A stretch of DNA of 64,000 nucleotides from Mesoterricola sediminis. GTDB taxonomy: Bacteria; Acidobacteriota; Holophagae; Holophagales; Holophagaceae. The notes under the pieces are model-generated. The model was not told the DNA's origin, ran no database searches, and saw nothing but the letters and a program-made list of their open reading frames with translations. Below, piece after piece: positions 1 through 64,000 of the stretch. Made by a program: the position numbers and the translations under genes. Numbering within the stretch: position 1 is the first letter of the stretch; each line of letters opens with the position of its first letter. Location of the stretch: contig NZ_AP027081.1 of assembly GCF_030295425.1 (NCBI RefSeq), positions 930,001 to 994,000 on the forward strand, given 5' to 3'.

Positions 1-380
1 GTCACGATCCGCCCGAGGAGGCCCCAGCCGATCTTGTAGCGCACCTGGTCCTCGATGCGGGTGCCGCCGCCGGGCAGATCCTGGAAGCGGTGGGTATGGT
101 GCCAGAGGGCGTAGGGCCCCACCAGCTGGCGGTCCACGAAGCGGCTGCCCTCCTCCCAGGTCTCGATGAGGGTCCGCCACCGCAGGGGCAGGCCCCGGAC
201 GGAGAGGCGGTAGTCGAAGACGGCCCCTTCGCCCCGGGGGAGGGGACCGGGGGTGAGGACGCGGAAGCGCAGCCAGGGCGGGGTCAGGCGCTCCAGGTTG
301 GCGGGGTCGGAAAAGAAGGCGAACACCTCCGCGCGGGGCCGGGCGATGTCCTGGCGGCTGATGAAGATCTCTTCGCGCAT
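1..380 (-). CDS. SRPBCC (START-like) family protein, 3' end cut by the window
   Basis: About 126 N-terminal residues are visible, beginning at an ATG at 380 and running off base 1. The segment opens with a strand of the type EEIFISRQDIARPRAEVF and continues with FFSDPANLERLTPPWL. This is the usual start of SRPBCC/polyketide-cyclase-like proteins, which form a helix-grip fold that binds small hydrophobic ligands. The later part (LIETWEEGSRFVDRQLVGPY, then HTHRF and GGGTRIEDQV) also fits cell-division-inhibitor-like SRPBCC proteins. It lies 19 bases after acetate kinase on the same strand, so co-transcription is likely. The ligand cannot be read from the sequence, and no signal peptide is seen. 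Confidence 0.75.
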   Translation of the reverse strand, partial: MREEIFISRQDIARPRAEVFAFFSDPANLERLTPPWLRFRVLTPGPLPRGEGAVFDYRLSVRGLPLRWRTLIETWEEGSRFVDRQLVGPYALWHHTHRFQDLPGGGTRIEDQVRYKIGWGLLGRIV

Positions 381-399
381 GGTTCCCTCCGGGCCCGGC

Positions 400-1569
400 T
401 CAGCGCACGGTTTCGCGGGCGATCATCAGCTCCTCGTTGGTGGGCACCACGGTGACCACCACGCGGCTGTCGGGGGTGGAGATGATGCGCTCGCCCTTGC
501 CCTGCTCGTTGGCCTCGGGATCCAGCTTCACCCCCAGGAAGGTGAGCTTGCTGCAGACCTTGGCCCGGACGAAGCTGCTGTGGGTGCCGATGCCGGCCGT
601 GAAGGTGATGGCGTCCACGCCGTCCAGGACGGTGGCGTAGCTGCCGATGAACTGGCGCACGTTGTAGGTGAGCAGGTCCCGGGCGAGGCGGGCGCGCTCA
701 TTGCCGCGGTCCGCGGCGAGCTCGATCTCCCGGAAGTCGGAGGAGACCCCGGAGATGCCCAGCAGGCCGGACTTCTTGTTGAGGAGGGTCGTGATGGCGT
801 GGTAGTCCAGGTGCTCGTATTCCATGAGCATCTCCACCACGCTGGGATCGATGGTGCCGCAGCGGGTGCCCATGATGACGCCCTGGAGGGGGGTCATGCC
901 CATGCTCGTGTCCATGCTCTTGCCGTTGAGGACCGCGCAGATGCTGGTGCCGTTGCCGATGTGGCAGGTGATGATCCTGAGGCTCCGCAGGGGCCGGCAG
1001 AGGAGGATGGCGGTGCGGGCCGCCACGTAGGCGTGGGAGGTCCCGTGGAACCCGTAGCGGCGGATGCCGTACTTCTGGCTCAGCTCGTAGGGGATGCCGT
1101 AGGTGCGGGCGAAGTCGGGGATGTCGTGGTGGAAGGCCGTGTCGAAGACCGCCACGTGGGGCACGTCGGGGAAGGCCTCCATGGCGCAGCGGATGCCCAG
1201 GGCGTTGGCGGGGTTGTGGAGGGGGGCGTACATCGCGAAGGATTCGATGTCCCGGAGCACCTCCTCGGTCACCAGGACCGAATCGCCGTACTTGGGTCCC
1301 CCGTGGACCACCCGGTGGCCCACGGCGTGGATGGGCGTCTCATGCAGGACGGCGGTCCGCAGCCGCTCCAGGATCGCCTCCAGGGCCTCCCGGTGGCTGG
1401 GCAGGGTCAGGGTCTCCTTCTTCCGCTCCCCGGCCAGGGTGCAGTCCAGCCCCGCCTCCGCCAGGCCGATCCGCTCGGCCTGCCCTTCGGCGATGGAGGC
1501 CTCCTTCGTCATGTCGAAGAGGTTGAACTTGAGGCTCGAGGAGCCGGCGTTGAGGACCAGCACGAACAT
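400..1569 (-). CDS. ackA: Acetate kinase
   Basis: The 389-residue protein interconverts acetate plus ATP with acetyl phosphate plus ADP in the cytoplasm. It starts with the family signature LVLNAGSSSLKF (residues 4-15). It also has GHRVVHGG (about 84-91), VFDTAFH with the catalytic Asp143, FHGTSH at 174-179, and the C-terminal TNEELMIA glutamate motif. The ATG at 1569 was preferred over an in-frame start ten codons upstream because the conserved N-terminus begins exactly there. One oddity is GTRCGTIDP where many homologues have GTRSGDIDP. Length is near the usual 400. No phosphotransacetylase gene lies beside it; the neighbours are a channel upstream and an SRPBCC gene downstream. Confidence 0.95.
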   Translation of the reverse strand: MFVLVLNAGSSSLKFNLFDMTKEASIAEGQAERIGLAEAGLDCTLAGERKKETLTLPSHREALEAILERLRTAVLHETPIHAVGHRVVHGGPKYGDSVLVTEEVLRDIESFAMYAPLHNPANALGIRCAMEAFPDVPHVAVFDTAFHHDIPDFARTYGIPYELSQKYGIRRYGFHGTSHAYVAARTAILLCRPLRSLRIITCHIGNGTSICAVLNGKSMDTSMGMTPLQGVIMGTRCGTIDPSVVEMLMEYEHLDYHAITTLLNKKSGLLGISGVSSDFREIELAADRGNERARLARDLLTYNVRQFIGSYATVLDGVDAITFTAGIGTHSSFVRAKVCSKLTFLGVKLDPEANEQGKGERIISTPDSRVVVTVVPTNEELMIARETVR

Positions 1570-1626
1570 GGGGCACCCCTCCAGCGGACGTGGGGCCATT
1601 ATGCCCGCCGCGCGGCCGGTGTCGAG

Positions 1627-2673
1627 CTACTTCCCCGGGACGAGGCGCCGGACCGGCTGGGCGAAGGCCAGGCCCCGGTCCAGGAAGGCCTGGCGGAGCG
1701 CGACGTTGATGGCCTGCTGGATGTCCATGTAGAGGTTGTAGTCCGGGTCGAGCACGAAATAGACCACCTCGAAGACGAGGGCCGATTCCCCGAACTGGAA
1801 GAAGTGGGCCCGGTCGAAGCGGACCCGGTCCTGGGCCAGGATGACGTCGCGGACCTGGCCGGGGATCCACGCCACGTCCGCGGGGGCCGTCTCGTGGCCC
1901 ACGCCGAAGGTGAAGACCACGCGCCGTTCCGACATGCGGGAGTAGTTGCGGATGCGGCTCTTCAGGAGGTCGTTGTTGGAGACGACCACCAGCTCCCCCG
2001 AGAGGCTCCGGATCTGGGTGGACTTGAGGCCGATGGCCGTCACGGTCCCCAGGACGTCGCCGGTGATGATGAACTCCCCGAGGACGAAGGGTTTGTCCAG
2101 GGAGATGGAGAGCGAGGCGAAGATGTCCCCCAGGATGTTCTGCACGGCCAGGGCCACGGCGATGCCGCCGACCCCCAGGCTCGCCAGGAGGGCGTTGAGG
2201 TTGACGGAGAAGCTGTCCAGGGCCACCAGGAGGAGGAAGGTCCACAGCACCATGCGGAGGATGAAGCCCAGCACCGGGGCGGTCATGGCGAGGGTGTCCG
2301 GGTGCGCGGGGCGCTGGGCGAGGTGGCGCCCCAGCCAATGTCCCACGGCCCGGTTTCCGAGGATCCCCCCCTGGGCGAGGAGGGCGAGGATGGCCCCGTG
2401 GGCGAGGAGGTGGGCCGCGCGGTGCGGCAGGTCCAGGAAGAGGCTGCCCGCGCCGGCGGCGGCCCCGGCCAGGAGCGGGAGGCGCAGGCCCTCCAGGGCG
2501 GCGGCGAGGCCCTCCGCGAAGGCGGCGGACGTGCGCCGGGCCCAGAAGGCGTGGAAGCGGCGCGCCAGGAACCGGACGAGGTAGGGCGTGGCCAGCACCA
2601 CGCCGGCGGCGAAGGCGGCGAGGCCCCAGGCGAAGGGACTGTTGCCCAGCAGGACGTCAGCTCGGTGGGCCAT
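1627..2673 (-). CDS. MscS-family mechanosensitive channel
   Basis: The 348-residue inner-membrane protein should open under membrane tension to release solutes during osmotic downshock. Hydrophobic segments lie near residues 14-33, 62-80, 88-105 and 133-150. They are followed by the Gly/Ala-rich pore helix around 158-190 (LGVGGIAVALAVQNILGDI), the hallmark of MscS. The soluble domain follows, with SISLDKPFVLGEFI and VSNNDLLKSRIRNYSR, typical of the beta domain and cytoplasmic cage. A strong GGAGG ribosome site precedes the ATG at 2673. It has one or two more N-terminal helices than E. coli MscS, which fits the broader YbdG/MscM-like branch. It lies 57 bases upstream of ackA on the same strand. 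Confidence 0.9.
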   Translation of the reverse strand: MAHRADVLLGNSPFAWGLAAFAAGVVLATPYLVRFLARRFHAFWARRTSAAFAEGLAAALEGLRLPLLAGAAAGAGSLFLDLPHRAAHLLAHGAILALLAQGGILGNRAVGHWLGRHLAQRPAHPDTLAMTAPVLGFILRMVLWTFLLLVALDSFSVNLNALLASLGVGGIAVALAVQNILGDIFASLSISLDKPFVLGEFIITGDVLGTVTAIGLKSTQIRSLSGELVVVSNNDLLKSRIRNYSRMSERRVVFTFGVGHETAPADVAWIPGQVRDVILAQDRVRFDRAHFFQFGESALVFEVVYFVLDPDYNLYMDIQQAINVALRQAFLDRGLAFAQPVRRLVPGK

Positions 2674-2827
2674 GGCGGAACCCTCCAGCCTGAGGTGCCG
2701 CCGGCACCCTCCGCGTGCCGGAAAAGACCCCCAAACCCCGGAGGGGGCTCGGGCACCGAATAGGCACCGCCCGGCGCGGAACGCCGCCCGGCGGCCCTTT
2801 CAAACCCACCAGCCGATGGAGGCAGCC

Positions 2828-3079
2828 ATGACGCGCGGCGTCGGGGGCAAGTCCCCCTCCAATCTCGCCACCCACCTCAAGGGGATCGACTTCCCCTGCA
2901 TGAAGCAGGATCTCGTCGCCCACGCCCGCGGCGCGGGCGCCGAAGCCGCCGTGATGGACGTGCTGGAGGCGATGCCCGACCGGGAGTACGGCACCATGGC
3001 CGACGTCATGGAAGGCTTCGGGGAGGCCCGCCGGGATTCCGAGGACTCGGATGAGGGCGGGGATGAGGAGGACGGGTGA
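2828..3079 (+). CDS. DUF2795 domain protein
   Basis: A small 83-residue cytoplasmic protein. The core HLKGIDFPCMKQDL followed by VLEAMPDREYGTMADVM matches the DUF2795 pattern, a short helical domain of unknown function. The tail is a highly acidic run of Asp, Glu, Gly and Ser. The ATG at 2828 is chosen because GGAGG lies at the right distance just before it. Another in-frame ATG at 2816 has no such site. The gene diverges from the MscS gene across about 150 bases, which hold several GC-rich hairpins and presumably both promoters. No function can be assigned. Confidence 0.8.
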   Translation: MTRGVGGKSPSNLATHLKGIDFPCMKQDLVAHARGAGAEAAVMDVLEAMPDREYGTMADVMEGFGEARRDSEDSDEGGDEEDG

Positions 3080-3090
3080 CCGGCCGTGCC

Positions 3091-3123
3091 GGGGCGGGGC
3101 CGGCGGGGCGGGCCCCGCGCCCC
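3091..3123. terminator. GC-rich hairpin between convergent genes
   Basis: GGGGCGGGGCC pairs with GGCCCCGCGCCCC, giving an 11-pair stem with a two-base bulge. It sits between the stop of the DUF2795 gene and the stop of the YHS-like gene, where a bidirectional terminator would be expected. There is no U tract on either strand, so this is inferred from position and symmetry only. Confidence 0.45.
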
Positions 3124-3137
3124 GGTCCCGCCCGCCC

Positions 3138-3884
3138 TCAGAGCTCGGCCACGATCTGCTTGAGGATCGCCTCCACGGCCCTGGGACCGGGGGTCAGGCG
3201 CTTCTGCTCCGGGGCGAACAGGGTCTCGGCCCGGAACGCGGCCACCGGGTGCCCGGCGCCGTCCCGCACGACGCCCTCCACGCAGAGGGTGCCCATGCGG
3301 TAGAGGGAGACGCCCGAGGCCTTCACCTTGGCGCAGGGCTCCATCCAGGTCACGGCGGCCTCCATCCGGTAGGGGGAGGCGGGGCGCAGGGTGGCGTCCG
3401 TCCGTTCCTTCCAGGCGGTGAGGACTTCGGGCACCAGCGGCTGGGGCAGGTAGAAGAGGCTGGCCGAGGCCAGGCCCCGGCTCCGGTCATAGCCGGCCGC
3501 CCGCCACACCTGGGGGAGGGGATGGCCATCCTGGCCCTTGGCTGGCGCGGACAGCAGGCCCGCGACCTGGGGCGGGAGGTAGGCGGGGGCCTGGCTCCGG
3601 GGCAGGGGGGCGATCGCCGCTGGAGGCGCCGGGGCGGCCGCCGCGGTCCGCGCCGGCGGGTGGTTGCGGGGCACCCCGTCCGAGGCCAGGTAGGTGTCGG
3701 GGTGGGCCGCGAGATCGGCCTTGCAGGGCTCGCAGCACACCCGGTAGCGCCGGCCCCGGACCGTCACGGTGGGGCTGTCGGCGTCCACGGGCTCCCCGAG
3801 GACCGGGCAAACGGTGTTGGTGGCGGGTCGGGCCTGGGCCGGCGGAGGCGCCTGGTGGACGGGGGGAAGCAGGGGCAGGAACAT
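3138..3884 (-). CDS. YHS-like cysteine domain protein
   Basis: The 248-residue protein has an N-terminal cysteine module: CPVLGEPV at 26-33, then VRGRRYRVCCEPCKADL with Cys50, Cys51 and Cys54. This resembles YHS/heavy-metal-binding domains (CPV..G...YxxCCxxCK), which often bind metal or occur beside metal transporters. A Pro/Ala-rich linker follows. The rest (about 100-248) has no family I recognise. It starts 72 bases after the metalloprotease on the same strand and should be the last gene of that run. GGAG precedes the ATG. The short N-terminus is only weakly signal-like, so location is uncertain. Confidence 0.7.
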   Translation of the reverse strand: MFLPLLPPVHQAPPPAQARPATNTVCPVLGEPVDADSPTVTVRGRRYRVCCEPCKADLAAHPDTYLASDGVPRNHPPARTAAAAPAPPAAIAPLPRSQAPAYLPPQVAGLLSAPAKGQDGHPLPQVWRAAGYDRSRGLASASLFYLPQPLVPEVLTAWKERTDATLRPASPYRMEAAVTWMEPCAKVKASGVSLYRMGTLCVEGVVRDGAGHPVAAFRAETLFAPEQKRLTPGPRAVEAILKQIVAEL

Positions 3885-3912
3885 GGGCACTCCAGGGGGC
3901 AGGGGCAGCCCC

Positions 3913-3934
3913 CCCGGCGGCCGAGGCCGCCGGG
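3913..3934 (-). other. Intercistronic perfect hairpin
   Basis: CCCGGCGGCC and GGCCGCCGGG are perfectly complementary around a GA centre, lying in the 71 bases between the metalloprotease stop and the YHS-like gene start. No U tract follows, so it may act as a partial terminator or as an mRNA 3'-end stabiliser for the upstream gene. Confidence 0.45.
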
Positions 3935-3955
3935 AGGGCCGCGCGGGGATGGGGA

Positions 3956-6418
3956 TCAGTCCTTGGCGGGGGCGGGGGCCGCAGGCTGGCTGCCTCCCCC
4001 GGCATAGGCGGGCCCCTTGGGATCGAGGATGCGCTCGATGCGGACCTTCAGGTCCTCCAGGTGGGCCCGGCTCAGGGGATCGCTGGCCGCGGGAATGCGG
4101 GCGGAGATCCGGGCAAGGAGGGTCTTGAACTCCATGCGGTAGGCGAGGCGGTTGTCGTTGGGATTGCCGCTGAGGGTGGCCATGTTGAGGCGCATGCCGA
4201 CCTGCTCCACGTAGGCCCGCTGGGCGTTGCGCCGCCAGAGGTCGATGCGGGGCGCCGGGGCTTTCAGTTCCGAAAAGAGGCCGTCCCGCAGGTCGGCCAG
4301 CATGGCGCCGGCGGTGTAGGCCTGGGGGCCTTCCAGGGCCATGTGGTCCTGCAGGCGCTCGGCCCGCCTCAGGAGATCCGAGAGGACGAGGATCTGGATG
4401 GACAGGACCTCCTGGAGGCCGCCGTCCGGGGCGATGCGGTTGTGGAGATCCCGGTCCAGGAGCCAGGTGGGCGTCCTGAAGAGCTGCTCGTCCAGGAAGC
4501 GGATCGCAGCCCGCTGGCGGTCCCGGCTGACCGGGGTGAAGCGGGGCCCGGGGCGCGCGCCGTGGAGGGGGACGCTGTCGAATCCCCCGACGAGCGCGGC
4601 CACATGCTTGATCTCGGCGTGGTACTGGGTCCAGACCCGGCGGTACATCTGTTTGAGGTCCTGGACGTCGCGGCCGGCCTTCAGGGTGGCCCCGGGGATC
4701 ATCGCCATCACCCGCTTGAGGTTCTTGATGCCGAGGGTGGACGCGAGCACCGGATCCTGGTCGCCCACGGCCTCGGTCTCCTCGCCGGGATCGGTCTCCC
4801 GGGTATCCGGGGTGGAGAAGCGCAGCCAGGGGGTGGCTTCCTGGGGGCGGCACCAGGCGTCCAGGGTGGGGGCCTCGGCCTGGGGCGTGGTCGCCCCGGG
4901 CACCGGCGCGTAGCCCCAGTGGATGGCGAAGCGGTCGTAGGGGCCGATGCGCGGGATGAGGAGGGCGGGCGGGATCCCGTCCTCGGGCTGGACCAGGTAA
5001 TTGAAACGGGCGTAGTCCATGATGGACGGGGTGTGGCCCATCTCCTCCAGCCAGGCGCGGTCCCGCAGCTTCTCCGCGGGGTAGGTGGCGCTCGCCTTGA
5101 AGTTGTGCTGGAGGCCCAGGGAATGGCCCACCTCGTGGCAGACCACGTAGCGCACCAACTCGCCCATGAGCTCGTCGGGCAGGGGCAGGGTCCGGGCCCG
5201 GGGATCCAGGGGACCCACCTGGGTGAAGTACCATTCCGTGACCAGCTTGACGATGTTGGAATAGATCTCCACGTCCGCCACGAGGATCTCGCCGCTGCGG
5301 GGATCGACGGTGCGGGGGCCCCGGGCGTTGGGGGTCGTGGAGGGGACCCAGCGGATCACCGAGTAGCGGACGTCCTCCGGGGACCACGCGGGGTCGGCCG
5401 GGGCCTCCAGACAGCGGATGGCGTGGACGAATCCCGCCGCCTCGAAGGCGGGCGCCCAGGCTTCCACCGCCTGCTTGACGTAGGGGACCAGGGCGGCGGG
5501 GGTCGCCGGGTCCACGTACCAGGTGATGGGCTTGATGGGCTCGCTCCGCGCGGCGGCCGGGTCCTTCTTCTCCAGGCGCCAGCGGGAGATGATGTCGCGG
5601 GTCCGGACGCCCATGGCGGTGTCGGCGAAATCGGTGACGGAATGGCTGAAGAAGCCCACCCGCTCGTCCCGGAAGCGGGCCTGCATGGGCGTCTCCGGCA
5701 GCTTGGCCAGGGCATAGTGGACCAGGGCCGTCCGGGGCATCTCGGGGGGCGCCTGGCCGGGCTTGAAGCTGCCGCCGGCGCCGCCGTAGCCGAAGGTCTG
5801 GGTGACCTCCACGTTGAGGTTGGCGGGGAAGACGGCGGTCTTCTCGACGAAGGTCCGGCCGGGATCCAGGGCTCCGGCCGTCAGCGTCTTCTTCACTGGG
5901 ATCTCGGCGATGTCGGTGGTGAAGAGCCGGGTGAGGTCCACCACGGGTTCGCCGTCGGCACCGAAGGCCTCCACGGGCAGGGCGAGGAGGATGGGGTCGG
6001 TGTTGAGCGCCTCCACGGCCTGGGCGAAGGGCGTGGCGGGGTCGCTGAGGGTGGGGTAGAGGGAGAGCCTCGCCAGGACCTTGTGCTCGCGGAGCTCGAA
6101 GCGCAGCACCTGGCTGCAGACCTCCTGGCCGGGGAAGGCCGTGGTCCCCGCGGGGGTGCGCTTGAACCGGACGCTGAGGAGGAAGTCCTTGCCGAGCTGG
6201 GCCCGGGGGATCTCCGCCAGGATCCGCCCCCGGAGCGTGTGGATCCGGAAGACGCCGGCCTGGGTGCGGTAGTCGGGCGTGACGACCTTCGCGTAGGGCT
6301 TGGGTTCGGCCTCGCCGGGCCGGAGTGCGGGGGGCGCCTCGGGCGCTGGCTTGGGGGCCTCCGGGGACTGGGCGGCGAGCAGGGCCGGCAGGGGGAGCAG
6401 ATGCAGGGGCGTTCTCAT
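3956..6418 (-). CDS. Secreted zinc-dependent metalloprotease (DUF5117/DUF4953 type)
   Basis: The 820-residue protein begins with a short signal-like segment (LHLLPLPALLAAQ) and so is probably periplasmic or secreted. The zinc site HEVGHSLGLQH is at residues 428-438, with His428, Glu429, His432 and His438 in the extended metzincin arrangement HExGHxxGxxH. The N-terminal half, with strands such as RIHTLRGRILAEIP and FGYGGAGGSF, and the long C-terminal helical part agree with the large DUF5117/DUF4953 metalloproteases of Bacteroidota and Acidobacteriota. It lies 28 bases downstream of an outer-membrane protein and a TonB receptor. This suggests that the cluster degrades a protein or peptide substrate and takes up the products. 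That role is inferred. Confidence 0.88.
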   Translation of the reverse strand: MRTPLHLLPLPALLAAQSPEAPKPAPEAPPALRPGEAEPKPYAKVVTPDYRTQAGVFRIHTLRGRILAEIPRAQLGKDFLLSVRFKRTPAGTTAFPGQEVCSQVLRFELREHKVLARLSLYPTLSDPATPFAQAVEALNTDPILLALPVEAFGADGEPVVDLTRLFTTDIAEIPVKKTLTAGALDPGRTFVEKTAVFPANLNVEVTQTFGYGGAGGSFKPGQAPPEMPRTALVHYALAKLPETPMQARFRDERVGFFSHSVTDFADTAMGVRTRDIISRWRLEKKDPAAARSEPIKPITWYVDPATPAALVPYVKQAVEAWAPAFEAAGFVHAIRCLEAPADPAWSPEDVRYSVIRWVPSTTPNARGPRTVDPRSGEILVADVEIYSNIVKLVTEWYFTQVGPLDPRARTLPLPDELMGELVRYVVCHEVGHSLGLQHNFKASATYPAEKLRDRAWLEEMGHTPSIMDYARFNYLVQPEDGIPPALLIPRIGPYDRFAIHWGYAPVPGATTPQAEAPTLDAWCRPQEATPWLRFSTPDTRETDPGEETEAVGDQDPVLASTLGIKNLKRVMAMIPGATLKAGRDVQDLKQMYRRVWTQYHAEIKHVAALVGGFDSVPLHGARPGPRFTPVSRDRQRAAIRFLDEQLFRTPTWLLDRDLHNRIAPDGGLQEVLSIQILVLSDLLRRAERLQDHMALEGPQAYTAGAMLADLRDGLFSELKAPAPRIDLWRRNAQRAYVEQVGMRLNMATLSGNPNDNRLAYRMEFKTLLARISARIPAASDPLSRAHLEDLKVRIERILDPKGPAYAGGGSQPAAPAPAKD

Positions 6419-6446
6419 GGTCGGGCGAATCCTACGGGGGGCGGGG

Positions 6447-7280
6447 CTAGAAGCGGTAGCGGGCGCCGAACTGGAGCCAGGAAGGGTTCACGGGGCCGCG
6501 GTTGACCTCGTTGAAGGGGTTCTTCTTGGAGTTGGCCTTGCCGTTGGGCAGGGTGTCCGTGGTGACGGCGATGCCGGGCCCGAGCTCGGTGAGCTGCAGC
6601 GCGAGGTCGGCGCTCCAGTGGCGGTCGAAGGCGTATTCCAGGCCGGCCCGGATGCCGCCCTTGATGCCCTTGTCGTTCTTCACGGCGAAGACGTTCAGCG
6701 GCATGATCCGGCCGTTGAAGGGGTAGGTGTAGCTGCTGGCGTAGTCGGAGGCGAAGTAGTAGGACTCCGTGCCGGTGTTCTTCACGTGGTACCGGTTCGC
6801 GGTCAGCCCCACGTAGCCCTTCATGCGCGGCGTGAAGGCGGGGAAGACGATGTCCAGGGCCAGCTGGAGGTCGGTGAGGGAGGACTTGGTCCCGGTGATC
6901 CGGGACGGGTCGGTGGTGTGGAGCTCCCAGGTGGAGGTGGTCCCGGCCTTGGCCTGGAGGAAGGACCCGTCGGGGGACCGGTCCTGGAGGTAGACGCCGG
7001 TGGGGGAGGTGTGGTGCTGGTGCCGGCCGGGCATACCGATGAACGTCAGGCTGAGGCGGGTGAAGTAGTCCTTGTCCGGTTCGAGGCGGTAGGCGAGGCT
7101 GACGCCCAGGGTGCCGCCCAGGTCGGCGTCGGTGACCTTCTTCAGGGCCGGGGTGGCGACGAGGAGGGAACCATGGAGGTCCGGCACGAGGCGACCGTTG
7201 AGCCAACCTTCGGCGGCGGGAGAGGGCAGGCAGGCCAGGGTACCCAGGAGGGCTGCGGACAGGCGGGAACGAAGGGTCAT
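6447..7280 (-). CDS. Outer-membrane beta-barrel protein of unknown function
   Basis: A 277-residue protein with a signal peptide (RSRLSAALLGTLACLPSPAAE). Alternating strands follow, such as GTLGVSLAYRLE and YFTRLSLTFIG, and it ends in FGARYRF, with the terminal aromatic residue needed for barrel assembly. The ATG at 7280 is preferred over one 17 codons upstream because the signal peptide starts there. It sits 22 bases after the TonB receptor and before the metalloprotease. It shares the overall layout of the barrel protein at 10620, but I see no clear sequence identity. The specific function is unknown. Confidence 0.75.
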   Translation of the reverse strand: MTLRSRLSAALLGTLACLPSPAAEGWLNGRLVPDLHGSLLVATPALKKVTDADLGGTLGVSLAYRLEPDKDYFTRLSLTFIGMPGRHQHHTSPTGVYLQDRSPDGSFLQAKAGTTSTWELHTTDPSRITGTKSSLTDLQLALDIVFPAFTPRMKGYVGLTANRYHVKNTGTESYYFASDYASSYTYPFNGRIMPLNVFAVKNDKGIKGGIRAGLEYAFDRHWSADLALQLTELGPGIAVTTDTLPNGKANSKKNPFNEVNRGPVNPSWLQFGARYRF

Positions 7281-7302
7281 GGCAGGGCTCCGCGGAAGGG
7301 GG

Positions 7303-10300
7303 TCAGAACGTGAGGCCGAAGGTGACTTCACCGGCCCGCCGAGAGAGGCTGGAGATGTAGGTGAGGCCGGCGGAGCTCCCCTCGCCGCGGCTGCCGACGG
7401 GCACCTTGTTGCTGGGGCTGTAGGCCCGGAGCAGGGTGCCCTGGGGCCCCATGTAGTAGCCCGAGTCGCCGGTGATGGGGTAGGGGGGATTGAAGACGCT
7501 CTGGTTGAAGATGTTCAGGATCCGGACGCTGCCGGTGAGGCAGGCCTTGCCCACGCCCAGGGGGGCCCGGAAGCCCACCTTGAAGTTCCAGAGGGAATAG
7601 GACTCGCTGGTGGCGTGGAAGGAGGTGCTGTCCCCGTAGATCCGGCTATAGGTCCCGTTGGTGATGTTCTCGATGCCGTAGGGGCTGGCCGCGGCGGTCA
7701 TGGAGGGCCAGATGGCGTAGTAGGTCGAGCTGCGGCCCGGGGCGTTGTACGAGCTGCCGGGGATGATGTTGGGCAGGTAGTAGTTGCCGTTGAGTCCGAA
7801 GGTGACCGTGCCGGTGAGCACGGGGACGACGTAGCCGAAGCCCAGGCTGATGTTGCGGGTCTCGCTCTGGAGGCCCTTGGTGACGTACTGGTCCTCGTTG
7901 GCCGCGGTCAGGCCGTTGAGGGCCTTCACGTAGGCGTAGTTGTAGACGTCGGAGAAGTTCTTGTCGATGGCCTTGCGGCTCAGGGTGACGGTCCCCATCC
8001 AGAAGAGCCTGGGCGTCAGGTTCTGGTTCCAGCCCATCTCGAGGGTGTCGTAGGTGGTGTGGAAGGGGCTGCTCGTCCAGTAGATGTTCTGCATGTAGGC
8101 GGACTTGCCCGCGCCGCCCAGGGGATTGGCGGACTGGGAGTAGAAGTCGAGCTTCCCGGTGTCGACGTAGGAGTTCCACTCCTTCCGGTAGACCTTCCTG
8201 GCCAGGGAGATGCGCACGCTGCCGTTCGTGATCGCCCGGGTGTAGTTGAGGGTGACTTCGTCGGCGAAGGGGACTTCCAGGTTGAGCAGCTTGTTGCGGG
8301 TGACGTCGTTCTTCCAGCTGATGGCGTTGGTGGTGTCCCAGTTGGCGGGGTTGAGGAGGTCCGCGTAGGTCACGAACTTCACGTACTGGGAAGCGTCGGT
8401 GATGGGGGTCCCGGCGGTGGGGACCGCCTGGCCGGAGACGCCCTTCCAGCCCACGAGCACCGCGTTGTTGTAGGGGCTCGCGGACAGGCCGCCGCTGCCG
8501 AAGAAACCGACCGCGAATTCCTGGGAGTAGCGGGCCAGGGTGACGCTGAAGTACTGGCGGCCGTCGCCGGTGGGATCGAACTTCACCATCAGGCGGGGGT
8601 CGAGCCGCGACATGTTGTCGATGCGGAGCCCCGAGTTGCCCACGGCGCTGAAGATGTTGTAGCGGAGGCCCAGCATGACGTGGAGCCGCTTGCTGAGGGT
8701 CCAGCCGTCGTTGACGTAGATCCCGGTGGCGCGGGTGCGCCCGCGCTCGGGGCTGACCGTCCCGATGAGCTTCAGGGGGGCGGGCCCGATGGGGAGGTTC
8801 CAGGTGCTTCCGACGCCGCTGTAGACGTCGCCCCACGTGGTGGTGTTGCCGTAGCTGTTCACGCCCGACCAGGCCATGGTGGGGAAGAGGTAGGCCGAGG
8901 CGTCCAGGGCGCTCTTCGAGGTGTCGCGGTAGTAGCCGCCGGTGTAGATGATCTCGTTGGCGGAGCCGAAGTTCTGGCTGGAGGAATCGTAGTTCTGGAC
9001 GGTGTCGAATCCCACGTCGATGTCGTGGGTCCCCTTGAACTCGAGGTACCAGCGCAGGTTGCCGTCCATCTTCTTGACGCCGCTGCCCTCGGGCCAGTTG
9101 GGGTTGGTGGAGCGGAGCACGGACGCGTAGCCCAGGGAGTTCTGCAGGTCCGTGGTGCCGAGGGTGGGGCTGTAGCGCGAGGCGAAGGCGGCGATGACCG
9201 AGACCGGGTTGTCGGTGGGGCCCGCGTAGGCCAGCCGCTCCCGGTCCGTCCTGGTCAGGTTGAATTCCGCGGAGAGCCGGGAGCCGAGGATGGCCTTCCA
9301 GCCCAGGTTCCAGCCCTTGCTGTTGGCGTTGGTGCTGCCCACCATCTCGCGGTTCAGCGCGCCGGCGGGGGAGCCCATGGTGGTGGTCTTGGTGCGGAAC
9401 ATGGCCAGGGAGACGACGTGGTTCTCGGCCACCGCGGCGGTGATCTTCAGGTCCTGCTGGGAGGTCCGGGTGCGGGCGGCGTAGGTGTAGCCCGCGTCCA
9501 TGAGGTCCGTGCCCCCGGCCACGTAGGCGCCCCCGGGGCCGGCCGCCAGGTAGTTGTCGATGGCGGCGCTGGCCCGGGTGGCGTTCCCCGCCGTCGACGT
9601 GAGGGTCCACAGGGGGGAGGAGCCGCCGTAGGTGGACCAGATGCCCTGCTGGCGCGCCAGGTCCCGGAGGTTCCCATAGGTCCCGTTGCCCGAATCGGGG
9701 GTGATCTTCCCGGACAGGAAGAACCAGACCCGGTCCCGGATGATGGGGCCGCCCAGGGTCCAGTTGTAGGTCCGGGTCAGGTCGTCGGAGTAGTTGAGGC
9801 CGAGGGCGCCCGCGGAATTGGCGAACAGGTTGGAGCCGTGCCGGTTGGAATCCCAGGAGGGGCGGCTGGCGTTGATGGTGAGGGACCCGATGAGCTGGTT
9901 GGAGCCCGACTTGGTGACGGTGTTCACGGTGCCGCCGAGCACACGGCCGTAGCGGGCGTGCATGGGCGAGAGCACCACCTGGATCTCCTCGATGGCCTCG
10001 GGGACCGTCTGGTAGAGGGCCATGTTGCTCTTGGGGTCCCGCGTCTCGATGCCGTTGAGGGTGTAGCCGGTGTTCCAGCTGCCGCGCATGCCCTCGCTGG
10101 TGTAGCCGGGGGTGAGGGCCAGGGCGCTGTCCGCCGTTCGCTCCACGGCGAGCATCTGCATGGTCTCCATGGGGAGGTTGGTGGAGACCGTGGGGTTCTC
10201 GATGGCCTCCAGGGTCTCCCCGGTGCTGATGACCTCGACCTTGGCGCCCACCTGGGCGATGGGCGCGAGCTTGAAGTTGGTTTCCGCTTCCGCGCCGATG

Positions 10301-10593
10301 CCCACGCGGACCCCGTGGGCGGTCTTGCCCAGGAAGTCGGGGGCGCTCACCGTGAGGGTGTAGGTGCTGACCGGAAGGAGGGGGGCGCGGTAGCGGCCCT
10401 TCGCATCGGTGGTGACGACGCGGACGCCGATCATTTCGGGCGCCTGGAGGGAGATCCGGGCCCCCTTGACGGGCCTCCCCTCGGTGTCGGTGACGGTGCC
10501 GGACAGGTTGCCCGTGGTGGCCTGGGCCATCAGCTGGCCGCCGGCGGCGAGGGCGAAGGCGAGGGTACCCCGCCTGAACAGGAGCTTGGACAT
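7303..10593 (-). CDS. TonB-dependent receptor with carboxypeptidase-regulatory-like N-terminus
   Basis: This 1096-residue outer-membrane receptor has a signal peptide (FRRGTLAFALAAGGQLMAQA). A carboxypeptidase-regulatory-like Ig fold follows at about 25-110 (GNLSGTVTDTEGRPVKGARI). Next comes a plug with GYTLNGIETRDP and RVLGGTVNTVTKSGSN near 160-225, then a long beta-barrel ending in EVTFGLTF. Such Oar-like receptors are common in Acidobacteriota and import bulky substrates using TonB energy. The ATG at 10593 follows the upstream barrel gene by 26 bases. Together with the two barrel proteins and the metalloprotease it forms one apparent uptake operon. The substrate is not evident. Confidence 0.92.
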   Translation of the reverse strand: MSKLLFRRGTLAFALAAGGQLMAQATTGNLSGTVTDTEGRPVKGARISLQAPEMIGVRVVTTDAKGRYRAPLLPVSTYTLTVSAPDFLGKTAHGVRVGIGAEAETNFKLAPIAQVGAKVEVISTGETLEAIENPTVSTNLPMETMQMLAVERTADSALALTPGYTSEGMRGSWNTGYTLNGIETRDPKSNMALYQTVPEAIEEIQVVLSPMHARYGRVLGGTVNTVTKSGSNQLIGSLTINASRPSWDSNRHGSNLFANSAGALGLNYSDDLTRTYNWTLGGPIIRDRVWFFLSGKITPDSGNGTYGNLRDLARQQGIWSTYGGSSPLWTLTSTAGNATRASAAIDNYLAAGPGGAYVAGGTDLMDAGYTYAARTRTSQQDLKITAAVAENHVVSLAMFRTKTTTMGSPAGALNREMVGSTNANSKGWNLGWKAILGSRLSAEFNLTRTDRERLAYAGPTDNPVSVIAAFASRYSPTLGTTDLQNSLGYASVLRSTNPNWPEGSGVKKMDGNLRWYLEFKGTHDIDVGFDTVQNYDSSSQNFGSANEIIYTGGYYRDTSKSALDASAYLFPTMAWSGVNSYGNTTTWGDVYSGVGSTWNLPIGPAPLKLIGTVSPERGRTRATGIYVNDGWTLSKRLHVMLGLRYNIFSAVGNSGLRIDNMSRLDPRLMVKFDPTGDGRQYFSVTLARYSQEFAVGFFGSGGLSASPYNNAVLVGWKGVSGQAVPTAGTPITDASQYVKFVTYADLLNPANWDTTNAISWKNDVTRNKLLNLEVPFADEVTLNYTRAITNGSVRISLARKVYRKEWNSYVDTGKLDFYSQSANPLGGAGKSAYMQNIYWTSSPFHTTYDTLEMGWNQNLTPRLFWMGTVTLSRKAIDKNFSDVYNYAYVKALNGLTAANEDQYVTKGLQSETRNISLGFGYVVPVLTGTVTFGLNGNYYLPNIIPGSSYNAPGRSSTYYAIWPSMTAAASPYGIENITNGTYSRIYGDSTSFHATSESYSLWNFKVGFRAPLGVGKACLTGSVRILNIFNQSVFNPPYPITGDSGYYMGPQGTLLRAYSPSNKVPVGSRGEGSSAGLTYISSLSRRAGEVTFGLTF

Positions 10594-10619
10594 GGTCTCG
10601 TTCCTCGACAAGGGATGGG

Positions 10620-11474
10620 CTAGAAGTGGTAGGAGAAACCCACTTCGAGATGGGGGGCGATCTGCTGCCGGGTGTCGACGTGGTCGGCCGGGAACCCGTT
10701 GGGGGCGGCCATCATGCCGATGGCCCGGGGCGTGGAACCGCTGTCCTTGGCCAGGGTGTAGGTGCCTGATCCGGTGACGTGCACGTAGTTGAGGCTCTGG
10801 TAGCGCAGGAGCACGAGGTTGAGCTCGAAGCGGGTGTCGGGCAGCCATTCCGTGCTCAGGCCGATGTACGGGGAGAGGGGCACCTGGTGGCTCTTCTGGG
10901 CGTACCAGTAGTTGTCCCGCCAGCTCCCGGGCTGGGGCGAGGTGCTGGTCACCATGCCCCAGGGCTTGGACATGATGTCGCCCCGCACCTCATGCTTGAA
11001 CTGGGCCCCGCCGATCTGCAGGCCCGCGTGCCAGCCCCGGGCCTTGCCCAGGAAGGGGAAGGTGCCCTCGTACCAGGCGCGGACGGAAAGGCCTTCCAGG
11101 TAGTTGACCCGGGCGTCGGAGGCTCCGTAGGTGCGGTCGATGGGATTCGGGGCCACCTGGGCGGCGACGCCGGTGGAGGGATTCACCCAGGTGAGGGTGG
11201 CGGGCGGATCCTTGATCGTCTCCAGGTAGTAGTTGCCGGGCTTGTAGGCGTAGCCCACCTCCACCCCGAGGCGGCCCGGAAGGGGGAGGGCGAAGGTGGC
11301 GCCGAAGCCCAGGCCGATGGCGTTGCGCTGGAGGTTGTTGGGCTGGGCGAGGGCGAAGCCCACCCGGCCCCGCACCTCGAAGGAGATGGCCGGCGCCTTC
11401 TCGGCGGCCGCCGCCCCGGGGCCCGCCAGGATCAGGCAGCCCAGGACAAGGGAGGTCAAGGGGAAATGGCTCAT
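10620..11474 (-). CDS. Outer-membrane beta-barrel protein, first gene of the receptor cluster
   Basis: A 284-residue protein with signal peptide (LTSLVLGCLILAGPGAAAAE). Amphipathic strands such as FEVRGRVGFALAQ, GLGFGATFALPL and LGVEVGYAYKPG follow, and the end HLEVGFSYHF has a terminal aromatic residue. It is therefore an outer-membrane barrel. It is the first gene after a 167-base gap that follows the MocR regulator on the same strand. That gap carries two direct repeats, and the CGAGGAT ribosome site lies before the ATG. Function is unknown; its place just before the TonB receptor suggests a partner in the same uptake pathway. Confidence 0.75.
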   Translation of the reverse strand: MSHFPLTSLVLGCLILAGPGAAAAEKAPAISFEVRGRVGFALAQPNNLQRNAIGLGFGATFALPLPGRLGVEVGYAYKPGNYYLETIKDPPATLTWVNPSTGVAAQVAPNPIDRTYGASDARVNYLEGLSVRAWYEGTFPFLGKARGWHAGLQIGGAQFKHEVRGDIMSKPWGMVTSTSPQPGSWRDNYWYAQKSHQVPLSPYIGLSTEWLPDTRFELNLVLLRYQSLNYVHVTGSGTYTLAKDSGSTPRAIGMMAAPNGFPADHVDTRQQIAPHLEVGFSYHF

Positions 11475-11592
11475 GGGTATCCTCGGAGGGTGACCGGGCG
11501 GTGGGCGCCGGGAGCGGAAACGGGGCACGGGAAGCCGGAATCGGGAAAGACGGGAACGGAATCGACCTTCCCGCCATTTGACGGGTTTGCCA

Positions 11593-11624
11593 TCAACCGG
11601 TCCCGAGATGGCGGCTCAACCGGT
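11593..11624. promoter_or_regulatory. Direct-repeat operator candidate upstream of the receptor cluster
   Basis: TCAACCGGT occurs at 11593-11601 and again at 11616-11624, 23 bases apart and in the same orientation, about two helical turns. MocR/PdxR-type regulators characteristically bind direct repeats, and a MocR gene lies immediately upstream. The second copy extends to the palindrome AACCGGTT, also found upstream of the maltodextrin operon, so a LacI-type protein is an alternative binder. Confidence 0.5.
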
Positions 11625-11641
11625 TTGGGGGCCGCCTGGGT

Positions 11642-13099
11642 TCAGCGGGAACGGCCCAGGGCGGCCTTGAGCCGTGTCACGGCCGAAGCCAGTTCCTCCT
11701 CGGTGGCCTGGGAGAACCCCATGCGGAAGGCGGGCGCCGGCTCGCCCAGGAAGAACTGGTCCGGCGGGTGCAAGCGCAGGCCGAGGTCCCGGGCCCGGCG
11801 GAGCCAGGCCGCCAGGTCCACGCCCGGCGCGGCGCGCAGCCAGAGCCCGAGGCCGCCCGTGGGGACGGCCACCTCCAGTTGCCCGCCGAGCTCCTCCTGG
11901 AGCCGGCCGCAGAGCAGGTCGCGGCGCCCTTCGTAGATCCGGCGCGTGCGCCGGAGGTGGGCCCCCAGCTCCCCGTCCCGGATGAGGTCGGCCACGGCCC
12001 GCTCGGTGGGAGCGTCCCCCAGGTCCTGGGGGCGCTTGATCCGGGCGAGGAGGGGCACCAGGGCGGCGGGAACCACCAGGTAGCCCAACCGGAGGCCCGG
12101 AGTCAGGAGACGGGAGAGGGAGCCCAGGTGGATCACCTGCCCGGTCCGGTCCAGGGCGAGCAGGGACTCGGGACGCGGATCCCCGTAGGCGAATTCCCCG
12201 TCGTAGTCGTCCTCGAGGATGGCCACCCGGTGGGAGGCCGCGAGGGCGAGGAGGGCCTCGGCCCGGGGGCGGGAGAGGCTCACCGCGGTGGGGAACTGGC
12301 GGCGGGGCGTCAGGTAGAGGAGGCGCACCGGGCCCTGGGCCAGCAAGGCCGCCAGGGCTTCGGTGTCCAGGCCCTCGGCGTCCACGGGCAGGGGACGGAG
12401 GGTCAGGTGCCCCGCCGCCAGGAAGATGTCCCAGGCGGCCCGGTTCCCCGGGGATTCGACGCCCACCACGGCCTGCTTCCGGAAGAGGGTGGCCACGAGC
12501 ATCGCCAGGGCCGCTCTGCTGCCCCGGGTGATCAGGACCCGGTCGGGGGAGACCGCCAGGCCGTGGCGCTCCCCCACCCAGCCCGCCACCGCCTCCCGGA
12601 GGATGGGGTGCCCCAGGGGGTCCTGGCCCCGGAGGAGGGCGGGGGCGTGGTGGCGGAGCGCCCGCTGGTAGGCCCGGGAAAGTTCCTGGGCCGGGGCCAG
12701 GCGGGGGTCCGGCGTGCCATCGGCCAGGAACAGGGTGGTGGGATCGGGGACGGAGGCGGGCAGGAGGAAGCTGGGCAGGTCGAAGCCCACCCCCGTCTCC
12801 CGCGCCGAAGCCACCGTCCGGGCCTGGGAGGGGAGCTCCAGGGCCACGAAGGTCCCGCGGCTGGGCTCCGTGACCAGCCATCCCTGGTCCACCAGCTCGT
12901 TGAGGGCGGGGATCACCGTGTGGCGGTTCACGCCCAGCAGGGTGGCCAGGGCCCGGGAGCCGGGCAGGACGGTGCCGGGACGGAGGCGCCCCTCCAGGAT
13001 GGCCTTGATCACCGTCTGGACCACCCGCTGGACGAGGGTGGCCCCCGGCCCCGCCTCCAGGGTGAGCCGGAGGGGTTCGGGACGCAGGCGGCCGGTCAT
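11642..13099 (-). CDS. MocR/PdxR-type regulator (GntR HTH plus aminotransferase-like domain) lacking the PLP lysine
   Basis: The 485-residue protein has an N-terminal GntR winged helix (about 22-88: QTVIKAILEGRLRPGTVLPG, then LLGVNRHTVIPALNEL and SRGTFVA). A fold-type-I aminotransferase domain follows, with EDDYDGEFAYGDP at 296-308. In this family the motif GTFSKxLxPxLRLG carries the lysine that binds pyridoxal phosphate. Here it reads GSLSRLLTPGLRLG, with Arg330 (codon CGT, 12110-12112) in the lysine position. It therefore probably cannot form the internal aldimine and may sense a free amine, another ligand, or nothing. Its start overlaps the kinase stop in ATGA, so translation of the two is coupled. 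Confidence 0.9.
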   Translation of the reverse strand: MTGRLRPEPLRLTLEAGPGATLVQRVVQTVIKAILEGRLRPGTVLPGSRALATLLGVNRHTVIPALNELVDQGWLVTEPSRGTFVALELPSQARTVASARETGVGFDLPSFLLPASVPDPTTLFLADGTPDPRLAPAQELSRAYQRALRHHAPALLRGQDPLGHPILREAVAGWVGERHGLAVSPDRVLITRGSRAALAMLVATLFRKQAVVGVESPGNRAAWDIFLAAGHLTLRPLPVDAEGLDTEALAALLAQGPVRLLYLTPRRQFPTAVSLSRPRAEALLALAASHRVAILEDDYDGEFAYGDPRPESLLALDRTGQVIHLGSLSRLLTPGLRLGYLVVPAALVPLLARIKRPQDLGDAPTERAVADLIRDGELGAHLRRTRRIYEGRRDLLCGRLQEELGGQLEVAVPTGGLGLWLRAAPGVDLAAWLRRARDLGLRLHPPDQFFLGEPAPAFRMGFSQATEEELASAVTRLKAALGRSR

Positions 13100-16000
13100 G
13101 GCCGCCCCCCGCCGTTGGCCCGCATTTGCGCCCGGGCGACCAAAGGCGCCACGGCCCGCGCCAGGTGGAGGTTCCGTTCGACGGCCTCCCGGAAGGCCGC
13201 CCGGGCCTGGGCGGCCAGGGTCCGGCCGCCTCCCGGTTCCTGCTCGGCCAGGGCCAACAGCAGCTCGCCCCGGAGCACCCAGATCCGGGCGGACAGGAAG
13301 GGGCCCTGGACGCCGCCGGTGGCCTTGTGGGGGGTGCCCCCGCGCCGCGCGTCCCGGGTGGGGGGGCCGTAGGTGGCCAGGGCCCGGGCGCAGGCCCGCA
13401 GCCCCGCCTCGTAGGCCGCGGTCCGGCCCGATCGGGACGCCCGGCCCAGGAGGAGCTCCAATTCGGCCAGGCCCGCCTCCAGCTCCGCCCGGCCCGTGGT
13501 CCGGCCCCGGTCCAGGCGGGCCTGGAGCCAGGGGACCAGACCCGCGAGGGCGGGCCGTGGATCGCGGCCCGCTTGGAGATCATGCCGGCCCACCGCCAGG
13601 CGACCCCGGAGGTAGGCCAGGCAGGCTGTCAGGCTGTGGGGGGTCTCCAGCATGGCCGGTTCCTGGCGGGCCAGGACCGCGGCCAGGGCCGACCAGGCGC
13701 TGGCGGTCCCCAGGGCCAGCGCCTGCTCTCGGCGGAGGTCCGTCTCGCTGGGCAGCTCTGGCGCGGTGGCCGGGGTGCGGCGCTGGAGGATGGCTTCGGC
13801 CTCGGCCAGGCTGGGGGCCGCATCCTCGCCCTGGAGGCGGGCCCATTCGGCCCGGGTGAGGGCGAGCTTGAATCCGGCCTGCCAGGGGATGGGCCGGATC
13901 CCGGCTTGGCGGACGGCCATCCCCAGGGCAAATCGGGCGTCCTGGCCCGTTTCCATCTGGAACTGGGCATTGACCAGCCACCAATAGGCATCCGGCAGGT
14001 CCTCCGCGCCGACGGTGGCGAACAGGCCCGCCAGGTCGAAGGGCAGGCGCAGGTCGTAGGCCCCGGCCGCCCGCAGTGCCAGGGGTTGCCAGGGGGCGAC
14101 CATCCGCAGGATGGCCCGGTCGGGATGGGCCACGGCGTCCGTGAACCGGGCGGTCAACTCCCGGACCTCGGCCCCGGGCGCCTCGCCCAGGGCCAGGCGG
14201 AGGTTCAGGGCCCGCACCTGGTGGCGGATGCGGAGGCGCCACAGCTCCGGGTCCGCGGGCGAGACCGCGAGCCCCCCGTCCAGCCACCGCCGGGACTGGG
14301 CCAGGAGGGCGCGGCGGGCGGCGGGGGTCTGCCCCGGCAGGGCCTCCTGTTCCAGGACCCCTTCGGCGAGCCGCCGGTACACCTGGGGATGGCTGGGGGC
14401 GATCCGGAGGGCCGCCTGGAGCAGGGCCTCGGCCTCCGCCCAGGGGGTTGGCGCGCCTCCGGTGGGGCGGGCGTCCGGAGTCCGGGCCTCCCGCTTGGCC
14501 TCGTCCCGGGCCACGGCGACCAGCACATCCGCTTCCTCCAGCAGGGCGTCCAGCTCGTGGGGGAACCGCGCCCGGTAGGCCCGGGCCAGCCGGAGCAGGG
14601 TCGCCCGGTCCCCGGCGTCCACCTGGGCGACCTCCAGCAGGTGCTGCAGGCGGGTCTGGTCCTCGCTGCCCCGCCCCACGAGCATGGCCCGGGCGGGTTC
14701 CAGGAAGCGCGCGCGGGCCTCGGCCCGGAGCGTGGCCGCCTTGGCGGCGTCCGGGTGGGCCCCGGCGGCGGCCACGGCCTTGCGGTACTCCTGCAGAAGG
14801 GCCAGCGAGAGCCAGTTCCGCGCGAGTTCCGTGTGCAGGCCCAGCCTCCAGGCCGTGCGGAACGCCTCCAGGGCCTCCGGGTCCTCGGGGTCGAGGAGGT
14901 AGCGGGCCTGGCCGAGGGCCAAGTGTCCGGGGGCCTGGGCGGCGCGGCCCTGCCGGGCCATCTCCTGGCGGATGCCGTCCCGCATGGCCCGGGCCTCGGC
15001 CAGGTCCAGGTCGATGGTGTGGGGGGGCAGGCGGTAGGTGCGGTCCAGGTGGCGCCGCAGGGTCTCCACCCGCTTCACGAAATGGGTGTCCCATTCGGCC
15101 TGCTCGGCGGTGTAGGCCACCCGGGCCAGGACCAGGCCGCCGCCCGCGGCCAGGACGAGGGCCCCCAGCCCCACGCCCCAGGCCAACCGCCGATGGCGAC
15201 GCCCCCACTGGGTCAGCCGGTAGCTCCACCCCCCGCCCATGGCCTCCACCGGCTCGTGGCGCAGGAACCGGCCCAGGTCCTCGGCCAGGGCCCGGGCGCT
15301 GGGGTAGCGGTCCCGGGGGTCCCGCGCCAGGCAGCGCTCCACGATGCGGCCGAGGTCCTCCGCCAGGTCCGGCCGCCGCTGGGCGAGGGGGATCCGCTGG
15401 CCGGCCCGGATGGCCTCCAGGAGGCCCTCCAGATCCGTGGCGACGAACGGCATGACGCCGGCCAGGAGGACATAGAGCAGGACGCCGAGGGCGTACACGT
15501 CGCTGCGGGCGCTGAGGAGGGTCGGGTCCCCGGTCAGCTGTTCAGGGCTCGTATAGGGCGGCGTGCCCATGGGGCAGGGGCCTCCGGCGCGACGGCCCGT
15601 CCGCACCATGCCGAAATCCCCCACCACCGGGCGGAAGGTCCCGTCCTCCCGGCGCTGGAGCAGGACATTGCCCAGCTTCAGGTCCAGGTGCACGAGGCCG
15701 CGCGCGTGGGCGGCATGCACGCCCAGGGCCAGTTCCCGCACCAGGTCCAGCTTCCGGGGGAGGTCCAGGGCCGGGCCCGCCTGGGCCAGGGTGGGGCCGT
15801 CCACCAGCTCCATGACGATGTAGCCCTTGCCGGCCTCGTAGATCCGGCACACGTTGGGGTGCTCCACCTGGGCCTGGGCCCGGGCCTCCCGGAGCACGGG
15901 GGAACCCTCGGCCTTGAGGACCTTCAGGGCCACCCATCGCTCCAGGAGGCTGTCCCAGGCCCGCCAGACCCGGGCGGAGGAACCCTCGCCCAGCAGGTTG

Positions 16001-16239
16001 GTCTGCTGGAACCGACCGCCCAGTTCGGGCAGCGGGTGGAGCAGGGCGCCGTCGGGAGCCGCCGGGTCGCTCCAGGAACCGGCCTCCACGCTCCCCACGT
16101 CCTCCAGGCCCTCGAGGCAGGAAGCCCAGAGTTCGGCGCCGGGCAGGGGCGCGCCCGCCCCGGGGGCCGGGTGGACGGCCTCAGGGACAGGGGGCGTGGG
16201 GCCGGTGGCCAGGGGCCTGGCCGGCTGCGGGTCGGACAT
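13096..16239 (-). CDS. Membrane-anchored Ser/Thr protein kinase with TPR-like C-terminal region
   Basis: The 1047-residue protein has a Pro/Ala-rich N-terminus and then a Hanks-type kinase domain at about 77-330. Visible motifs are the glycine loop GEGSSARVW (84-92), ATP lysine in VALKV (Lys106), catalytic loop HLDLKLGN (184-191), DFG at 208-210, and GTPPYTSPEQL. The usual HRD arginine is leucine, making it a non-RD type. One transmembrane helix follows (about 353-376). The remaining roughly 650 residues are Ala/Leu/Arg-rich helical repeats resembling TPRs, probably periplasmic. The ATG at 16239 was chosen; a TTG 22 codons upstream (16305) is in frame but has no ribosome site. The last bases overlap the MocR start. 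Confidence 0.88.
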   Translation of the reverse strand: MSDPQPARPLATGPTPPVPEAVHPAPGAGAPLPGAELWASCLEGLEDVGSVEAGSWSDPAAPDGALLHPLPELGGRFQQTNLLGEGSSARVWRAWDSLLERWVALKVLKAEGSPVLREARAQAQVEHPNVCRIYEAGKGYIVMELVDGPTLAQAGPALDLPRKLDLVRELALGVHAAHARGLVHLDLKLGNVLLQRREDGTFRPVVGDFGMVRTGRRAGGPCPMGTPPYTSPEQLTGDPTLLSARSDVYALGVLLYVLLAGVMPFVATDLEGLLEAIRAGQRIPLAQRRPDLAEDLGRIVERCLARDPRDRYPSARALAEDLGRFLRHEPVEAMGGGWSYRLTQWGRRHRRLAWGVGLGALVLAAGGGLVLARVAYTAEQAEWDTHFVKRVETLRRHLDRTYRLPPHTIDLDLAEARAMRDGIRQEMARQGRAAQAPGHLALGQARYLLDPEDPEALEAFRTAWRLGLHTELARNWLSLALLQEYRKAVAAAGAHPDAAKAATLRAEARARFLEPARAMLVGRGSEDQTRLQHLLEVAQVDAGDRATLLRLARAYRARFPHELDALLEEADVLVAVARDEAKREARTPDARPTGGAPTPWAEAEALLQAALRIAPSHPQVYRRLAEGVLEQEALPGQTPAARRALLAQSRRWLDGGLAVSPADPELWRLRIRHQVRALNLRLALGEAPGAEVRELTARFTDAVAHPDRAILRMVAPWQPLALRAAGAYDLRLPFDLAGLFATVGAEDLPDAYWWLVNAQFQMETGQDARFALGMAVRQAGIRPIPWQAGFKLALTRAEWARLQGEDAAPSLAEAEAILQRRTPATAPELPSETDLRREQALALGTASAWSALAAVLARQEPAMLETPHSLTACLAYLRGRLAVGRHDLQAGRDPRPALAGLVPWLQARLDRGRTTGRAELEAGLAELELLLGRASRSGRTAAYEAGLRACARALATYGPPTRDARRGGTPHKATGGVQGPFLSARIWVLRGELLLALAEQEPGGGRTLAAQARAAFREAVERNLHLARAVAPLVARAQMRANGGGRP

Positions 16240-16366
16240 GGGGAGCTCGAGCGGCGGCGCGGACGCCGCGTGGGACGCGGGTTCCGCGGGGGCGGGGCGT
16301 GTCAAGGAAGGGCGGGGGCCCTGGGCGAACAGGGGACGAAACGGCAGGCGCGGCCCTCGGCCGGGC

Positions 16367-16828
16367 TCAAACGCGGAAGATGGACAGCGTCGCTTGTATG
16401 TCTGTTCGATTTACGCGGGGCGGGAGGGGGGTGGGGCTGGACAGGAGCCGGCTGGGCGGCAGCCCCTGTCGGGCGGCGCGCCGGGTCAGGGTGGCGGGCC
16501 AGGGCCGGGGGCGGGGGGCTTCGGGCTCCGCGGGGGAACGCCAGGCGCGCATCGCCGTGGCCGGGGCGGCGGGGGCCTCGGCGGCGCCGGTTTCGGCGGG
16601 CCCGGAGGTGCGCTGGGGCGTCCGGCAGGGGGTCCCCGGGGCCGGGAGCTGGCCGGCGGTGAGGGCCGGGCCCCCGGGGGCTTCAGGGGCGTGACCGCAG
16701 GGGCAGGTGCCGGCCTCGCAGCCGCAAGGGCAAGCGGAGGCCACGGGGGCTCCGACCATGCGAATCCCGCCGACCGGACTCACCAGGGCCAGGACGGCGA
16801 GGCCAAGGATCTGGAGCAATCGGCGCAC
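16367..16828 (-). CDS. Small secreted cysteine-rich protein of unknown function
   Basis: A 153-residue reading frame with a good signal peptide (RRLLQILGLAVLALVSPVGG). A compact cysteine cluster, CPCGCEAGTCPCGH, lies near residues 33-46. A long, low-complexity Pro/Ala/Arg tail follows. The GTG start at 16828 has AAGGGTGA before it. The cysteine cluster suggests metal or disulphide chemistry, but no family is recognised. The tail could be partly an artefact of high GC content, though start, signal and Cys motif together support a real gene. It lies downstream of the BON gene and upstream of the kinase on the same strand. Confidence 0.55.
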   Translation of the reverse strand: MRRLLQILGLAVLALVSPVGGIRMVGAPVASACPCGCEAGTCPCGHAPEAPGGPALTAGQLPAPGTPCRTPQRTSGPAETGAAEAPAAPATAMRAWRSPAEPEAPRPRPWPATLTRRAARQGLPPSRLLSSPTPLPPRVNRTDIQATLSIFRV

Positions 16829-16945
16829 TTGGATTCACCCTTCATCCAGCTTACCACCCCTCGGGCGTCCTTTCAGGGGCCCGGGACCCTCGCCCCCTGG
16901 GCGCCTACCGGGAAGCCGGCCGTGCCGGGTTGGTATGAAAATTCC

Positions 16946-17704
16946 CTAACTGCCTCCGGGCGTCGGTCCCTGCGCCACCTTCATGCGATTGCGGACCGCC
17001 CGGACCCCCGAGACCTCCCGGGCCACCTGGGCCGCCAGGGCGCGTTCCTGTCCGGTCCGTGCCGTGCCCCACAGGGTGACGGTGCCCCGGTACGTGGACA
17101 CCCGGGTGGCGAGGGTCCGGGTCCCCCGGCGGAAGAGGAGCATGACCTTCACCTGGGCGGTGATGGTGGCGTCGTCCAGGCGCTCGGCTAGGGGACGCGC
17201 GACGGCCGTGTCCAGGGTGAGGGTGTTCCGCACCTCCCGGACCCCCGCCACGTCCCGGACGACGGCCCCGGCCCGGTCCCGGTCCCGGGCGGCGGGCACG
17301 GAGCCCGAGAGGGTGGCGATCCCCTCCCGCACCTCCACGTCGATGCGCTCCGCCCGCAGGTCCCGGCGGTACCGCAGCGCCGCCCGGACCCGTGCGGCGA
17401 GCCAAGCGTCCGAGGCCTCCGCGGGCGCGTCGGGGCGGACCTTCAGCCGGTTTTCCACGGAGCGAACGCCCGGCAGTCCCGCCACCGTCTCCTCCGCCAG
17501 GGTGCGGTGGAAGCCGTCCGAGACCGTGCCCGTCAGGGTGACAACGCCATTCCGGGCCTGGAGGTCCACCGCATCCTCCCGCAGGTGGACGCGGAAGGCG
17601 AAGGTGCGGCGCGCCGCCGCCTCGATGCGGGCGTCCTGGGCGCGGTCCCGCGCGGCCGCCGGCGCGGCCAGCAGGAGGGCGAGCAGGAGGGGGACAGGGC
17701 GCAT
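16946..17704 (-). CDS. Secreted protein with three BON domains
   Basis: A 252-residue protein with signal peptide (PVPLLLALLLAAPAAARD). Three repeated BON modules follow, at about 25-95, 100-175 and 178-250. Each contains the pattern VxLxGxV...AxxVAxxVxGVxxVxNxL, seen as GVVTLTGTVSDGFHR, GIATLSGSVPAA and GTVTLWGTARTG. BON domains bind phospholipid or attach proteins to membranes, and OsmY-like periplasmic proteins with several BON copies respond to envelope stress. The ATG at 17704 diverges from the NADH dehydrogenase start at 17784, so the 79 bases between hold both promoters. Confidence 0.85.
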   Translation of the reverse strand: MRPVPLLLALLLAAPAAARDRAQDARIEAAARRTFAFRVHLREDAVDLQARNGVVTLTGTVSDGFHRTLAEETVAGLPGVRSVENRLKVRPDAPAEASDAWLAARVRAALRYRRDLRAERIDVEVREGIATLSGSVPAARDRDRAGAVVRDVAGVREVRNTLTLDTAVARPLAERLDDATITAQVKVMLLFRRGTRTLATRVSTYRGTVTLWGTARTGQERALAAQVAREVSGVRAVRNRMKVAQGPTPGGS

Positions 17705-17783
17705 GGGACCTCCGGAACCTGCGTCTTCGATGCCGCTGGCGTCATCCAAGGCCCAGGGGCCGCCGTGCCCCGAGGAGGAATGC

Positions 17784-19073
17784 ATGGAAACGCCCACCGC
17801 CGTGCCCCGGATCCTCATCCTCGGCGGGGGCTTCGCCGGGCTGGAGGCCGCCCGGGGCTTGGCCGGGAGCCGGGCCGCGGTGACCCTGGTGGACCGCCAG
17901 AACCACCACGTGTTCCAGCCCCTGCTCTACCAGGTGGCCGCGGCCACCCTCTCCCCCGAGGACATCGCGTCGCCCATCCGGCGCCTGCTCAACCGGGCCG
18001 CCAACGTGGAGGTGCTCCTGGGCGAGGCGGTGGACCTGGACCCGGCGGCCCGGGCGGTGCGCCTCGCGGACGGGGCCGTCCTGCCCTACGACGTGCTGGT
18101 CCTGGCCACGGGGGCCACCCACGCCTATTTCGGCCACGACGCCTGGGCGCGCTGGGCCCCGGGCCTCAAGGACCTCCAGGACGCCCTCCGGGTGCGGGAC
18201 CGCTTTCTGGAAACCTTCGAGCGGGCGGAGCGGGAGCCGGATCCGGAGGCGCGCCGGGCCCTGCTCACCTTCGTCATCGTGGGCGGCGGCCCCACCGGGG
18301 TGGAACTGGCGGGCACCCTCAAGGAGATGGCCCGCCTGTCCCTGCCCCGGGATTTCCGGCGCATCCGCACCGAGCGGGCCCGGGTGGTGCTGGTGGAGGC
18401 GGGGCCCCGCATCCTGCCGGCCTTCGGGGAGGACCTGGCGGAGGCCGCCCAGCGGAGCCTGGCCCGCATCGGGGTGGAGGTGCGGGTGGACCAGGCCGTC
18501 ACGGGCGTGGACGCGGCGGGGGTGGACCTGGGGGCGGAACGGATCCCCGCCCGGACCGTGCTCTGGGCGGCGGGGGTGGCGGCCTCGCCCCTGGGCCGCT
18601 GCCTGGGCGTGCCCCTGGACAAGGCCGGCCGGGTGCCGGTGGGGCCGGACCTGTCCCCCCCCGGCCATCCGGAGATCTTCGTGCTGGGGGACCTGGCCGC
18701 CGTCGCCCAGGAGGGGGGACGACCTCTCCCCGGGCTGGCGGCCGTGGCCCTGCAGGAGGGGCGCTACGCGGCCCGGGCCATCCGGGCGGACCTGGCGGGC
18801 CGGCCCCGGGGCGCCTTCCGCTACCGGGACCGGGGCACCATGGCGACCATCGGCCGCGGGGCCGCCATCGCGGAACTGGGCGCGTTCCGCTTCGCGGGGT
18901 ACGGGGCCTGGCTCCTGTGGCTCTTCGTCCACCTCATGCTCCTGGTGGACTTCCGGAACCGGGTCTTCGTGTTCTGGCAGTGGCTGTGGGCCTACGCCAC
19001 GGCCCAGCGGCGGGCCCGCCTGATCCTGGGGCGGCTCAGCCCAAGGCCAGGGCCGCCATCACCTCCAGGATGA
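17784..19073 (+). CDS. ndh: Type II NADH dehydrogenase (NDH-2)
   Basis: A 429-residue FAD enzyme that oxidises NADH and reduces quinone without pumping protons. The N-terminal FAD Rossmann motif is LILGGGFAGLEAARGL (about 11-26). The NAD-binding motif is FVIVGGGPTGVELAGTL (near 170). FVLGDLAAV is the second FAD contact. The C-terminal part is rich in aromatic and aliphatic residues (LLWLFVHLMLLVDFRNRVF), the membrane-attachment segment of NDH-2. AGGAGG precedes the ATG. Its 3' end overlaps that of ctaB by 38 bases, so it converges on the respiratory operon. This fits an electron path from NADH to quinone and then to Alternative Complex III. Confidence 0.92.
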   Translation: METPTAVPRILILGGGFAGLEAARGLAGSRAAVTLVDRQNHHVFQPLLYQVAAATLSPEDIASPIRRLLNRAANVEVLLGEAVDLDPAARAVRLADGAVLPYDVLVLATGATHAYFGHDAWARWAPGLKDLQDALRVRDRFLETFERAEREPDPEARRALLTFVIVGGGPTGVELAGTLKEMARLSLPRDFRRIRTERARVVLVEAGPRILPAFGEDLAEAAQRSLARIGVEVRVDQAVTGVDAAGVDLGAERIPARTVLWAAGVAASPLGRCLGVPLDKAGRVPVGPDLSPPGHPEIFVLGDLAAVAQEGGRPLPGLAAVALQEGRYAARAIRADLAGRPRGAFRYRDRGTMATIGRGAAIAELGAFRFAGYGAWLLWLFVHLMLLVDFRNRVFVFWQWLWAYATAQRRARLILGRLSPRPGPPSPPG

Positions 19074-19896
19074 ACAAATTCGAATCCCCGAAGGCCCGCC
19101 GGACGGTGCGGGGTCCCGGGAAGGCGCCCAGGAGGGGGGCGGTGCGCAGCACCCAGAGGCAGGCGCCCGCCCCCAGGATGGCCAGCCCCAGGGGGCGGGC
19201 CACGACGCCGGTGGCGGGCAAGAGCAGGCAGGCGATGGCCGTCCCGCAGGCCCAGGCGAAGGCCAGGCGCCGCACGGCCCGGGCCTCCAACCGAACGAGG
19301 GGGGTGGGCAGGCCCGCCGCCGCGTAGTCCTGCCCGTGCAGGAGGGCCAGCATCCAGAAGTGGGGCACCTGCCACAGGAAGAACACCAGGCCGATGGCGA
19401 GGATCGGCGCCTCGACGGGGCCCCCGCCGGCCGCCGTCCAGCCCATGGCCGGGGGCAGGGCCCCGATGAGGGCGCCCGGCACCACGGCATAGGGGGACCG
19501 GCGCTTGAGGGGGGTGTACACGAGCACGTACCAGCCGAGGGCCGCGAGGCCCAGCATCTGGGGCAGGGGACCGAGCCCCCGCCCCAGGACCGCCGCCCCC
19601 GCGCCGCAGAGGGCGGTGGCGATGGCACAGGCGGCCCAGGGGCCCAGGGCGCCCCGGGCCACGGGCCGGTCCCGGGTCCGGCGCATGCGGGCGTCCAGGT
19701 CCCGTTCCAGCACTTCGTTGAAGGCCGAGGCCCCCATGGCCAGCAGGAGGGTCCCGGCGCCCAGCGGCAGGAGGGCGGCGAGGGGGACCCCGCCGCCCAG
19801 GGCGTGGCGGGCCGCGGCGAAGCCCGCCCCCGCAGACAGGGCCGAGAAGGCGGAGATGGTGAATTTGGTCAAGGCGAACCCGTCGCGCAGCCTCAT
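19036..19896 (-). CDS. ctaB: Protoheme IX farnesyltransferase (heme O synthase)
   Basis: A 286-residue UbiA-family integral membrane protein that attaches a farnesyl group to protoheme, the first step toward heme O/A for the oxidase. The Asp-rich prenyl-binding motif appears as AFNEVLERDLDARMRRTRDR near residues 60-80. The second conserved loop YTPLKRRSPYAVVPGALIGA is near 140, and LWQVPHFWMLALLHGQDY near 190. About eight to nine hydrophobic helices are visible. Its ATG overlaps the stop of coxB (ATGA), so it closes the oxidase operon. Its 3' end overlaps the convergent ndh gene. Confidence 0.93.
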   Translation of the reverse strand: MRLRDGFALTKFTISAFSALSAGAGFAAARHALGGGVPLAALLPLGAGTLLLAMGASAFNEVLERDLDARMRRTRDRPVARGALGPWAACAIATALCGAGAAVLGRGLGPLPQMLGLAALGWYVLVYTPLKRRSPYAVVPGALIGALPPAMGWTAAGGGPVEAPILAIGLVFFLWQVPHFWMLALLHGQDYAAAGLPTPLVRLEARAVRRLAFAWACGTAIACLLLPATGVVARPLGLAILGAGACLWVLRTAPLLGAFPGPRTVRRAFGDSNLFILEVMAALALG

Positions 19897-20807
19897 CGGC
19901 ACCCCTTCAGGAAGCCCACCGCCCGGTCCAGGTCGTCGGGGCCCAGGGCCGCCGCGGGCATGACCCGCGGGTAGCCGTGGACGGGGGCATGGTCGGCGTC
20001 GACGATGGCCGTGCGGATCCGGCGCTCGTCCACGCGGATGGTTTCCAGGCCCCGGGGCGTATCCACCTGTTCGGTGCGCCCCAGGAGGCCCTTGAAGGTG
20101 GGGCCCACGGCGGGGCGGCCGTCCAGGGTGTGGCAGGCCAGGCAGCCGTGGTCCCGCAGCAGGGCCAGGCCCCGGGGCTGGGGGGCCTGGGGTTCGGGGG
20201 CCTCCTCGCCGCCGAAGTACCAGGCCCGGAAATCGGCCTCGGGGACGATGACCGCCTCGGCCACCATGCGGCTGTGGTCCACCCCGCAGATCACCGTGCA
20301 CTGGATGTCGTAGATGCCCTCCCGGGTGGCCTGGAACCAGGTGCGGTTCACGTGGCCGGGCACGGCGTCGGCCTTCAGCCGGAAGTCGGGGATGTAGAAG
20401 CCGTGGATGACATCGGCGGTGAGGACGTCCAGGCCGATGGGCCGGTCCACGGGGGCATAGAGGCGGGCCGTCTCCTTGCCGTTGGGGTAGCGGAAGGACC
20501 AGGACCACTGGCGGCCCGTGACGGTCACCCCGAGGGCCTCCCGGGGCACGGTCCGCATGCGCCGGTAGTCGGTCCAGCCGAAGGCGAAGATGGCCAGGAA
20601 GAGCCCCGTGGGGACCAGGGTCCAGGTGACCTCCAGGAGGAGGCTGCCCTCGGAGGGCGGCAGCCGGTGGGGGCGCCCGCGCCGGTAGCGCACCACGAAG
20701 GCGACCATGGTCGCCGTCAGGCCCGCGTAGAAAAGGAGGCTGACGGCCACCCAGAACCAGAAGACCCGGTCCGTGCCGCCGGCGGCGAGGGAGAGGGGGG
20801 CGTTCAC
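19893..20807 (-). CDS. coxB: Cytochrome c oxidase subunit II with fused cytochrome c domain (caa3 type)
   Basis: This subunit accepts electrons from a donor and passes them through Cu-A. Two transmembrane helices (about 13-38 and 55-80) precede a cupredoxin domain with HGFYIPDFRLKADAVPGH and the Cu-A loop CTVICGVDHSRM. In the usual loop CxExCGxxHxxM the glutamate supplies a backbone ligand; here that residue is valine. A C-terminal cytochrome c module has heme motif CLACH and a likely axial Met in RVMPAAALG. The GTG at 20807 has GAGGTG at good spacing; a GTG two codons upstream (20813) is possible. No signal peptide is seen. It lies between subunit IV and ctaB. Confidence 0.92.
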   Translation of the reverse strand: MNAPLSLAAGGTDRVFWFWVAVSLLFYAGLTATMVAFVVRYRRGRPHRLPPSEGSLLLEVTWTLVPTGLFLAIFAFGWTDYRRMRTVPREALGVTVTGRQWSWSFRYPNGKETARLYAPVDRPIGLDVLTADVIHGFYIPDFRLKADAVPGHVNRTWFQATREGIYDIQCTVICGVDHSRMVAEAVIVPEADFRAWYFGGEEAPEPQAPQPRGLALLRDHGCLACHTLDGRPAVGPTFKGLLGRTEQVDTPRGLETIRVDERRIRTAIVDADHAPVHGYPRVMPAAALGPDDLDRAVGFLKGCR

Positions 20808-20814
20808 GGGCACC

Positions 20815-21078
20815 TCACCGGAAGGCCGCGTCCGAGAAGAGGAGCGCGAGGTAGATGAGCAGGGTCCCCAGGGCCGCCGCGACCACCATGCGCAGGAGGA
20901 AGCCCTCGTGCTTCAGGTGCATGAAGTGGCGGAGCACCAGCCAGGCCTTGGCGGGGGTCAGGACGAGGAGGCCGAGGAAGGCCGGCACCGGGCCCAGGCG
21001 GCTCACGGCGACGAGGCCGAGGGTGAGGGCGGCCAGGGCCGCCCAGACGCGGAGGGGCGGGATCCACCAGGGTGTCAT
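20815..21078 (-). CDS. Cytochrome c oxidase subunit IV, prokaryotic type
   Basis: A small 87-residue membrane protein with three hydrophobic helices (about 10-25, 31-47, 64-82). It contains the typical loop LTPAKAWLVLRHFMHLKHEG of bacterial COX4-like subunits. These subunits pack beside subunits I and III and help assembly. Its start directly follows the stop of subunit III (TGAATG), and its stop lies just before the coxB start, so it is translated within the same operon. Confidence 0.88.
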   Translation of the reverse strand: MTPWWIPPLRVWAALAALTLGLVAVSRLGPVPAFLGLLVLTPAKAWLVLRHFMHLKHEGFLLRMVVAAALGTLLIYLALLFSDAAFR

Positions 21079-21657
21079 TCAGGCCGCCAGGTAGAAGAGG
21101 GGGAGGAGGAAGATCCACACGATGTCCACCAGGTGCCAGTAGAGGCCGCCGCATTCCAGGACGATGGGGCGGTCCCGCCGCAGGGCCAGAATGGTCCCCA
21201 GCACCAGCAGGCCCGCCACCACATGGAGGCCGTGGAGGCCCGTGAGGGTGTAGTAGAGGCCGAAGAAGACCTGCTCCCCCGGGGGCAGGGCGGCCAGGTG
21301 CGGGTGGCCCGGCCGGAGGCCGTGCCCGAACTTGACCGACCACTCCACGGCCTTCACGGCGAGGAAGGCCAGGCCGAGGACGAGGGTGAGGGCCTGGAAG
21401 CTCCGGGAGAGCCGCACGAGGTCCCGGCGCCGGGCCTCCAGGGCCAGGGCCATGCTGAGGCTGCTCGTGATGAGCACGAAGGTGTTGGCCACCCCGAGGC
21501 GGGCGTCCATGGCCCCGCCGGCGCGGTGGAAGGCCTGGGGGTGCAGGTGCCGCAGGTAGGCGTACCCCATGAGGAGGCCGCCGAAGAGCACCAGCTCCGT
21601 GACGAGGAAGAGCCACATGCCCAGGCGGGCGCTGTCCGCGTCGCCGTGGCCGCTCAT
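21079..21657 (-). CDS. coxC: Cytochrome c oxidase subunit III
   Basis: A 192-residue integral membrane protein with five helices. The first contains LGMWLFLVTELVLFGGLLMGYAYLRH, and later parts read FFGLYYTLTGLHGLHVVAGL and YWHLVDIVWIFLLPLFYL, both diagnostic of subunit III. It has the short five-helix form, lacking the first two helices of the mitochondrial type. Its ATG overlaps the stop of subunit I (ATGA). Subunit III stabilises proton uptake by subunit I. Confidence 0.93.
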   Translation of the reverse strand: MSGHGDADSARLGMWLFLVTELVLFGGLLMGYAYLRHLHPQAFHRAGGAMDARLGVANTFVLITSSLSMALALEARRRDLVRLSRSFQALTLVLGLAFLAVKAVEWSVKFGHGLRPGHPHLAALPPGEQVFFGLYYTLTGLHGLHVVAGLLVLGTILALRRDRPIVLECGGLYWHLVDIVWIFLLPLFYLAA

Positions 21658-23243
21658 GGCGTCCCCCGGTGGAGGGCGTAGGGGCCGGCGGTGATCTCGG
21701 GGATCGCCTCGAAGTTCTCCACGGGCGGGGGGCTGGGCACGGTCCACTCCAGGGTCGACCCGCCCCAGGGATCGGCGGGGGCCCGGGGGCCCCGGAGGAG
21801 GCCCCAGAGGATGCAGCCCACGTAGAGGAGGAGCCCGGCCACCAGGAGCCAGCTCCCCACGGTGATCCACACGTGCAGCTCGTGGTACCGGGGCAGGTGC
21901 TGGAAGTAGCGCCGGGGCATGCCCATCCAGCCCGCCACGAGCATCCCGCCGTAGAGGAGGTTGAAGCCCGTGAAGAGGGGGAACCAGGCGGCGAAGGCCG
22001 CGCGGCGGGACACCATCCGGCCCGACATCTTGGGGAACCAGTGGAGCCCTGCGGCGAGGAAGGCGAAGCCCGTCCCGCCGAACATCACGTAGTGGAAGTG
22101 GCCCACGATCCAGTACGTGTCGTGCACGTGCACGTTGACGGAGAGGGCCCCCTGCAGCACCCCCGTGATCCCGCCGGCGGCGAAGAGGAAGATGAAGGTC
22201 AGGGCGTAGAGGAGGGGCGGCTCGAAGGCGATGCGGCCGCGGTGGAGGGTGGCGACCCAGTTGAAGACCTTGATGGAGCTGGGCACGGCCACCAGCATGG
22301 TGAGCACGGAAAACACCACGTCCCCCGTCTCGCTCATGCCCGAGGTGAACATGTGGTGGCCCCACACGAGGGAGCCCACGCTGGCGATGCCCAGGCTGGA
22401 GAGGGCGATGGCCTTGTACCCGAAGACCGGCCGGTGCGCGAAGGTGGGCAGGATCTCGGAGACCGCCCCCATGGCCGGGACGATCATGATGTACACGGCC
22501 GGGTGGGAGTAGATCCAGAAGAGGTGCTGGTAGAGGAGGGGATCGCCGCCCCGGGCGGGGTCGAAGACCCCCACCCCGAAGAGGCGCTCCAGCATGACGA
22601 GGATCAGGGTGACGGCCAGCACCGGGGTGGCCAGGATCTGGATCCAGCCGGTGGCGTAGAGGCTCCAGACGAACAGGGGCATCCGGAAGAAGGTCATGCC
22701 CGGCGCCCGGAGGCGGTGGATGGTGGCGATGAAGTTGATGCCCGTGAGCATGGAGGAGAAGCCCAGGAGGAAGACCCCGAAGACGGCCAGGCTCACGTTG
22801 GTGCCCGTGCGGGTGCTGAAGGGGGCGTAGAAGCTCCAGCCCGTGTCCGGGGGCCCGCCCCCGGTGAAGAGGGAGGCCAGGGCCACGGCCGTGCCCGCCG
22901 CGAAGAACCAGAAGGAGGCCAGGTTCAGGCGCGGGAAGGCCACGTCCCGGGCCCCGATGAGGATGGGCAGGAGGAAGTTGCCGAACACCGCCGGCAGGCC
23001 GGGGATCACGAAGAGGAAGATCATGATCACCCCGTGCAGGGTGAAGAGGGCGTTGTAGGTCTGGGCCGTGATGAGGTGCTGGAACCGGTAGAGCTGAACC
23101 AGGCGCATGACCAGGCCGATCCCCGCCCCCGTGAGGAAGAGGGCGGACATGAGGGCCAGGTAGAGCACCCCCACCCGCTTGTGGTCGGTGGACAGGAGCC
23201 ATGCGCCGGGCCCGCGCCCGGCCTCCAGGTAGGATGCGTTCAT
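21654..23243 (-). CDS. coxA: Cytochrome c oxidase subunit I, A2-like heme-copper oxidase
   Basis: The 529-residue, about 12-helix catalytic subunit reduces O2 to water at the heme-copper site and pumps protons. Seen are LSTDHKRVGVLY and GNFLLPILIGARDVAFPRLN (start of the D channel). IYSHPAVYIMIVPAMG carries the Cu-B His and the cross-linked Tyr. WGHHMFTSGM has the two Cu-B histidines. VPSSIKVFNW holds the K-channel lysine, and HDTYWIVGHFHYVM the heme ligands. The usual glutamate in HPEVY is replaced, giving YSHPAVY, the signature of A2-type oxidases such as that of Rhodothermus. The start overlaps the SCO stop (ATGA). Confidence 0.95.
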   Translation of the reverse strand: MNASYLEAGRGPGAWLLSTDHKRVGVLYLALMSALFLTGAGIGLVMRLVQLYRFQHLITAQTYNALFTLHGVIMIFLFVIPGLPAVFGNFLLPILIGARDVAFPRLNLASFWFFAAGTAVALASLFTGGGPPDTGWSFYAPFSTRTGTNVSLAVFGVFLLGFSSMLTGINFIATIHRLRAPGMTFFRMPLFVWSLYATGWIQILATPVLAVTLILVMLERLFGVGVFDPARGGDPLLYQHLFWIYSHPAVYIMIVPAMGAVSEILPTFAHRPVFGYKAIALSSLGIASVGSLVWGHHMFTSGMSETGDVVFSVLTMLVAVPSSIKVFNWVATLHRGRIAFEPPLLYALTFIFLFAAGGITGVLQGALSVNVHVHDTYWIVGHFHYVMFGGTGFAFLAAGLHWFPKMSGRMVSRRAAFAAWFPLFTGFNLLYGGMLVAGWMGMPRRYFQHLPRYHELHVWITVGSWLLVAGLLLYVGCILWGLLRGPRAPADPWGGSTLEWTVPSPPPVENFEAIPEITAGPYALHRGTP

Positions 23244-23986
23244 GTCCGCCTCCGGCGCCGGCCCTGGATGGCCAGGGTGATCATGAAGACGAGGAAGCCC
23301 GTGACGCCGACGATCCCGAAGAACCGGGTGAGGCTGAACACGTCCCGGCGGGCCGCGGGATCGTAGCGGAAGCAGATGGACAGGGCCTTGGCCACGGTGG
23401 GGCCGGTGCGTCCCCCCGCCGCTTCCTGGGCGGCCATCTGCAGTTCCGCGGGCAGGTAGGTGAGCCCGTAGAGGTAGCGGGACACGCGCCCGCCGGGCGC
23501 GAGGACGGTGACCACCGCCGGATGGGCGAAGTCCTCCCCCTGGGCCTCGAAGCGGAACCCCACGGCGTCCGCCAGGGCCCGGGTGGCCGCCGCGTCCCCG
23601 GTGAGGAAGCGCCAGGACGCCGGGTCCACCGCGCGGGGGATCTGCTGCAGGTAGTTGTCGCGCTTGCGGCGGGCCACGTCCGGGGTGTCCCGGGGATCGA
23701 AGCTGACGGTGAGGACGTGGAACCGGTCCCCGGGCTCGCCGGGGCTCCGGGCCAGGGCGTCCACGAGGCCGTTGAGCTGGGGGGTGCAGACCCCGGCGCA
23801 GCGGAAGTAGTTGAGGGTCAGGAGGACGGGCTTGTCCAGGAGGCTGCCCAGCACCACCGGGCGGCCTTCCTCGTCCCGCAGGATCAGTTCGACGGGGACC
23901 TGGGCCCCGGGGCGTTCGTCCACCCCGAGGCTTGCCCGGGCGGGCAGGGACATCAGGAGGAGGGCCGGGAGGAGGACGTGCTTCAT
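23240..23986 (-). CDS. SCO1/SenC-type copper chaperone with C-terminal membrane anchor
   Basis: A 248-residue thioredoxin-like protein with signal peptide (VLLPALLLMSLPARAS). Its copper and redox motif FRCAGVC has Cys63 and Cys67. The distal histidine is in DFAHPAVV and the beta strand in HVLTVSFDPRDTP. A C-terminal hydrophobic helix (about 218-242: FFGIVGVTGFLVFMITLAI) anchors it with the domain in the periplasm. That topology differs from the N-terminal anchor of classical Sco1. It should insert or reduce Cu-A in subunit II. It overlaps the cytochrome c gene upstream and coxA downstream, each by ATGA. Confidence 0.9.
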   Translation of the reverse strand: MKHVLLPALLLMSLPARASLGVDERPGAQVPVELILRDEEGRPVVLGSLLDKPVLLTLNYFRCAGVCTPQLNGLVDALARSPGEPGDRFHVLTVSFDPRDTPDVARRKRDNYLQQIPRAVDPASWRFLTGDAAATRALADAVGFRFEAQGEDFAHPAVVTVLAPGGRVSRYLYGLTYLPAELQMAAQEAAGGRTGPTVAKALSICFRYDPAARRDVFSLTRFFGIVGVTGFLVFMITLAIQGRRRRRT

Positions 23987-24798
23987 GGGAGCTCCTGGAG
24001 GAACCGGCGCCGGCGCTCGGGGGAGGCCACCAGCACGGCGGGGGTGAAGCCGTTGTCCTGGACCTGGGCGGCCACGGCGCCGAGCAAGGCGGTGTCCGAG
24101 GCCCGGGCCCCGGGGTGGGCGGCCAGGGCCGCGGCGGCCCGGGCCGGGTCGGCGACGGCCCAGGCCGGGGCCCGGGGCAGGGGGGGCGGGGGCGCGGCCT
24201 CCGCGGCGAGGCGGGCCATGGCCCGGGAGACGGGGATCAGGTTGGGGAGGCGGCCCTCCGGCGCCTGGAAGGCGCGGAGCAGGGTCGCCCGATCCTCGGG
24301 GCCGTGGTCGAAGGGGCCGAGGCCCATGACGACCCGGGCCAGGGCCACCCGGGCCTTGCGCCCCAGGTGGCGGTAGGGGGCCATGGCGGTGCCGGGGACG
24401 CCCTCCTCCAGGGTCCGGAGGATGCCGGCGAGGTCGGCCCCGTGCTTCCAGCCCCCGGTCTGGGTGAAGTCCCGGGGCGGCGGAGCGAGGCCCCGGCCCG
24501 CAGGTCCGTCCCCGCGACCCGCCGGACCGTGGCAGCCCGCGCACAGGCGGTCGTAGGTGCGGCGGGCCTCGGCGAGGGCCGCCGGGTCCGGGTCCAGGAG
24601 GGTGGCCGGATCCACCTTCGGGGGCAGGCCGCCGCGCACGGCCGGGCACTCCGTGGGGTCCAGCCAGCCGGTGGCCTCCCGGGGCCCCCGGGGCAGGCCC
24701 CGGCCCCGGCCCAGGCCGGGCGTGACGAGGAAGGCGAAGACCCCCGCGAGGCAGAGGCACCCGCCCAGGGCGGCGGCGGTTTCGGCCCGGCGGATCAC
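23983..24798 (-). CDS. Monoheme cytochrome c of the ACIII-oxidase operon
   Basis: A 271-residue protein with a hydrophobic N-terminus (AAALGGCLCLAGVFAFLV) and one heme-binding motif, CAGCH, near residue 100. Conserved cytochrome features follow (GRGDGPAGRGLAPPPRDFT and a Met in GTAMAPYR). The C-terminal third is Ala-rich and shows no heme site. The GTG start overlaps the actF stop in GTGA. Placed between Alternative Complex III and the oxidase genes, it may shuttle electrons between them or be a structural subunit. This role is inferred from position. Confidence 0.85.
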   Translation of the reverse strand: MIRRAETAAALGGCLCLAGVFAFLVTPGLGRGRGLPRGPREATGWLDPTECPAVRGGLPPKVDPATLLDPDPAALAEARRTYDRLCAGCHGPAGRGDGPAGRGLAPPPRDFTQTGGWKHGADLAGILRTLEEGVPGTAMAPYRHLGRKARVALARVVMGLGPFDHGPEDRATLLRAFQAPEGRLPNLIPVSRAMARLAAEAAPPPPLPRAPAWAVADPARAAAALAAHPGARASDTALLGAVAAQVQDNGFTPAVLVASPERRRRFLQELP

Positions 24799-25901
24799 AG
24801 GCGGAACCCCAGGCCCGAGGCCAGGCGGGGATCCCCCTGGGGCAGGTCGGCCCCGAGGCGGTCCGCCCAGCCGAGCCAGGCCAGGCCCGCGCCGCCCAGG
24901 GCCAGGGCGATGGCCGCCTCGGGCCAGCCGAACCGGAGGGGGAGGCCCGCCGAGGGCAGCACCAGCCAGGCCGTGTCCAACAGGTGGCCCGCCAGGACCA
25001 GGAGGGCCACCCCGGCCAGGCGGCGGGGGTCCGATTTGGCCGCCCGGGGCAGCAGGAGGAGGAAGGGAACGGCGAAGCGGAGGAGGGCGAGGCAGACGCT
25101 GGCCTTCCGCCAGCCGCCCTGGAGGCGCAGGAGGTACCAGCCGGCTTCGTCCGGCAGGTTGCCGTACCACATGAGCAGGTACTGGGCATAGGCGATGTAG
25201 GCCCAGAAGGCCGTGAACGCGAAGAGCCAGGCCCCCAGGTTGTGCAGGTGATCGGGGCGGAGGCCGGGGAGCCGCCCCTGGCGGCGCAGGGCCAGGGTGG
25301 CGAGGGTTGTCGCGGCGAAGCCCGCCAGGAGGCTGCCGGCGGTGAGATACACGCCCAGCAGGTCGCTGTACCAGGCCGGCGTGAGGCCCCCCACCCAGTC
25401 GTAGGCGGTCTGGGTGATCACCAGGGCGTAGAGCGCCATGAAGCCCGGCGCGAAGCGGCGCAGGCGGGCGCCATGGACGGCGGCGTCGCCGGCGGCCATG
25501 CGCAGGGAGAGGCCCGTCAGGACCTGGGCGGACAGGAGGCACAGGCCCATGGCGAGGGTCACCCGCAGGGCGACGGCCGGCGCCCCGAGCCAGGTGGCCT
25601 TGGCCCCGCCCGCGGGCCAGCCGGGGTACAGGGGGCCGAGGGCGCCCAGGGCCAAGGCGGCCACGGGGGCCAGGGGCCAGGCCAAGGTGGCCAGGCGCTC
25701 CGGCACCCGGCGGAGGGGCACGCTCCAGCGGGCGCCCACCAGGTGCTCCAGGGCCGGCTGGAAGAGGCAGCCCAGGACGAGGGTCTGCAGGAAGAGAAAG
25801 GCCGTGATCCAGGCGCCCCAGAAGCGGAGCGGGTCGACCCGCCAGGCGGTGTAGGCGCCCAGGGCGCCGGCGGCCGCGGCGAGGCGGAGAAGGCGGGTCA
25901 T
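24795..25901 (-). CDS. actF: Alternative Complex III membrane subunit ActF
   Basis: A 368-residue protein with about ten hydrophobic helices, related to ActC/NrfD-type quinol-interacting subunits. Characteristic pieces are PLRFWGAWITAFLFLQTL, YDWVGGLTPAWYSDLLGVYL, and FAFTAFWAYIAYAQYLLMWYGNLPDE, the last typical of ActF. ActF forms one of the two membrane modules of Alternative Complex III, which oxidises quinol and passes electrons to cytochrome c or directly to oxidase. The ATG overlaps the end of the actDE fusion, and its stop overlaps the next gene, so it is fully embedded in the operon. Confidence 0.9.
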   Translation of the reverse strand: MTRLLRLAAAAGALGAYTAWRVDPLRFWGAWITAFLFLQTLVLGCLFQPALEHLVGARWSVPLRRVPERLATLAWPLAPVAALALGALGPLYPGWPAGGAKATWLGAPAVALRVTLAMGLCLLSAQVLTGLSLRMAAGDAAVHGARLRRFAPGFMALYALVITQTAYDWVGGLTPAWYSDLLGVYLTAGSLLAGFAATTLATLALRRQGRLPGLRPDHLHNLGAWLFAFTAFWAYIAYAQYLLMWYGNLPDEAGWYLLRLQGGWRKASVCLALLRFAVPFLLLLPRAAKSDPRRLAGVALLVLAGHLLDTAWLVLPSAGLPLRFGWPEAAIALALGGAGLAWLGWADRLGADLPQGDPRLASGLGFRL

Positions 25902-27007
25902 GGGGTTCCCTCCGGGAGATCGGCGTCCGGCGCGTGGCGGGCGCGCTGCAGGGCGCGGACGTAGTGGACGACGGCCCAGGCCCGCGTGCCCTCCAGCTCC
26001 GCCTCGTGGCCGGGCATGGCGTTCCGGCCCTTGAGCACCACCCACCAGATGCGGCCGTCCGGGTAGGCCCGGACGGTGTCCGTGTGGAGGTTGGCGGGGG
26101 CGGCCCCGTAGGCGCTCCCCAGGGTGCCGCGGCCGTCGCCCAGGGGGCCGTGGCAGACGACGCACCGGGCCTGGAAGGCCGCCCGGCCCTCGGCGAGGAC
26201 GGCGGCGGTGGCGGGGAGGGGGTTCGCGAAGCCCGAGGCCTCCTCGAGGCCCGCGGCCCCCGGCGGCATGTGCCCCCGGGCCACCGTGCCGGGGACGGGG
26301 GGGCGCTGGCCCCGCCCGTCCGGGAAGAACCGGCTGGGCGCCTGGGGGTTCAGGCGGGGCTGGCGTTCCATGCGCACCATGGGCCGGACCTCCGGGTAGA
26401 CCTTGACGGCCCCGTAGGCCAGCAGGCCCGCCGCGGCCGCGGCGCCCCCGGCGGCGAGGAGCGCGGCCCCGGGCCGCCGGGGATGGACGGTGAGCCGGAC
26501 CCGCTCCACGTCCCGGGCCCCCGCCTCCCGCAGGGCCGCCTCGCAGGCCGCGGGATCCCCTTCCAGGGAGAGCGCGTAGCCGTCCCGGGTGATGGCGGCC
26601 ATGGCGCGGGTCGCCAGCAGGGGGTGCCCGAAGGCGGGAAGCCCGTTCAGGAGGAGGAGCATGCCCAGGGCCGCGGCGGCCGCCGCGAAGAGGATGGCCA
26701 CCTCGAACACCACGGGCACGAGGGGGACCCAGCTGCCTTCCGGCTTGCCGCTGACCCGGAGGGGGTAGTCCACGGCCGTCGTCCACCAGGCCAGGAGGAA
26801 GCCGGCCCCGGCGCCGAGGGCCGCGCCCAGGCCCACCAGGGGGGCCAGGGGCCCCTCGGGGCGGCCGAGGGCGGCCTGGAGGCCGTGGACCTCGTGGGGA
26901 GCGTAGGCCTCCAGCGGGCCCCGGCCCCGGAGGGCCCGGGCGGCGGCGAGGAGGTCCTCGGGGCCGGAGAAGAGGCCGACGGCGCCCCAGGGATGGGTGT
27001 CAGGCAT
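25898..27007 (-). CDS. Fused ActD-ActE subunit of Alternative Complex III
   Basis: One 369-residue frame contains two subunits that are normally separate. Residues 1-175 are ActD (DUF3341): GAVGLFSGPEDLLAAARAL, helices at about 55-75 and 96-120, and the loop VDYPLRVSGKP. Residues 180-369 are ActE. A helix at about 180-203 corresponds to its N-terminal anchor. The motif QPRLNPQAPSRFFPDGRG and RPPVPGTVARG follow, then one heme site, CVVCH at 282-286, and a probable axial Met in GRNAMPGHE. The three helices place the cytochrome in the periplasm, as expected. There is no stop or frameshift between the halves. It overlaps actC by eight bases and actF by ATGA. Confidence 0.93.
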   Translation of the reverse strand: MPDTHPWGAVGLFSGPEDLLAAARALRGRGPLEAYAPHEVHGLQAALGRPEGPLAPLVGLGAALGAGAGFLLAWWTTAVDYPLRVSGKPEGSWVPLVPVVFEVAILFAAAAAALGMLLLLNGLPAFGHPLLATRAMAAITRDGYALSLEGDPAACEAALREAGARDVERVRLTVHPRRPGAALLAAGGAAAAAGLLAYGAVKVYPEVRPMVRMERQPRLNPQAPSRFFPDGRGQRPPVPGTVARGHMPPGAAGLEEASGFANPLPATAAVLAEGRAAFQARCVVCHGPLGDGRGTLGSAYGAAPANLHTDTVRAYPDGRIWWVVLKGRNAMPGHEAELEGTRAWAVVHYVRALQRARHAPDADLPEGTP

Positions 27008-28327
27008 GGCCGGCCTCCCGCTGAGAGGCCTTCACCTCGGAGGTCGCCACGATGGGGAGGAACCGGATGAAGAGGAGCACCAGCGTGAAGAAGAGCCCGA
27101 AGGAGCCCGCCAGGATCCCCAGGTCGACCCAGGTGGGGGAGAAGGGGCGGGAGGCGCTGGGCAGGTAGTCCTGGTGCAGGCCGATGACGATGATGACGAA
27201 GCGCTCGAACCACATGCCCACCGTGACGGCGGCCGCCACGGGCAGCAGGGTCCGGTAGCTGCGGCGGCAGCGCCGCCACCACAGGAGCTGGGGGGCGCCC
27301 ACGTTGCAGGCCAGGGTGAGGAGGCCCGCCCAGCCGTACCGCCCGGTGACCATGGCCCGGAAGACCCGGGCCAGGTGGGCCTCCTGGCTGTACCAGGCAG
27401 TGAAGCCCTCCATGAGGTAGGCGTAGGCCATGAGGCAGCTCATGGCCAGGAGGACCTTGGCCATGGCGTCCATGTGGTCCCAGGTGACGATGCCGCCCAG
27501 CCCCAGCCGCTCCCGGGCCGCGGCGAGGACGAGGATGACCATGGCGAAGCCCGCGAAGATGGCCCCGGCCACGAAGTAGGGGGGGAAGAGGGTCATGTGC
27601 CAGCCCGGCACCACCGAGACGGCGAAATCGAAGCTCACCACGGAGTGGACGCTGATGACGAGGGCGGTGGCGAGGCCCGCGAGGAGGAGGGTGGCCCGGC
27701 CGTGGTGGGCCCAGTGGGCGGCGGAGCCCCGCCAGCCCAGGGCGAGGACGGTGTAGAGGCGCTTGCGGGGCCCGGGCGCCGCCCGCTCCCGCAGGGTCGC
27801 CAGGTCGGGGATGAGGCCCACGTACCAGAACAGGAGGGAGACGGTGAAGTAGGTGCCCACGGCGAACACGTCCCAGACCAGGGGGCTCCGGAAGTTGGGC
27901 CAGAGGGCCCGCTGGTTGGGGTAGGGGAAGAGCCAGAAGGCGAGCCAGGGCCGGCCCACGTGGAGGAGGGGGAAGAGGCCGGCGCAGATGACGGCGAAAA
28001 TGGTCATGGCCTCGGCGAACCGGGCGATGGCGTCCCGCCAGCGCTGGCGGAAGAGGAGGAGGATGGCGCTGATGAGGGTGCCCGCGTGGCCGATGCCCAC
28101 CCAGAAGACGAAGTTGATGATGCCGAAGGCCCAGAAGACGGGGGAATTGTTGCCCCACACGCCGATCCCGGCGTAGACGGTGTAGCCCATGAGGGCGAAG
28201 CCGAAGGCCATCAGGGCGGCGGTGCAGGCCAGGGCCCGCTTCCACCAGGCGGGAGCCGGCCCCTCGGCGAGGGCCAGCACCTGGTCGTCCAGGGCGGCCA
28301 GGGGCGAGGCGTCCGGATGCGGGGCGG

Positions 28328-28331
<4 letters not shown>
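27000..28331 (-). CDS. actC: Alternative Complex III membrane subunit ActC (NrfD/PsrC-like)
   Basis: A 443-residue polytopic quinol-binding subunit with about ten helices. Visible landmarks are GYTVYAGIGVWGNNSPVFWA and FGIINFVFWVGIGHAGTLIS, which carries the His near the quinol site. Others are VSFDFAVSVVPGWHMTLFPP and MWFERFVIIVIGLHQDYLP, all typical of ActC. The GTG start at 28331 has GGAGG at good spacing and overlaps the actB stop (GTGA). ActC with ActF makes the membrane core that oxidises menaquinol or ubiquinol. Confidence 0.94.
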
Positions 28332-31121
<2,790 letters not shown>

Positions 31122-31129
<8 letters not shown>

Positions 31130-31283
31130 GGCGTTTCACCGAGAGGAGGGGGGGCCCGATCCGGGGCTTGGGGGCGGGGGGCGCCGGCTCGGAGGCCGGG
31201 GGGGACGGCTCCCCGCCGAGGCGGCGCAGGATCTGGAGGGCGAGGGCGGAGCCCAGGGCGAGCAGGAGGGCGCGTCGGGTCAT
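31122..31283 (-). CDS. 53-residue single-helix protein between actA and actB
   Basis: A short frame begins at the ATG at 31283, four bases after the actA stop, with GGTGA upstream. It ends inside the actB start region with an eight-base overlap (ATGCCTGA). It encodes MTRRALLLALGSALALQ, a positively charged N-terminus plus one hydrophobic helix. A Pro-rich tail of about 30 residues ends in KRHA. The exact fit into the overlapping operon pattern is the main evidence that it is translated. Single-helix accessory subunits have been reported in Alternative Complex III structures, so this may be one, or a membrane-bound assembly factor. I recognise no family. Confidence 0.65.
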
Positions 31284-31287
31284 GGGG

Positions 31288-31866
31288 TCACCGGTGGCAG
31301 GCGGTGCAATGCTCGGGTCCCCGAAGGGGTCCCCGGGCGGGGGGCGCGCCGGAGGCGGGTTCGCGGAGGCCCGGGTGGCGGTGGCAGTCGAGGCAGGCGC
31401 CCATCCGCAGGTTCATGCGCCGTTCCAGGGTCACCATGTCCTGCACGTCGCCGTGGCAGTCCTGGCAGGCGAAGCCGGCGCGCAGGTGGGGCCGGTGATC
31501 GAAGGCCACGTGATCGGGGAGGGTGTGGACCCGGACCCAGGCCAGGGGCTCGCCCCGCTCCGCCATGCGGGCGAGGGTCTGGATCGCGGGCCGGTCCACC
31601 CGGGTGACCCGGTGGCAGCCCATGCACAGGTCGGCCCCCGGAAGGCCGGCCACCGGCGAGCGCGGGGCCCCGGCGTGGCAGTAGAGGCAGGGGATCGCCA
31701 GCTGGCCGGCGTGCTGCTCGTGGGAGAAGGGCAGGGGCTGGGCGGGCGCCGCTCCGCGGCGCAGGGCCTCCGGCTGGGTGAGCCAGCCCACGGCCAAGGC
31801 CGCGGTGGCGCCGCCGAGCAGGGCCGCCGGAACGACCCGGCGGAAGAGGAGATCCAAGGGATGCAT
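31288..31866 (-). CDS. actA: Alternative Complex III pentaheme cytochrome c subunit ActA
   Basis: A 192-residue protein with one N-terminal membrane anchor (about 10-28: VVPAALLGGATAALAVGWL). It has five CxxCH heme sites (CLYCH, CMGCH, CQDCH, CLDCH, CTACH), the number characteristic of ActA. Extra histidines in FSHEQHAG, VHTLPDHVAFDH and RPHL are probable axial ligands. It starts the respiratory operon and is preceded by a 369-base gap. ActA relays electrons within Alternative Complex III on the periplasmic side. Confidence 0.95.
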   Translation of the reverse strand: MHPLDLLFRRVVPAALLGGATAALAVGWLTQPEALRRGAAPAQPLPFSHEQHAGQLAIPCLYCHAGAPRSPVAGLPGADLCMGCHRVTRVDRPAIQTLARMAERGEPLAWVRVHTLPDHVAFDHRPHLRAGFACQDCHGDVQDMVTLERRMNLRMGACLDCHRHPGLREPASGAPPARGPLRGPEHCTACHR

Positions 31867-32235
31867 GGCGGAGGCTCAGGGGCATGGGCGTTTCGGCCGG
31901 GCCGGCCCGGATGGGACCGGCGCGAGGATGGGGATGCGGCGGCCCCGGCCTTCGTTCCCGGACCGGGCCACGGGCGCTCCCAGGCTGACGTTCGCGGTCC
32001 AAGGGGACATGACGCCTCCCTTCCGGGGCCTCCACCTGCTTCAGGTCCGGGGGGATGAGCCTGAGGCCGCCCTCCGGGTGGAGGGCTTCAACGCGGTGGC
32101 CATGCTGGATACCGCCTCGCGGTGAAGGGCGCGGATCCGGGACGGGCCCTGGAGGACGCAGTCAGGTGGCGGAACAGGGTCAATATGGCCCCGGGTCCCG
32201 CCTGCGCAAGCCTCTTTTTTTGCTATTAATTATGT
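31867..32235. other. Gap upstream of the respiratory operon
   Basis: These 369 bases separate the histidine kinase stop from actA, both on the minus strand. The kinase end of the gap is AT-rich (about 32210-32235), in contrast to everything around it. A possible promoter lies at 32182-32209, which would leave a 5' leader of about 300 bases before actA. On the plus strand a 38-codon frame (32009-32125) with high third-position GC starts at an ATG after AAGGGGAC; it looks codon-like but matches no family. I see no tRNA, and no clear riboswitch or terminator. Confidence 0.4.
32182..32209 (-). promoter_or_regulatory. Candidate sigma-70 promoter for the act-cox operon
   Basis: On the minus strand TTGCGC (32204-32209) is followed after 16 bases by CATATT (32182-32187), each matching four of six consensus positions. 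It lies next to the only AT-rich patch in the gap and points toward actA. The match is modest and unproven. Confidence 0.3.
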
Positions 32236-35200
32236 TTACTTGTCACCCATGGCCGCGGCCGGGGTGCGGGGCAGGCGCACCGTGAAGCGGGCCCCCTCGC
32301 CGGGGGCGCTCCAGGCTTCGAGGGTGCCGCCCAGGAGCTGGACGAGCCGTTGGCTGATGGTGAGGCCGAGGCCCGTGCCGCCGTGCCGGCGGTACGTGTC
32401 CAGGGCCCCCTGCTCGAAGGCCTCGAAGATGCGTCCGAACTGGTCCGGATCCAGGCCCGGCCCCGTATCGGCCACGGCGATGGCGAGGCCGTCCCCGTCC
32501 TCCCGGGCCTCGAGGCGGATCACGCCGCGCTCGGTGAACTTGCACGCGTTCCCGCCCAGGTTGAGGAGGATCTGCCGGAGCTTGGTGATATCCGTGACGA
32601 GACCCGGGAGGCCGGGCTGGCAGGTGATGTCCAGGCGGTTGCCCCGGGCGTCGGCCAGGGGCAGGAGGGTGTCGCGGACCTCGGCCAGCAGGGTCGGCAG
32701 GTCCGTCTCCTCGAGGCTGCACTGCATCATGCCCGCCTCGATCTTGGCCATGTCGAGGACGTTGTTGATCATGGCCAGGAGATGGCGGCCCGCCGCCTGG
32801 ATCTTGCGCAGGTCGCTGGAGGACTCCGCGTCGTTCCGCTCCAGCGCGCCGTCCTGGAGCAGCTCGCTGTAGAGCAGGATGGCGTTCAGCGGCGTGCGGA
32901 GCTCGTGGCTCATGCTGGCCAGGAACATGTCCTTGGCGCGGGAGGCGCGCTCCAGTTCCGCGTTGGCCTCGCGGAGCTCCCGGGTGCGCAGGGCGACCTC
33001 GGAGGCCAGGGCCTCGTTCCGGGACCGGAGGGCGCGGTGGCGCGCCCGCAGGAGGGCCCACACGGCCGCGGTCGCGGCCAGCGCGCCGCCGGCGCGCGCC
33101 CACCAGGTCTCCCACCAGTGGGGCAGGACGCGGAAGGGGAGCACCAGGCTCCGCCCGGCCGGGACGCCGTTCCGCACGAGGCGCACCTCGAGCTCGCGCT
33201 GGCCCGGGGGGATGGCGCTGTAGCGGACATGGAGCCCTTCCACGGGCACCCAGTCGGAATCCACGCCCGGGAGCCGGGCCTCCAGGGTGAGGGAGGTGGG
33301 GGCGCAGAAGGAGGACGTCCCGAACCGGGCGTCCAGGGGCCGCCCCGCGCGGATCACCGGCGGGAAGAAGGTGGGGAGGAGGGCGCCTCCGGCCCGCCAT
33401 TCCAGGAGGATGGGCGGCTTCGGGGGCGGCAGGGGCGTCTCGGCCCGCGTGTCGAAGGCGCCGAGGCCCTCGGAGGTGCCGTACCAGAGGGAGCCGTCCG
33501 GCTCCACGAGGAGTCCCTGGCTGGTGGCGTCGGCGCTGGGGATGCCTTCGCCGGGGGCGAACCAGGCCTCCAGGGAGGTGCCGCCCGGGCCCAGCCGCGC
33601 GAGGCCCTGGCTCGTCCCGACCCAGAGGCGGCCGCGGGCGTCCGCGTCCAGCGCGTAGACCACGAGGCCGGGCCGGTTCAGGAAGGGGCGGACGGTGCCC
33701 GCGCAGGTCCAGCCGTTGCCGCTCCGGCGGTGGCGGGTGAGGACGGGGTCCTCCAGGTAGGCCACCCAGATGTCCCCCGCCGGGTCGCGCACCGCCCCCA
33801 GCGGGGTGAGGGCGGGGGGGGTCCCGAGGCTGCGCCACGCGCCCCCGTCCCGGTAATAGACGCCGGCGCGGGTGCAGAGGAAGACCTCTCCCCGGCCGTC
33901 CTGGACCACCTCGAAGATGTCGTCCACGCGCTTGCCGTCCACCCGCACGGGGCCCCAGGTCCAGGTTCCGCCGGCGCGCCGGCCTTCGGCGAGTCCCTGC
34001 TGGTAGTCGGAGACCCAGACGGTGCCGTCGGCCCCGATGCCCAGGCCGCGGGAGACGGGTGACGGGGCCAGGTTGGGAACCCGGAGGGCCTCGACCGCGA
34101 GGGTGTCGGGATCCACCCGGTAGAGGACGCCTCCGGGGCTGCCCACCGCCAGCATGGAGCCGTCGGGATGGCGCCGGACCCTGGAGAAATGGCCCAGCCT
34201 CACCGTCCGCCAGCGCCCGCCATCGGCGACGGCGAGGCCCCCGCTCGTGGCCGCCCAGAGCCGGCCCCGGGCGTCCCGGGCCGCGTTCCAGGCCACCCGG
34301 TCGGGAAGGCCGTCCTCGACCCCGTAGACGGTCCAGAGACCCCGGCCGAGGACCTGGACCACGCCGGTGGCGCCCAGCCACGGCGTGCCCTCCTGGTCCA
34401 CCATGGCGGTCCGGGGCCGGTTCCCGCCGGCATCCGGCCTCACGAGCCGGACCTCCCGGCCCCTGCAGCGGGCGATGCCCGCCGGGGTGTTGACCCAGAG
34501 CCAGCCCTCCCGGTCGCGGGTGATCCGCAGGTTGTCCGGGGCGGGCTGGTCGAAGACGCCCCGGACCCGCTCCCAGCCGGCGGCGCCCGGGCCCCGCCTG
34601 AACATGCCGGCGCTGGAGCGGATCCAGGTCCAGCCGGCCCCGTCGGCCCCGGCGGCGAGGGCGTTGCGGGCCCCGGGTGGCAGGGACTCGCGCGTCCACC
34701 CGCCGCCCGGCGCCGGGTTCCAGATCGCAGCCGGGTCCACGAGCCTGGCGCCGGCGCGCTCCGGGACGGCCACCACGGCGGTGATCCGGCCGGCCCCCTT
34801 CGGCGGGTCCACGGCCCGGAAGGCCCGGGTGGCGTGCTCCCGGCGGTGGGTGGCCCCGAAGCTGTGGACCCACAGCGCGCCCTGGGCGTCGAAGGAGAGG
34901 GTGCGGACGTGCTCGGCCGGGAGGTTTCCGCCGGCCTGGAAGGAGCCCGCGGGATCCAGCAGGCCGAGGCCGTGCCGGGTCCCGATCCAGAGGCCCTCTT
35001 CCGGGTCGGGCAGGAGGGACGTGATGAAGCGGTAGTCGGTGGGGAGGTCCAGGGGCTCGAACCGGTGCCCGTTGTACCGGAAGAGGCCCGCCTCGGTGCC
35101 CGCGTAGATCATGCCGTCGTTGCCCTGGGCCACGGCCAGGACGGACAGGTTCGTCAGTCCCTCCTGGAAGCCGAAGACCCGGGCCCGCACGTGCCCGGGC

Positions 35201-35280
35201 CCCTGGGCGGGGGCGGGCGCCGCCCCGGAGGCCAGCAGGAGGCCCAGGGCGGCGAGGATCGGCATTCCGGGTAAGCGCAT
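32236..35280 (-). CDS. Sensor histidine kinase with two-component-regulator beta-propeller input domain
   Basis: The 1014-residue protein has a signal peptide (ILAALGLLLASGAAPAPAQ). Next is a periplasmic propeller built from repeats of the type DxxGxLWxGTxxGL (about 40-640; WIGTRHGLGLLD, LWAATSGGLAVAD, WVGTSQGLARLG). A Y_Y_Y-like Ig domain follows, then one transmembrane helix (about 745-765). The kinase core has MSHELRTPLNAI with phospho-acceptor His792, the N-box NLGGNACKFT (near 911), DTGPGLD (near 938) and GGTGLGLTIS. No receiver or DNA-binding domain follows, unlike Bacteroidota hybrid two-component systems that use the same sensor for polysaccharides. It lies 57 bases after the pullulanase gene. 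Confidence 0.92.
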   Translation of the reverse strand: MRLPGMPILAALGLLLASGAAPAPAQGPGHVRARVFGFQEGLTNLSVLAVAQGNDGMIYAGTEAGLFRYNGHRFEPLDLPTDYRFITSLLPDPEEGLWIGTRHGLGLLDPAGSFQAGGNLPAEHVRTLSFDAQGALWVHSFGATHRREHATRAFRAVDPPKGAGRITAVVAVPERAGARLVDPAAIWNPAPGGGWTRESLPPGARNALAAGADGAGWTWIRSSAGMFRRGPGAAGWERVRGVFDQPAPDNLRITRDREGWLWVNTPAGIARCRGREVRLVRPDAGGNRPRTAMVDQEGTPWLGATGVVQVLGRGLWTVYGVEDGLPDRVAWNAARDARGRLWAATSGGLAVADGGRWRTVRLGHFSRVRRHPDGSMLAVGSPGGVLYRVDPDTLAVEALRVPNLAPSPVSRGLGIGADGTVWVSDYQQGLAEGRRAGGTWTWGPVRVDGKRVDDIFEVVQDGRGEVFLCTRAGVYYRDGGAWRSLGTPPALTPLGAVRDPAGDIWVAYLEDPVLTRHRRSGNGWTCAGTVRPFLNRPGLVVYALDADARGRLWVGTSQGLARLGPGGTSLEAWFAPGEGIPSADATSQGLLVEPDGSLWYGTSEGLGAFDTRAETPLPPPKPPILLEWRAGGALLPTFFPPVIRAGRPLDARFGTSSFCAPTSLTLEARLPGVDSDWVPVEGLHVRYSAIPPGQRELEVRLVRNGVPAGRSLVLPFRVLPHWWETWWARAGGALAATAAVWALLRARHRALRSRNEALASEVALRTRELREANAELERASRAKDMFLASMSHELRTPLNAILLYSELLQDGALERNDAESSSDLRKIQAAGRHLLAMINNVLDMAKIEAGMMQCSLEETDLPTLLAEVRDTLLPLADARGNRLDITCQPGLPGLVTDITKLRQILLNLGGNACKFTERGVIRLEAREDGDGLAIAVADTGPGLDPDQFGRIFEAFEQGALDTYRRHGGTGLGLTISQRLVQLLGGTLEAWSAPGEGARFTVRLPRTPAAAMGDK

Positions 35281-35313
35281 GGGCGGGGTCGGGCGGAGTG
35301 GGCGGGAGCACCC

Positions 35314-35341
35314 AGGATACCAGAGCCCCTCAGGCGGTCAT
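35314..35341 (-). promoter_or_regulatory. Weak candidate promoter before the histidine kinase
   Basis: On the minus strand ATGACC (35336-35341, overlapping the pullulanase stop) and TATCCT (35314-35319) are 16 bases apart, each matching four of six consensus positions. If used, it would allow the kinase to be expressed apart from the starch operon. Evidence is limited to this partial match. Confidence 0.25.
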
Positions 35342-37578
35342 TTCCGGTAGATGGCGGAACTCAGGGGCTGGACGGTGACGGTGAGGCCGTCGTCGCTGAG
35401 CTCGGCCGTCGTCGAGCCGGTGATGGGCAGGGTGCCCGCGGAGGCCCCGTCGGCGAGGAGGACGGCGCCGGAGATGGCGGCGGGGAGGGTGAAGGTCCTG
35501 GCGGCCGCGTCCGCGTTGTGGAAGACGTAGTAGGTGCCCGTGCCGTCCGTGGAGACCGCCTTGTAGCCGAAGGCCAGGATGTTCGCGCCCGCGCCGGAGG
35601 GCTGGAGGAGCGTGAGGTTCGTGGCGAGGCTGGCGTCGGGGAGGCGGAAGGCGTTGGTGGTCTTCCGGAGGGCGATCAGGCCCTGGACGTAGGCGTAGAG
35701 CTTGTAGCCGTTGCTGGTCGTGGCGTAGTTGGCGAAGGCGCCGGAGATGGGGTCCGCCGAGTAGACGTTGGACCACTTGACCAGGTTGATGGCGTCGGAG
35801 GCGTTGTAGGAGTTGTGGACGAAGATCCGGCCGCCGGTGGTGGAGACGGTGGTGGTCCCCGCCGCGGTGGCCTCCTTGGTCCGGAACATCTCGTCCCCGG
35901 CGTGGATGAAGGCGGCGCCCTGGGAGGTGAGGAGGGCGGCGTAGCCGATGCGGGCCCGGGCGAGGATCTGGGCGTCGGCGGTGGCCGTCTTCGGGGCGTT
36001 GAGGGCGTAGGCGAGGGCGTCGTAGAGGCAGAGGTTGTCGTGGCAGGTCAGGTAGTTCACCACGTTCGAGGTGGAGGGGGCGGTGAAGTTGGTGGGCCTG
36101 CCCGAGATGTTGGCGAAGAGGCCCGCCGGGCTCTGGGCGGCGTCCGCGAGGAAGGCGGCGCCTTCGGCGAGTCCGCCCTTCTTGAAGATGTCCCGGTAGC
36201 TGTCGGAGAACATGGCGACGTTCAGGCCGGCGAAGGCCGAGACGTGGTTCTGGTCGGCCCCCGCGACGGGGTCGCCGTTGTAGTCGGTGGCATCCCCGGT
36301 GTAGAAGCCGTTCCAGCCCTCGCCCAGGAAGAGGGTCCGGGGATTGAGGGCCGCCGCGGCGAGGTACGCGTCCTTGACCGTCACGGTGTCCAGCACCCCC
36401 ATGAGGTCGAAGCGGAAACCGTCGACCTTGTACTCCTTCGTCCAGAAACCGACCGAGTCCACGATGAGCTTGCGGACCATCTTGTGCTCGCTCATGACGT
36501 CGCGGCTGCCCGCGCCGTTCTTGCTGCTGGCGCGGTACCAGTAGTTGGGCAGGGCGCCGTCCCCCAGGACCGCGTCGTTGGCGGTGTGGTTGTACACCAC
36601 GTCGAGGATCACGCCCATCCCGGCCTTGTGGATCTCGTTGACGAGGGTCTTCAGCTCATTGACGCGGGCCGCCGGGTCGTTCGGGTTGGCGGAGTACATG
36701 CCCGTGGGGGTGAAGTAGGCCTGGGGGTCGTAGCCCCAGTTGTAGTTGGCGCCGGTGACCTGGGCCGTGTTCAGCTCGCGGGTGCCGACCTTCGTCTGGT
36801 CGTACGTGTAGTTCTCCAGGGGGCACAGGAGCTGGATGTGGGTGACGCCCAGCTTCTGGATGTGCGGGAGCATGTCCACGAGGCCCTTGTAGGTGCCCCA
36901 GGGGTGCTGGGCCTGGAAGCCCGTGAGGGCGGGGTCCACGGTGAGGTCGCGGATCCCGGCCTCGTAGATGATGGCGTCCCGGTTGCCGGCGTAGGCGTAG
37001 GGGGCCAGGCTGCCCGCGGCGTCCCGCATCCGCGAGCCGTCGAAGTAGGAGGTGGCCGCCCATCCCCCGTCGGGGCCGGTGAGGGCAGGATCGAGGATCG
37101 CGCCCTTGCCGACCGCGTCGCCGGAGATGGAGCTGGACGCGGTGTGGGACCACTGGGCCATGGACCTGGCGTAGGGATCCAGGACCATCGTCCCGCCCAC
37201 GTTGAAGGTGTAGTAGCCCTGCGCGGGCAGGACGACCGGAGCGCTGGTCCAGAGGCCGGAGGCCCCCTTGGTGAGGGGGATGGTGGCCGCGACCTTGGCC
37301 AGGGAATCGTCCCAGGCGCTGTAGAGATTGGCGGTCACGCTGGAGGCGTTGGGGTTCCAGTAGGTGAAGGTGACGGTGTTGCCGGAGATGACGGGGCCCA
37401 GGACGGTGCTGGGGATCTTGTAGTACCCGGCGTCCGCGGCCGGTGACTTGGAGGCGTCGGCGTCGATGCTGAGGCCGCCGCCGCCGGAGGCCGAGCCGCC
37501 TCCGGGGCCGCCGCCTCCGCAGCCGATGAGGGCCAGCACCGCGCCGGCCGCGACCAGAAGGTGGAGGATCCTGGACAT
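35338..37578 (-). CDS. Lipoprotein pullulanase-type GH13 enzyme
   Basis: A 746-residue lipoprotein (lipobox in VLALIGC, followed by a Gly/Ser-rich tether) that should hydrolyse alpha-1,6 branch points of pullulan and starch. A CBM48-like Ig domain (about 50-150: TVTFTYWNPNASSVTANLYS) precedes the GH13 barrel. Catalytic regions are LDVVYNHT, GFRFDLMGV (nucleophile Asp), FLGEGWNG (acid-base Glu) and YLTCHDN. The motif YNWGYDP and the overall length agree with type I pullulanase. It is the last enzyme gene of the maltodextrin operon, 18 bases after the phosphorylase. The lipid anchor suggests action at the membrane or cell surface. Confidence 0.9.
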   Translation of the reverse strand: MSRILHLLVAAGAVLALIGCGGGGPGGGSASGGGGLSIDADASKSPAADAGYYKIPSTVLGPVISGNTVTFTYWNPNASSVTANLYSAWDDSLAKVAATIPLTKGASGLWTSAPVVLPAQGYYTFNVGGTMVLDPYARSMAQWSHTASSSISGDAVGKGAILDPALTGPDGGWAATSYFDGSRMRDAAGSLAPYAYAGNRDAIIYEAGIRDLTVDPALTGFQAQHPWGTYKGLVDMLPHIQKLGVTHIQLLCPLENYTYDQTKVGTRELNTAQVTGANYNWGYDPQAYFTPTGMYSANPNDPAARVNELKTLVNEIHKAGMGVILDVVYNHTANDAVLGDGALPNYWYRASSKNGAGSRDVMSEHKMVRKLIVDSVGFWTKEYKVDGFRFDLMGVLDTVTVKDAYLAAAALNPRTLFLGEGWNGFYTGDATDYNGDPVAGADQNHVSAFAGLNVAMFSDSYRDIFKKGGLAEGAAFLADAAQSPAGLFANISGRPTNFTAPSTSNVVNYLTCHDNLCLYDALAYALNAPKTATADAQILARARIGYAALLTSQGAAFIHAGDEMFRTKEATAAGTTTVSTTGGRIFVHNSYNASDAINLVKWSNVYSADPISGAFANYATTSNGYKLYAYVQGLIALRKTTNAFRLPDASLATNLTLLQPSGAGANILAFGYKAVSTDGTGTYYVFHNADAAARTFTLPAAISGAVLLADGASAGTLPITGSTTAELSDDGLTVTVQPLSSAIYRK

Positions 37579-37596
37579 CGGGGGCCCCTTTCCGGA

Positions 37597-39237
37597 TCAG
37601 GCGCGCTTGTACATGCGCTGGTAGTATTCGTCGAGCATCCGCTTGACGCCGAAGGCCTCGCGGGTGTCCTGGATGGAGGCGGTCATCATGTCCGTCCAGC
37701 GGGCCCGGTCGCCATAGTAGACCGGAAGGACCTCCTCGGACAGGACCTTCTTGAAGGCCTTGAAGTCGTGGCGGTCCAGGACGGCCTCGTCGGCGCTCTC
37801 GAAGCCGTCGCCGAACTTCCAGCCGTTGATGCCGTGGCGGCAGGCTTCCGGCCACCAGCCGTCGAGGATGGACAGGTTGAGCACGCCGTTCATGGCGGCC
37901 TTCATGCCCGAGGTGCCGGAGGCCTCCTTGGGGCGGCGGGGGTTGTTCAGCCAGATGTCCGCCCCGCGGGTCAGCATGGCCCCGATCTCCATGTCGTAGT
38001 TCTCGAGGAAGACCACGCGGCCCGGGTACCGGCGGGTCATGTCGAGGATGTCCTCCACGATGGCCTTGCCGTTGTCGTCCAGGGGGTGGGCCTTGCCGGA
38101 GAAGACGATCTGGAGCCGGCCCTCCTTGAGGAGGGGCTCGATGAACTTCCGCTCCGTGAAGATGAAGTTGGAGCGCTTGTAGGGCGCCGCGCGCCGGGAG
38201 AAGCCGATGGTGAGCACCTCGGGATCGAGCTTCACCCCGTTCCGCTCCTCGACGAAGGCCACCAGCCGGCGCTTGTTCTCCATGTGGCGGTCCCAGAGGG
38301 CCTGCTTCCGCTTCGGGGTCGTGGCGGCCGCCGCCAGGTCGAGCATCTTCCGGTCGACCCAGGTGGGCAGGTGGATGGCGTTGGTGATCCCGATGATGGG
38401 GCAGCGGCCCTTGACGCCCTTCCACATGGCGTTGGCGGTGACGCGGTGGAGGTCGGCCACGGCGTTGGCGATGCGGGACAGCCGCAGGGCGCCGACGGTC
38501 ATGTTGAAGGGGGAGCCCCCGAGGCGCTCGAGCTGGGCCCGGGTCAGGCCCAGGTTGGCGCCCATGTACATGAACCGCTCGATGGGATGGGACTCGTTGC
38601 CCTGGACGATGGGCGTGTGGGTGGTGAAGACCACCTCCTGGCGGGTCTTCGCCAGGGCGTCCTGGAAGGCGGCGCCCCGCGCCATGCGGCGGCGCATCAG
38701 TTCGAAGCCGGCGAAGAGGGCGTGGCCCTCGTTGAAGTGGTAGACGTCCGGCTTGAGCTTCAGGGCCTGGAGGGCCCGGACGCCGCCGATGCCCAGGACC
38801 ATCTCCTGGGCCACGCGCTCCTCGCCGAACCAGCCGTAGAGCTGGCCGGTGATCCACCGGGCCTCGCCGTCGTTCTCCTCCAGGTCCGTGTCCAGGAGGT
38901 AGAGGGTGTCGGTGCCGTGGCTCTTCACGCGCCAGACCTTGATGGCCACGTCCCGGCCCTTGATCTCCACCTTGACGGTCACGCCGGTGTCCTCGAGGAA
39001 GGGGTGTTCGGCGTTCTTGTAGGCGTCGTAGACGCGGCCGGTGGCCTTGTCGATGACCTGCTCGCCGTAGCCCTGCTTCCAGCGGATGCCGATGCCCACC
39101 ATGGGGAATCCGTAGTCCTTGACCCCCTTGAAGTAGTCGCCGGCGAGGATGCCCAGGCCGCCGGCATAGATCTTGAACGAGCTCTCGAGGGCGTATTCCA
39201 TGCAGAAATAGGCGACCTTCGGAAGTTTGGCTGCCAT
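37597..39237 (-). CDS. glgP: Alpha-glucan phosphorylase, short GT35 form
   Basis: A 546-residue cytoplasmic enzyme that releases glucose 1-phosphate from alpha-1,4-glucan with inorganic phosphate. It opens with KVAYFCMEYALESSFKIYAGGLGILAGD, typical of the alpha-glucan family. The active-site part TTHTPIVQGNESHP follows. Near the C-terminus EASGTSGMKAAMNG holds the lysine that binds pyridoxal phosphate. It is shorter than E. coli MalP (about 800) because the N-terminal regulatory part is absent, as in the Thermotoga-like branch. AGGAG precedes the ATG. It lies between two extracytoplasmic glycosidase genes in the operon and probably handles imported maltodextrins. Confidence 0.93.
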   Translation of the reverse strand: MAAKLPKVAYFCMEYALESSFKIYAGGLGILAGDYFKGVKDYGFPMVGIGIRWKQGYGEQVIDKATGRVYDAYKNAEHPFLEDTGVTVKVEIKGRDVAIKVWRVKSHGTDTLYLLDTDLEENDGEARWITGQLYGWFGEERVAQEMVLGIGGVRALQALKLKPDVYHFNEGHALFAGFELMRRRMARGAAFQDALAKTRQEVVFTTHTPIVQGNESHPIERFMYMGANLGLTRAQLERLGGSPFNMTVGALRLSRIANAVADLHRVTANAMWKGVKGRCPIIGITNAIHLPTWVDRKMLDLAAAATTPKRKQALWDRHMENKRRLVAFVEERNGVKLDPEVLTIGFSRRAAPYKRSNFIFTERKFIEPLLKEGRLQIVFSGKAHPLDDNGKAIVEDILDMTRRYPGRVVFLENYDMEIGAMLTRGADIWLNNPRRPKEASGTSGMKAAMNGVLNLSILDGWWPEACRHGINGWKFGDGFESADEAVLDRHDFKAFKKVLSEEVLPVYYGDRARWTDMMTASIQDTREAFGVKRMLDEYYQRMYKRA

Positions 39238-39251
39238 GTGGCTCTCCTTGC

Positions 39252-40904
39252 TTATCGAATCAGTTCGAGGAGGACGCAGGCCTCGGCCTGGACCTTCACG
39301 GCGCCGCCGGCGACCGTGTATTCGCGGCCGGTGTAGGCGTCCTGGACCTTGTCGCCGTCGGCGAACGCCCCGGCCACGGGCACGCTGGTCTCGCCCTTGG
39401 CGCCCAGGGCGACCACGACGCGGTCGGCGCCCTCGACGCGGCTGAAGACGTAGGGGGAGGCGGAGAGCTCCTTGTGGGCCCCGCGGGCCACGGCGACGTG
39501 GCGCGCGCGGAAGGTGCCGAGCTTGCGCCAGTGCGCGAGGACCTTCGTGTCGACGCTGTCCCAGTTCATGTCGGACCGGGTGGCCTGCTGGGTGTCCCCC
39601 CGCGGCATGAAGCCCTCGGGGCGGGCCGTCTCGTCGCCGTAGAAGATCTGGACGGCGCCGGGGCACAGGAGGAGGGCGGTGCCGCCCTCGATGAGCCGGT
39701 CGCGGTCGAAGAGCTTCGTGTCGTGGCTGGAGATGTAGTTGAGCCAGGTGGGGGCGTGGCCGGACTCCAGCTTCGCGTAGTCGGCGAAGAGCTTGCGGGG
39801 CTTGGCGAAGCCGCCCTCCTCGGACTGGAACTCGAAGTTGATCATGGCGTCGAAGCCGTGCTCGAGCATCTTGTGGGCCCGGCCGCTGGGGCCCCAGTAC
39901 TCGCCCACCATCCAGAAGGGGGCGTCGTCGATGCGCTCCTTGGGATGCTCGGCCTTCCAGGCGGCGAGGGCCTGGGTGGCGGCGGCCTTCAGGGCTTCCC
40001 AGCTCTCGGGTTCCACGTGCTTGACCGTGTCGCAGCGGAAGCCGTCCACGCCGAACCGGCGGACCCAGTCGGAAAGCCAAGCAACCAAATAGCCGCGCAC
40101 GGTGGTGCCGGGCAGGTCCACGGCGCGGGTTCCGGGCTTCTCCTTGAGGAACTTGGGCAGCTTCACGGGATCCGGGCTCTCGGTCCGGAAATCGGGGAGG
40201 AAGGCGATCTGGGCGGTGAGGTCGTCCCGGCCGCCGTCGATGTAGCCGGGCAGGCCCGCCCGCACCCAGGCGCGGCCCCACCAGTCGGCGAACTTGAACG
40301 AGTTGTAGTCGATGTAGTTGTGGTACGAGCGGAGGGTGGTCTTCTCCCAGCCGTCGTAGACCACGTCGACCTTGAGCTCCTTGGCGGTCTGGAGGTCGAG
40401 GTAGCCGGGGTGGTTCATGACGATGTCGAAGATCACCCGGATGCCCTGGGCGTGGGCGGTGTCGATCATCTCCTTGAGATCGGCCTCGGTGCCCATGTTG
40501 GCGTCCAGGACGGTGTAGTCCAGGGCGTAGTAGCCGTGGTAGGCGTAGTGCTTGAAGCTGGCGTTGGCCCCCTGGACCCAGCCGTGGATCTGCTCGTAGG
40601 GGGCGGTGATCCAGATGGCGTTGACGCCCAGGTCCCTGAACCAGCCCTCCTTCAGCTTGCGTGTGACGCCCTTGAGGTCGCCGCCGTGGAAGGTGGCGAC
40701 GTCGTCCTTGGGCGTGGCCTCCCGCTTCCGGCCGTAGCTGTTGTCGTTGGACGGATCCCCGTTGACGAAGCGGTCCGTCATGAGGAAGTAGACGATGGGG
40801 TTGTCCTTGAAGGCGCCGGGGGCGGCCTGGGGGGTCCCGGCGGCGAGGGTGGCGCCGACGAGGGCCAAGGTCTTCAGGAGGGGGGAGGCGGAGGGGAGGC
40901 GCAT
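39252..40904 (-). CDS. Secreted or periplasmic alpha-amylase (GH13)
   Basis: A 550-residue GH13 enzyme with signal peptide (LLKTLALVGATLAAGTPQAA). Catalytic regions are VIFDIVMNHP, VDGFRCDTVKHVE with the nucleophile Asp, FWMVGEYWG with the acid-base Glu, and NYISSHDTKLFD. The early block PIVYFLMTDRFVNGD is typical of secreted maltodextrin-forming amylases like MalS/CGTase relatives. The ATG at 40904 was preferred over one 21 codons upstream because the signal peptide begins there. It follows the CBM41 protein across a strong intercistronic hairpin. Confidence 0.92.
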   Translation of the reverse strand: MRLPSASPLLKTLALVGATLAAGTPQAAPGAFKDNPIVYFLMTDRFVNGDPSNDNSYGRKREATPKDDVATFHGGDLKGVTRKLKEGWFRDLGVNAIWITAPYEQIHGWVQGANASFKHYAYHGYYALDYTVLDANMGTEADLKEMIDTAHAQGIRVIFDIVMNHPGYLDLQTAKELKVDVVYDGWEKTTLRSYHNYIDYNSFKFADWWGRAWVRAGLPGYIDGGRDDLTAQIAFLPDFRTESPDPVKLPKFLKEKPGTRAVDLPGTTVRGYLVAWLSDWVRRFGVDGFRCDTVKHVEPESWEALKAAATQALAAWKAEHPKERIDDAPFWMVGEYWGPSGRAHKMLEHGFDAMINFEFQSEEGGFAKPRKLFADYAKLESGHAPTWLNYISSHDTKLFDRDRLIEGGTALLLCPGAVQIFYGDETARPEGFMPRGDTQQATRSDMNWDSVDTKVLAHWRKLGTFRARHVAVARGAHKELSASPYVFSRVEGADRVVVALGAKGETSVPVAGAFADGDKVQDAYTGREYTVAGGAVKVQAEACVLLELIR

Positions 40905-40928
40905 GGTTCGCTCGCGGCAGTGGAGGAC

Positions 40929-40957
40929 GGGCCGGCGATGGGGAGCACCGCCGGCCC
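40929..40957 (-). other. Intercistronic hairpin before the secreted amylase
   Basis: GGGCCGGCG (40929-40937) and CGCCGGCCC (40949-40957) form a perfect nine-pair stem with an 11-base loop, in the 69 bases between the CBM41 gene stop and the amylase start. There is no U tract, so it may be an mRNA-stability or partial-termination element inside the operon. Confidence 0.5.
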
Positions 40958-40973
40958 GGCATTCCAATCAGGA

Positions 40974-41423
40974 CTACTTCATTTCGGGGTGGGCCTTCTT
41001 GACGTCTTCGAGGCTGAAGTAGATGGCCATGTCGCCCTCGTAGATCCAGGCGTCCTGGTGTTCGAGGCCGTTGAAGGCCATGTCCTTGGCGCCCTGCTCC
41101 TTGATGTCGCCCTTGTGGATGATGTAGTTGACCTGGCACTTGGTGCGGGTCTTGAACTCGGAGATGTCCCGGACCCAGAACACGCCGAACTCGTCCTTGC
41201 CGGTGGGCATCATGGGGGTGGGCCACTCGACGTTCTCGAGGGGCATGTTGGGGGACTTCCAGAGGTGGATGCCCCACTTCTCGTAGTTGCCGTCCTGGCG
41301 GTGGTAGTGGATGGTGACCTTGTCCTTGGCCGGGGCGGGGGCCTGGGCCTGGGAGGGGACGCCGACGGCGAAGGCCAGGGCCACGGCGGCCAAGACCTTG
41401 AGGAAGGTTCTGCGGAGGCTCAT
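40974..41423 (-). CDS. Free-standing secreted CBM41 (pullulanase-associated) starch-binding protein
   Basis: A 149-residue protein with signal peptide (RTFLKVLAAVALAFAVGVPSQAQA) followed by one domain only. The domain has VTIHYHRQDGNYEKWGIHLW, WPTPMM, then FWVRDI and VNYIIHKGD, the pattern of CBM41 modules that bind alpha-glucans and usually form the N-terminus of pullulanases. Here it is a separate gene, while the operon's pullulanase lacks it. It may tether glucan in the periplasm or at the surface, or hand chains to MalE or the amylases. It lies between malG and the secreted amylase. Confidence 0.88.
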   Translation of the reverse strand: MSLRRTFLKVLAAVALAFAVGVPSQAQAPAPAKDKVTIHYHRQDGNYEKWGIHLWKSPNMPLENVEWPTPMMPTGKDEFGVFWVRDISEFKTRTKCQVNYIIHKGDIKEQGAKDMAFNGLEHQDAWIYEGDMAIYFSLEDVKKAHPEMK

Positions 41424-41478
41424 GTGCTTCTCCTTGGGGTGATGGGGAGGGCCGTGGCCCTCACGGGGTTGGCGGGGG

Positions 41479-42369
41479 TCAGCCCTTGGTGCCGCCGGAG
41501 GTGAGGCCGGCGATCAGGCCCTTCTGGGCGAGCATGAAGACGAGGGTGATGGGGAGGCCGGAGAGGATGGCGGCCGCCGCGAAGTCGCCCCACATGTACT
41601 TCTGGGGGTAGAGGAAGCTGTTGGCGCCGACGGCCAGGGTCAGGTTCTTCTGGGAATGCAGGAGGATGGAGGCGACGGGGTACTCGATGATGGCCCCGAT
41701 GAAGGCCAGGAGGAACACCACCATCAGGATGGGGAGGGCCATGGGCAGCAGGACGCGCCAGAAGGCCTGCCAGGGCGTCGCGCCGTCCACGGTGGCGGCC
41801 TCCTCGATCTCGGCCGGGATCGTCTCGTAGAAGCCCTTGATCGTCCAGATGTGGAGGGCGATGCCGCCCGAGTACGCCAGGACCAGGGACCAGAGGCTGT
41901 CCATGCCGAAGACGGGGAAGGCGTTCCCGATGCGGGTGAAGATGGAGTGGATGGCCACCAGGGTCAGGATGGTGGGGAACATCTGCATGAGCATCAGGCC
42001 CATGAGGGCGGCCTTCTTGCCGGCGAACTTCAGGCGCGCGAAGGCGTAGGCGGCGGTGGTGGACAGGAAGAGGCCGACGCAGGCCGAGACCAGGGCCACC
42101 TTGATGGAGTTCCAGAGCCACTGGAGGACGGGCAGGTCGGGCTTGACGGGGACGCCGTCGGGGCCCGGGACGGGGAGCCCCAGGGCGAAGCGCCAGTGCT
42201 CCAGGCTGATGGTCGTGGGGATGATCCTGCCGGTGGCGTAGTTGCCGGGCCTCAGCGAGATGGAGATGACCATCAGGAAGGGGAAGATGACGGCGGCGCA
42301 GAGGCAGAGCAGGAAGAGGTGGGCCGCCCAGACCCGCCAGCGCTGTGACTTGTTGACGACGATGGCCAT
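41479..42369 (-). CDS. malG: Maltodextrin ABC transporter permease MalG
   Basis: A 296-residue inner-membrane permease with six helices. The coupling EAA loop is EEAATVDGATPWQAFWRVLLP (about 190-210), where the ATPase docks. The pattern ISLRPGNYATGRIIPTTISLEHW and the C-terminal GLTSGGTKG are typical of MalG. It pairs with MalF to make the channel for maltose and maltodextrins. It follows malF by nine bases. Confidence 0.94.
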   Translation of the reverse strand: MAIVVNKSQRWRVWAAHLFLLCLCAAVIFPFLMVISISLRPGNYATGRIIPTTISLEHWRFALGLPVPGPDGVPVKPDLPVLQWLWNSIKVALVSACVGLFLSTTAAYAFARLKFAGKKAALMGLMLMQMFPTILTLVAIHSIFTRIGNAFPVFGMDSLWSLVLAYSGGIALHIWTIKGFYETIPAEIEEAATVDGATPWQAFWRVLLPMALPILMVVFLLAFIGAIIEYPVASILLHSQKNLTLAVGANSFLYPQKYMWGDFAAAAILSGLPITLVFMLAQKGLIAGLTSGGTKG

Positions 42370-42378
42370 GGCCGCTCC

Positions 42379-43914
42379 CTACCGCTTCTCGTCTTCCGTG
42401 ATCTTCGTGAACCGGATCTGGATCACCGTCAGCACGGCGACCAGGAGGAAGATCACCGTGGAGATGGCGGCGCCCAGGCCGAACTGCTGGCCGGAATCCT
42501 GGAAGGCCAGCCGGTAGACGTAGCTGATCAGGATGTCGGTGGTGCCGGCGGGCACGGTGATGTCCGTGAAGTCTGGCCGGCCGCCCGTCAGAAGGAAGAT
42601 GAGGACGAAATTATTGAAATTGAAGGCGAAGCTGGAGATGAGCAGCGGCGTGAGGGGCCGCCGGATGAGGGGCAGGGTGATCTTGAAGAAGTTGGTGAGG
42701 GGGCCGGCCCCGGCCACCGCGGACGCCTCGTAGAGGTCCGTGGGGATGGCCTTGATGAGGCCCATGGAGACCACCATCATGTAGGGGAACCCGAGCCAGG
42801 TGTTGACGATGAGGATCATGATCTTGGCGAGGGTCGGGTCCGAGAACCAGCCCGGCTTGATGCCGAAGAGCCCGTTGAGGATCAGGTTGATCTCGCCGGT
42901 GTTCGAGTTGAACAGCCCCTTCCACACCAGGATGGAGATGAACCCGGGCACCGCGTAGGGGAGGAAGAGCAGGAGCCGGTAGACGCTGCGGAAGCGCAGG
43001 GCCTCCCAGTTGAGGAGCACGGCCAGGACCATGCCCAGGGAGCAGGTCAGGAAGACGCTGAGGCCGGCGAAGAGGACCGTCCAGACGAAGATCTTGAGGA
43101 AGGGCCCGCTGAACTTCTCGTCCGTGAAGATCCGGGCGTAGTTCTTCCAGCCGATGTGGGCCTGGAAGCCCGGCTGGACCTGGTCCCCGGCCCCGGTCTC
43201 GTAGAAGCCGGTCCGGAAGTTGGCCTTCAGGACGGTGCCGTCCTGGTTGTTCACGAGGGTCCCGTCGGGGTTCTTCCGGTAGAGCGGCTTCATGGCCGCG
43301 TACTCGGAAAGTCCCGTCATGCCCAGCCGGGTCCCGGCCGGCAGGACGAGGGTGAGCTTCTTCAGGTTGTCCTCGTGGGCGATGACGTCGGCCAGGTCGA
43401 GGGGATCGCCCGGGGTGAAGCCGGCCTCGGCCTGGGGCGCCATCCTGGCTTCGACGGGCGCCTCGCCGGGCATGTCGAAGGGGGCGGAGACGAAGGCGTC
43501 GCCCTTCTCCTGGTCCTCCAGCCGGGCCCGGTACCGCCCGCCGTCGGGGAAGACCTGGAACTGGTAGGTGGAGGCGTCCCCGGCGTAGGTCTGGTCCAGC
43601 AGGTACTGGGTGGCGCGGGGGAAGTCCAGGAGGTTGCGGCTGCCGTAGTTGGTGAACCCGATCGCCATGGTGTAGACCATCGGGAAGACCACGAAGATCA
43701 GGGCGGCGCCGATGGCCGGATAGAGGTACCGGTAGGCGTAGGTGCGCCGGGAGGTGTAGAGCCAGGCGGCGAGGGCGGCGATGACGAGGATCGTCACGGC
43801 CAGGAGGGGCTCGCCCACCGCGTGCACCACCGTGACGAGATAGAGCGCGCCGACGACGAACGCCCCCAGCAGGGCCGGGCCGAGAAAGCGCTTGAGGTCG
43901 GTCTTGGAGGTCAT
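42379..43914 (-). CDS. malF: Maltodextrin ABC transporter permease MalF
   Basis: A 511-residue permease of nearly the same length as E. coli MalF (514). Two N-terminal helix groups (to about residue 90) are followed by the large periplasmic P2-type domain (about 95-270). The transporter core follows, with the EAA loop EASAVAGAGPLTNFFKITLP (about 398-417). The periplasmic domain contacts the binding protein MalE. The gene is separated from malE by 60 bases carrying a 12-pair hairpin. Confidence 0.94.
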   Translation of the reverse strand: MTSKTDLKRFLGPALLGAFVVGALYLVTVVHAVGEPLLAVTILVIAALAAWLYTSRRTYAYRYLYPAIGAALIFVVFPMVYTMAIGFTNYGSRNLLDFPRATQYLLDQTYAGDASTYQFQVFPDGGRYRARLEDQEKGDAFVSAPFDMPGEAPVEARMAPQAEAGFTPGDPLDLADVIAHEDNLKKLTLVLPAGTRLGMTGLSEYAAMKPLYRKNPDGTLVNNQDGTVLKANFRTGFYETGAGDQVQPGFQAHIGWKNYARIFTDEKFSGPFLKIFVWTVLFAGLSVFLTCSLGMVLAVLLNWEALRFRSVYRLLLFLPYAVPGFISILVWKGLFNSNTGEINLILNGLFGIKPGWFSDPTLAKIMILIVNTWLGFPYMMVVSMGLIKAIPTDLYEASAVAGAGPLTNFFKITLPLIRRPLTPLLISSFAFNFNNFVLIFLLTGGRPDFTDITVPAGTTDILISYVYRLAFQDSGQQFGLGAAISTVIFLLVAVLTVIQIRFTKITEDEKR

Positions 43915-43938
43915 GGGATCGGTTCCGGAACGGGTCCG

Positions 43939-43965
43939 GGGGCGGAGGGCCGGGCCCTCCGCCCC
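43939..43965 (-). other. Strong hairpin between malE and malF
   Basis: GGGGCGGAGGGC (43939-43950) pairs perfectly with GCCCTCCGCCCC (43954-43965) around a CGG loop. It stands directly after the malE stop and before malF on the same transcript. No U tract follows. In E. coli the malE-malF gap carries REP hairpins that protect malE mRNA and raise binding-protein over permease levels. The same arrangement here suggests the same role. Confidence 0.6.
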
Positions 43966-43974
43966 GCGGGGGGT

Positions 43975-45180
43975 CTACTTGGCGAGGATCCGCTTGGCGG
44001 CGGCGTCCATGGCGTCCTTGGGGGACTTCCGGCCGTCGGTCATGCTGCCCAGGGCGCTGAGCATGGCGGCCCAGAAGCGGCCCATCTCGGGGTTGTTGGG
44101 CATGACGACGCCGTCACGGGCGCTGGCCATGGTGGCCTGGACGCGGGGGTCGCCCTTGATCTTGTTGAAGAACTCCTGGTTGGCGGGGGCGCCCAGGGGG
44201 ACGTCCTTGTTCATCGTCTCGAGGCCCTTGGGGGTGAGCATCCAGTTCTCGATGAACTCCTTGGCCAGGGCCACGTTCTTGGAGGCCTTGGGGATCATGG
44301 CGGCGGTGACGCCCACGAAGGGCCGGGAGGGCTTGCCCTCGACGGCGGGGAGCTTGGTCACGGCATAGGGGATCTTGGCCTTGTCCAGGTTCTCCCAGGC
44401 CCAGGCTCCGCTGATCATCATCGCGATCTTGCCTTCGGCCATGGCGGCTTCCATGTCGGCGTAGCCGGCCTCGGGGGGCATGACGTCCTTCTTGATCAGC
44501 TGGTCGAGGATGGAGGCGCCCTTCACGGCGCCGGCGTTGTTGACGCCGGTGTCACGGGGATCATAGGTGCCGTCGGGACGGCGCTTGAAGGCGTAGCCGC
44601 CGTTGGCCGCCAGCATGGGGAAGGTGAAGTAGGTGTTGTTGTAGTCCCACAGGATGGCGTGCTTGCCTTCCTTGCGGAGCTTCTCGTCGAGGGTGAAGAC
44701 GTCCTTCCAGTCCTTGGGGACGTCGTTGGGGTTCTTGATGATGTTCTTGTTGTAGATGAGGGCGACGGCCTCGATGGAGATGGGGTAGCCCCAGGTCTTG
44801 CCCTGGATGGTGACGGCGTCCCAGGCCATCTTGGTGACGCCTCCGCGGAACTTGGGATTGGGCTTGACCTCGTTGAGGAGGCCCGCGGCGCTCCACTCGC
44901 CGATGCGGTCGTGGGCCCAGATCCAGACGTCGGGGCCCTTGCCCTCGCTGGAGGCCTGCTGGAACTTGCCGGGGGCGTCCTCGGGGTGCTCGACGACGAC
45001 CTTGACCTTGGTCTTCTTGTAGAACTCGTCGCCCACCCGCTGGAGGCCCTTGTAGGCCTTGTCGCCGTTGATCCACACGTGGAGGACCTTCTGCTGGGCC
45101 TGGAGGGGGGTGGCGAGGCCGCCGGCCACCAGCAGGGTGGCGGTGACGGCCAGCTTGGCGATCTTGGACCGGGTGCTCAT
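43975..45180 (-). CDS. malE: Maltodextrin-binding periplasmic protein MalE
   Basis: A 401-residue solute-binding protein with signal peptide ([17 protein letters not shown], cleavage probably after LQA near residue 28). The mature start [20 protein letters not shown] and later [34 protein letters not shown] and [11 protein letters not shown] are recognisable MalE blocks, several of them sugar-contacting in E. coli. It delivers maltose or maltodextrins to MalFGK. It lies 69 bases after malK. Confidence 0.95.
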
Positions 45181-45249
45181 GTCTGGCTCCTTGGAAGTCG
45201 GGTGCGGCCAGCGGCCGCGGAAGGGGAGGGAAGGGCTTCGGGCGCCGGC

Positions 45250-46344
<1,095 letters not shown>

Positions 46345-46404
46345 GGGGATTGGTCCGGAAAAGAGGTTGCGCGGGAAAGAGTCTAGAGCGTTTCGGCGGT
46401 GTCT

Positions 46405-48162
46405 CTACTTGATATCGCCGTGGATGGCGCCCTGGAAGCCCCCGCCTCCGGCGTAGATCACGCGCACGCCGTAGGCCGGGATGGCGGCGGCCGTGTAGCT
46501 GCCGCCGTTCAATGAATTGTTGTTCTTCAGGTCGCCCAGGACGGCCTGGACGGTGGTGCCCGAGGGGAGCCCGTACGCGGCCAGGCCGGACACGGTGACC
46601 GTCTGGGCCGAGCCGGTGAGATTGGCCACCACGAGGATCCGCTCGGCGCCGGCGCTGCGGAGGCAGGCCAGGGCCTTGGCGGGGCCGGCGTCCGTCGCCA
46701 GGGTGGCGTAGGCGCCGGTCCGCAGGGCGGGGTACGAGGTGCGCGCCTGGATGAGGTACTTGCACCAGCTCAGGATGGACTCGGCGTCCCCGGTCTGGGC
46801 GGCCACGGCGCTCCAGTCCATGGGCTGCCGGAGATCGGCGTCGTTGCCGGCGGCGCCCGGCATGCCGACCTCGTTGCCGTAGTAGAGGATGGGAGTGGCG
46901 GGGCCCAGGATGTTCATGGCCTCGGCCAGCACGATCTGGGGCCGGCTGCCCCGGTACTGGGTCCCGGGGCGGGAGATGACGTTGTCGTGGTTGGAATCGA
47001 AGGAGGCGGCCCTGGCGCCCGCGGGCCAGGTGTCGCGTTCGGTCTCCCACAGCCGGGTCAGGGCGGTGGCGTCGGGGCCGGAGATGGCGCTGTAGACGGC
47101 GGCCGGGGCCGCGAAGTCCAGGCACATGTGGAATTCATTGCTGCCGCTGCCGAAGTAGGCGCCGATGCGGGCCGTGTCCGTCCAGGCCTCGGCCACCATC
47201 ATCTTGGCGGCGACCTTGGACGCGTCCCCGCCGGGGCGGGGGTGGGTGTTGCCGGGGGCGGCGTAGCCGTCCAGGAGGGTCCGCCAGGCCTGGAGGCGGG
47301 CATGGGTGTCAGGCTGATCGGCTGCCTGACCAGGGCCGGTCTCGCACAGGTAGCGGACGGCATCCACCCGCATGCCGTCGAAGCCCCGGTCCAGCCAGTA
47401 CGTCTGCACGTCCTGGATCGCCTGGCGCAGTCCCGCGTCGTAGAAGTTGAGGTCGGCCATGCCGGCGCCGAAGGCGGTGTAGTACCAGCCCGAGCCGGAC
47501 GCGGTCCAGACGCTCGCGGAGGTGCCGCCGCCCCAGGGGTAGCCCCAGCCGTCGGGCAGGGCGCTCTTCCACACGTAGTAGGCCGAACGGTTGGACCCGG
47601 TGAACCAGGGGTGGGCCGTGGACGTGTGGTTGGGCACGAAATCGAAGATGATGCGCATCCCGCGGGCGTGGACCGCGTCGATGAGGTTCTTGAGATCGGC
47701 CTTCCGGCCGAAGCGGTCATTGACCGCGTAGTAGTCCGTGGTGTCGTACCCGTGCATGTTCGAGCCCTTGTAGGCGCACTCGAAGATGGGGGACAGCCAC
47801 AGGGTGTTGACGCCCAGGGACTGGAGGTAGTCCAGCTTGGCCTGGATGCCGGGGAGATCGCCGATGCCGTCGCCGTAGAGGCCGTCGTTGAAGGCCTTCA
47901 CCCAGATCTGGTAGATGACGGCGTCGTCGTACCAGCGGGCGGGGCTCTCCAGCTGCTGGCCGGGGGCGATCGTCGTGGTGTCGACGGGGTAGCCCGTGGA
48001 CCCGTTGGAGCCGCCGCCGGAACAACCCAGCGGGCCGACCAGGCTGAGGAGGATCGTGGCGGCGAGGTGCAGGCGCAGGGAGCCCCCCCCCGGCCCCCGC
48101 CGCGGGGATCCGCTGCGGGGGGCGCCGGAAATGGCGGTGCGGCCGGAGGGGGTGCGTTCCAT
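46405..48162 (-). CDS. Lipoprotein GH13 alpha-amylase
   Basis: A 585-residue GH13 glycosidase with a lipobox (SLVGPLGC, Cys near residue 47) after an unusually long, Arg/Gly/Pro-rich n-region of about 30 residues. Catalytic regions are IIFDFVPNHT, GFDGMRVDAVRYL with the nucleophile Asp, MMVAEAWTD with the acid-base Glu, and FDSNHDN. The beginning AVIYQIWVKAFNDG resembles oligosaccharide-type amylases. It lies 60 bases before malK and 14 bases after the maltoporin gene. A run of nine G in the n-region codons (48083-48091) could make expression slip-prone. GGAAGG upstream supports the ATG. Confidence 0.9.
   Translation of the reverse strand: MERTPSGRTAISGAPRSGSPRRGPGGGSLRLHLAATILLSLVGPLGCSGGGSNGSTGYPVDTTTIAPGQQLESPARWYDDAVIYQIWVKAFNDGLYGDGIGDLPGIQAKLDYLQSLGVNTLWLSPIFECAYKGSNMHGYDTTDYYAVNDRFGRKADLKNLIDAVHARGMRIIFDFVPNHTSTAHPWFTGSNRSAYYVWKSALPDGWGYPWGGGTSASVWTASGSGWYYTAFGAGMADLNFYDAGLRQAIQDVQTYWLDRGFDGMRVDAVRYLCETGPGQAADQPDTHARLQAWRTLLDGYAAPGNTHPRPGGDASKVAAKMMVAEAWTDTARIGAYFGSGSNEFHMCLDFAAPAAVYSAISGPDATALTRLWETERDTWPAGARAASFDSNHDNVISRPGTQYRGSRPQIVLAEAMNILGPATPILYYGNEVGMPGAAGNDADLRQPMDWSAVAAQTGDAESILSWCKYLIQARTSYPALRTGAYATLATDAGPAKALACLRSAGAERILVVANLTGSAQTVTVSGLAAYGLPSGTTVQAVLGDLKNNNSLNGGSYTAAAIPAYGVRVIYAGGGGFQGAIHGDIK
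48083..48091 (-). repeat. Nine-G homopolymer within the lipoprotein amylase n-region
   Basis: On the coding strand codons 24-27 (Pro-Gly-Gly-Gly) contain nine consecutive G, just before the hydrophobic part of the lipoprotein signal. Gain or loss of one base would shift the frame and abolish export. Poly-G tracts of this length act as phase-variation switches in other bacteria; that is an inference here. Confidence 0.6.
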
Positions 48163-48176
48163 GCTTCAGGCCTTCC

Positions 48177-49529
48177 TTACCACCAGGCTTCGATCTGGGC
48201 GCCGAAGGTCACGCCCTGGGTCTCGGCGCCGAAGTGGCCTTCCGCGATCTTGTTCCACTGGTTCGCGTTGGCGTTCCACTGGCCGCGGGTCACGAAGACG
48301 CGGATGGAGGGGCGGCTCCACCAGGAGGCCTGGGGGCTCCACTGCAGGGCCAGGGTCTGCTTCCAGAGGTGGCGGTCCTCGGTCTCGTTGTCGAACTTCA
48401 GCTTGTCGTAGCCGATCTCGGCGGCGACGCTGAAGTGCTTGGTGAAGAAGTAGACCGGGCGGATGCCGTAGGACAGCCAGCTGTTGGTGTTGTTCTTCAT
48501 CGAGCCCTTGCCGTCCTGCTTGCGGTACTGGATCACGCCGCCCAGCTCGAGGTTCTTGACGGGCTTGATGTAGAAGGCGTCCATCACGTGCCACCAGGTG
48601 TTCTCGGTCTTCACCTCCGGGTTGTACCAGTTCCAGAAGGTGTTGCCGTCGCCGTAGGTGGCGTAGACGCGGTTGTCGCCGCCGAAGAAGTTCGACTGGT
48701 TCAGCATGACGTGGTACTGGTGACCCTTGTTGTTCATGCCGGCCGCGTCGGCCTTGGCGTCGCCGTGGGCGTCGTTGTACTGGTAGCCCACCGTCAGGCT
48801 GCCGCCCTGCCAGAGGGCGATGTCGGAGAGGCGGAGGTCGTGGCTGCCGATGACGAAGTGGCCCGAGCCGCCGACCCACTGGCTGTAGGGGGCCAGGTCG
48901 CCCTTGATGGCGCCGTTGTTCCAGTCGTTGGAGACGTTGCCGGAATCATGCTGGATGAAGGCGTAGTGCAGCTTGGCGAAACCGAGGTTGATGCCCTCGA
49001 TGCCGACGCCGTCGCCGCTGTTGTTCCAGTACCACTGGTCGCGCATGTGGAGGTCCTGGCGCATGTAGAAGCGGCGGCCGGCCCAGATGCTGGCGTTGCG
49101 GAAGGCGGTGCTGTTGCCGAGGACGCCGGTGGCCTCGCCCCAGGCTTCGCGGATCCAGACCTGCTGGTTGGGGCTGGGGGACTTGCTGTTGTCCACGTCG
49201 CCGCCCGCGTCGGCGGAGGAATCGCGCACCTGGTAGTAGCCGCGGAAGGAGGGACGGAAGTGCAGCTTGAAGCTGGTCTCGCCCTTGTCGTAGGCGCGGA
49301 CGTCGAAGGCCAGCTCGAGGTAGTTGTCGGTCTCGTTGCCGAGGCGGTAGCCGGGGCCGCCGGTGGGGGAGCCGCCGGTGTTGGCGAGGTAGAAGGTCTC
49401 CTGCTCGCCGCCGTTGGAGGAACGGCCCACGCCGGAGCGCATGTAGCCGTGGAGTTCGAAGGTGTCCTGGGCGGCCAGGGACCCGGCGGCGAGGGCCAGG
49501 GGGAGGGCCAGGAGGAGGTTGGTCTTCAT
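48177..49529 (-). CDS. lamB: Maltoporin (LamB family)
   Basis: A 450-residue outer-membrane porin for maltodextrins. The signal peptide (LLLALPLALAAGSLAAQ) is followed by FELHGYMRSGVGRSSNG, the conserved start of LamB. Later parts include YLELAFDVRAYDKG, WAGRRFYMRQDLHMRDQWYW and, at the end, GVTFGAQIEAWW with the terminal aromatic residue. The many Trp and Tyr residues agree with the greasy slide that guides glucans. The gene lies 45 bases after the cytoplasmic glucosidase and 14 before the lipoprotein amylase. Confidence 0.94.
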   Translation of the reverse strand: MKTNLLLALPLALAAGSLAAQDTFELHGYMRSGVGRSSNGGEQETFYLANTGGSPTGGPGYRLGNETDNYLELAFDVRAYDKGETSFKLHFRPSFRGYYQVRDSSADAGGDVDNSKSPSPNQQVWIREAWGEATGVLGNSTAFRNASIWAGRRFYMRQDLHMRDQWYWNNSGDGVGIEGINLGFAKLHYAFIQHDSGNVSNDWNNGAIKGDLAPYSQWVGGSGHFVIGSHDLRLSDIALWQGGSLTVGYQYNDAHGDAKADAAGMNNKGHQYHVMLNQSNFFGGDNRVYATYGDGNTFWNWYNPEVKTENTWWHVMDAFYIKPVKNLELGGVIQYRKQDGKGSMKNNTNSWLSYGIRPVYFFTKHFSVAAEIGYDKLKFDNETEDRHLWKQTLALQWSPQASWWSRPSIRVFVTRGQWNANANQWNKIAEGHFGAETQGVTFGAQIEAWW

Positions 49530-49574
49530 GGGTGTGGCTCCTTGAAGATGCCGCGGCGCGGCGGGGTTTTGGGT

Positions 49575-51239
49575 TTACTGCGGGTTGCTGGCAGGTTCCT
49601 GCCCGAAGAATCCGCCCCACGGGGGCAGGCGCAGGATGCGGCCATCGGGGACGGCGGCCGCGAATCCGTGCCCCTGGAGGGGGAGGACCCTTGCGGGAAG
49701 CTGGTATTCGGCCGGTTCGGGGCCGAGGTTGAAGACGGCGAGGAGGCGCTGGCCGGGCGTTTCACGCCGGATGGCCAGGACCGGTTCGGGGGCCTTGGGG
49801 AAGGCGATGCTGCCGGCGCGGAGGGCGGGCTGGCGTCTCCGCCAGGCCAGGAAGGTCCGGCAGAAATTGAGAACGGAGGCGGGGTCGGGGTCCTGGACGG
49901 ACACGGCCTTGGGCAGGTGCTCCTGGGCCATGGGCAGCCAGGGCTCCACGCCCGAGAAGCCGCCGTAGGGCACCTCGGGGGTCCAGGGGATGGGGGTCCG
50001 GCAGCCGTCCCGGCCCTTGAAGTCGGGCCAGAAGGTGATGCCGTAGGGATCCACGAGCCGGTTCCTGGGGACCACGGCCTCGGTGAGGCCCAGCTCCTCG
50101 CCCTGGTAGAGGCAGAAGGAGCCGCGCAGGGTGCCCAGCATGGCCAGGAGGACCTTGGGGAAGGCGGGATCGTCGGTGCCGCCGCCCCAGCGGGAGGCGA
50201 CCCGCTCCACGTCGTGGTTGGAGAGGCTCCAGCAGCCCCAGCCGCCGCCCGCCTTCAGGGCGCGCTCGAAGTCCAGGACGGCCTTGCGGACCCGGGCGGC
50301 GCTGAATTCGTCCGTCAGCAGGTACATGCCGTAGGCCATGTGGAGCTTGTCGCCGCCCGCGGTGTAGGCCGCCATGATGGGCAGGGCGTCCTCGTCGCCC
50401 ACCTCGCCCACGCTGACCGCGCCGTAGGCGTCCAGGAGACCCCGGAAGCGCTTCAGGAAGGCGATGTTCTCCGGCCGGGTCTTGTCGTAGCGGTGGGTCT
50501 GCATCCCGTAGGGATTGCCGGGGCGGACGGAGCTGAGCTCCAGGTGCTTGCCCCGGGCGGGCGGATTGTTCCGGAACAGCGGGTCGTGGAAGTGGAAGTT
50601 GCACGCGTCGACCCGGAACCCGTCCACCCCGCGCTCGAGCCAGAACCGGCTCTCCTCGAGGAGCTGGTCCTGCACGGCGGGCGTGTGGAAGTTGAGGTCC
50701 GGCTGGGTCTCGAGGAAGTTGTGGAGGTAGTACTGCCGGCGGCGGGGCTCCCAGGCCCAGGCGGAGCCGCCGAAGACGGACATCCAGTTGCTGGGGGGCG
50801 TGCCGTCGGGACGGGGGTCGGCCCAGACGTACCAGTCGCTCCGGGGGCCCGTGCGGGCCTTCCGGCTCTCCTTGAACCAGGGATGCTGGTCCGAGGTGTG
50901 GCTCAGGACCTGGTCGATGAGCACCTTCAGGCCCAGCCGGTGCGCGGTCGCCACCAGCTCGTCGAAGTCCTTCAGGGTCCCGAAGATGGGATCGACGTTC
51001 CGGTAGTCGGAGACGTCATAGCCGAAATCGCGCATCGGCGAAGTGAAGAAGGGGGAGACCCAGATCGCTTCCGCGCCGAGATCGGCGATGTAGGGCAGGT
51101 GGGCGGTGATGCCGGGCAGATCGCCGACGCCGTCCTCGTTCGTGTCCTGGAAGCTCCGGGGGTAGATCTGGTAGATGCCGGCCCCGCGCCACCACGCGGG
51201 CTCGCCCGTTCCCCGATCGACCTCGTTGTTCGCTTTCAT
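49575..51239 (-). CDS. Alpha-glucosidase / oligo-1,6-glucosidase (GH13), cytoplasmic
   Basis: A 554-residue enzyme without signal peptide, so it probably degrades imported maltodextrins in the cytoplasm. GH13 regions are AGIYQIYPRSFQDTNEDGVG (alpha-glucosidase type), VLIDQVLSHTSDQHPWF, VDGFRVDACNFHFHD with the nucleophile Asp, VSVGEVGDED with the acid-base Glu, and SLSNHDVERV. The ATG at 51239 (MKANNEVD) was chosen because the upstream extension would run through an operator. It is the first gene of the maltodextrin operon, which the two upstream AACCGGTT palindromes and a TTGACA promoter appear to control. Confidence 0.92.
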   Translation of the reverse strand: MKANNEVDRGTGEPAWWRGAGIYQIYPRSFQDTNEDGVGDLPGITAHLPYIADLGAEAIWVSPFFTSPMRDFGYDVSDYRNVDPIFGTLKDFDELVATAHRLGLKVLIDQVLSHTSDQHPWFKESRKARTGPRSDWYVWADPRPDGTPPSNWMSVFGGSAWAWEPRRRQYYLHNFLETQPDLNFHTPAVQDQLLEESRFWLERGVDGFRVDACNFHFHDPLFRNNPPARGKHLELSSVRPGNPYGMQTHRYDKTRPENIAFLKRFRGLLDAYGAVSVGEVGDEDALPIMAAYTAGGDKLHMAYGMYLLTDEFSAARVRKAVLDFERALKAGGGWGCWSLSNHDVERVASRWGGGTDDPAFPKVLLAMLGTLRGSFCLYQGEELGLTEAVVPRNRLVDPYGITFWPDFKGRDGCRTPIPWTPEVPYGGFSGVEPWLPMAQEHLPKAVSVQDPDPASVLNFCRTFLAWRRRQPALRAGSIAFPKAPEPVLAIRRETPGQRLLAVFNLGPEPAEYQLPARVLPLQGHGFAAAVPDGRILRLPPWGGFFGQEPASNPQ

Positions 51240-51289
51240 GGTGTGAATCCTGTCACGCGCCCGGAAGGGCCGCTTGCCTTGCTGGGGAT

Positions 51290-51303
51290 TGGAACCGGTT
51301 ACA
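51290..51303. promoter_or_regulatory. LacI-type operator, site 2
   Basis: TGGAACCGGTTACA contains the eight-base palindrome AACCGGTT with a central CG, the form typical of LacI-family operators. It lies about 50 bases before the glucosidase start and 88 bases from site 1, so the two could be bridged by a looping repressor. Confidence 0.7.
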
Positions 51304-51377
51304 AACCTCGACCGCAGAGGAGGGCGCACCGCAAAGACCGACGCTCGATTGTTGAGAGAGGGCTGGCCAAGGGAGCA

Positions 51378-51391
51378 TGAAACCGGTTACA
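51378..51391. promoter_or_regulatory. LacI-type operator, site 1
   Basis: TGAAACCGGTTACA differs from site 2 at one base. With the promoter assigned at 51405-51434 on the minus strand, it would lie about +7 to +20 of the transcript, where a bound LacI-type protein blocks initiation. The LacI gene at 52615 is the obvious candidate binder. Confidence 0.72.
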
Positions 51392-51404
51392 AAGAAGACA
51401 CGCA

Positions 51405-51434
51405 ATAGTTGGCTACCGAGGTTGGCCTTGTCAA
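51405..51434 (-). promoter_or_regulatory. Promoter of the maltodextrin operon
   Basis: On the minus strand a perfect -35 TTGACA (51429-51434) is followed after 18 bases by AACTAT (51405-51410), a weak -10. Operator site 1 follows directly. The consensus -35, the position and the operator support the call; the -10 matches only three of six positions. Confidence 0.55.
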
Positions 51435-51563
51435 CAGAAAAGTGTTAATGCCACCTTTCAGGCTGGGGGCGGTGCCGGACGGCGCCCCGGCCTGGAACGC
51501 GGCTTCGGGTCCCGGCCCCCCCTTGGATACCCTGGACCCATCCCCTTCTGCAGGATTCAGCCC

Positions 51564-52604
51564 ATGCCCACGTCCGATAACGAACAATTCATCCTTGCCG
51601 CCGATGTGGGCGGCACCAACCTCAGCCTGGCCCTGATGGGGGGTGGCCCATCGGGGGTGCGCCTGCTGCGCAAGGGCCTGTACCGCACCGCGGAGGAGCC
51701 CTCCCTCACGGAGCCGGCCCGGCGCTTCCTGGGCCAGTGCGCGGCCGAGGGCCTCCCGGCGCCGGCGGCCCTGTGCGTGTCCGGGGCCGGGCCCGTGCGG
51801 GACGGGGTGATCCCCCTGACGAACGTGGCCTGGGACATCGACGGGGCGGCCCTGGAGGCCGGCCTGGGCGTCCCGGTGCGCCTCATCAACGACTTCTCCG
51901 CGGTGGCCTACGGCGTGCTCCTGCTGGACCCGGCCGACCCGGACCAGCTCCTGCCCATCCCCCACGGGGACGGTTCCCGGCCGGCCCCGGACCCCGCGGG
52001 GCCCATCCTGGTGGTCGGGGCGGGCACGGGCCTGGGCGTGGGGTTCGTCACCCGGGGCGCCGGCGGCGTCCGGGTCCACGCCAGCGAGGGCGGGCACATC
52101 GGACTCCCCGTCACCGGCGAGGAGACCCTCCGGCTCTGGCGCCACCTCCGGGACCGGTTCCCCGGTCCGCCGGGGGCGGAAGCGGCGGTCTCGGGCACGG
52201 GCATCGCCACCCTCCTGGGCTTCCTGGCCGGCGAGGCGTCCGAGGTGCCGCCGGAGGCCGCGCGCATTCTGGCCCTGGCGCCGGAGGCCCGGCCCGCCGC
52301 CATCGCCGCGGCGGTCGAGGACCCGCTTTGCCGGCGGTCCATGGAGCTGTTCGTGGAGCTCTATGCGCGGGTGTGCGCCGAGCTGGCCGCCGTCATCCTC
52401 CCCACCGGCGGCGTGTTCCTGGCCGGCGGCGTCGCGGGCAAGAACGCCGCCTGGTTCCTGGAGGAGGACCGGTTCATGCGCGCCTTCGAGCAGAACTACC
52501 GGTCCCACCTGGACGACCTGACCCGCTCGGTGCCCGTCCACATCGTCCGGGACTACGCCGTCAGCCTCTATGGGGCGGCCAACGCGGTGCTCATCCGTCC
52601 ATGA
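51564..52604 (+). CDS. glk: Glucokinase
   Basis: A 346-residue cytoplasmic ATP-dependent kinase converting glucose to glucose 6-phosphate. The phosphate loop AADVGGTNLSLALM is near 12-25, the catalytic Asp lies in RLINDFSAVAYG, and adenine and sugar contacts are GAGTGLGVGFV and SEGGHIGLP. The absence of the ROK zinc-cysteine cluster and the IGGG-like block AGGVAGKN place it in the proteobacterial Glk family. It is divergent from the maltodextrin operon and ten bases upstream of the LacI regulator, so glucose freed by the glucosidases is phosphorylated here. Confidence 0.93.
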   Translation: MPTSDNEQFILAADVGGTNLSLALMGGGPSGVRLLRKGLYRTAEEPSLTEPARRFLGQCAAEGLPAPAALCVSGAGPVRDGVIPLTNVAWDIDGAALEAGLGVPVRLINDFSAVAYGVLLLDPADPDQLLPIPHGDGSRPAPDPAGPILVVGAGTGLGVGFVTRGAGGVRVHASEGGHIGLPVTGEETLRLWRHLRDRFPGPPGAEAAVSGTGIATLLGFLAGEASEVPPEAARILALAPEARPAAIAAAVEDPLCRRSMELFVELYARVCAELAAVILPTGGVFLAGGVAGKNAAWFLEEDRFMRAFEQNYRSHLDDLTRSVPVHIVRDYAVSLYGAANAVLIRP

Positions 52605-52614
52605 GAGGGGCCCC

Positions 52615-53577
52615 ATGAAGATCACCATCGGCGAGATCGCACGCCAGGCCAATGTCTCCAAGGGGACCGTCAGCCGAGTCATCAACGGGAAATCCACGGT
52701 GGCGGAGCACACCCGGAAGAACGTCCTGGCCGTGATGAAGCGCCTGGGCTACGCCCCCGACCCGGTGGCCCGCGAACTCTCCATGCGCACCAAGCACACC
52801 CTCGGCATCTGGGTGGGGGCGGGGGAGAACCGCCTCTCGCCCTACTTCAGCCGGATCTGGCGGGCCCTCCTGCGGGAGATGCAGCTGCGAGCCACCCAGT
52901 TCGTGGAACTGCCCGAGGACATCACCGGGGTGCGCACCCGCTTCGACGCGGTGCTCATCTTCCACAGCGACGAGGTGGACGCGCGGCTGGCGCTCCTCCA
53001 GGAGCGGGGCATTCCGCCCGTCCTCATCGGCCACCACCCGGGCATCAGCTGCGTGGCCCCCGACGACGTGGGCGGGGGGCGGCTGGCGGGGCTGAGCCTC
53101 CTCTCCCTGGGCCACCGCAACCTCCTCCACCTCACCGTCGCCGCGGAAGCGACCTGGGCCAAGGACCGGGCCAACGGGTTCAAGGCCGCCTTCGCGGGCG
53201 CCGCCGGGGCGGGCCTGACCTACGCCGAGGCCCGGGGAGAAGCCTCCGTGCTGGGCGGCTACCGCCTCATGCGGGACGCCTGGAAGGCGGGGCACCGCCC
53301 CACCGGGGTCTTCTGCGCCACGGACGAGATGGCCGTGGGCGCCCTGGGGGCCCTGGCGGACCTGGGGGTCGCGGTGCCCGCCCAGGTCTCCGTGGTCGGG
53401 TTCGACGGCCTCGTGGAACTCCATCCCGGCCTCGCCTCGGTGGCCCAGGACATCCCGGCGATCGCCCATCAGGCCGTCTCCCTGGCCTTGGCCGCCATCG
53501 GCAAGGACGCCGTGCGCAAGACCATCGTGCCCGTGAGCCTGATCCAGGGGACGACCCTGGGCCCGGCCCCCAAATGA
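52615..53577 (+). CDS. LacI-family transcriptional regulator of the maltodextrin locus
   Basis: A 320-residue repressor-type protein. The helix-turn-helix ITIGEIARQANVSKGTVSRV and hinge (RLGYAPDPVAREL) occupy about 3-55. A periplasmic-binding-protein-like sugar sensor follows (VLIGHHPGISCVAPDDVGGG, FCATDEMAVGAL, VSVVGFDGLVEL). The ATG at 52615 has GAGAGGGG upstream. It probably binds the two AACCGGTT sites next to glk and releases them with maltose, a maltodextrin or a derived sugar. The ligand and the sites are inferred from position and from operator form. Confidence 0.9.
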   Translation: MKITIGEIARQANVSKGTVSRVINGKSTVAEHTRKNVLAVMKRLGYAPDPVARELSMRTKHTLGIWVGAGENRLSPYFSRIWRALLREMQLRATQFVELPEDITGVRTRFDAVLIFHSDEVDARLALLQERGIPPVLIGHHPGISCVAPDDVGGGRLAGLSLLSLGHRNLLHLTVAAEATWAKDRANGFKAAFAGAAGAGLTYAEARGEASVLGGYRLMRDAWKAGHRPTGVFCATDEMAVGALGALADLGVAVPAQVSVVGFDGLVELHPGLASVAQDIPAIAHQAVSLALAAIGKDAVRKTIVPVSLIQGTTLGPAPK

Positions 53578-53585
53578 AGGGGGAA

Positions 53586-54425
53586 ATGGGGATATCCTAT
53601 CGGTTTCCCCGGATGCCCATGCGAATCGCCCCCCTGCTCCTCCTCCTTTGCGTCCTGGCCTGCCGCTCGCCCCTGGCCCAGCTTCCCCGGGATCCGGCCG
53701 GGCCCCGGCTGGACCTGGCTCCCGTGCGGGTGGAGGACCACAGCCGCCAGTTGAAGCGGCTCCGGCCCCTGGCGCCGGGCGAGGCCAACACCCCGGAGAC
53801 CCGCGCCTCGGCCCTGGCCGCCCATGGCCATTGGCTGGAAGGCGCCTTCCGGGAGGACGCCCGGGCCCGGGGGATCCGGGTGGAGGCCGGCGCGCCGCTG
53901 CGCCTCGAACTCACCGTCACGGACCTGGGCGAGGTCCGCACCTCGTACATCATCCTGGGCATCGCCTCGGGGGTGGCCTGGGGGGTCGGCACCGGCCTGG
54001 TGGCCCACGACACCCGGCTGGCCGTTGGCCTTGGGGGCTACGAGCTCCTGGAGGAGAGTGCCTTCTGGATCCTGGGCAGCAGCGTCTTCGGGGCCTGGTC
54101 GGCGCCCGCCGTGGTGGAGGCGAAGGTGTACCGCGAAGGCGAGGCCAAGCCCGTCTGGGCGGACACCTTCTACGCCCTGAGCGGCCGGGCCCTGACCAAG
54201 GGCCTGCCCCCGGCGGCGCGGGGCGACCGGGAAATCCAGCTGCGCGCCGCCCTGCAGCGCCTCACGGACAAGATCCTGGTGGAACTGGCGCAGGTGCCGG
54301 GCTTTCCCGGCCCGGACATCCATGAGCCGGCCGCCGCGGTGACGGCCCGCCTTCTCGAAGGGCGCCCGCCGGCGCCCGTTCCTGGTAACGTGGTCCCCGG
54401 ATCCCCATCGGGGGGGAGGCTGTAA
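53586..54425 (+). CDS. Putative lipoprotein of unknown function
   Basis: A protein of 279 residues with a lipobox (LLLLLCVLAC). The body contains LELTVTDLGEVRTSYIILG and two glycine-rich hydrophobic stretches (ASGVAWGVGTGLV and WILGSSVFGAWSAPAVVEA) that could be membrane-associated. An in-frame ATG at 53574 overlaps the LacI stop (ATGA). The ATG at 53586 is preferred because AAGGGGG lies just before it; a third possible start is 53613. No family is recognised. It shares the TAATG junction with the next gene, so the two are coupled and may work together. Confidence 0.72.
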   Translation: MGISYRFPRMPMRIAPLLLLLCVLACRSPLAQLPRDPAGPRLDLAPVRVEDHSRQLKRLRPLAPGEANTPETRASALAAHGHWLEGAFREDARARGIRVEAGAPLRLELTVTDLGEVRTSYIILGIASGVAWGVGTGLVAHDTRLAVGLGGYELLEESAFWILGSSVFGAWSAPAVVEAKVYREGEAKPVWADTFYALSGRALTKGLPPAARGDREIQLRAALQRLTDKILVELAQVPGFPGPDIHEPAAAVTARLLEGRPPAPVPGNVVPGSPSGGRL

Positions 54426-55165
54426 TGAATAAATTGTTGCTAGGCGCCGGTCTGGCCGTGGTGACCAGCTTGGTGGCCGCTCCCGCGCGGCGGTCCACCT
54501 GGGACCTGCGCCAGTTCAACTGGGTCAAGCTGATGGAGCGGGAAAGGGGGGCCGAACCCAACGCGCACCCGGCCCGCATCCAGCCGGAGGCCCTGCGGGC
54601 CGTGCTGGAATCCGTGATGCTGGCCGATGGGGCGGAACCCCTCTTCTCCCGCGACGACCTGGACCGCTTCCAGGGCCCCCTGGCCGAAGCCCTCGCCCTG
54701 GCCACCGCCGACGAGGATGTGGTGGTCTTCTGCACCAGCCGCCGGGACGCCGGCATTCTGGCGCCGGAGTTGACGGTGACGGCCCGGCTCTTCGTCAAGG
54801 GCGACCGGCTGAACCTCCTCGTGGGCGAGACGCGCCTGGAATTCGCGGGCCCCGCCCGGGCCCACGTGACGCCGCCCTTGCCAGGCTACGGCTCCCGGGC
54901 TGGGGCCGGCCAGGCGGTCTTGAAGGCGGAGCGGGCCCAGTCTCTGCGGCCCGATTGGCTGGTCTTCCCCCTTCCCGAGCCGCGCAAAGTCGCGGAGCCC
55001 CCCCGCCCGGTCCAGACCGGGGTGCGGTCCGTGCCCCTGCAGATCCAGGGGGCGAAGGCCCCGGCCGAGGAACGGCTCCGGACCCTCAAGCGCCTGCGGG
55101 AGGACGGCCTGATCACGGACGAGGAGTACCGCGAGAAGCGGAAGGAGATCCTCAAGGAGCTGTGA
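54425..55165 (+). CDS. Secreted protein with C-terminal SHOCT domain
   Basis: A 246-residue protein with signal peptide (KLLLGAGLAVVTSLVAAPA). The middle part (TWDLRQFNWVKLM, VTARLFVKGDRLNLLVGETRLEF) is not assigned to a family. Residues 215-246 form a SHOCT-like short helical domain (LRTLKRLREDGLITDEEYREK), common at the C-terminus of proteins involved in oligomerisation. It overlaps the upstream lipoprotein stop in TAATG and converges on the hexapeptide-repeat gene seven bases away. Function is unknown. Confidence 0.78.
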   Translation: MNKLLLGAGLAVVTSLVAAPARRSTWDLRQFNWVKLMERERGAEPNAHPARIQPEALRAVLESVMLADGAEPLFSRDDLDRFQGPLAEALALATADEDVVVFCTSRRDAGILAPELTVTARLFVKGDRLNLLVGETRLEFAGPARAHVTPPLPGYGSRAGAGQAVLKAERAQSLRPDWLVFPLPEPRKVAEPPRPVQTGVRSVPLQIQGAKAPAEERLRTLKRLREDGLITDEEYREKRKEILKEL

Positions 55166-55172
55166 GGGGGCC

Positions 55173-55472
55173 TCAGGCCTTCTTGGCGGGGCCTTCCTTG
55201 GGCTGCTTGCAGGCCTTGGCGTCCTTGCAGGCCTTGGCGTCCTTGCAGGCCTTGGCGTCCTTGCAGGCCTTGGCGTCCTTGCAGGCCTTGGCGTCCTTGC
55301 AGGCCTTGGCGTCCTTGCAGGCCTTGGCGTCCTTGCAGGCCTCGTCAGCCTTGCAGTCCTTGCCGTCGCAGGCGGTCTGGGGACAGGCAGGCTTCGCGGG
55401 CTTCTTGGCTTCGCCGGCGGGGAGGGCGAGGCCGAAGGCGAGGAGGGCGGCGGCGGTGATCAGGGTCTTCAT
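55173..55472 (-). CDS. Secreted Lys/Cys hexapeptide-repeat protein
   Basis: A 99-residue protein with signal peptide (LITAAALLAFGLALPAGEA). A Cys-containing lead (CPQTACDGKDCKADEAC) comes next, then seven tandem KDAKAC units and a basic tail. Each unit carries one cysteine and two lysines. At DNA level the seven 18-base units are identical, which points to recent expansion or homogenisation. The regular cysteines suggest metal binding or disulphide linking in the periplasm. I recognise no characterised family. It is convergent with the SHOCT gene and divergent from the TPR gene. Confidence 0.78.
   Translation of the reverse strand: MKTLITAAALLAFGLALPAGEAKKPAKPACPQTACDGKDCKADEACKDAKACKDAKACKDAKACKDAKACKDAKACKDAKACKDAKACKQPKEGPAKKA
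55209..55334. repeat. Seven identical tandem 18-base repeats
   Basis: The unit, read on the plus strand as GCAGGCCTTGGCGTCCTT, is repeated without a mismatch from 55209 to 55334. A diverged eighth copy follows at 55335-55352, encoding KADEAC. The repeat is in frame inside the secreted Lys/Cys protein, so copy-number change would only lengthen or shorten the protein by six residues. Confidence 0.95.
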
Positions 55473-55577
55473 GGGAACTCCGGAAGGGTGCCTCGATTGT
55501 AGCCTGGGCACGGTCTTTTCCAAGGGCTCCTTCTCCGCGCGCCGCGGGCACTTCGCGGATGCCGCCCCCTCCCCGTC

Positions 55578-57002
55578 ATGCAAGACTTGAGCGTGACCGG
55601 AGGCACGTTGGAGACCGGACCCTACGCCCATCCCGCCCAGGCGGCCCTGGCCCTGCGCCGGGCCCTGGCCGGGGATCCGCGCAACCTGACGTTCCGCCTC
55701 GGCCTCATGGAACTCTACCGGCGCCTGGGCCGCCTGGAGGAGGCGCGGCGCCTGGGCGAGGAGGAACCGGCCCCCGGGGTGACGGGGAGCCTGGCCGTGG
55801 TCCTGGCGGAGCTGGGCGACGCCGGGGCCGCCCTGGCCCGGTGCGCGGGCCACCCCGACGAGGCGGCCCTGCTGTTCGAGGCGGGCTACCGGGCCTTGGC
55901 GGCCGCCCAGTACGAGGCGGCGGACCAGCTTCTGGCCCGGGGGCTGGCCCTGGATCCGGCCCACTGGCTGGCCCGCATCCAGCGGGTGAACGCCCAGGTG
56001 CGCCTGCAGCGCCTGGACGTGGCCCTGGATCTGGCGGCCAGGACCTTCGCGGACCCGGAAGTGCCCCTGGCGGGGAAGGCCCTGGCGGGCTTCCTCACCG
56101 GGGTCTGCCACCTCCTGGAAGGCCGGCTCGCCGAAGGCCTGCCCTGGATGGAGTGGCGCCATCAGATGGAGGGGGGGCCCAACCTGGATCCCCTGCCGCT
56201 GGAACCCTGGCGGGGGGAGGCTCCCGCGGGCCTGTCCCTCCTGCTCCGGGCGGAGCAGGGCTTCGGGGACGCGTTCATGATGGCCCGGTACGTGCCGCTG
56301 CTGGCCCGCCAAGGGGCCCGCGTCTTCCTCCAGCCCCAGCCGGGCACCCGGGGCCTGCTCGAAACGGTCGAGGGCCTGGAGGCGCTGGTGGACGGGGAGG
56401 CGGTCCTTCCCGCCGGGACGCGGGTCGTCCCCGTCATGAGCCTGCCCTGGCTGTGCGGCACGACCCTGGACACCGTGCCGGGGGGCGTCCCCTACCTGCG
56501 GGTGCCCGCGGACGTGCCCTCCCGGGCCGCCATCGACGCCTGCCTGGACGCGGCCCCTCCGGGACGGCGCATCGGCCTCGTCTGGGCGGGCAACCCGGCC
56601 CACCACCAGGACGCCGAGCGCAGCATGCCGCCCGAGATGCTCGAGGTGCTGGCGGAGGTGCCGGGCGTGACCTGGGTGGACTTCCAGGTGGCGCGGGGCC
56701 CGCGGCCCGCCCTGCCGCTGGTGGACCTGGCCGCGCACCTCTCCGATTTCTCCGATTCCGCCTACGCCCTTTCCCGCCTGGACGGCCTCATCTCCATCGA
56801 TTCCAGCCCGGTCCATTTGGCGGGCGCCCTCGGCCTGCGGGCCTGGGTCGCCCTGGCCCACTGCCCGGATTGGCGCTGGATGCTGGCGCGGCGCGACTCC
56901 CCCTGGTACCCGACCCTGGAACTCTGGCGCCAGCCCGCCCCGGGCGACTGGGCCGCCGTGGTCCACGGCATGCGGGACCGGCTCCTGGCCGGGGCCTTCT
57001 GA
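55578..57002 (+). CDS. TPR protein with GT9/heptosyltransferase-like C-terminal domain
   Basis: A 474-residue cytoplasmic protein. The first about 190 residues are TPR-like helices (ALALRRALAGDPRNLTFRLG, LFEAGYRALAAAQYEAADQLLARGLALDP). The second half contains LLRAEQGFGDAFMMARYVPLL, GLVWAGNPAHHQDAERSMP and LISIDSSPVHLAGALGLRAWV, and ends with DWRWMLARRDSPWYP. That pattern is common in TPR proteins of flagellar or surface glycosylation loci and resembles family 9 glycosyltransferases. No export signal is seen. The donor and acceptor are unknown. It diverges from the hexapeptide-repeat gene across 105 bases. Confidence 0.82.
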   Translation: MQDLSVTGGTLETGPYAHPAQAALALRRALAGDPRNLTFRLGLMELYRRLGRLEEARRLGEEEPAPGVTGSLAVVLAELGDAGAALARCAGHPDEAALLFEAGYRALAAAQYEAADQLLARGLALDPAHWLARIQRVNAQVRLQRLDVALDLAARTFADPEVPLAGKALAGFLTGVCHLLEGRLAEGLPWMEWRHQMEGGPNLDPLPLEPWRGEAPAGLSLLLRAEQGFGDAFMMARYVPLLARQGARVFLQPQPGTRGLLETVEGLEALVDGEAVLPAGTRVVPVMSLPWLCGTTLDTVPGGVPYLRVPADVPSRAAIDACLDAAPPGRRIGLVWAGNPAHHQDAERSMPPEMLEVLAEVPGVTWVDFQVARGPRPALPLVDLAAHLSDFSDSAYALSRLDGLISIDSSPVHLAGALGLRAWVALAHCPDWRWMLARRDSPWYPTLELWRQPAPGDWAAVVHGMRDRLLAGAF

Positions 57003-57184
57003 GCGCCCGGCGCTCGGAACTCCCGGCTTCGATGGGGGCTTCAATCATGAGGAATTAAAACGACCATTTGATCTCTTTAACTCCTTGATAAATAAATAAA
57101 TATCGATTGGGTTTTTTCTGGAAAAGGGCTGAATTTCGCCTATCCTCGGGACCGTTCGAACCCCCCCTCCCCCGAGGTGAACCC
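57003..57184. promoter_or_regulatory. AT-rich intergenic region before the lipase gene
   Basis: A short GAGCG/CGCTC hairpin lies at the TPR gene stop (57001-57015). From about 57045 to 57120 the sequence is strongly AT-rich, with TTGATC, repeated AATAAATAAATA and a T6 run. This is exceptional in this genome and probably holds the promoter of the lipase-fadL pair. I could not settle on one -35/-10 pair. Confidence 0.45.
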
Positions 57185-59569
57185 ATGCATGCGTTCCTCC
57201 GCGCGGCACTCCTTTGTCCGCCCCTTCTCGTCCTCGTCGCGTGCTCCCAGGGCGACGCGCCGGTGCCCAATCCGGCGCCGCTCCGGAGCACCAACGCGGC
57301 CGTGTTCAATCCGGCGGCGAAGGACATCCCCCTGCCCAACATCCTGGCCACGGCCGGCGTCGCCGATCCGGTGCCCACGCTGGCGGTGGGCGCGGCCCTG
57401 GAGCCCGGCCCCGCGCTGGCCTACGTCAACGCCCGGGAAGTGGGCGGGACCCACGCGGTCTCCGGCGTCAACGCGCCCATCTACCTCCGCTTCACGTACC
57501 CCGTGCGGCCGGAGACGGTGAATGCCTCCAACATCAAGGTGTTCCAGCTCACCCCCGACCCGACCGGCACCGAGAACAACCCCCTGGGCTTCACGGACGT
57601 CACGGGGATGTTCACGTTCAAGTACGCGGCCGGGGCCACCGACCTCTGGCTCTTCCCCGCCTTCCCCCTGGCGCCCGGGACCCGCTACCTCTACGTGGTC
57701 ACCGACCGGGTCCTGGACGCCGGGACCGGCGCCCCCATCACCAGCTCCGCCTACTTCGAGTACCTCAAGGCCACCTCCCCCCTCACGGGCGCCGCGGCCG
57801 CCCTCGAGCCGGTCCGGGCCGACGTGACCGCGGGCGGCGCCATCGCCCTGCGGGGCTACGCCCACGTGATGGACGACCTCATCGCGGCCTCGGCCACCAC
57901 GACGGTGGCCTCCCGCGCCGGGATCGCCCTGATGGGGCGGTTCATCACCACCGCCGCGGGGTACGTGGCGGCGGACGCCACGGATCCCTCCACGCGGATC
58001 CCGGTGGAATCCGCCCTGCGGCTTTTCGCGGCCGGCGCGCTCCCCGGCAAGGCCTGGACCAACCCCGTCACCGTCACGGCCACCTTCACCCAGGGGAACG
58101 CCAACCCCGCCCTGGACGTGGGCGCCTACTGGCAGGCCGCCACGGGGGCCCCGGCCGCGTCCGTGCCGGCCACCCTCGGCGCCGTGGTCCTGGGCACCTT
58201 CGATTCCGCCTACCTGAACATGGATCCCGCCGTCGTGCGGGACAACCCGGCCGCCATGGACCTGAGCGCCCTCCCCGCCGCCTTCAACCCGGCCTCCGGG
58301 GTGACCCAGGTCTTCCGGACCGGCGCGGGCGCCCTCGCCGGGTTCTACCACGTGCCCACGGCCATGCCCTTCCTCTACCTCGCCCCCGCCGGCGCGGCGC
58401 CCGCGGGCGGCTTCCCCCTGGTGCTCTTCCAGCACGGCATCACCAGCCGGAAGGAGGCCGCGCTGGGCCTGGCCACGGCCCTCACGGCCCGGGGCTTCGC
58501 GATCCTCGCCATCGACCTCCCCCTCCACGGCGCGCTGGCGCCGGCCGCCCTCCAGATCCAGCCCGGGGACAGCGCCGCCGTCCAGTCCCAGAAGCAGGCC
58601 GGGTGGGGGCAGGCCTTCATGGCGGTCGGGTATCCCCTCGCCACGCGCACCAACCTGCAGCAGGGCATCTTCGACCTCCAGCGCCTGGAGGCCGCCGTGG
58701 CCGCCGGCGGGTTCGCGGCCCTGGGGGCCGCCGCGCCCTCGACCTCGAACCTCCGGTTCGTGGGGCAGAGCCTCGGCGCCATCGTCGGAACCGGCTACCT
58801 GGCCTCCAACGTCTCCTTCATTGCCGACCAGCCGGTCCTGGACACGGCCATGAAGGGGGTCCTGAGCGTCCCCGGGGGCCGGCTGGCCTACCTGATCCAG
58901 GCCAGTCCCGCCTTCGGGCCCCAGGTGGACGCCGGGCTCGCCGCCAAGGGCATCGCCGCGGGCAGCCCCACCTACCACGCCTTCTTCCAGGTCACCCAGA
59001 GCGTGGTGGATCCCATGGATCCCGCCACCCTGACGTCCCCCGTGAAGGCGGGGCTCCCCAGCCGGCTCTCGGGCCGGGTCCTCATCCAGGAGGCCACCTC
59101 CACCGCCTTCGACGCGTCGGGCCAGCCCACGAACGGCGACCGGGTGATCACCAACCCCTACACCCGGTACCTGGGCGCCGCCCTGGGCGGCCGGGCCGTC
59201 CTCGGCACCGCCGCGGCCGCCGGGGTCGCCCCGGGCTTCAGCCAGGTGGGCTACGGGGGCACGGGCCGGATCCCCGCGCCGTTCCTGTTCACCCTCGCGG
59301 GCGGCAACCCCGCCCCCAAGACCGTGACCGCGGCCACGGCGCCCACGGACACCACCCCGGCGGAGGGCTACTTCCAGTTCGACCAGGCCGGCGTCGCCCA
59401 CGGCAGCCTCCTGGATCCGTCGCAGCCCCAGACCGCCGCCCTGTGGCAGGCCCAGGTCCTCTACTTCCTGGGCATCACCGGCCATTCCATCGTCTTCGAC
59501 CCCACCTTCGCCGCGGGCCTCCAGGTCCAGGCCCCCACCGCCTTCGTCTGGCCCGTCCTCGGGAACTGA
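57185..59569 (+). CDS. Lipoprotein lipase/lysophospholipase (VolA/Pla-1-like)
   Basis: A 794-residue surface or periplasmic lipoprotein (lipobox PLLVLVAC, Cys near residue 21). The N-terminal part (about 40-230) has a Big-like segment with IYLRFTYPVRPETVNASNIK. The C-terminal part is an alpha/beta hydrolase with LVLFQHGITSRKE and the nucleophile elbow VGQSLGAIVG, Ser529. This layout matches the bacterial lipase family that includes Vibrio VolA. GAGGTGA before the ATG at 57185 fixes the start. The fadL gene follows by 11 bases, so the enzyme probably releases fatty acids that FadL then imports. Confidence 0.85.
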   Translation: MHAFLRAALLCPPLLVLVACSQGDAPVPNPAPLRSTNAAVFNPAAKDIPLPNILATAGVADPVPTLAVGAALEPGPALAYVNAREVGGTHAVSGVNAPIYLRFTYPVRPETVNASNIKVFQLTPDPTGTENNPLGFTDVTGMFTFKYAAGATDLWLFPAFPLAPGTRYLYVVTDRVLDAGTGAPITSSAYFEYLKATSPLTGAAAALEPVRADVTAGGAIALRGYAHVMDDLIAASATTTVASRAGIALMGRFITTAAGYVAADATDPSTRIPVESALRLFAAGALPGKAWTNPVTVTATFTQGNANPALDVGAYWQAATGAPAASVPATLGAVVLGTFDSAYLNMDPAVVRDNPAAMDLSALPAAFNPASGVTQVFRTGAGALAGFYHVPTAMPFLYLAPAGAAPAGGFPLVLFQHGITSRKEAALGLATALTARGFAILAIDLPLHGALAPAALQIQPGDSAAVQSQKQAGWGQAFMAVGYPLATRTNLQQGIFDLQRLEAAVAAGGFAALGAAAPSTSNLRFVGQSLGAIVGTGYLASNVSFIADQPVLDTAMKGVLSVPGGRLAYLIQASPAFGPQVDAGLAAKGIAAGSPTYHAFFQVTQSVVDPMDPATLTSPVKAGLPSRLSGRVLIQEATSTAFDASGQPTNGDRVITNPYTRYLGAALGGRAVLGTAAAAGVAPGFSQVGYGGTGRIPAPFLFTLAGGNPAPKTVTAATAPTDTTPAEGYFQFDQAGVAHGSLLDPSQPQTAALWQAQVLYFLGITGHSIVFDPTFAAGLQVQAPTAFVWPVLGN

Positions 59570-59580
59570 GGCGCGCCGCC

Positions 59581-60933
59581 ATGAGGAACCCGATGACGTC
59601 CCCCCTCCGCAGCCTCTCCGTCCTGGCCCTCGGCCTGGCCCTCGCCCCCGCCGCCTCCGCTTCGGGCTTCCTCCTCCGGGAGCAGAGCGCCGCCGGCCTC
59701 GGCAATGCCTTCGCCGGCGCCAGCGCGGGCAGCCAGGACCTCAGCTCCATGTTCTGGAACCCCGCCGTCCTCCCCGTGTTCGGGGGCCGCGAGGTCTCCC
59801 TGGGCGGTTCCTGGATCGGCATCCACATGGACCTGACCGGGGCTTCGGCCAGCCGGAGCCCGGTCTTCCAGCCCGCGGACCGCCCCATCGCCGGGGGCGG
59901 CCCCGACCTCCCCAACGCCGTGAGCCAGCCCATCCTTCCGGCCCTCTATCTGAGCTGGCCCGTGACCGACCGGGTCTACCTCGGCTTCTCCGTGAACGTG
60001 CCCTTCGGCCTGGTCACCGAGTACCCCGCCGATTTCATCGGCCGGTACCACGCCCTCAAGACCGACCTGAAGACCTACGACTTCGCCCCCAGCGTCGCCT
60101 ACAAGGCGGACGGCGGCTGGACCTTCGGCGCCGCCTTCGTGGCCCGCAAGGCCGAGGCCACCCTCTCCAGCGCCGTGGACTTCGGCGCCATCGGCAACGC
60201 GCTGGGCCTCCCGGGCTTCGTGCCCGGCGCCCGCGACGCGGTGAGCACCCTGAAGGGGGACTGCTGGGCCTACGGCTGGAAGGCGGGCTTCACCTGGCAG
60301 GCCACGCCGGACCTGCGGATCGGCGCAGGCTACCAGGCCAAGGCCACCTTGAAGGTGAAGGGGAACGTGACCTACAGCGCCGTCCCGGCCCCCCTGGACA
60401 CCACGTTCGTGAACGCCCCGGGCGCCGCCGACGTGCACCTCCCGGCCACCGCCAGCGCCGGCTTCACCTGGGACCTGTCGCCCGCCTTCAGCCTCCAGGG
60501 CGAGGGGGCCTGGACCGGCTGGTCCGATTTCCGGGAACTGCGGGTGCGCTTCGGCAGCGCCCAGCCGGATTCCGTGACGAACGAGTCCTGGAAGGACACC
60601 TTCTTCGTGTCCCTGGGCGGCATCTGGAAGGCGGCCCCCGGGTGGGCCGTGAAGGCCGGCCTGGCCTACGACCGTTCCCCCGTGGACGACCGCCACCGGA
60701 CGCCCCGCATCCCGGACGCCAACCGCACCTGGGCCTCCGCGGGCGTCTCCTGGCAGGCCAGCCCCGCCATCACCTGGGACCTGGGCCTCACCCGGATCTT
60801 CGGCCAGCGCTCCCGCCTGGCCCTGACCTCGGGCGTGGATCCCGCGGGGCCCGACTTCTACCGGGGCAACCTGAGCGGCGCCTATGACGTGGGCGCCACC
60901 ATCGTTGCCTTGTCCGGCCGCTTCCGCTTCTGA
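59581..60933 (+). CDS. fadL: FadL-type long-chain fatty acid outer-membrane channel
   Basis: A 450-residue outer-membrane protein with signal peptide (LSVLALGLALAPAASASG). The conserved N-terminal hatch is GFLLREQSAAGLGNAFAGAS, with the NPA motif in MFWNPAVL. Mid-region blocks PFGLVTEYPADFIGRYHAL and YDFAPSVAYK follow, and the end VALSGRFRF has a terminal aromatic residue. FadL proteins take up hydrophobic molecules by lateral diffusion. The start could also be the ATG four codons later. Position right after the lipase suggests a phospholipid or lipid scavenging pair. Confidence 0.92.
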   Translation: MRNPMTSPLRSLSVLALGLALAPAASASGFLLREQSAAGLGNAFAGASAGSQDLSSMFWNPAVLPVFGGREVSLGGSWIGIHMDLTGASASRSPVFQPADRPIAGGGPDLPNAVSQPILPALYLSWPVTDRVYLGFSVNVPFGLVTEYPADFIGRYHALKTDLKTYDFAPSVAYKADGGWTFGAAFVARKAEATLSSAVDFGAIGNALGLPGFVPGARDAVSTLKGDCWAYGWKAGFTWQATPDLRIGAGYQAKATLKVKGNVTYSAVPAPLDTTFVNAPGAADVHLPATASAGFTWDLSPAFSLQGEGAWTGWSDFRELRVRFGSAQPDSVTNESWKDTFFVSLGGIWKAAPGWAVKAGLAYDRSPVDDRHRTPRIPDANRTWASAGVSWQASPAITWDLGLTRIFGQRSRLALTSGVDPAGPDFYRGNLSGAYDVGATIVALSGRFRF

Positions 60934-60936
60934 ACC

Positions 60937-60958
60937 GGCCGCCCGTTGACGGGCGGCC
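60937..60958 (+). terminator. fadL-end hairpin
   Basis: GGCCGCCCG (60937-60945) and CGGGCGGCC (60950-60958) form a perfect nine-pair stem with a TTGA loop, four bases after the fadL stop. No U run follows. The loop and first stem bases also form TTGACG, the -35 of the his promoter. Confidence 0.55.
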
Positions 60959-60974
60959 CCGCCTGGGCTACGCT
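60946..60974 (+). promoter_or_regulatory. Promoter of the his leader
   Basis: TTGACG (60946-60951, five of six) and TACGCT (60969-60974, three of six) are separated by exactly 17 bases. Transcription would begin near 60981, directly before a GAGGT ribosome site (60984-60988) and the leader peptide. Confidence 0.55.
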
Positions 60975-60992
60975 CTCTCCTTCGAGGTCCCC

Positions 60993-61055
60993 TTGGCCCT
61001 GTCCCTCCATCACCATCGCCATCACGCTCCCCTGGGGGCGGATGGGACGTGGTGA
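60993..61055 (+). CDS. hisL: His-rich leader peptide of the his attenuator
   Basis: A 20-codon frame begins with TTG four bases after GAGGT and ends in TGA at 61053-61055. It has five histidine codons in a six-codon stretch (CAT CAC CAT CGC CAT CAC). Such a run just before hisG is the hallmark of a his operon leader peptide: ribosome stalling when histidyl-tRNA is scarce changes the folding of the RNA that follows. The frame is far below normal gene length and no database match is claimed. Its position, ribosome site, His codons and downstream terminator together make the call strong. Confidence 0.85.
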   Translation: MALSLHHHRHHAPLGADGTW

Positions 61056-61087
61056 CGGGCGGCGACGCACCGGATCCGAACCCCTTC

Positions 61088-61115
61088 CGAACCCCCCGGC
61101 CCCCCGGGGGGTTCG
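61088..61115 (+). promoter_or_regulatory. Alternative hairpin of the his leader
   Basis: CGAACCCCCC (61088-61097) pairs with GGGGGGTTCG (61106-61115). The stem extends by two GC pairs to a four-C loop. It lies between the leader peptide and the terminator, where a pause or antiterminator stem is expected. Which arm competes with which was not folded computationally. Confidence 0.55.
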
Positions 61116-61213
61116 CGTATGTCAGGACACCTTTCATGACCCCTTCCCGCCACGCCCATCCCCATCGCATCCCCCTGCCGGGGTAGGCCGGGCCGCATCC
61201 GCCCGAAACCACC

Positions 61214-61244
61214 GCCCCGGGAACCCACCCGGGGCTTTTCTTTT
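61214..61244 (+). terminator. Attenuator terminator before hisG
   Basis: GCCCCGGG (61214-61221) pairs with CCCGGGGC (61228-61235) around a six-base loop and is followed at once by TTTTCTTTT (61236-61244). This is the only classical intrinsic terminator seen in the window. It lies 12 bases before the hisG ATG, inside the transcript rather than at a gene end, as expected for an attenuator. Confidence 0.85.
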
Positions 61245-61256
61245 CCTGGAGTCGAC

Positions 61257-62096
61257 ATGGAACCCATCAACCTCGCGCTTCCCAAGGGCCGCATGGCCGA
61301 GGGGGTCCTGCGCCTCATGGAGGAGGCCGGCTTCAAGGTCCAGCCCGACGGCAGGAACTACCGGCCCCTCTGCGCCGATCCCCGCTTCCGCCTGAAGCTC
61401 CTCAAGCCCCAGGACATCGTCCGGATGGTGGAGCTGGGCCGCCACGACCTGGCCTTCGCCGGCCACGACTGGGTGGAGGAACTGGGGGCCCAGGTGGACG
61501 AGCTCCTGGACACGGGGCTGGACCGCGTGCGCATCGTCGCGGCGGCCCCCCGGGAGGCGGTGGCGGGGCTCAGGTCGCGCCGCATCGTCGTGGCCAGCGA
61601 GTACGAGCGCATCACCCGGACCTGGCTCGACCGGGAGGGCTTCGACTACCTCTTCGTGCGCAGCCACGGGGCCACCGAGGTCTTCCCCCCCGAGGACGCC
61701 GACATGATCGTGGACAACACCGCCACCGGGCGCACCCTGGAGGAGAACGGGCTCCAGATCGTGGGAGAGCTCCTCACCTCCTCCACCCGCGTCATCGCCA
61801 GCCCCTCCCTGGGGCGGCGGGACGAAGTGGACGAGTTCGTCCTCCTCCTCCGCTCCGTCCTCGACGCCCGCAAGCGGGTGATGCTCGAGATGAACGTCTC
61901 CCAGGCCTGCCTCGACGCGGTCCTGGGGATCCTGCCCTGCATGCGCATGCCCACCGTCATGCCCCTGGCCGGGGACGGGGGCTACGCGGTGAAGTCCGCC
62001 GTCCTCCGGAAGGAGGTGGCCCGCCTCATCCCGGTGCTGAAGGCCGCGGGGGCCACCGACATCCTGGAGTTCCCCTTCAGCAAGGTGGTCTCGTGA
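61257..62096 (+). CDS. hisG: ATP phosphoribosyltransferase, long form
   Basis: A 279-residue enzyme for the first step of histidine synthesis, joining ATP and PRPP. It starts with INLALPKGRMAEGVLRLME. It holds DLAFAGHDWVEE and the PRPP-binding block ADMIVDNTATGRTLEENGL near 150-168. The C-terminal about 70 residues (VLGILPCMRMPTVMPLAGDGGYAV) form the regulatory domain that binds histidine, so this is the long, HisZ-independent form with feedback inhibition. CTGGAG precedes the ATG. Transcription is controlled by the attenuator just upstream. Confidence 0.95.
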   Translation: MEPINLALPKGRMAEGVLRLMEEAGFKVQPDGRNYRPLCADPRFRLKLLKPQDIVRMVELGRHDLAFAGHDWVEELGAQVDELLDTGLDRVRIVAAAPREAVAGLRSRRIVVASEYERITRTWLDREGFDYLFVRSHGATEVFPPEDADMIVDNTATGRTLEENGLQIVGELLTSSTRVIASPSLGRRDEVDEFVLLLRSVLDARKRVMLEMNVSQACLDAVLGILPCMRMPTVMPLAGDGGYAVKSAVLRKEVARLIPVLKAAGATDILEFPFSKVVS

Positions 62097-63064
62097 GCGC
62101 CGCCTACGCGACCCGGGAAGGGCGGGGGGCCTTCGTGCGCATGGACTTCAACGAGGGGCCGCCCCCGCCGGCCCCGCTCCTGGCCGCGGACCTGGCCGGC
62201 GCCCTCGCGATGTACCCCGAGTACGGGCCCCTGAAAGAGGCGGCCGCCCGGGCCTGGGGCGTGGACCCCGCCCGCATCGTCCCGGTGAACGGGGCCGACG
62301 AGGGGATCTTCCTCGCCCTCCGCCTCCTGGGCGGGGGCGGGCTGGCCCTCCCCGTCCCGGCCTTCTCCATGTACCGCGTCTACGCGGACCAGCTGGGGAT
62401 CCCCGTCGCCGAGGCGCCCATGGGGCCGGACTTCGAGGTGGACGTGGACGCGCTGCTGGCCGCGCCCGGCTCCGTCGTCGCCCTCACCACGCCCAACAAC
62501 CCCACGGGCCGGGCCCTGCCCGCCGGGGCCGTCGAACGGGTCCTGGCCCAGGGGCGGACCGTGCTCCTGGACGAGACCTACGGCGCCTTCTGCGGCCAGG
62601 ACTTCGCGCCGCTGCTCGAGCGCTGGCCCAACCTGGTCCTCCTGCGCACCCTCAGCAAGGCCTACGGCGTGCCGGGGCTGCGCTGCGGGTTCATCCTGGC
62701 TTCCCCGGCGCGCGCCGGCGAGCTGGACGCCCTGCGCTCCCCCTTCAACGTGAACGCCGCGGCGGTGGTGCTGGGGGCGCGGCTCCTCGCGGAGGACCGC
62801 ACCTTCCCGGACCGCGTGGCGGGGGCCGTGGCGGCCCGGGCCCGGGTCCAGGACGGCCTCCGCGCCGCCGGCTACGCCACCTTCCCCTCCGACGCCCACT
62901 TCTTCCTGGCCCGCCTGGAGCCCGGCGCCGCCGGGCGCCTCGCCGCGGCCGGGATCCTCATCAAGGACTACCCCGCCCTGGGCGAGGGCATGGTCCGCAT
63001 CAGCGTCCCCGGTCCCGCCGAGGCCGAGGCCTTCGAAGCCGCCTTCCTGAAAGGACGCCCATGA
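62093..63064 (+). CDS. hisC: Histidinol-phosphate aminotransferase
   Basis: A 323-residue fold-type-I PLP enzyme converting imidazole-acetol phosphate and glutamate to histidinol phosphate. It has the substrate-side block FVRMDFNEGPPPP and VNGADEGIFLAL. The motif TTPNNPTG is near 132-139. The PLP lysine is Lys189 in LRTLSKAYGVPGLRCGF. It is somewhat shorter than typical HisC (about 350). The GTG start overlaps the hisG stop in GTGA. Confidence 0.93.
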   Translation: MSAAYATREGRGAFVRMDFNEGPPPPAPLLAADLAGALAMYPEYGPLKEAAARAWGVDPARIVPVNGADEGIFLALRLLGGGGLALPVPAFSMYRVYADQLGIPVAEAPMGPDFEVDVDALLAAPGSVVALTTPNNPTGRALPAGAVERVLAQGRTVLLDETYGAFCGQDFAPLLERWPNLVLLRTLSKAYGVPGLRCGFILASPARAGELDALRSPFNVNAAAVVLGARLLAEDRTFPDRVAGAVAARARVQDGLRAAGYATFPSDAHFFLARLEPGAAGRLAAAGILIKDYPALGEGMVRISVPGPAEAEAFEAAFLKGRP

Positions 63065-63621
63065 CCGCCTTCGAGCGCATCACCCGCGAGACCCGGATCT
63101 CCGTCGAGCTGGGCCGGCCCGGTCCGGTCGAGACCTCCGTCCCCATGCTCACCCACTTCCTGGACCAGCTGAACCTCTACGGCGGGCTCGACCTCAGCCT
63201 CTCGGCCGAGGACCTCATGCCCCTGGGCGACGGCCACCACCTGGCCGAGGACGTGGCCATCGCCCTGGGCCGGGCCCTGGACAGGGACCTGGGCGACCGC
63301 TCCGGCCGCGCCCGGTACGGCCAGCGCCTGCTGCCCATGGACGAGGCCCTGGCCACGGTCGCGGTGGACATCGGGGGCCGGCCCTACCCCGTGGTGGACA
63401 TCCCGTTCCCCGCCGCGGCCCTGGGCGGCCTCGCCACCGAGAACATCGTCCACTTCTTCCGCACCCTGGCGCTGGAGGCCCGGTTCACCCTGCACGTGAA
63501 GGTGACCGGCGAGAACGCACACCACATGGCGGAGGCCGCCTTCAAGGGGGTCGGCCTGGCCCTCCGGGAGGCGCTGGGCTCCGCGTCGGGGCTCATGAGC
63601 ACCAAGGGGGTGCTGCGGTGA
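63061..63621 (+). CDS. hisB: Imidazoleglycerol-phosphate dehydratase
   Basis: A 186-residue manganese enzyme that dehydrates imidazoleglycerol phosphate. Metal ligands lie in the two His-rich repeats: MLTHFLDQLN and GDGHHLAEDVAIALG in the first half, then NIVHFFRTLAL and NAHHMAEAAFKG in the second. It is the monofunctional form without the phosphatase domain. Start and stop overlap hisC (ATGA) and hisH (GTGA). Confidence 0.94.
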   Translation: MTAFERITRETRISVELGRPGPVETSVPMLTHFLDQLNLYGGLDLSLSAEDLMPLGDGHHLAEDVAIALGRALDRDLGDRSGRARYGQRLLPMDEALATVAVDIGGRPYPVVDIPFPAAALGGLATENIVHFFRTLALEARFTLHVKVTGENAHHMAEAAFKGVGLALREALGSASGLMSTKGVLR

Positions 63622-64000
63622 TCGGCATCGTGGATTACGGCTGCGGCAACCTGCGCAGCCTCGAGAACGCCCTGGAAGCCCTGGCCCTCCCCCATCGGCG
63701 GGTCTCCACCCCCGGCGGGGTCCTGGAGGCGGGCCGCCTCATCCTCCCCGGCGTGGGCCACTTCGGCCACGCCGGCCGGGAGCTGCGGGCCCGCGGGCTG
63801 GAGGCGCCGCTGCGGGAGCGCGCGGCCATGGGGAGGCCCCTGCTGGGCATCTGCCTGGGCATGCAGCTCCTGTTCGAGGGTTCGGACGAGGCCCCCGACG
63901 TGCCCGGCCTGGCCCTGGTGGCGGGCCGGTGCGGGGCCTTCGACGCGCCGGGCCTCAAGGTGCCGCACATGGGCTGGAGCGCGGTGGACTTCGGCGACCG
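63618..64000 (+). CDS. hisH: Imidazole glycerol phosphate synthase, glutaminase subunit (3' end cut)
   Basis: About 127 residues are visible from a GTG start that overlaps the hisB stop. It opens with IGIVDYGCGNLRSLENAL. RLILPGVGHFG gives the oxyanion region, and GICLGMQLLFEGS carries nucleophile Cys79 of the class I glutamine amidotransferase. It makes ammonia for HisF. The catalytic His and Glu lie beyond the window; hisA and hisF probably follow. Confidence 0.93.
   Translation, partial: MIGIVDYGCGNLRSLENALEALALPHRRVSTPGGVLEAGRLILPGVGHFGHAGRELRARGLEAPLRERAAMGRPLLGICLGMQLLFEGSDEAPDVPGLALVAGRCGAFDAPGLKVPHMGWSAVDFGD

Follow-up and report, generated by a model that had tools for sequence, protein, structure and literature searches.

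The window analysed here, a stretch of 64,000 nucleotides from Mesoterricola sediminis, encodes on its minus strand a MocR-type regulator of 485 amino acids (positions 11642..13099). The protein joins an N-terminal GntR-type winged helix-turn-helix domain (PF00392, residues 23-85, 59.7 bits against a cut-off of 27) to a fold-type-I aminotransferase-like domain (PF00155, Aminotran_1_2, residues 142-477, 86.3 bits), both recognised with Pfam. Upstream in the same operon lies the gene of a Ser/Thr protein kinase (13096..16305, minus strand), whose TGA stop codon overlaps the ATG of the regulator in the motif ATGA; this stop/start overlap of 4 nt argues for translational coupling of kinase and regulator. 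The kinase domain covers residues 100-340 (Pkinase, E-value 4.4e-30), and the protein features one predicted membrane helix near residue 378 and a long C-terminal part. Downstream of the regulator, on the same strand, are the gene of a 302-aa protein which has no Pfam or NCBIfam match (10620..11528), that of a TonB-dependent-receptor-like outer-membrane protein with CarboxypepD_reg and OMP_b-brl_4 domains (7303..10593) and, further downstream, that of a Met-zincin with DUF4953, DUF5117 and DUF5118 (3956..6418). The first of these is a possible target of the regulator, and the receptor gene may also be under its control.

An earlier description of this stretch, drawn from its letters only and hereafter called the sequence-only reading, proposed the open reading frame 11642-13099, which proves to be real and lies on the minus strand, left unstated there. 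The kinase gene, which overlaps the regulator by 4 nt and is conserved with it, was absent from that description. The interval 11475-11641, which it put forward for footprinting, is located 3' of the regulator gene and is not its own promoter; it spans the space up to the next gene on the minus strand and could therefore contain the promoter of a target. The regulator's own promoter should be upstream of the kinase reading frame, which starts near 16305.

The central observation of the sequence-only reading, arginine in place of the PLP-binding lysine, holds. Codon 330 (12110..12112, minus strand) is CGT in GSLSRLLTPGLRLG, the minus strand from 12124 to 12104 reading GGC TCC CTC TCC CGT CTC CTG, and alignments with PDB structures place Arg330 opposite Lys312 of GabR, i.e. 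opposite the Schiff-base lysine of that regulator and of aminotransferases. CGT differs from the lysine codons AAA and AAG at all three bases. An AlphaFold2 model, computed from an alignment of the window protein with 45 GTDB relatives, reached a mean pLDDT of 89.7 and a pTM of 0.74, with weak regions mainly at the ends and in the interdomain linker. Its best PDB match was full-length GabR (Foldseek rank 1), and aminotransferases were matched as well. As far as the model can tell, the fold of the regulator is intact and the PLP lysine is gone. The further remark of the sequence-only reading that the rest of the fold looks intact is thus borne out. The pocket is more altered than described there, the GabR Tyr205 position being Asn and the His248 position Arg.

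The substitution is old and fixed in its lineage. Clade A, defined as the window protein and the 12 relatives nearest to it (47-59% identity; same genus and family), had a support of 100 in the first tree and of 99 in the second. Lysine in close relatives, which the sequence-only reading had considered, was not encountered, as all 12 carry arginine and the residue is thus shared by 13/13 members. It is encoded by CGC in seven, CGT in four and CGG in two, and canonical members of the family use AAG or AAA in 28/28 cases. On a broader scale, lysine was found in 44/45 named GTDB relatives aligned with the window protein (alignment A1) and arginine in one (L053). A recent mutation or a sequencing error at codon 330 is ruled out by the clade-wide arginine with its mixed codons, and a pseudogene by the full-length frame, the pLDDT of the model and the low dN/dS of close pairs. 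For the two clade-A pairs with the least divergence, dN/dS was 0.19 in one and 0.22 in the other. NG86 ratios were higher in more distant pairs, up to 0.70 among the eight listed, but these values are untrustworthy, since such pairs are at roughly 0.6 synonymous changes per site and their proteins are far diverged. Since the PLP lysine is replaced throughout the clade, the window protein counts as a MocR in its architecture and ancestry, but not as a canonical, PLP-dependent member of the group. Sporadic arginine at this position was also seen elsewhere in otherwise canonical MocR proteins (L053 from Granulicella, L049 from Atopococcus, and L282), with flanks free of kinase genes.

Loss of the lysine extends across the bacterial family to which the window belongs. 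A first census, from which 10 hit rows interrupted by an in-frame stop within the extended hit and all proteins shorter than 300 aa had been removed, gave a tree of 109/182 proteins (Lys 48, Arg 35, Gln 22, His 3, Pro 1). A second census comprised 141 distinct MocR proteins of the family from 140 loci, which stood at the top of hit lists and are thus not a random sample; among these proteins the PLP lysine is missing in 74, spread over several clades (Lys 67, Arg 36, Gln 32, His 4, Pro 2), and lysine and aspartate are both kept in only 33. Arginine occupies the lysine column in clade B (15 proteins), where the pocket Asp and Tyr are lost, and in clade D (5), where Asp is retained. Clade C (32) has Gln in 31 cases and Pro in one, together with loss of the equivalents of GabR Asp279, Tyr281 and the phosphate arginine, while in clade E (27) Lys is retained and Asp and Tyr are lost. 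Parsimony on the second tree, which holds 139/141 proteins, requires at least four changes at the lysine. The genome of the window alone encodes six MocR proteins at E<1e-30, four of which lack the lysine. Clade C, with dN/dS of 0.04-0.11 in its eight closest pairs, is the clearest candidate for a PLP-free MocR; it was observed as an orthologous MocR across much of the family (e.g. L167:8556-10058, L191-L198 and, in part, L267-L277).

The second conserved feature of clade A is the kinase. To detect kinase domains near MocR genes, an HMM was derived from five of these kinases, and a gene was called ORF-adjacent at a distance of no more than 150 bp. By this measure 13/13 clade-A loci have a kinase domain within 4 kb, and in 12/13 it is ORF-adjacent. 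ORF-adjacent kinases were further counted in clades A2 (2/2), D (3/5), B (7/15), E (24/27, the three misses being near contig ends) and C (0/32). Among the canonical Lys/Asp/Tyr MocR proteins of the family, 0/28 have a kinase within 4 kb (0/22 with full 4-kb flanks), and among other Lys/Asp types the count was 1/5. Outside the family, the fetched flank contained a kinase at 1/80 named GTDB MocR loci (L027). The window's genome has 21 kinases in 4.5 Mb; within 4 kb of one lie 4/4 of its MocR genes without the lysine, and two lysine-bearing MocR loci have none in stretches of 11 kb. Inspected by eye, nine kinases of this genome away from these loci showed no MocR gene beside them. Adjacency is rejected as a general rule for lysine-less MocR proteins, in view of clade C and of the 8/15 clade-B loci that have no ORF-adjacent kinase.

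Several arrangements were observed besides those counted above. Many clade-C loci have a kinase 1.7-3.2 kb upstream on the opposite strand. Seven clade-B loci (L159, L162, L163, L176, L177, L181 and L189) combine an arginine-bearing MocR with an adjoining or nearby kinase made of TPR and a C-terminal Ser/Thr kinase domain, and have a relative of DUF4382-type lipoproteins nearby; a FadL-like outer-membrane protein is close to some. At L145:8717-15123, a single kinase gene sits between a lysine-bearing MocR upstream (L145_13657) and a clade-A arginine MocR downstream. In the window's genome, L320:3936-6908 features a TPR-like and kinase gene by an outer-membrane-protein gene, a neighbourhood resembling that of clade B in which no MocR was seen.

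The lysine, H-x-D-x-K-x-x-N and DFG motifs are intact in 72/83 kinase domains (HRD/HLD patterns), several of the listed misses being cut by stretch ends, and by these motifs the kinases appear catalytically competent. Their architectures differ between clades. Those of A, D and E combine an N-terminal kinase domain and a predicted membrane helix with a long C-terminal part, in which TPR was called at cut-off for the L171 kinase and not for that of the window. B kinases are composed of TPR and a C-terminal kinase domain, A2 kinases carry a WD40-like part, and C kinases combine HAMP with the kinase domain. In the kinase tree the partners of A and D group together, as do those of E; the partners of B, A2 and C are placed elsewhere, with unpaired kinases of the window's genome in between.

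Distances among MocR proteins and among their kinase domains are strongly correlated (r=0.97, 42 pairs). Furthermore, within clade A, of which three genomes carry either two or three paralogous pairs, the actual partners gave the highest correlation among 24 within-genome swaps (0.923, the next reaching 0.891). Such co-variation fits dedicated partners; joint duplication of the pairs would give the same. Kinase adjacency was registered for 55/86 proteins with pocket loss versus 1/27 of the others, in a trait test of the 113/139 proteins that had either complete 4-kb flanks or a detected kinase; the corresponding Fisher p of 1.3e-8 ignores relatedness and is no valid test. The phylogenetically independent comparison, with three parsimony changes for pocket loss, offers two to three independent pairs, too few for significance. 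Gene adjacency alone does not show phosphorylation. No Ser, Thr or Tyr position common to all kinase-linked MocR proteins appeared at the 85% level. Within clade A, Ser110 (13/13) and Ser91 (12/13) are candidate phosphosites in or near the linker and are rare in canonical members. Upstream of the clade-A kinases, a search for a shared operator motif gave nothing convincing, with no k-mer of at least nine bases in more than 8/13 regions, and neither a consensus promoter nor a terminator was found.

The reading that best accommodates these observations, at a probability of roughly 0.5, is that the window protein is a transcription factor of MocR architecture in which the PLP Schiff base is lost for good and which acts as the DNA-binding output of the Ser/Thr kinase of its own operon. 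Characterised lysine variants bear on what such a protein requires. EnuR Lys302His is presented in the available part of PMC8739950 as a constitutive repressor, and the accessible text of PMC10790758 reports MpaR K314A as inactive, with no expression of the target. As both mutants are unresponsive, a natural MocR devoid of the lysine and kept under purifying selection must depend either on a different pocket chemistry or on a different input, and for such an input the conserved kinase readily suggests itself. Under this reading, a signal would be sensed by the membrane kinase via its C-terminal region. The kinase would then control the regulator, most simply by phosphorylation, possibly at Ser91 and Ser110, and thereby switch its binding at the promoters of the neighbouring outer-membrane receptor genes; relatives of the TonB-receptor-like protein occur in 11/13 clade-A stretches. 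The altered, arginine-rich pocket may be kept as a structural element or a non-covalent ligand site. We infer all four of the functional partnership, the phosphorylation, the target genes and the absence of bound PLP. Taken together, the data suggest that, across a group of related bacteria, a regulator whose relatives respond to metabolites by means of vitamin B6 was converted into a switch linked to a kinase.

The state of the pocket gives rise to the main alternatives. The first holds that a B6 vitamer is bound without a Schiff base, as PMP, PNP or PLP held through Asp297, Tyr299, Ser327 and Arg337 and with Arg330 close to the aldehyde, so that the protein reports the vitamer state and not amines, the kinase being a separate or additional input. 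Codons 297-299 (Asp, Asp, Tyr; 12203..12211 on the minus strand, computed from the ORF start) are kept in 13/13 clade-A proteins; Asp297 corresponds to GabR Asp279, which binds the pyridine nitrogen, and Tyr299 to GabR Tyr281. Phe269 (GabR Phe250) and Ser327 are likewise invariant, and the phosphate-arginine position 337 is Arg in nine and Lys in four. The invariance of Asp297, Tyr299, Phe269 and Ser327 suggests that something still binds in the pocket, and it leaves room for both proposals of the sequence-only reading, a new ligand and PLP held without a Schiff base. However, codon 219 (12443..12445, minus strand), which the PDB alignment maps to the PLP-stacking GabR Tyr205, encodes Asn in the window protein and in clade A as a whole Asn in 12 cases and His in one, whereas this position is Tyr or Phe in 39/45 named relatives. 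Moreover, Asp297 and Tyr299 are lost in the lysine-less clades B and C, which indicates a trend away from B6 binding, and Asp is lost in clade E as well. A nearby lysine acting as the PLP binder, another option raised in the sequence-only reading, is unlikely, as none of the four lysines of the window protein (32, 208, 355 and 478) is kept as Lys across the clade. EnuR Lys302His is, moreover, described as unable to bind PLP in the available part of PMC8739950. Overall, binding of a vitamer without a Schiff base is rather unlikely.

The second alternative is a pocket rebuilt for a new anionic ligand, perhaps a phosphorylated or carboxylate metabolite, which the protein would sense as a one-component system, the operon kinase being merely co-regulated. 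The GABA ligands of GabR, Arg207 and Arg430, are not conserved in clade A. Besides Arg330, arginines were gained at positions 192, 195, 220, 266 and 267, each in at least 12/13 clade-A proteins; the prevailing residues of canonical members at these positions are Gly, Gln, Pro, His and His, respectively. Nevertheless, four lysine-bearing canonical members also carry the arginines at 192, 195 and 220, so these do not track the loss of the lysine, and the co-variation with the kinase is left unexplained. This makes a new small-molecule sensor an unlikely outcome. It is very improbable that the aminotransferase domain is a relic serving as dimerisation scaffold, with Arg330 filling the PLP site (e.g. 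paired with Asp297) in one fixed conformation of a constitutive operon autoregulator: the EnuR and MpaR mutants, in the accounts available, do behave as locked or inactive forms, but the invariant pocket residues and the low dN/dS of close pairs speak against a dead pocket, and the kinase pairing would have no reason.

The kinase-output reading can be extended to the whole family, in which a B6-dependent one-component regulator would have been turned into an output of Ser/Thr kinases, several clades having shed the PLP lysine, the aspartate or the stacking aromatic in the company of kinases of at least three architectures, as an aminotransferase-fold analogue of the kinase-response-regulator pair. 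This extension is put forward tentatively. In the open-licence full-text literature, no report was found of MocR proteins lacking the lysine or paired with kinases; the passages available describe them as regulators that carry PLP on a conserved lysine. A natural and conserved set from multiple clades makes the role of the aminotransferase fold in a regulator devoid of cofactor chemistry directly testable. If the link to the kinase is functional, it would represent a new wiring of Ser/Thr kinases to transcription, in which a ligand sensor is converted into a phospho-signalling output. Annotation pipelines, for their part, are warned that not every protein of this kind is PLP-dependent.

Among known systems, GabR of Bacillus subtilis shares with the window protein the two-domain architecture and the fold over the whole chain, with equivalents of Asp279, Tyr281 and Phe250 and of the arginine which we take to be Arg319. 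It differs in that GabR Lys312, Tyr205, Arg207 and Arg430 are replaced by Arg330, Asn219, Ala221 and Gln448. GabR residue numbers, mapped via the PDB alignment, follow the available section of PMC6677901, which calls Asp279 and Lys312 conserved across all the MocR clusters studied there; clade A falls outside that description. The PdxR-type MocR family (NF052282) is the best NCBIfam match, over nearly the full length, but the score of 302.2 bits is under the curated cut-off of 320, and no pyridoxine genes are among the annotated neighbours of the regulator. The action of a bacterial Ser/Thr kinase on a GntR-family regulator has parallels in Ser41 of Streptococcus suis GntR and in FadR, which the excerpts available do not describe as MocR proteins. 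EnuR Lys302His and MpaR Lys314Ala, as portrayed in the accessible parts of their reports, are likewise MocR proteins without the PLP lysine; those are laboratory changes which lock or inactivate the regulator, whereas the loss in the clade of the window is natural and conserved.

Follow-up and report, generated by a model that had tools for sequence, protein, structure and literature searches.

Two consecutive His-leader units upstream of hisG in Mesoterricola sediminis: a probable tandem ribosome-mediated attenuator

In textbook amino-acid attenuation one leader peptide is coupled to one terminator, and the DNA preceding hisG in Mesoterricola sediminis raises the question whether a single unit of this kind, or two in succession, separates the promoter from the gene. 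The window, by which we mean the whole stretch of DNA analysed, comprises 64,000 nt of the forward strand (positions 930,001-994,000 of contig NZ_AP027081.1, assembly GCF_030295425.1); positions given below are counted from its first letter, and all the features described lie on the + strand. According to the original prediction, this region holds one complete his attenuator, in which a leader peptide with a TTG start governs a terminator placed just before hisG. Attenuation of the ribosome-mediated type is indeed well supported, not as one attenuator, however, but as two leader-plus-hairpin units, present in all of the 12 genomes of the clade described below; the assignment of the first leader to the terminator at 61214-61245 was mistaken, as a second His leader (61136-61186), which had been missed, lies between them. 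The 5' leader of the his operon is therefore described here as what it very probably is, a tandem ribosome-mediated transcription attenuator composed of two consecutive His-sensing units carried by one transcript.

Read in the 5' to 3' direction, the sequence presents a promoter, leader 1, hairpin 1, leader 2, terminator 2 and hisG. The promoter (60946-60974), as read in the sequence, consists of TTGACG (60946-60951) and TACGCT (60969-60974) separated by 17 nt, and transcription probably starts near 60981; the motif TTGAC[AG] occurs at the matching position in 12 of the 12 tandem loci. At the other end of the region, the ORF list and the identity to relatives define a long-form hisG of 279 aa (61257-62096, with its ATG at 61257), with which the his operon of the window begins.

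Leader peptide 1 (60993-61055), a frame of 20 codons and a stop with a TTG start (LALSLHHHRHHAPLGADGTW), is recognised both from the sequence and from its relatives; five of the six codons in 61008-61025 encode His, and the frame is preceded by the ribosome-binding site GAGGT (60984-60988), conserved in all five genomes of the window's genus (hereafter g1). All these elements, together with the 17-nt promoter pair, are found as originally described. The four other g1 genomes having a long HisG carry GTG at the place of the TTG, so that the non-ATG start of this putative leader, which had been pointed out from the window, is a property of the genus; the number of His codons in leader 1 is four to five in the five g1 genomes and four to six in the 12 genomes of the clade. 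Strand 2 of unit 1, CTGGGGG (61032-61038), comes from the fold predicted before the 3' arm is made. The stem at 61088-61115, CGAACCCCCCGG-CCCC-CCGGGGGGTTCG, had been taken for an alternative stem: the stem exists, but it is not merely alternative, being leader 1's own hairpin, with a 12-bp GC stem (-25 kcal/mol), a tail without a T tract and a sequence block that is conserved in the genus. A frame open from 61049 across hairpin 1 and on into leader 2 was considered and discarded, being absent from some relatives.

Unit 2 begins with the ribosome-binding site AGGA (61124-61127, read in the sequence), which in the other g1 genomes reads AAGGA, AAGGG or AGGA, followed by leader peptide 2 (61136-61186; MTPSRHAHPHRIPLPG), which has an ATG start, three His codons and a Pro-Gly-stop end. 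A second His leader is present in all 12 genomes, with three to seven His codons, and always ends in Pro-Gly or, in L031 and L114, in Ser-Gly, because its last codons encode strand 2 of the unit. In the window this strand, CCGGGGT (61178-61184), corresponds to the last two codons of leader 2 plus the first base of its stop codon, an assignment based on the duplex and on co-change; strand 3, GCCCCGG (61214-61220), common to the predicted antiterminator and to the terminator, is assigned on the predicted fold, the duplex and co-change. Terminator 2 (61214-61245) is made of a hairpin at 61214-61235, with an 8-bp GC stem and the loop AACCCA, and of a T-rich tail (TTTTCTTTTC), which confirms the hairpin with a T tract announced before hisG. 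On the d'Aubenton Carafa scale it scores +42 in the window, +42 to +56 in g1 and +22 to +56 in the 12 genomes; by comparison, random fragments of the window reach at most -9.5, with -20 as their 95th percentile and -46 as their median. The claim that terminator 2 is the only one of the window holds in so far as no stronger terminator turned up in a scan of 60 kb (4001-64000), but other matches to the terminator pattern exist there, weak and no commoner than in shuffles. In f18, an acidobacterial family of another class (loci L111-L114), leader 2 reaches the unusual length of 43-44 codons, and its His run comes at the very end. One draft genome (L005) counts against the tandem reading: although Pro-Gly is kept, the stop of leader 2 reads TTG instead of TAG and the frame continues through terminator 2, owing either to a sequence error or to a unit made constitutive.

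The mutually exclusive pairing expected of an attenuator has been analysed in both units. When a ribosome is placed on the central His codon and the 3' arm is still to be transcribed, strand 2 is predicted to fold with strand 3 in 24 of 24 units. In unit 1 of the window, with the ribosome on the His codons, the predicted partner of strand 2 is 61093-61099; for unit 2, the stop codon of leader 2 marks the end of the best 2:3 duplex in 12 of 12 genomes. At one pairing position of unit 2 the families differ by a concerted change in strands 2, 3 and 4, from G-C to C-G in the 2:3 as well as the 3:4 pairing; this was seen by direct count in a register set by hand, the MAFFT alignment of unit 2 having misregistered the terminator arm. 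Strand 2 also forms a more stable pairing with the strand 3 found in its own family (about -17 vs -13 kcal/mol), and mimics strand 4 both in Holophagaceae (CCGGGG(U) or CCGGGC vs CCGGGGC) and in f18 (CCCGGGU vs CCCGGGU). Taken one sequence at a time, strands 2 and 3 are in most cases no more complementary than shuffles of such GC-rich DNA (window z-scores of -0.6 for unit 2 and +0.6 for unit 1). In equilibrium folding both window hairpins beat the antiterminators at every ribosome position tried, and switching would therefore have to be kinetic; with a masked ribosome, a clear switch is obtained only in unit 1 of L002, unit 1 of L004 and unit 2 of L111, and a partial one in unit 2 of L002 and of L005. 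By inspection, the His codons of leader 2 are directly followed by a CCCC able to base-pair with GGGG in strand 2 (61171-61183), which could represent the classical protector 1:2; cross-pairing between the 3' arm of hairpin 1 and strand 3 of unit 2, again by inspection, is possible in Holophagaceae and apparently not in L111.

The distribution of the arrangement was followed by searching long-form HisG in the genus, family, class and phylum, and by scanning 500-1200 nt upstream of hisG for leaders. Two His leaders, each followed by a hairpin, are present in 8/8 Holophagaceae genomes with a long HisG (five from g1 and three from a second genus, g7) and in the four f18 genomes found, giving the total of 12. 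A His-run ORF with a ribosome-binding site thus occurs twice before the first his gene in the window and in every genome of the clade; in g7 and f18 one conserved promoter is followed by two leader-plus-terminator units in one transcript, and the correspondence is partial in g1, where two leaders and two hairpins are accompanied by a U tract on the second hairpin only. Unit 2 ends in an intrinsic terminator in all 12 genomes, and unit 1 in g7 and f18 but not in g1. Loss of the His codons or of the terminator among relatives had been named as an observation that would overturn the prediction; both are kept, and the attenuator has survived.

Outside this clade the single unit prevails. Another family of the same class (f3) has a single leader and terminator in 6/6 members with a long HisG, and in the rest of the sampled phylum the tandem is confined to f18: among 26 other acidobacteriotal loci, 14 have a single His leader, eight have none and four, all from f18, are tandem, and among 40 further loci the corresponding numbers are 30, 10 and zero, most of these leaders being placed 470-660 nt upstream of hisG. 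In a survey of 80 long-HisG loci from many phyla (in which L033 yields leader peptides identical to those of L113), about 26 carry one convincing His leader, and the tandem is found only in Holophagaceae and f18. A his attenuator in an acidobacterium, put forward at the outset as the novelty, is not one: in most of the Acidobacteriota sampled, and at many loci from other phyla, a single His leader precedes hisG. What is new is the tandem arrangement. Many single His leaders of the phylum (L137-L176) lie about 470-900 nt upstream of hisG, apparently before another his gene, and seem to form an uncatalogued set of his attenuators.

HisG identity is 79-85% within Holophagaceae and 64-66% between these and f18, and a tree of 66 HisG proteins groups the 12 tandem rows in one clade (support 99/88) and places the proteins of f3, a family of the same class as Holophagaceae, far outside it; the tandem therefore probably arose once and travelled with hisG, its spread reflecting either transfer between f18 and Holophagaceae or retention. 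Most Holophagaceae (L016-L030), including L029 (G003, placed in g1), give a weak match, apparently to a short-form HisG, which probably has HisZ directly upstream; no His leader was found at these loci, and the long HisG, along with the tandem leader that precedes it, seems to be a replacement.

Since hairpins and complementary strands arise easily in GC-rich DNA, the His-rich frames and GC hairpins of this intergenic region might be attributed to chance. The + strand of the 64 kb window, however, contains two ORFs of at most 45 codons with at least three His in eight codons, and both are found here; a 5-in-6 His run or two non-overlapping His ORFs appeared in 0/1000 dinucleotide shuffles of the region, which folds better than shuffles (z -2.6), and the retention of both leaders and both hairpins in two families as distant as their HisG identity indicates refutes the explanation, whose probability is negligible. 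It is also very improbable that leader 1 alone governs the terminator at 61214-61245 through a long-range alternative pairing, the ATG frame being incidental: leader 1 of the window does have more His codons than leader 2 (five vs three), but leader 2 is kept in all 12 genomes with its stop-codon region as the predicted partner of strand 3 in each of them, and in g7 and f18 leader 1 has a U-tract terminator of its own.

The role of unit 1 in g1 is the point on which the remaining alternatives turn. In all five g1 genomes hairpin 1 lacks a U tract (its tail reads TTCGCGTATG or similar), and because of this it scores only -13 to +1, whereas in g7 and f18 the corresponding hairpins have T tracts, are terminator-like and score +20 to +56. 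These values would suit a g1 attenuator in which only unit 2 works, leader 1 and hairpin 1 being a decaying relic; yet few blocks of the g1 alignment are as conserved as the stem of hairpin 1 (invariant in its CCGGGGGG arm and with a single variable column in its 5' arm), leader 1 keeps its His codons and the GAGGT site is invariant, all of which argues against a simple relic, since a decaying unit would be expected to lose the stem, the His codons and GAGGT, and leaves this explanation rather unlikely. The same conservation, the missing U tract and the short distance from the end of hairpin 1 to the start of leader 2 (15-20 nt in g1 vs 23-55 nt in g7 and f18) would also be consistent with a pause hairpin which holds the polymerase directly downstream until a ribosome loads on leader 2, with leader 1 tuning the pause; taken as the whole account of hairpin 1 in g1 this is unlikely, the hairpins of the relatives resembling ordinary terminators. 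As hairpin 1 has lost its U tract and yet remains strongly conserved, unit 1 of g1 probably acts within the tandem as a weak terminator, as a factor-assisted terminator or as a pause before leader 2.

From the parts, their conservation and the co-change of their strands, all read in the sequence, a course of translation, stalling and termination can be proposed for the tandem attenuator, together with the product logic that it would entail. In each unit a ribosome translating the short His-rich frame would report the supply of His-tRNA. When histidine is sufficient, the ribosome would reach the stop codon and cover strand 2 (in unit 2, the coding end of leader 2 itself), so that strands 3 and 4 form the hairpin; when His-tRNA is short, the ribosome would stall at the His codons; strand 2 would then be available for pairing with strand 3, and the polymerase would read on. 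The RNA polymerase would have to clear both units before hisG, and read-through should therefore approximate the product of two probabilities; were the units independent, the leak would be squared, and thus lower, and the response would be steeper. In g1, unit 2 would be a complete attenuator. A broader proposal is tentative, and we regard it as plausible rather than probable: that a same-signal tandem ribosome-mediated amino-acid attenuator, inherited with hisG in two classes of Acidobacteriota, gives a multiplicative, near-digital his response, and that unit 1 of g1, despite having no U tract, remains functional as a factor-assisted terminator or as a pause coupling the polymerase to ribosome loading on leader 2.

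Several known systems share part of this architecture. The enterobacterial his attenuator (hisL; Rfam RF00514, His_leader) likewise has a His-rich leader and mutually exclusive antiterminator and terminator before hisG, but consists of one unit instead of two; cmscan found no match to RF00514 at E up to 5 in positions 60000-62500 of the window, where only sub-threshold chance matches occur, and neither the window's genome nor any of 60 relatives gave a match above the gathering cut-off, with weak sub-threshold matches only. Single his attenuators are known in Proteobacteria and Firmicutes, according to the accessible text of PMC9413887; those of Firmicutes (Bacillus cereus group, Eubacteriales, Erysipelotrichales) resemble the present units in their 3-5 His codons, in their terminator and antiterminator hairpins and in their occurrence outside Proteobacteria, but are described in that text as single. 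Two short tandem ORFs in one leader mRNA are present in Salmonella mgtCBR, an operon for virulence and Mg2+ transport, where, in contrast to the same signal used here, they respond to two different ones, ATP and proline; its authors call their tandem a singular example, and in the literature searched it is the only leader termed 'tandem attenuators' (PMC3641672). In the mefA/msrD double lock, two same-signal ribosome-mediated attenuators stand in series and the two erythromycin-sensing leader peptides have been argued to suppress basal expression; there, however, arrest depends on the drug, and the second unit controls msrD only, downstream of the first unit and of mefA, whereas the two units described here are adjacent in one leader (PMC10314930). 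Tandem T-boxes and tandem riboswitches also place two complete one-ligand sensor-plus-platform units in series, from which a digital response is expected, but they work through RNA aptamers or tRNA binding, with neither ribosome nor leader peptide (PMC12452182, PMC9413887). The product argument has been put forward both for tandem T-boxes (PMC12452182) and for the mefA/msrD leader peptides (PMC10314930). No other tandem or double leader-peptide attenuator of an amino-acid operon was found in the literature searched, which covered few subscription papers.

Elsewhere in g1, a single trp attenuator lies about -210 upstream of trpE (L184, L183, L182), its leader reads, for instance, MNNSTWNWCWWPQGSGVCVGSLRT, or VVLSLNSLTWNWSWWPQGSGVGMGRLIS in the genome from which the window comes, and is succeeded by a hairpin with the short T tail TTTTCG; leader-peptide attenuation is therefore in use in the genus, whose attenuators are not tandem as a rule. 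The window's own genome also has a short Leu-rich frame, MFSLNVLNLHLGLLLISGAGED, about -269 from a leuA-like gene (L189), possibly a leucine attenuator.

In an earlier survey most of the attenuators predicted in Acidobacteria had no assigned function (PMC2965389). His leader peptides occur widely across Acidobacteriota, and the Rfam His_leader model in its current form does not reach them. The conserved serial pair sensing the same amino acid, if true, would provide a natural test of what doubling does, leak versus steepness, and the single-unit relatives in the same class permit a comparison of one unit with two.
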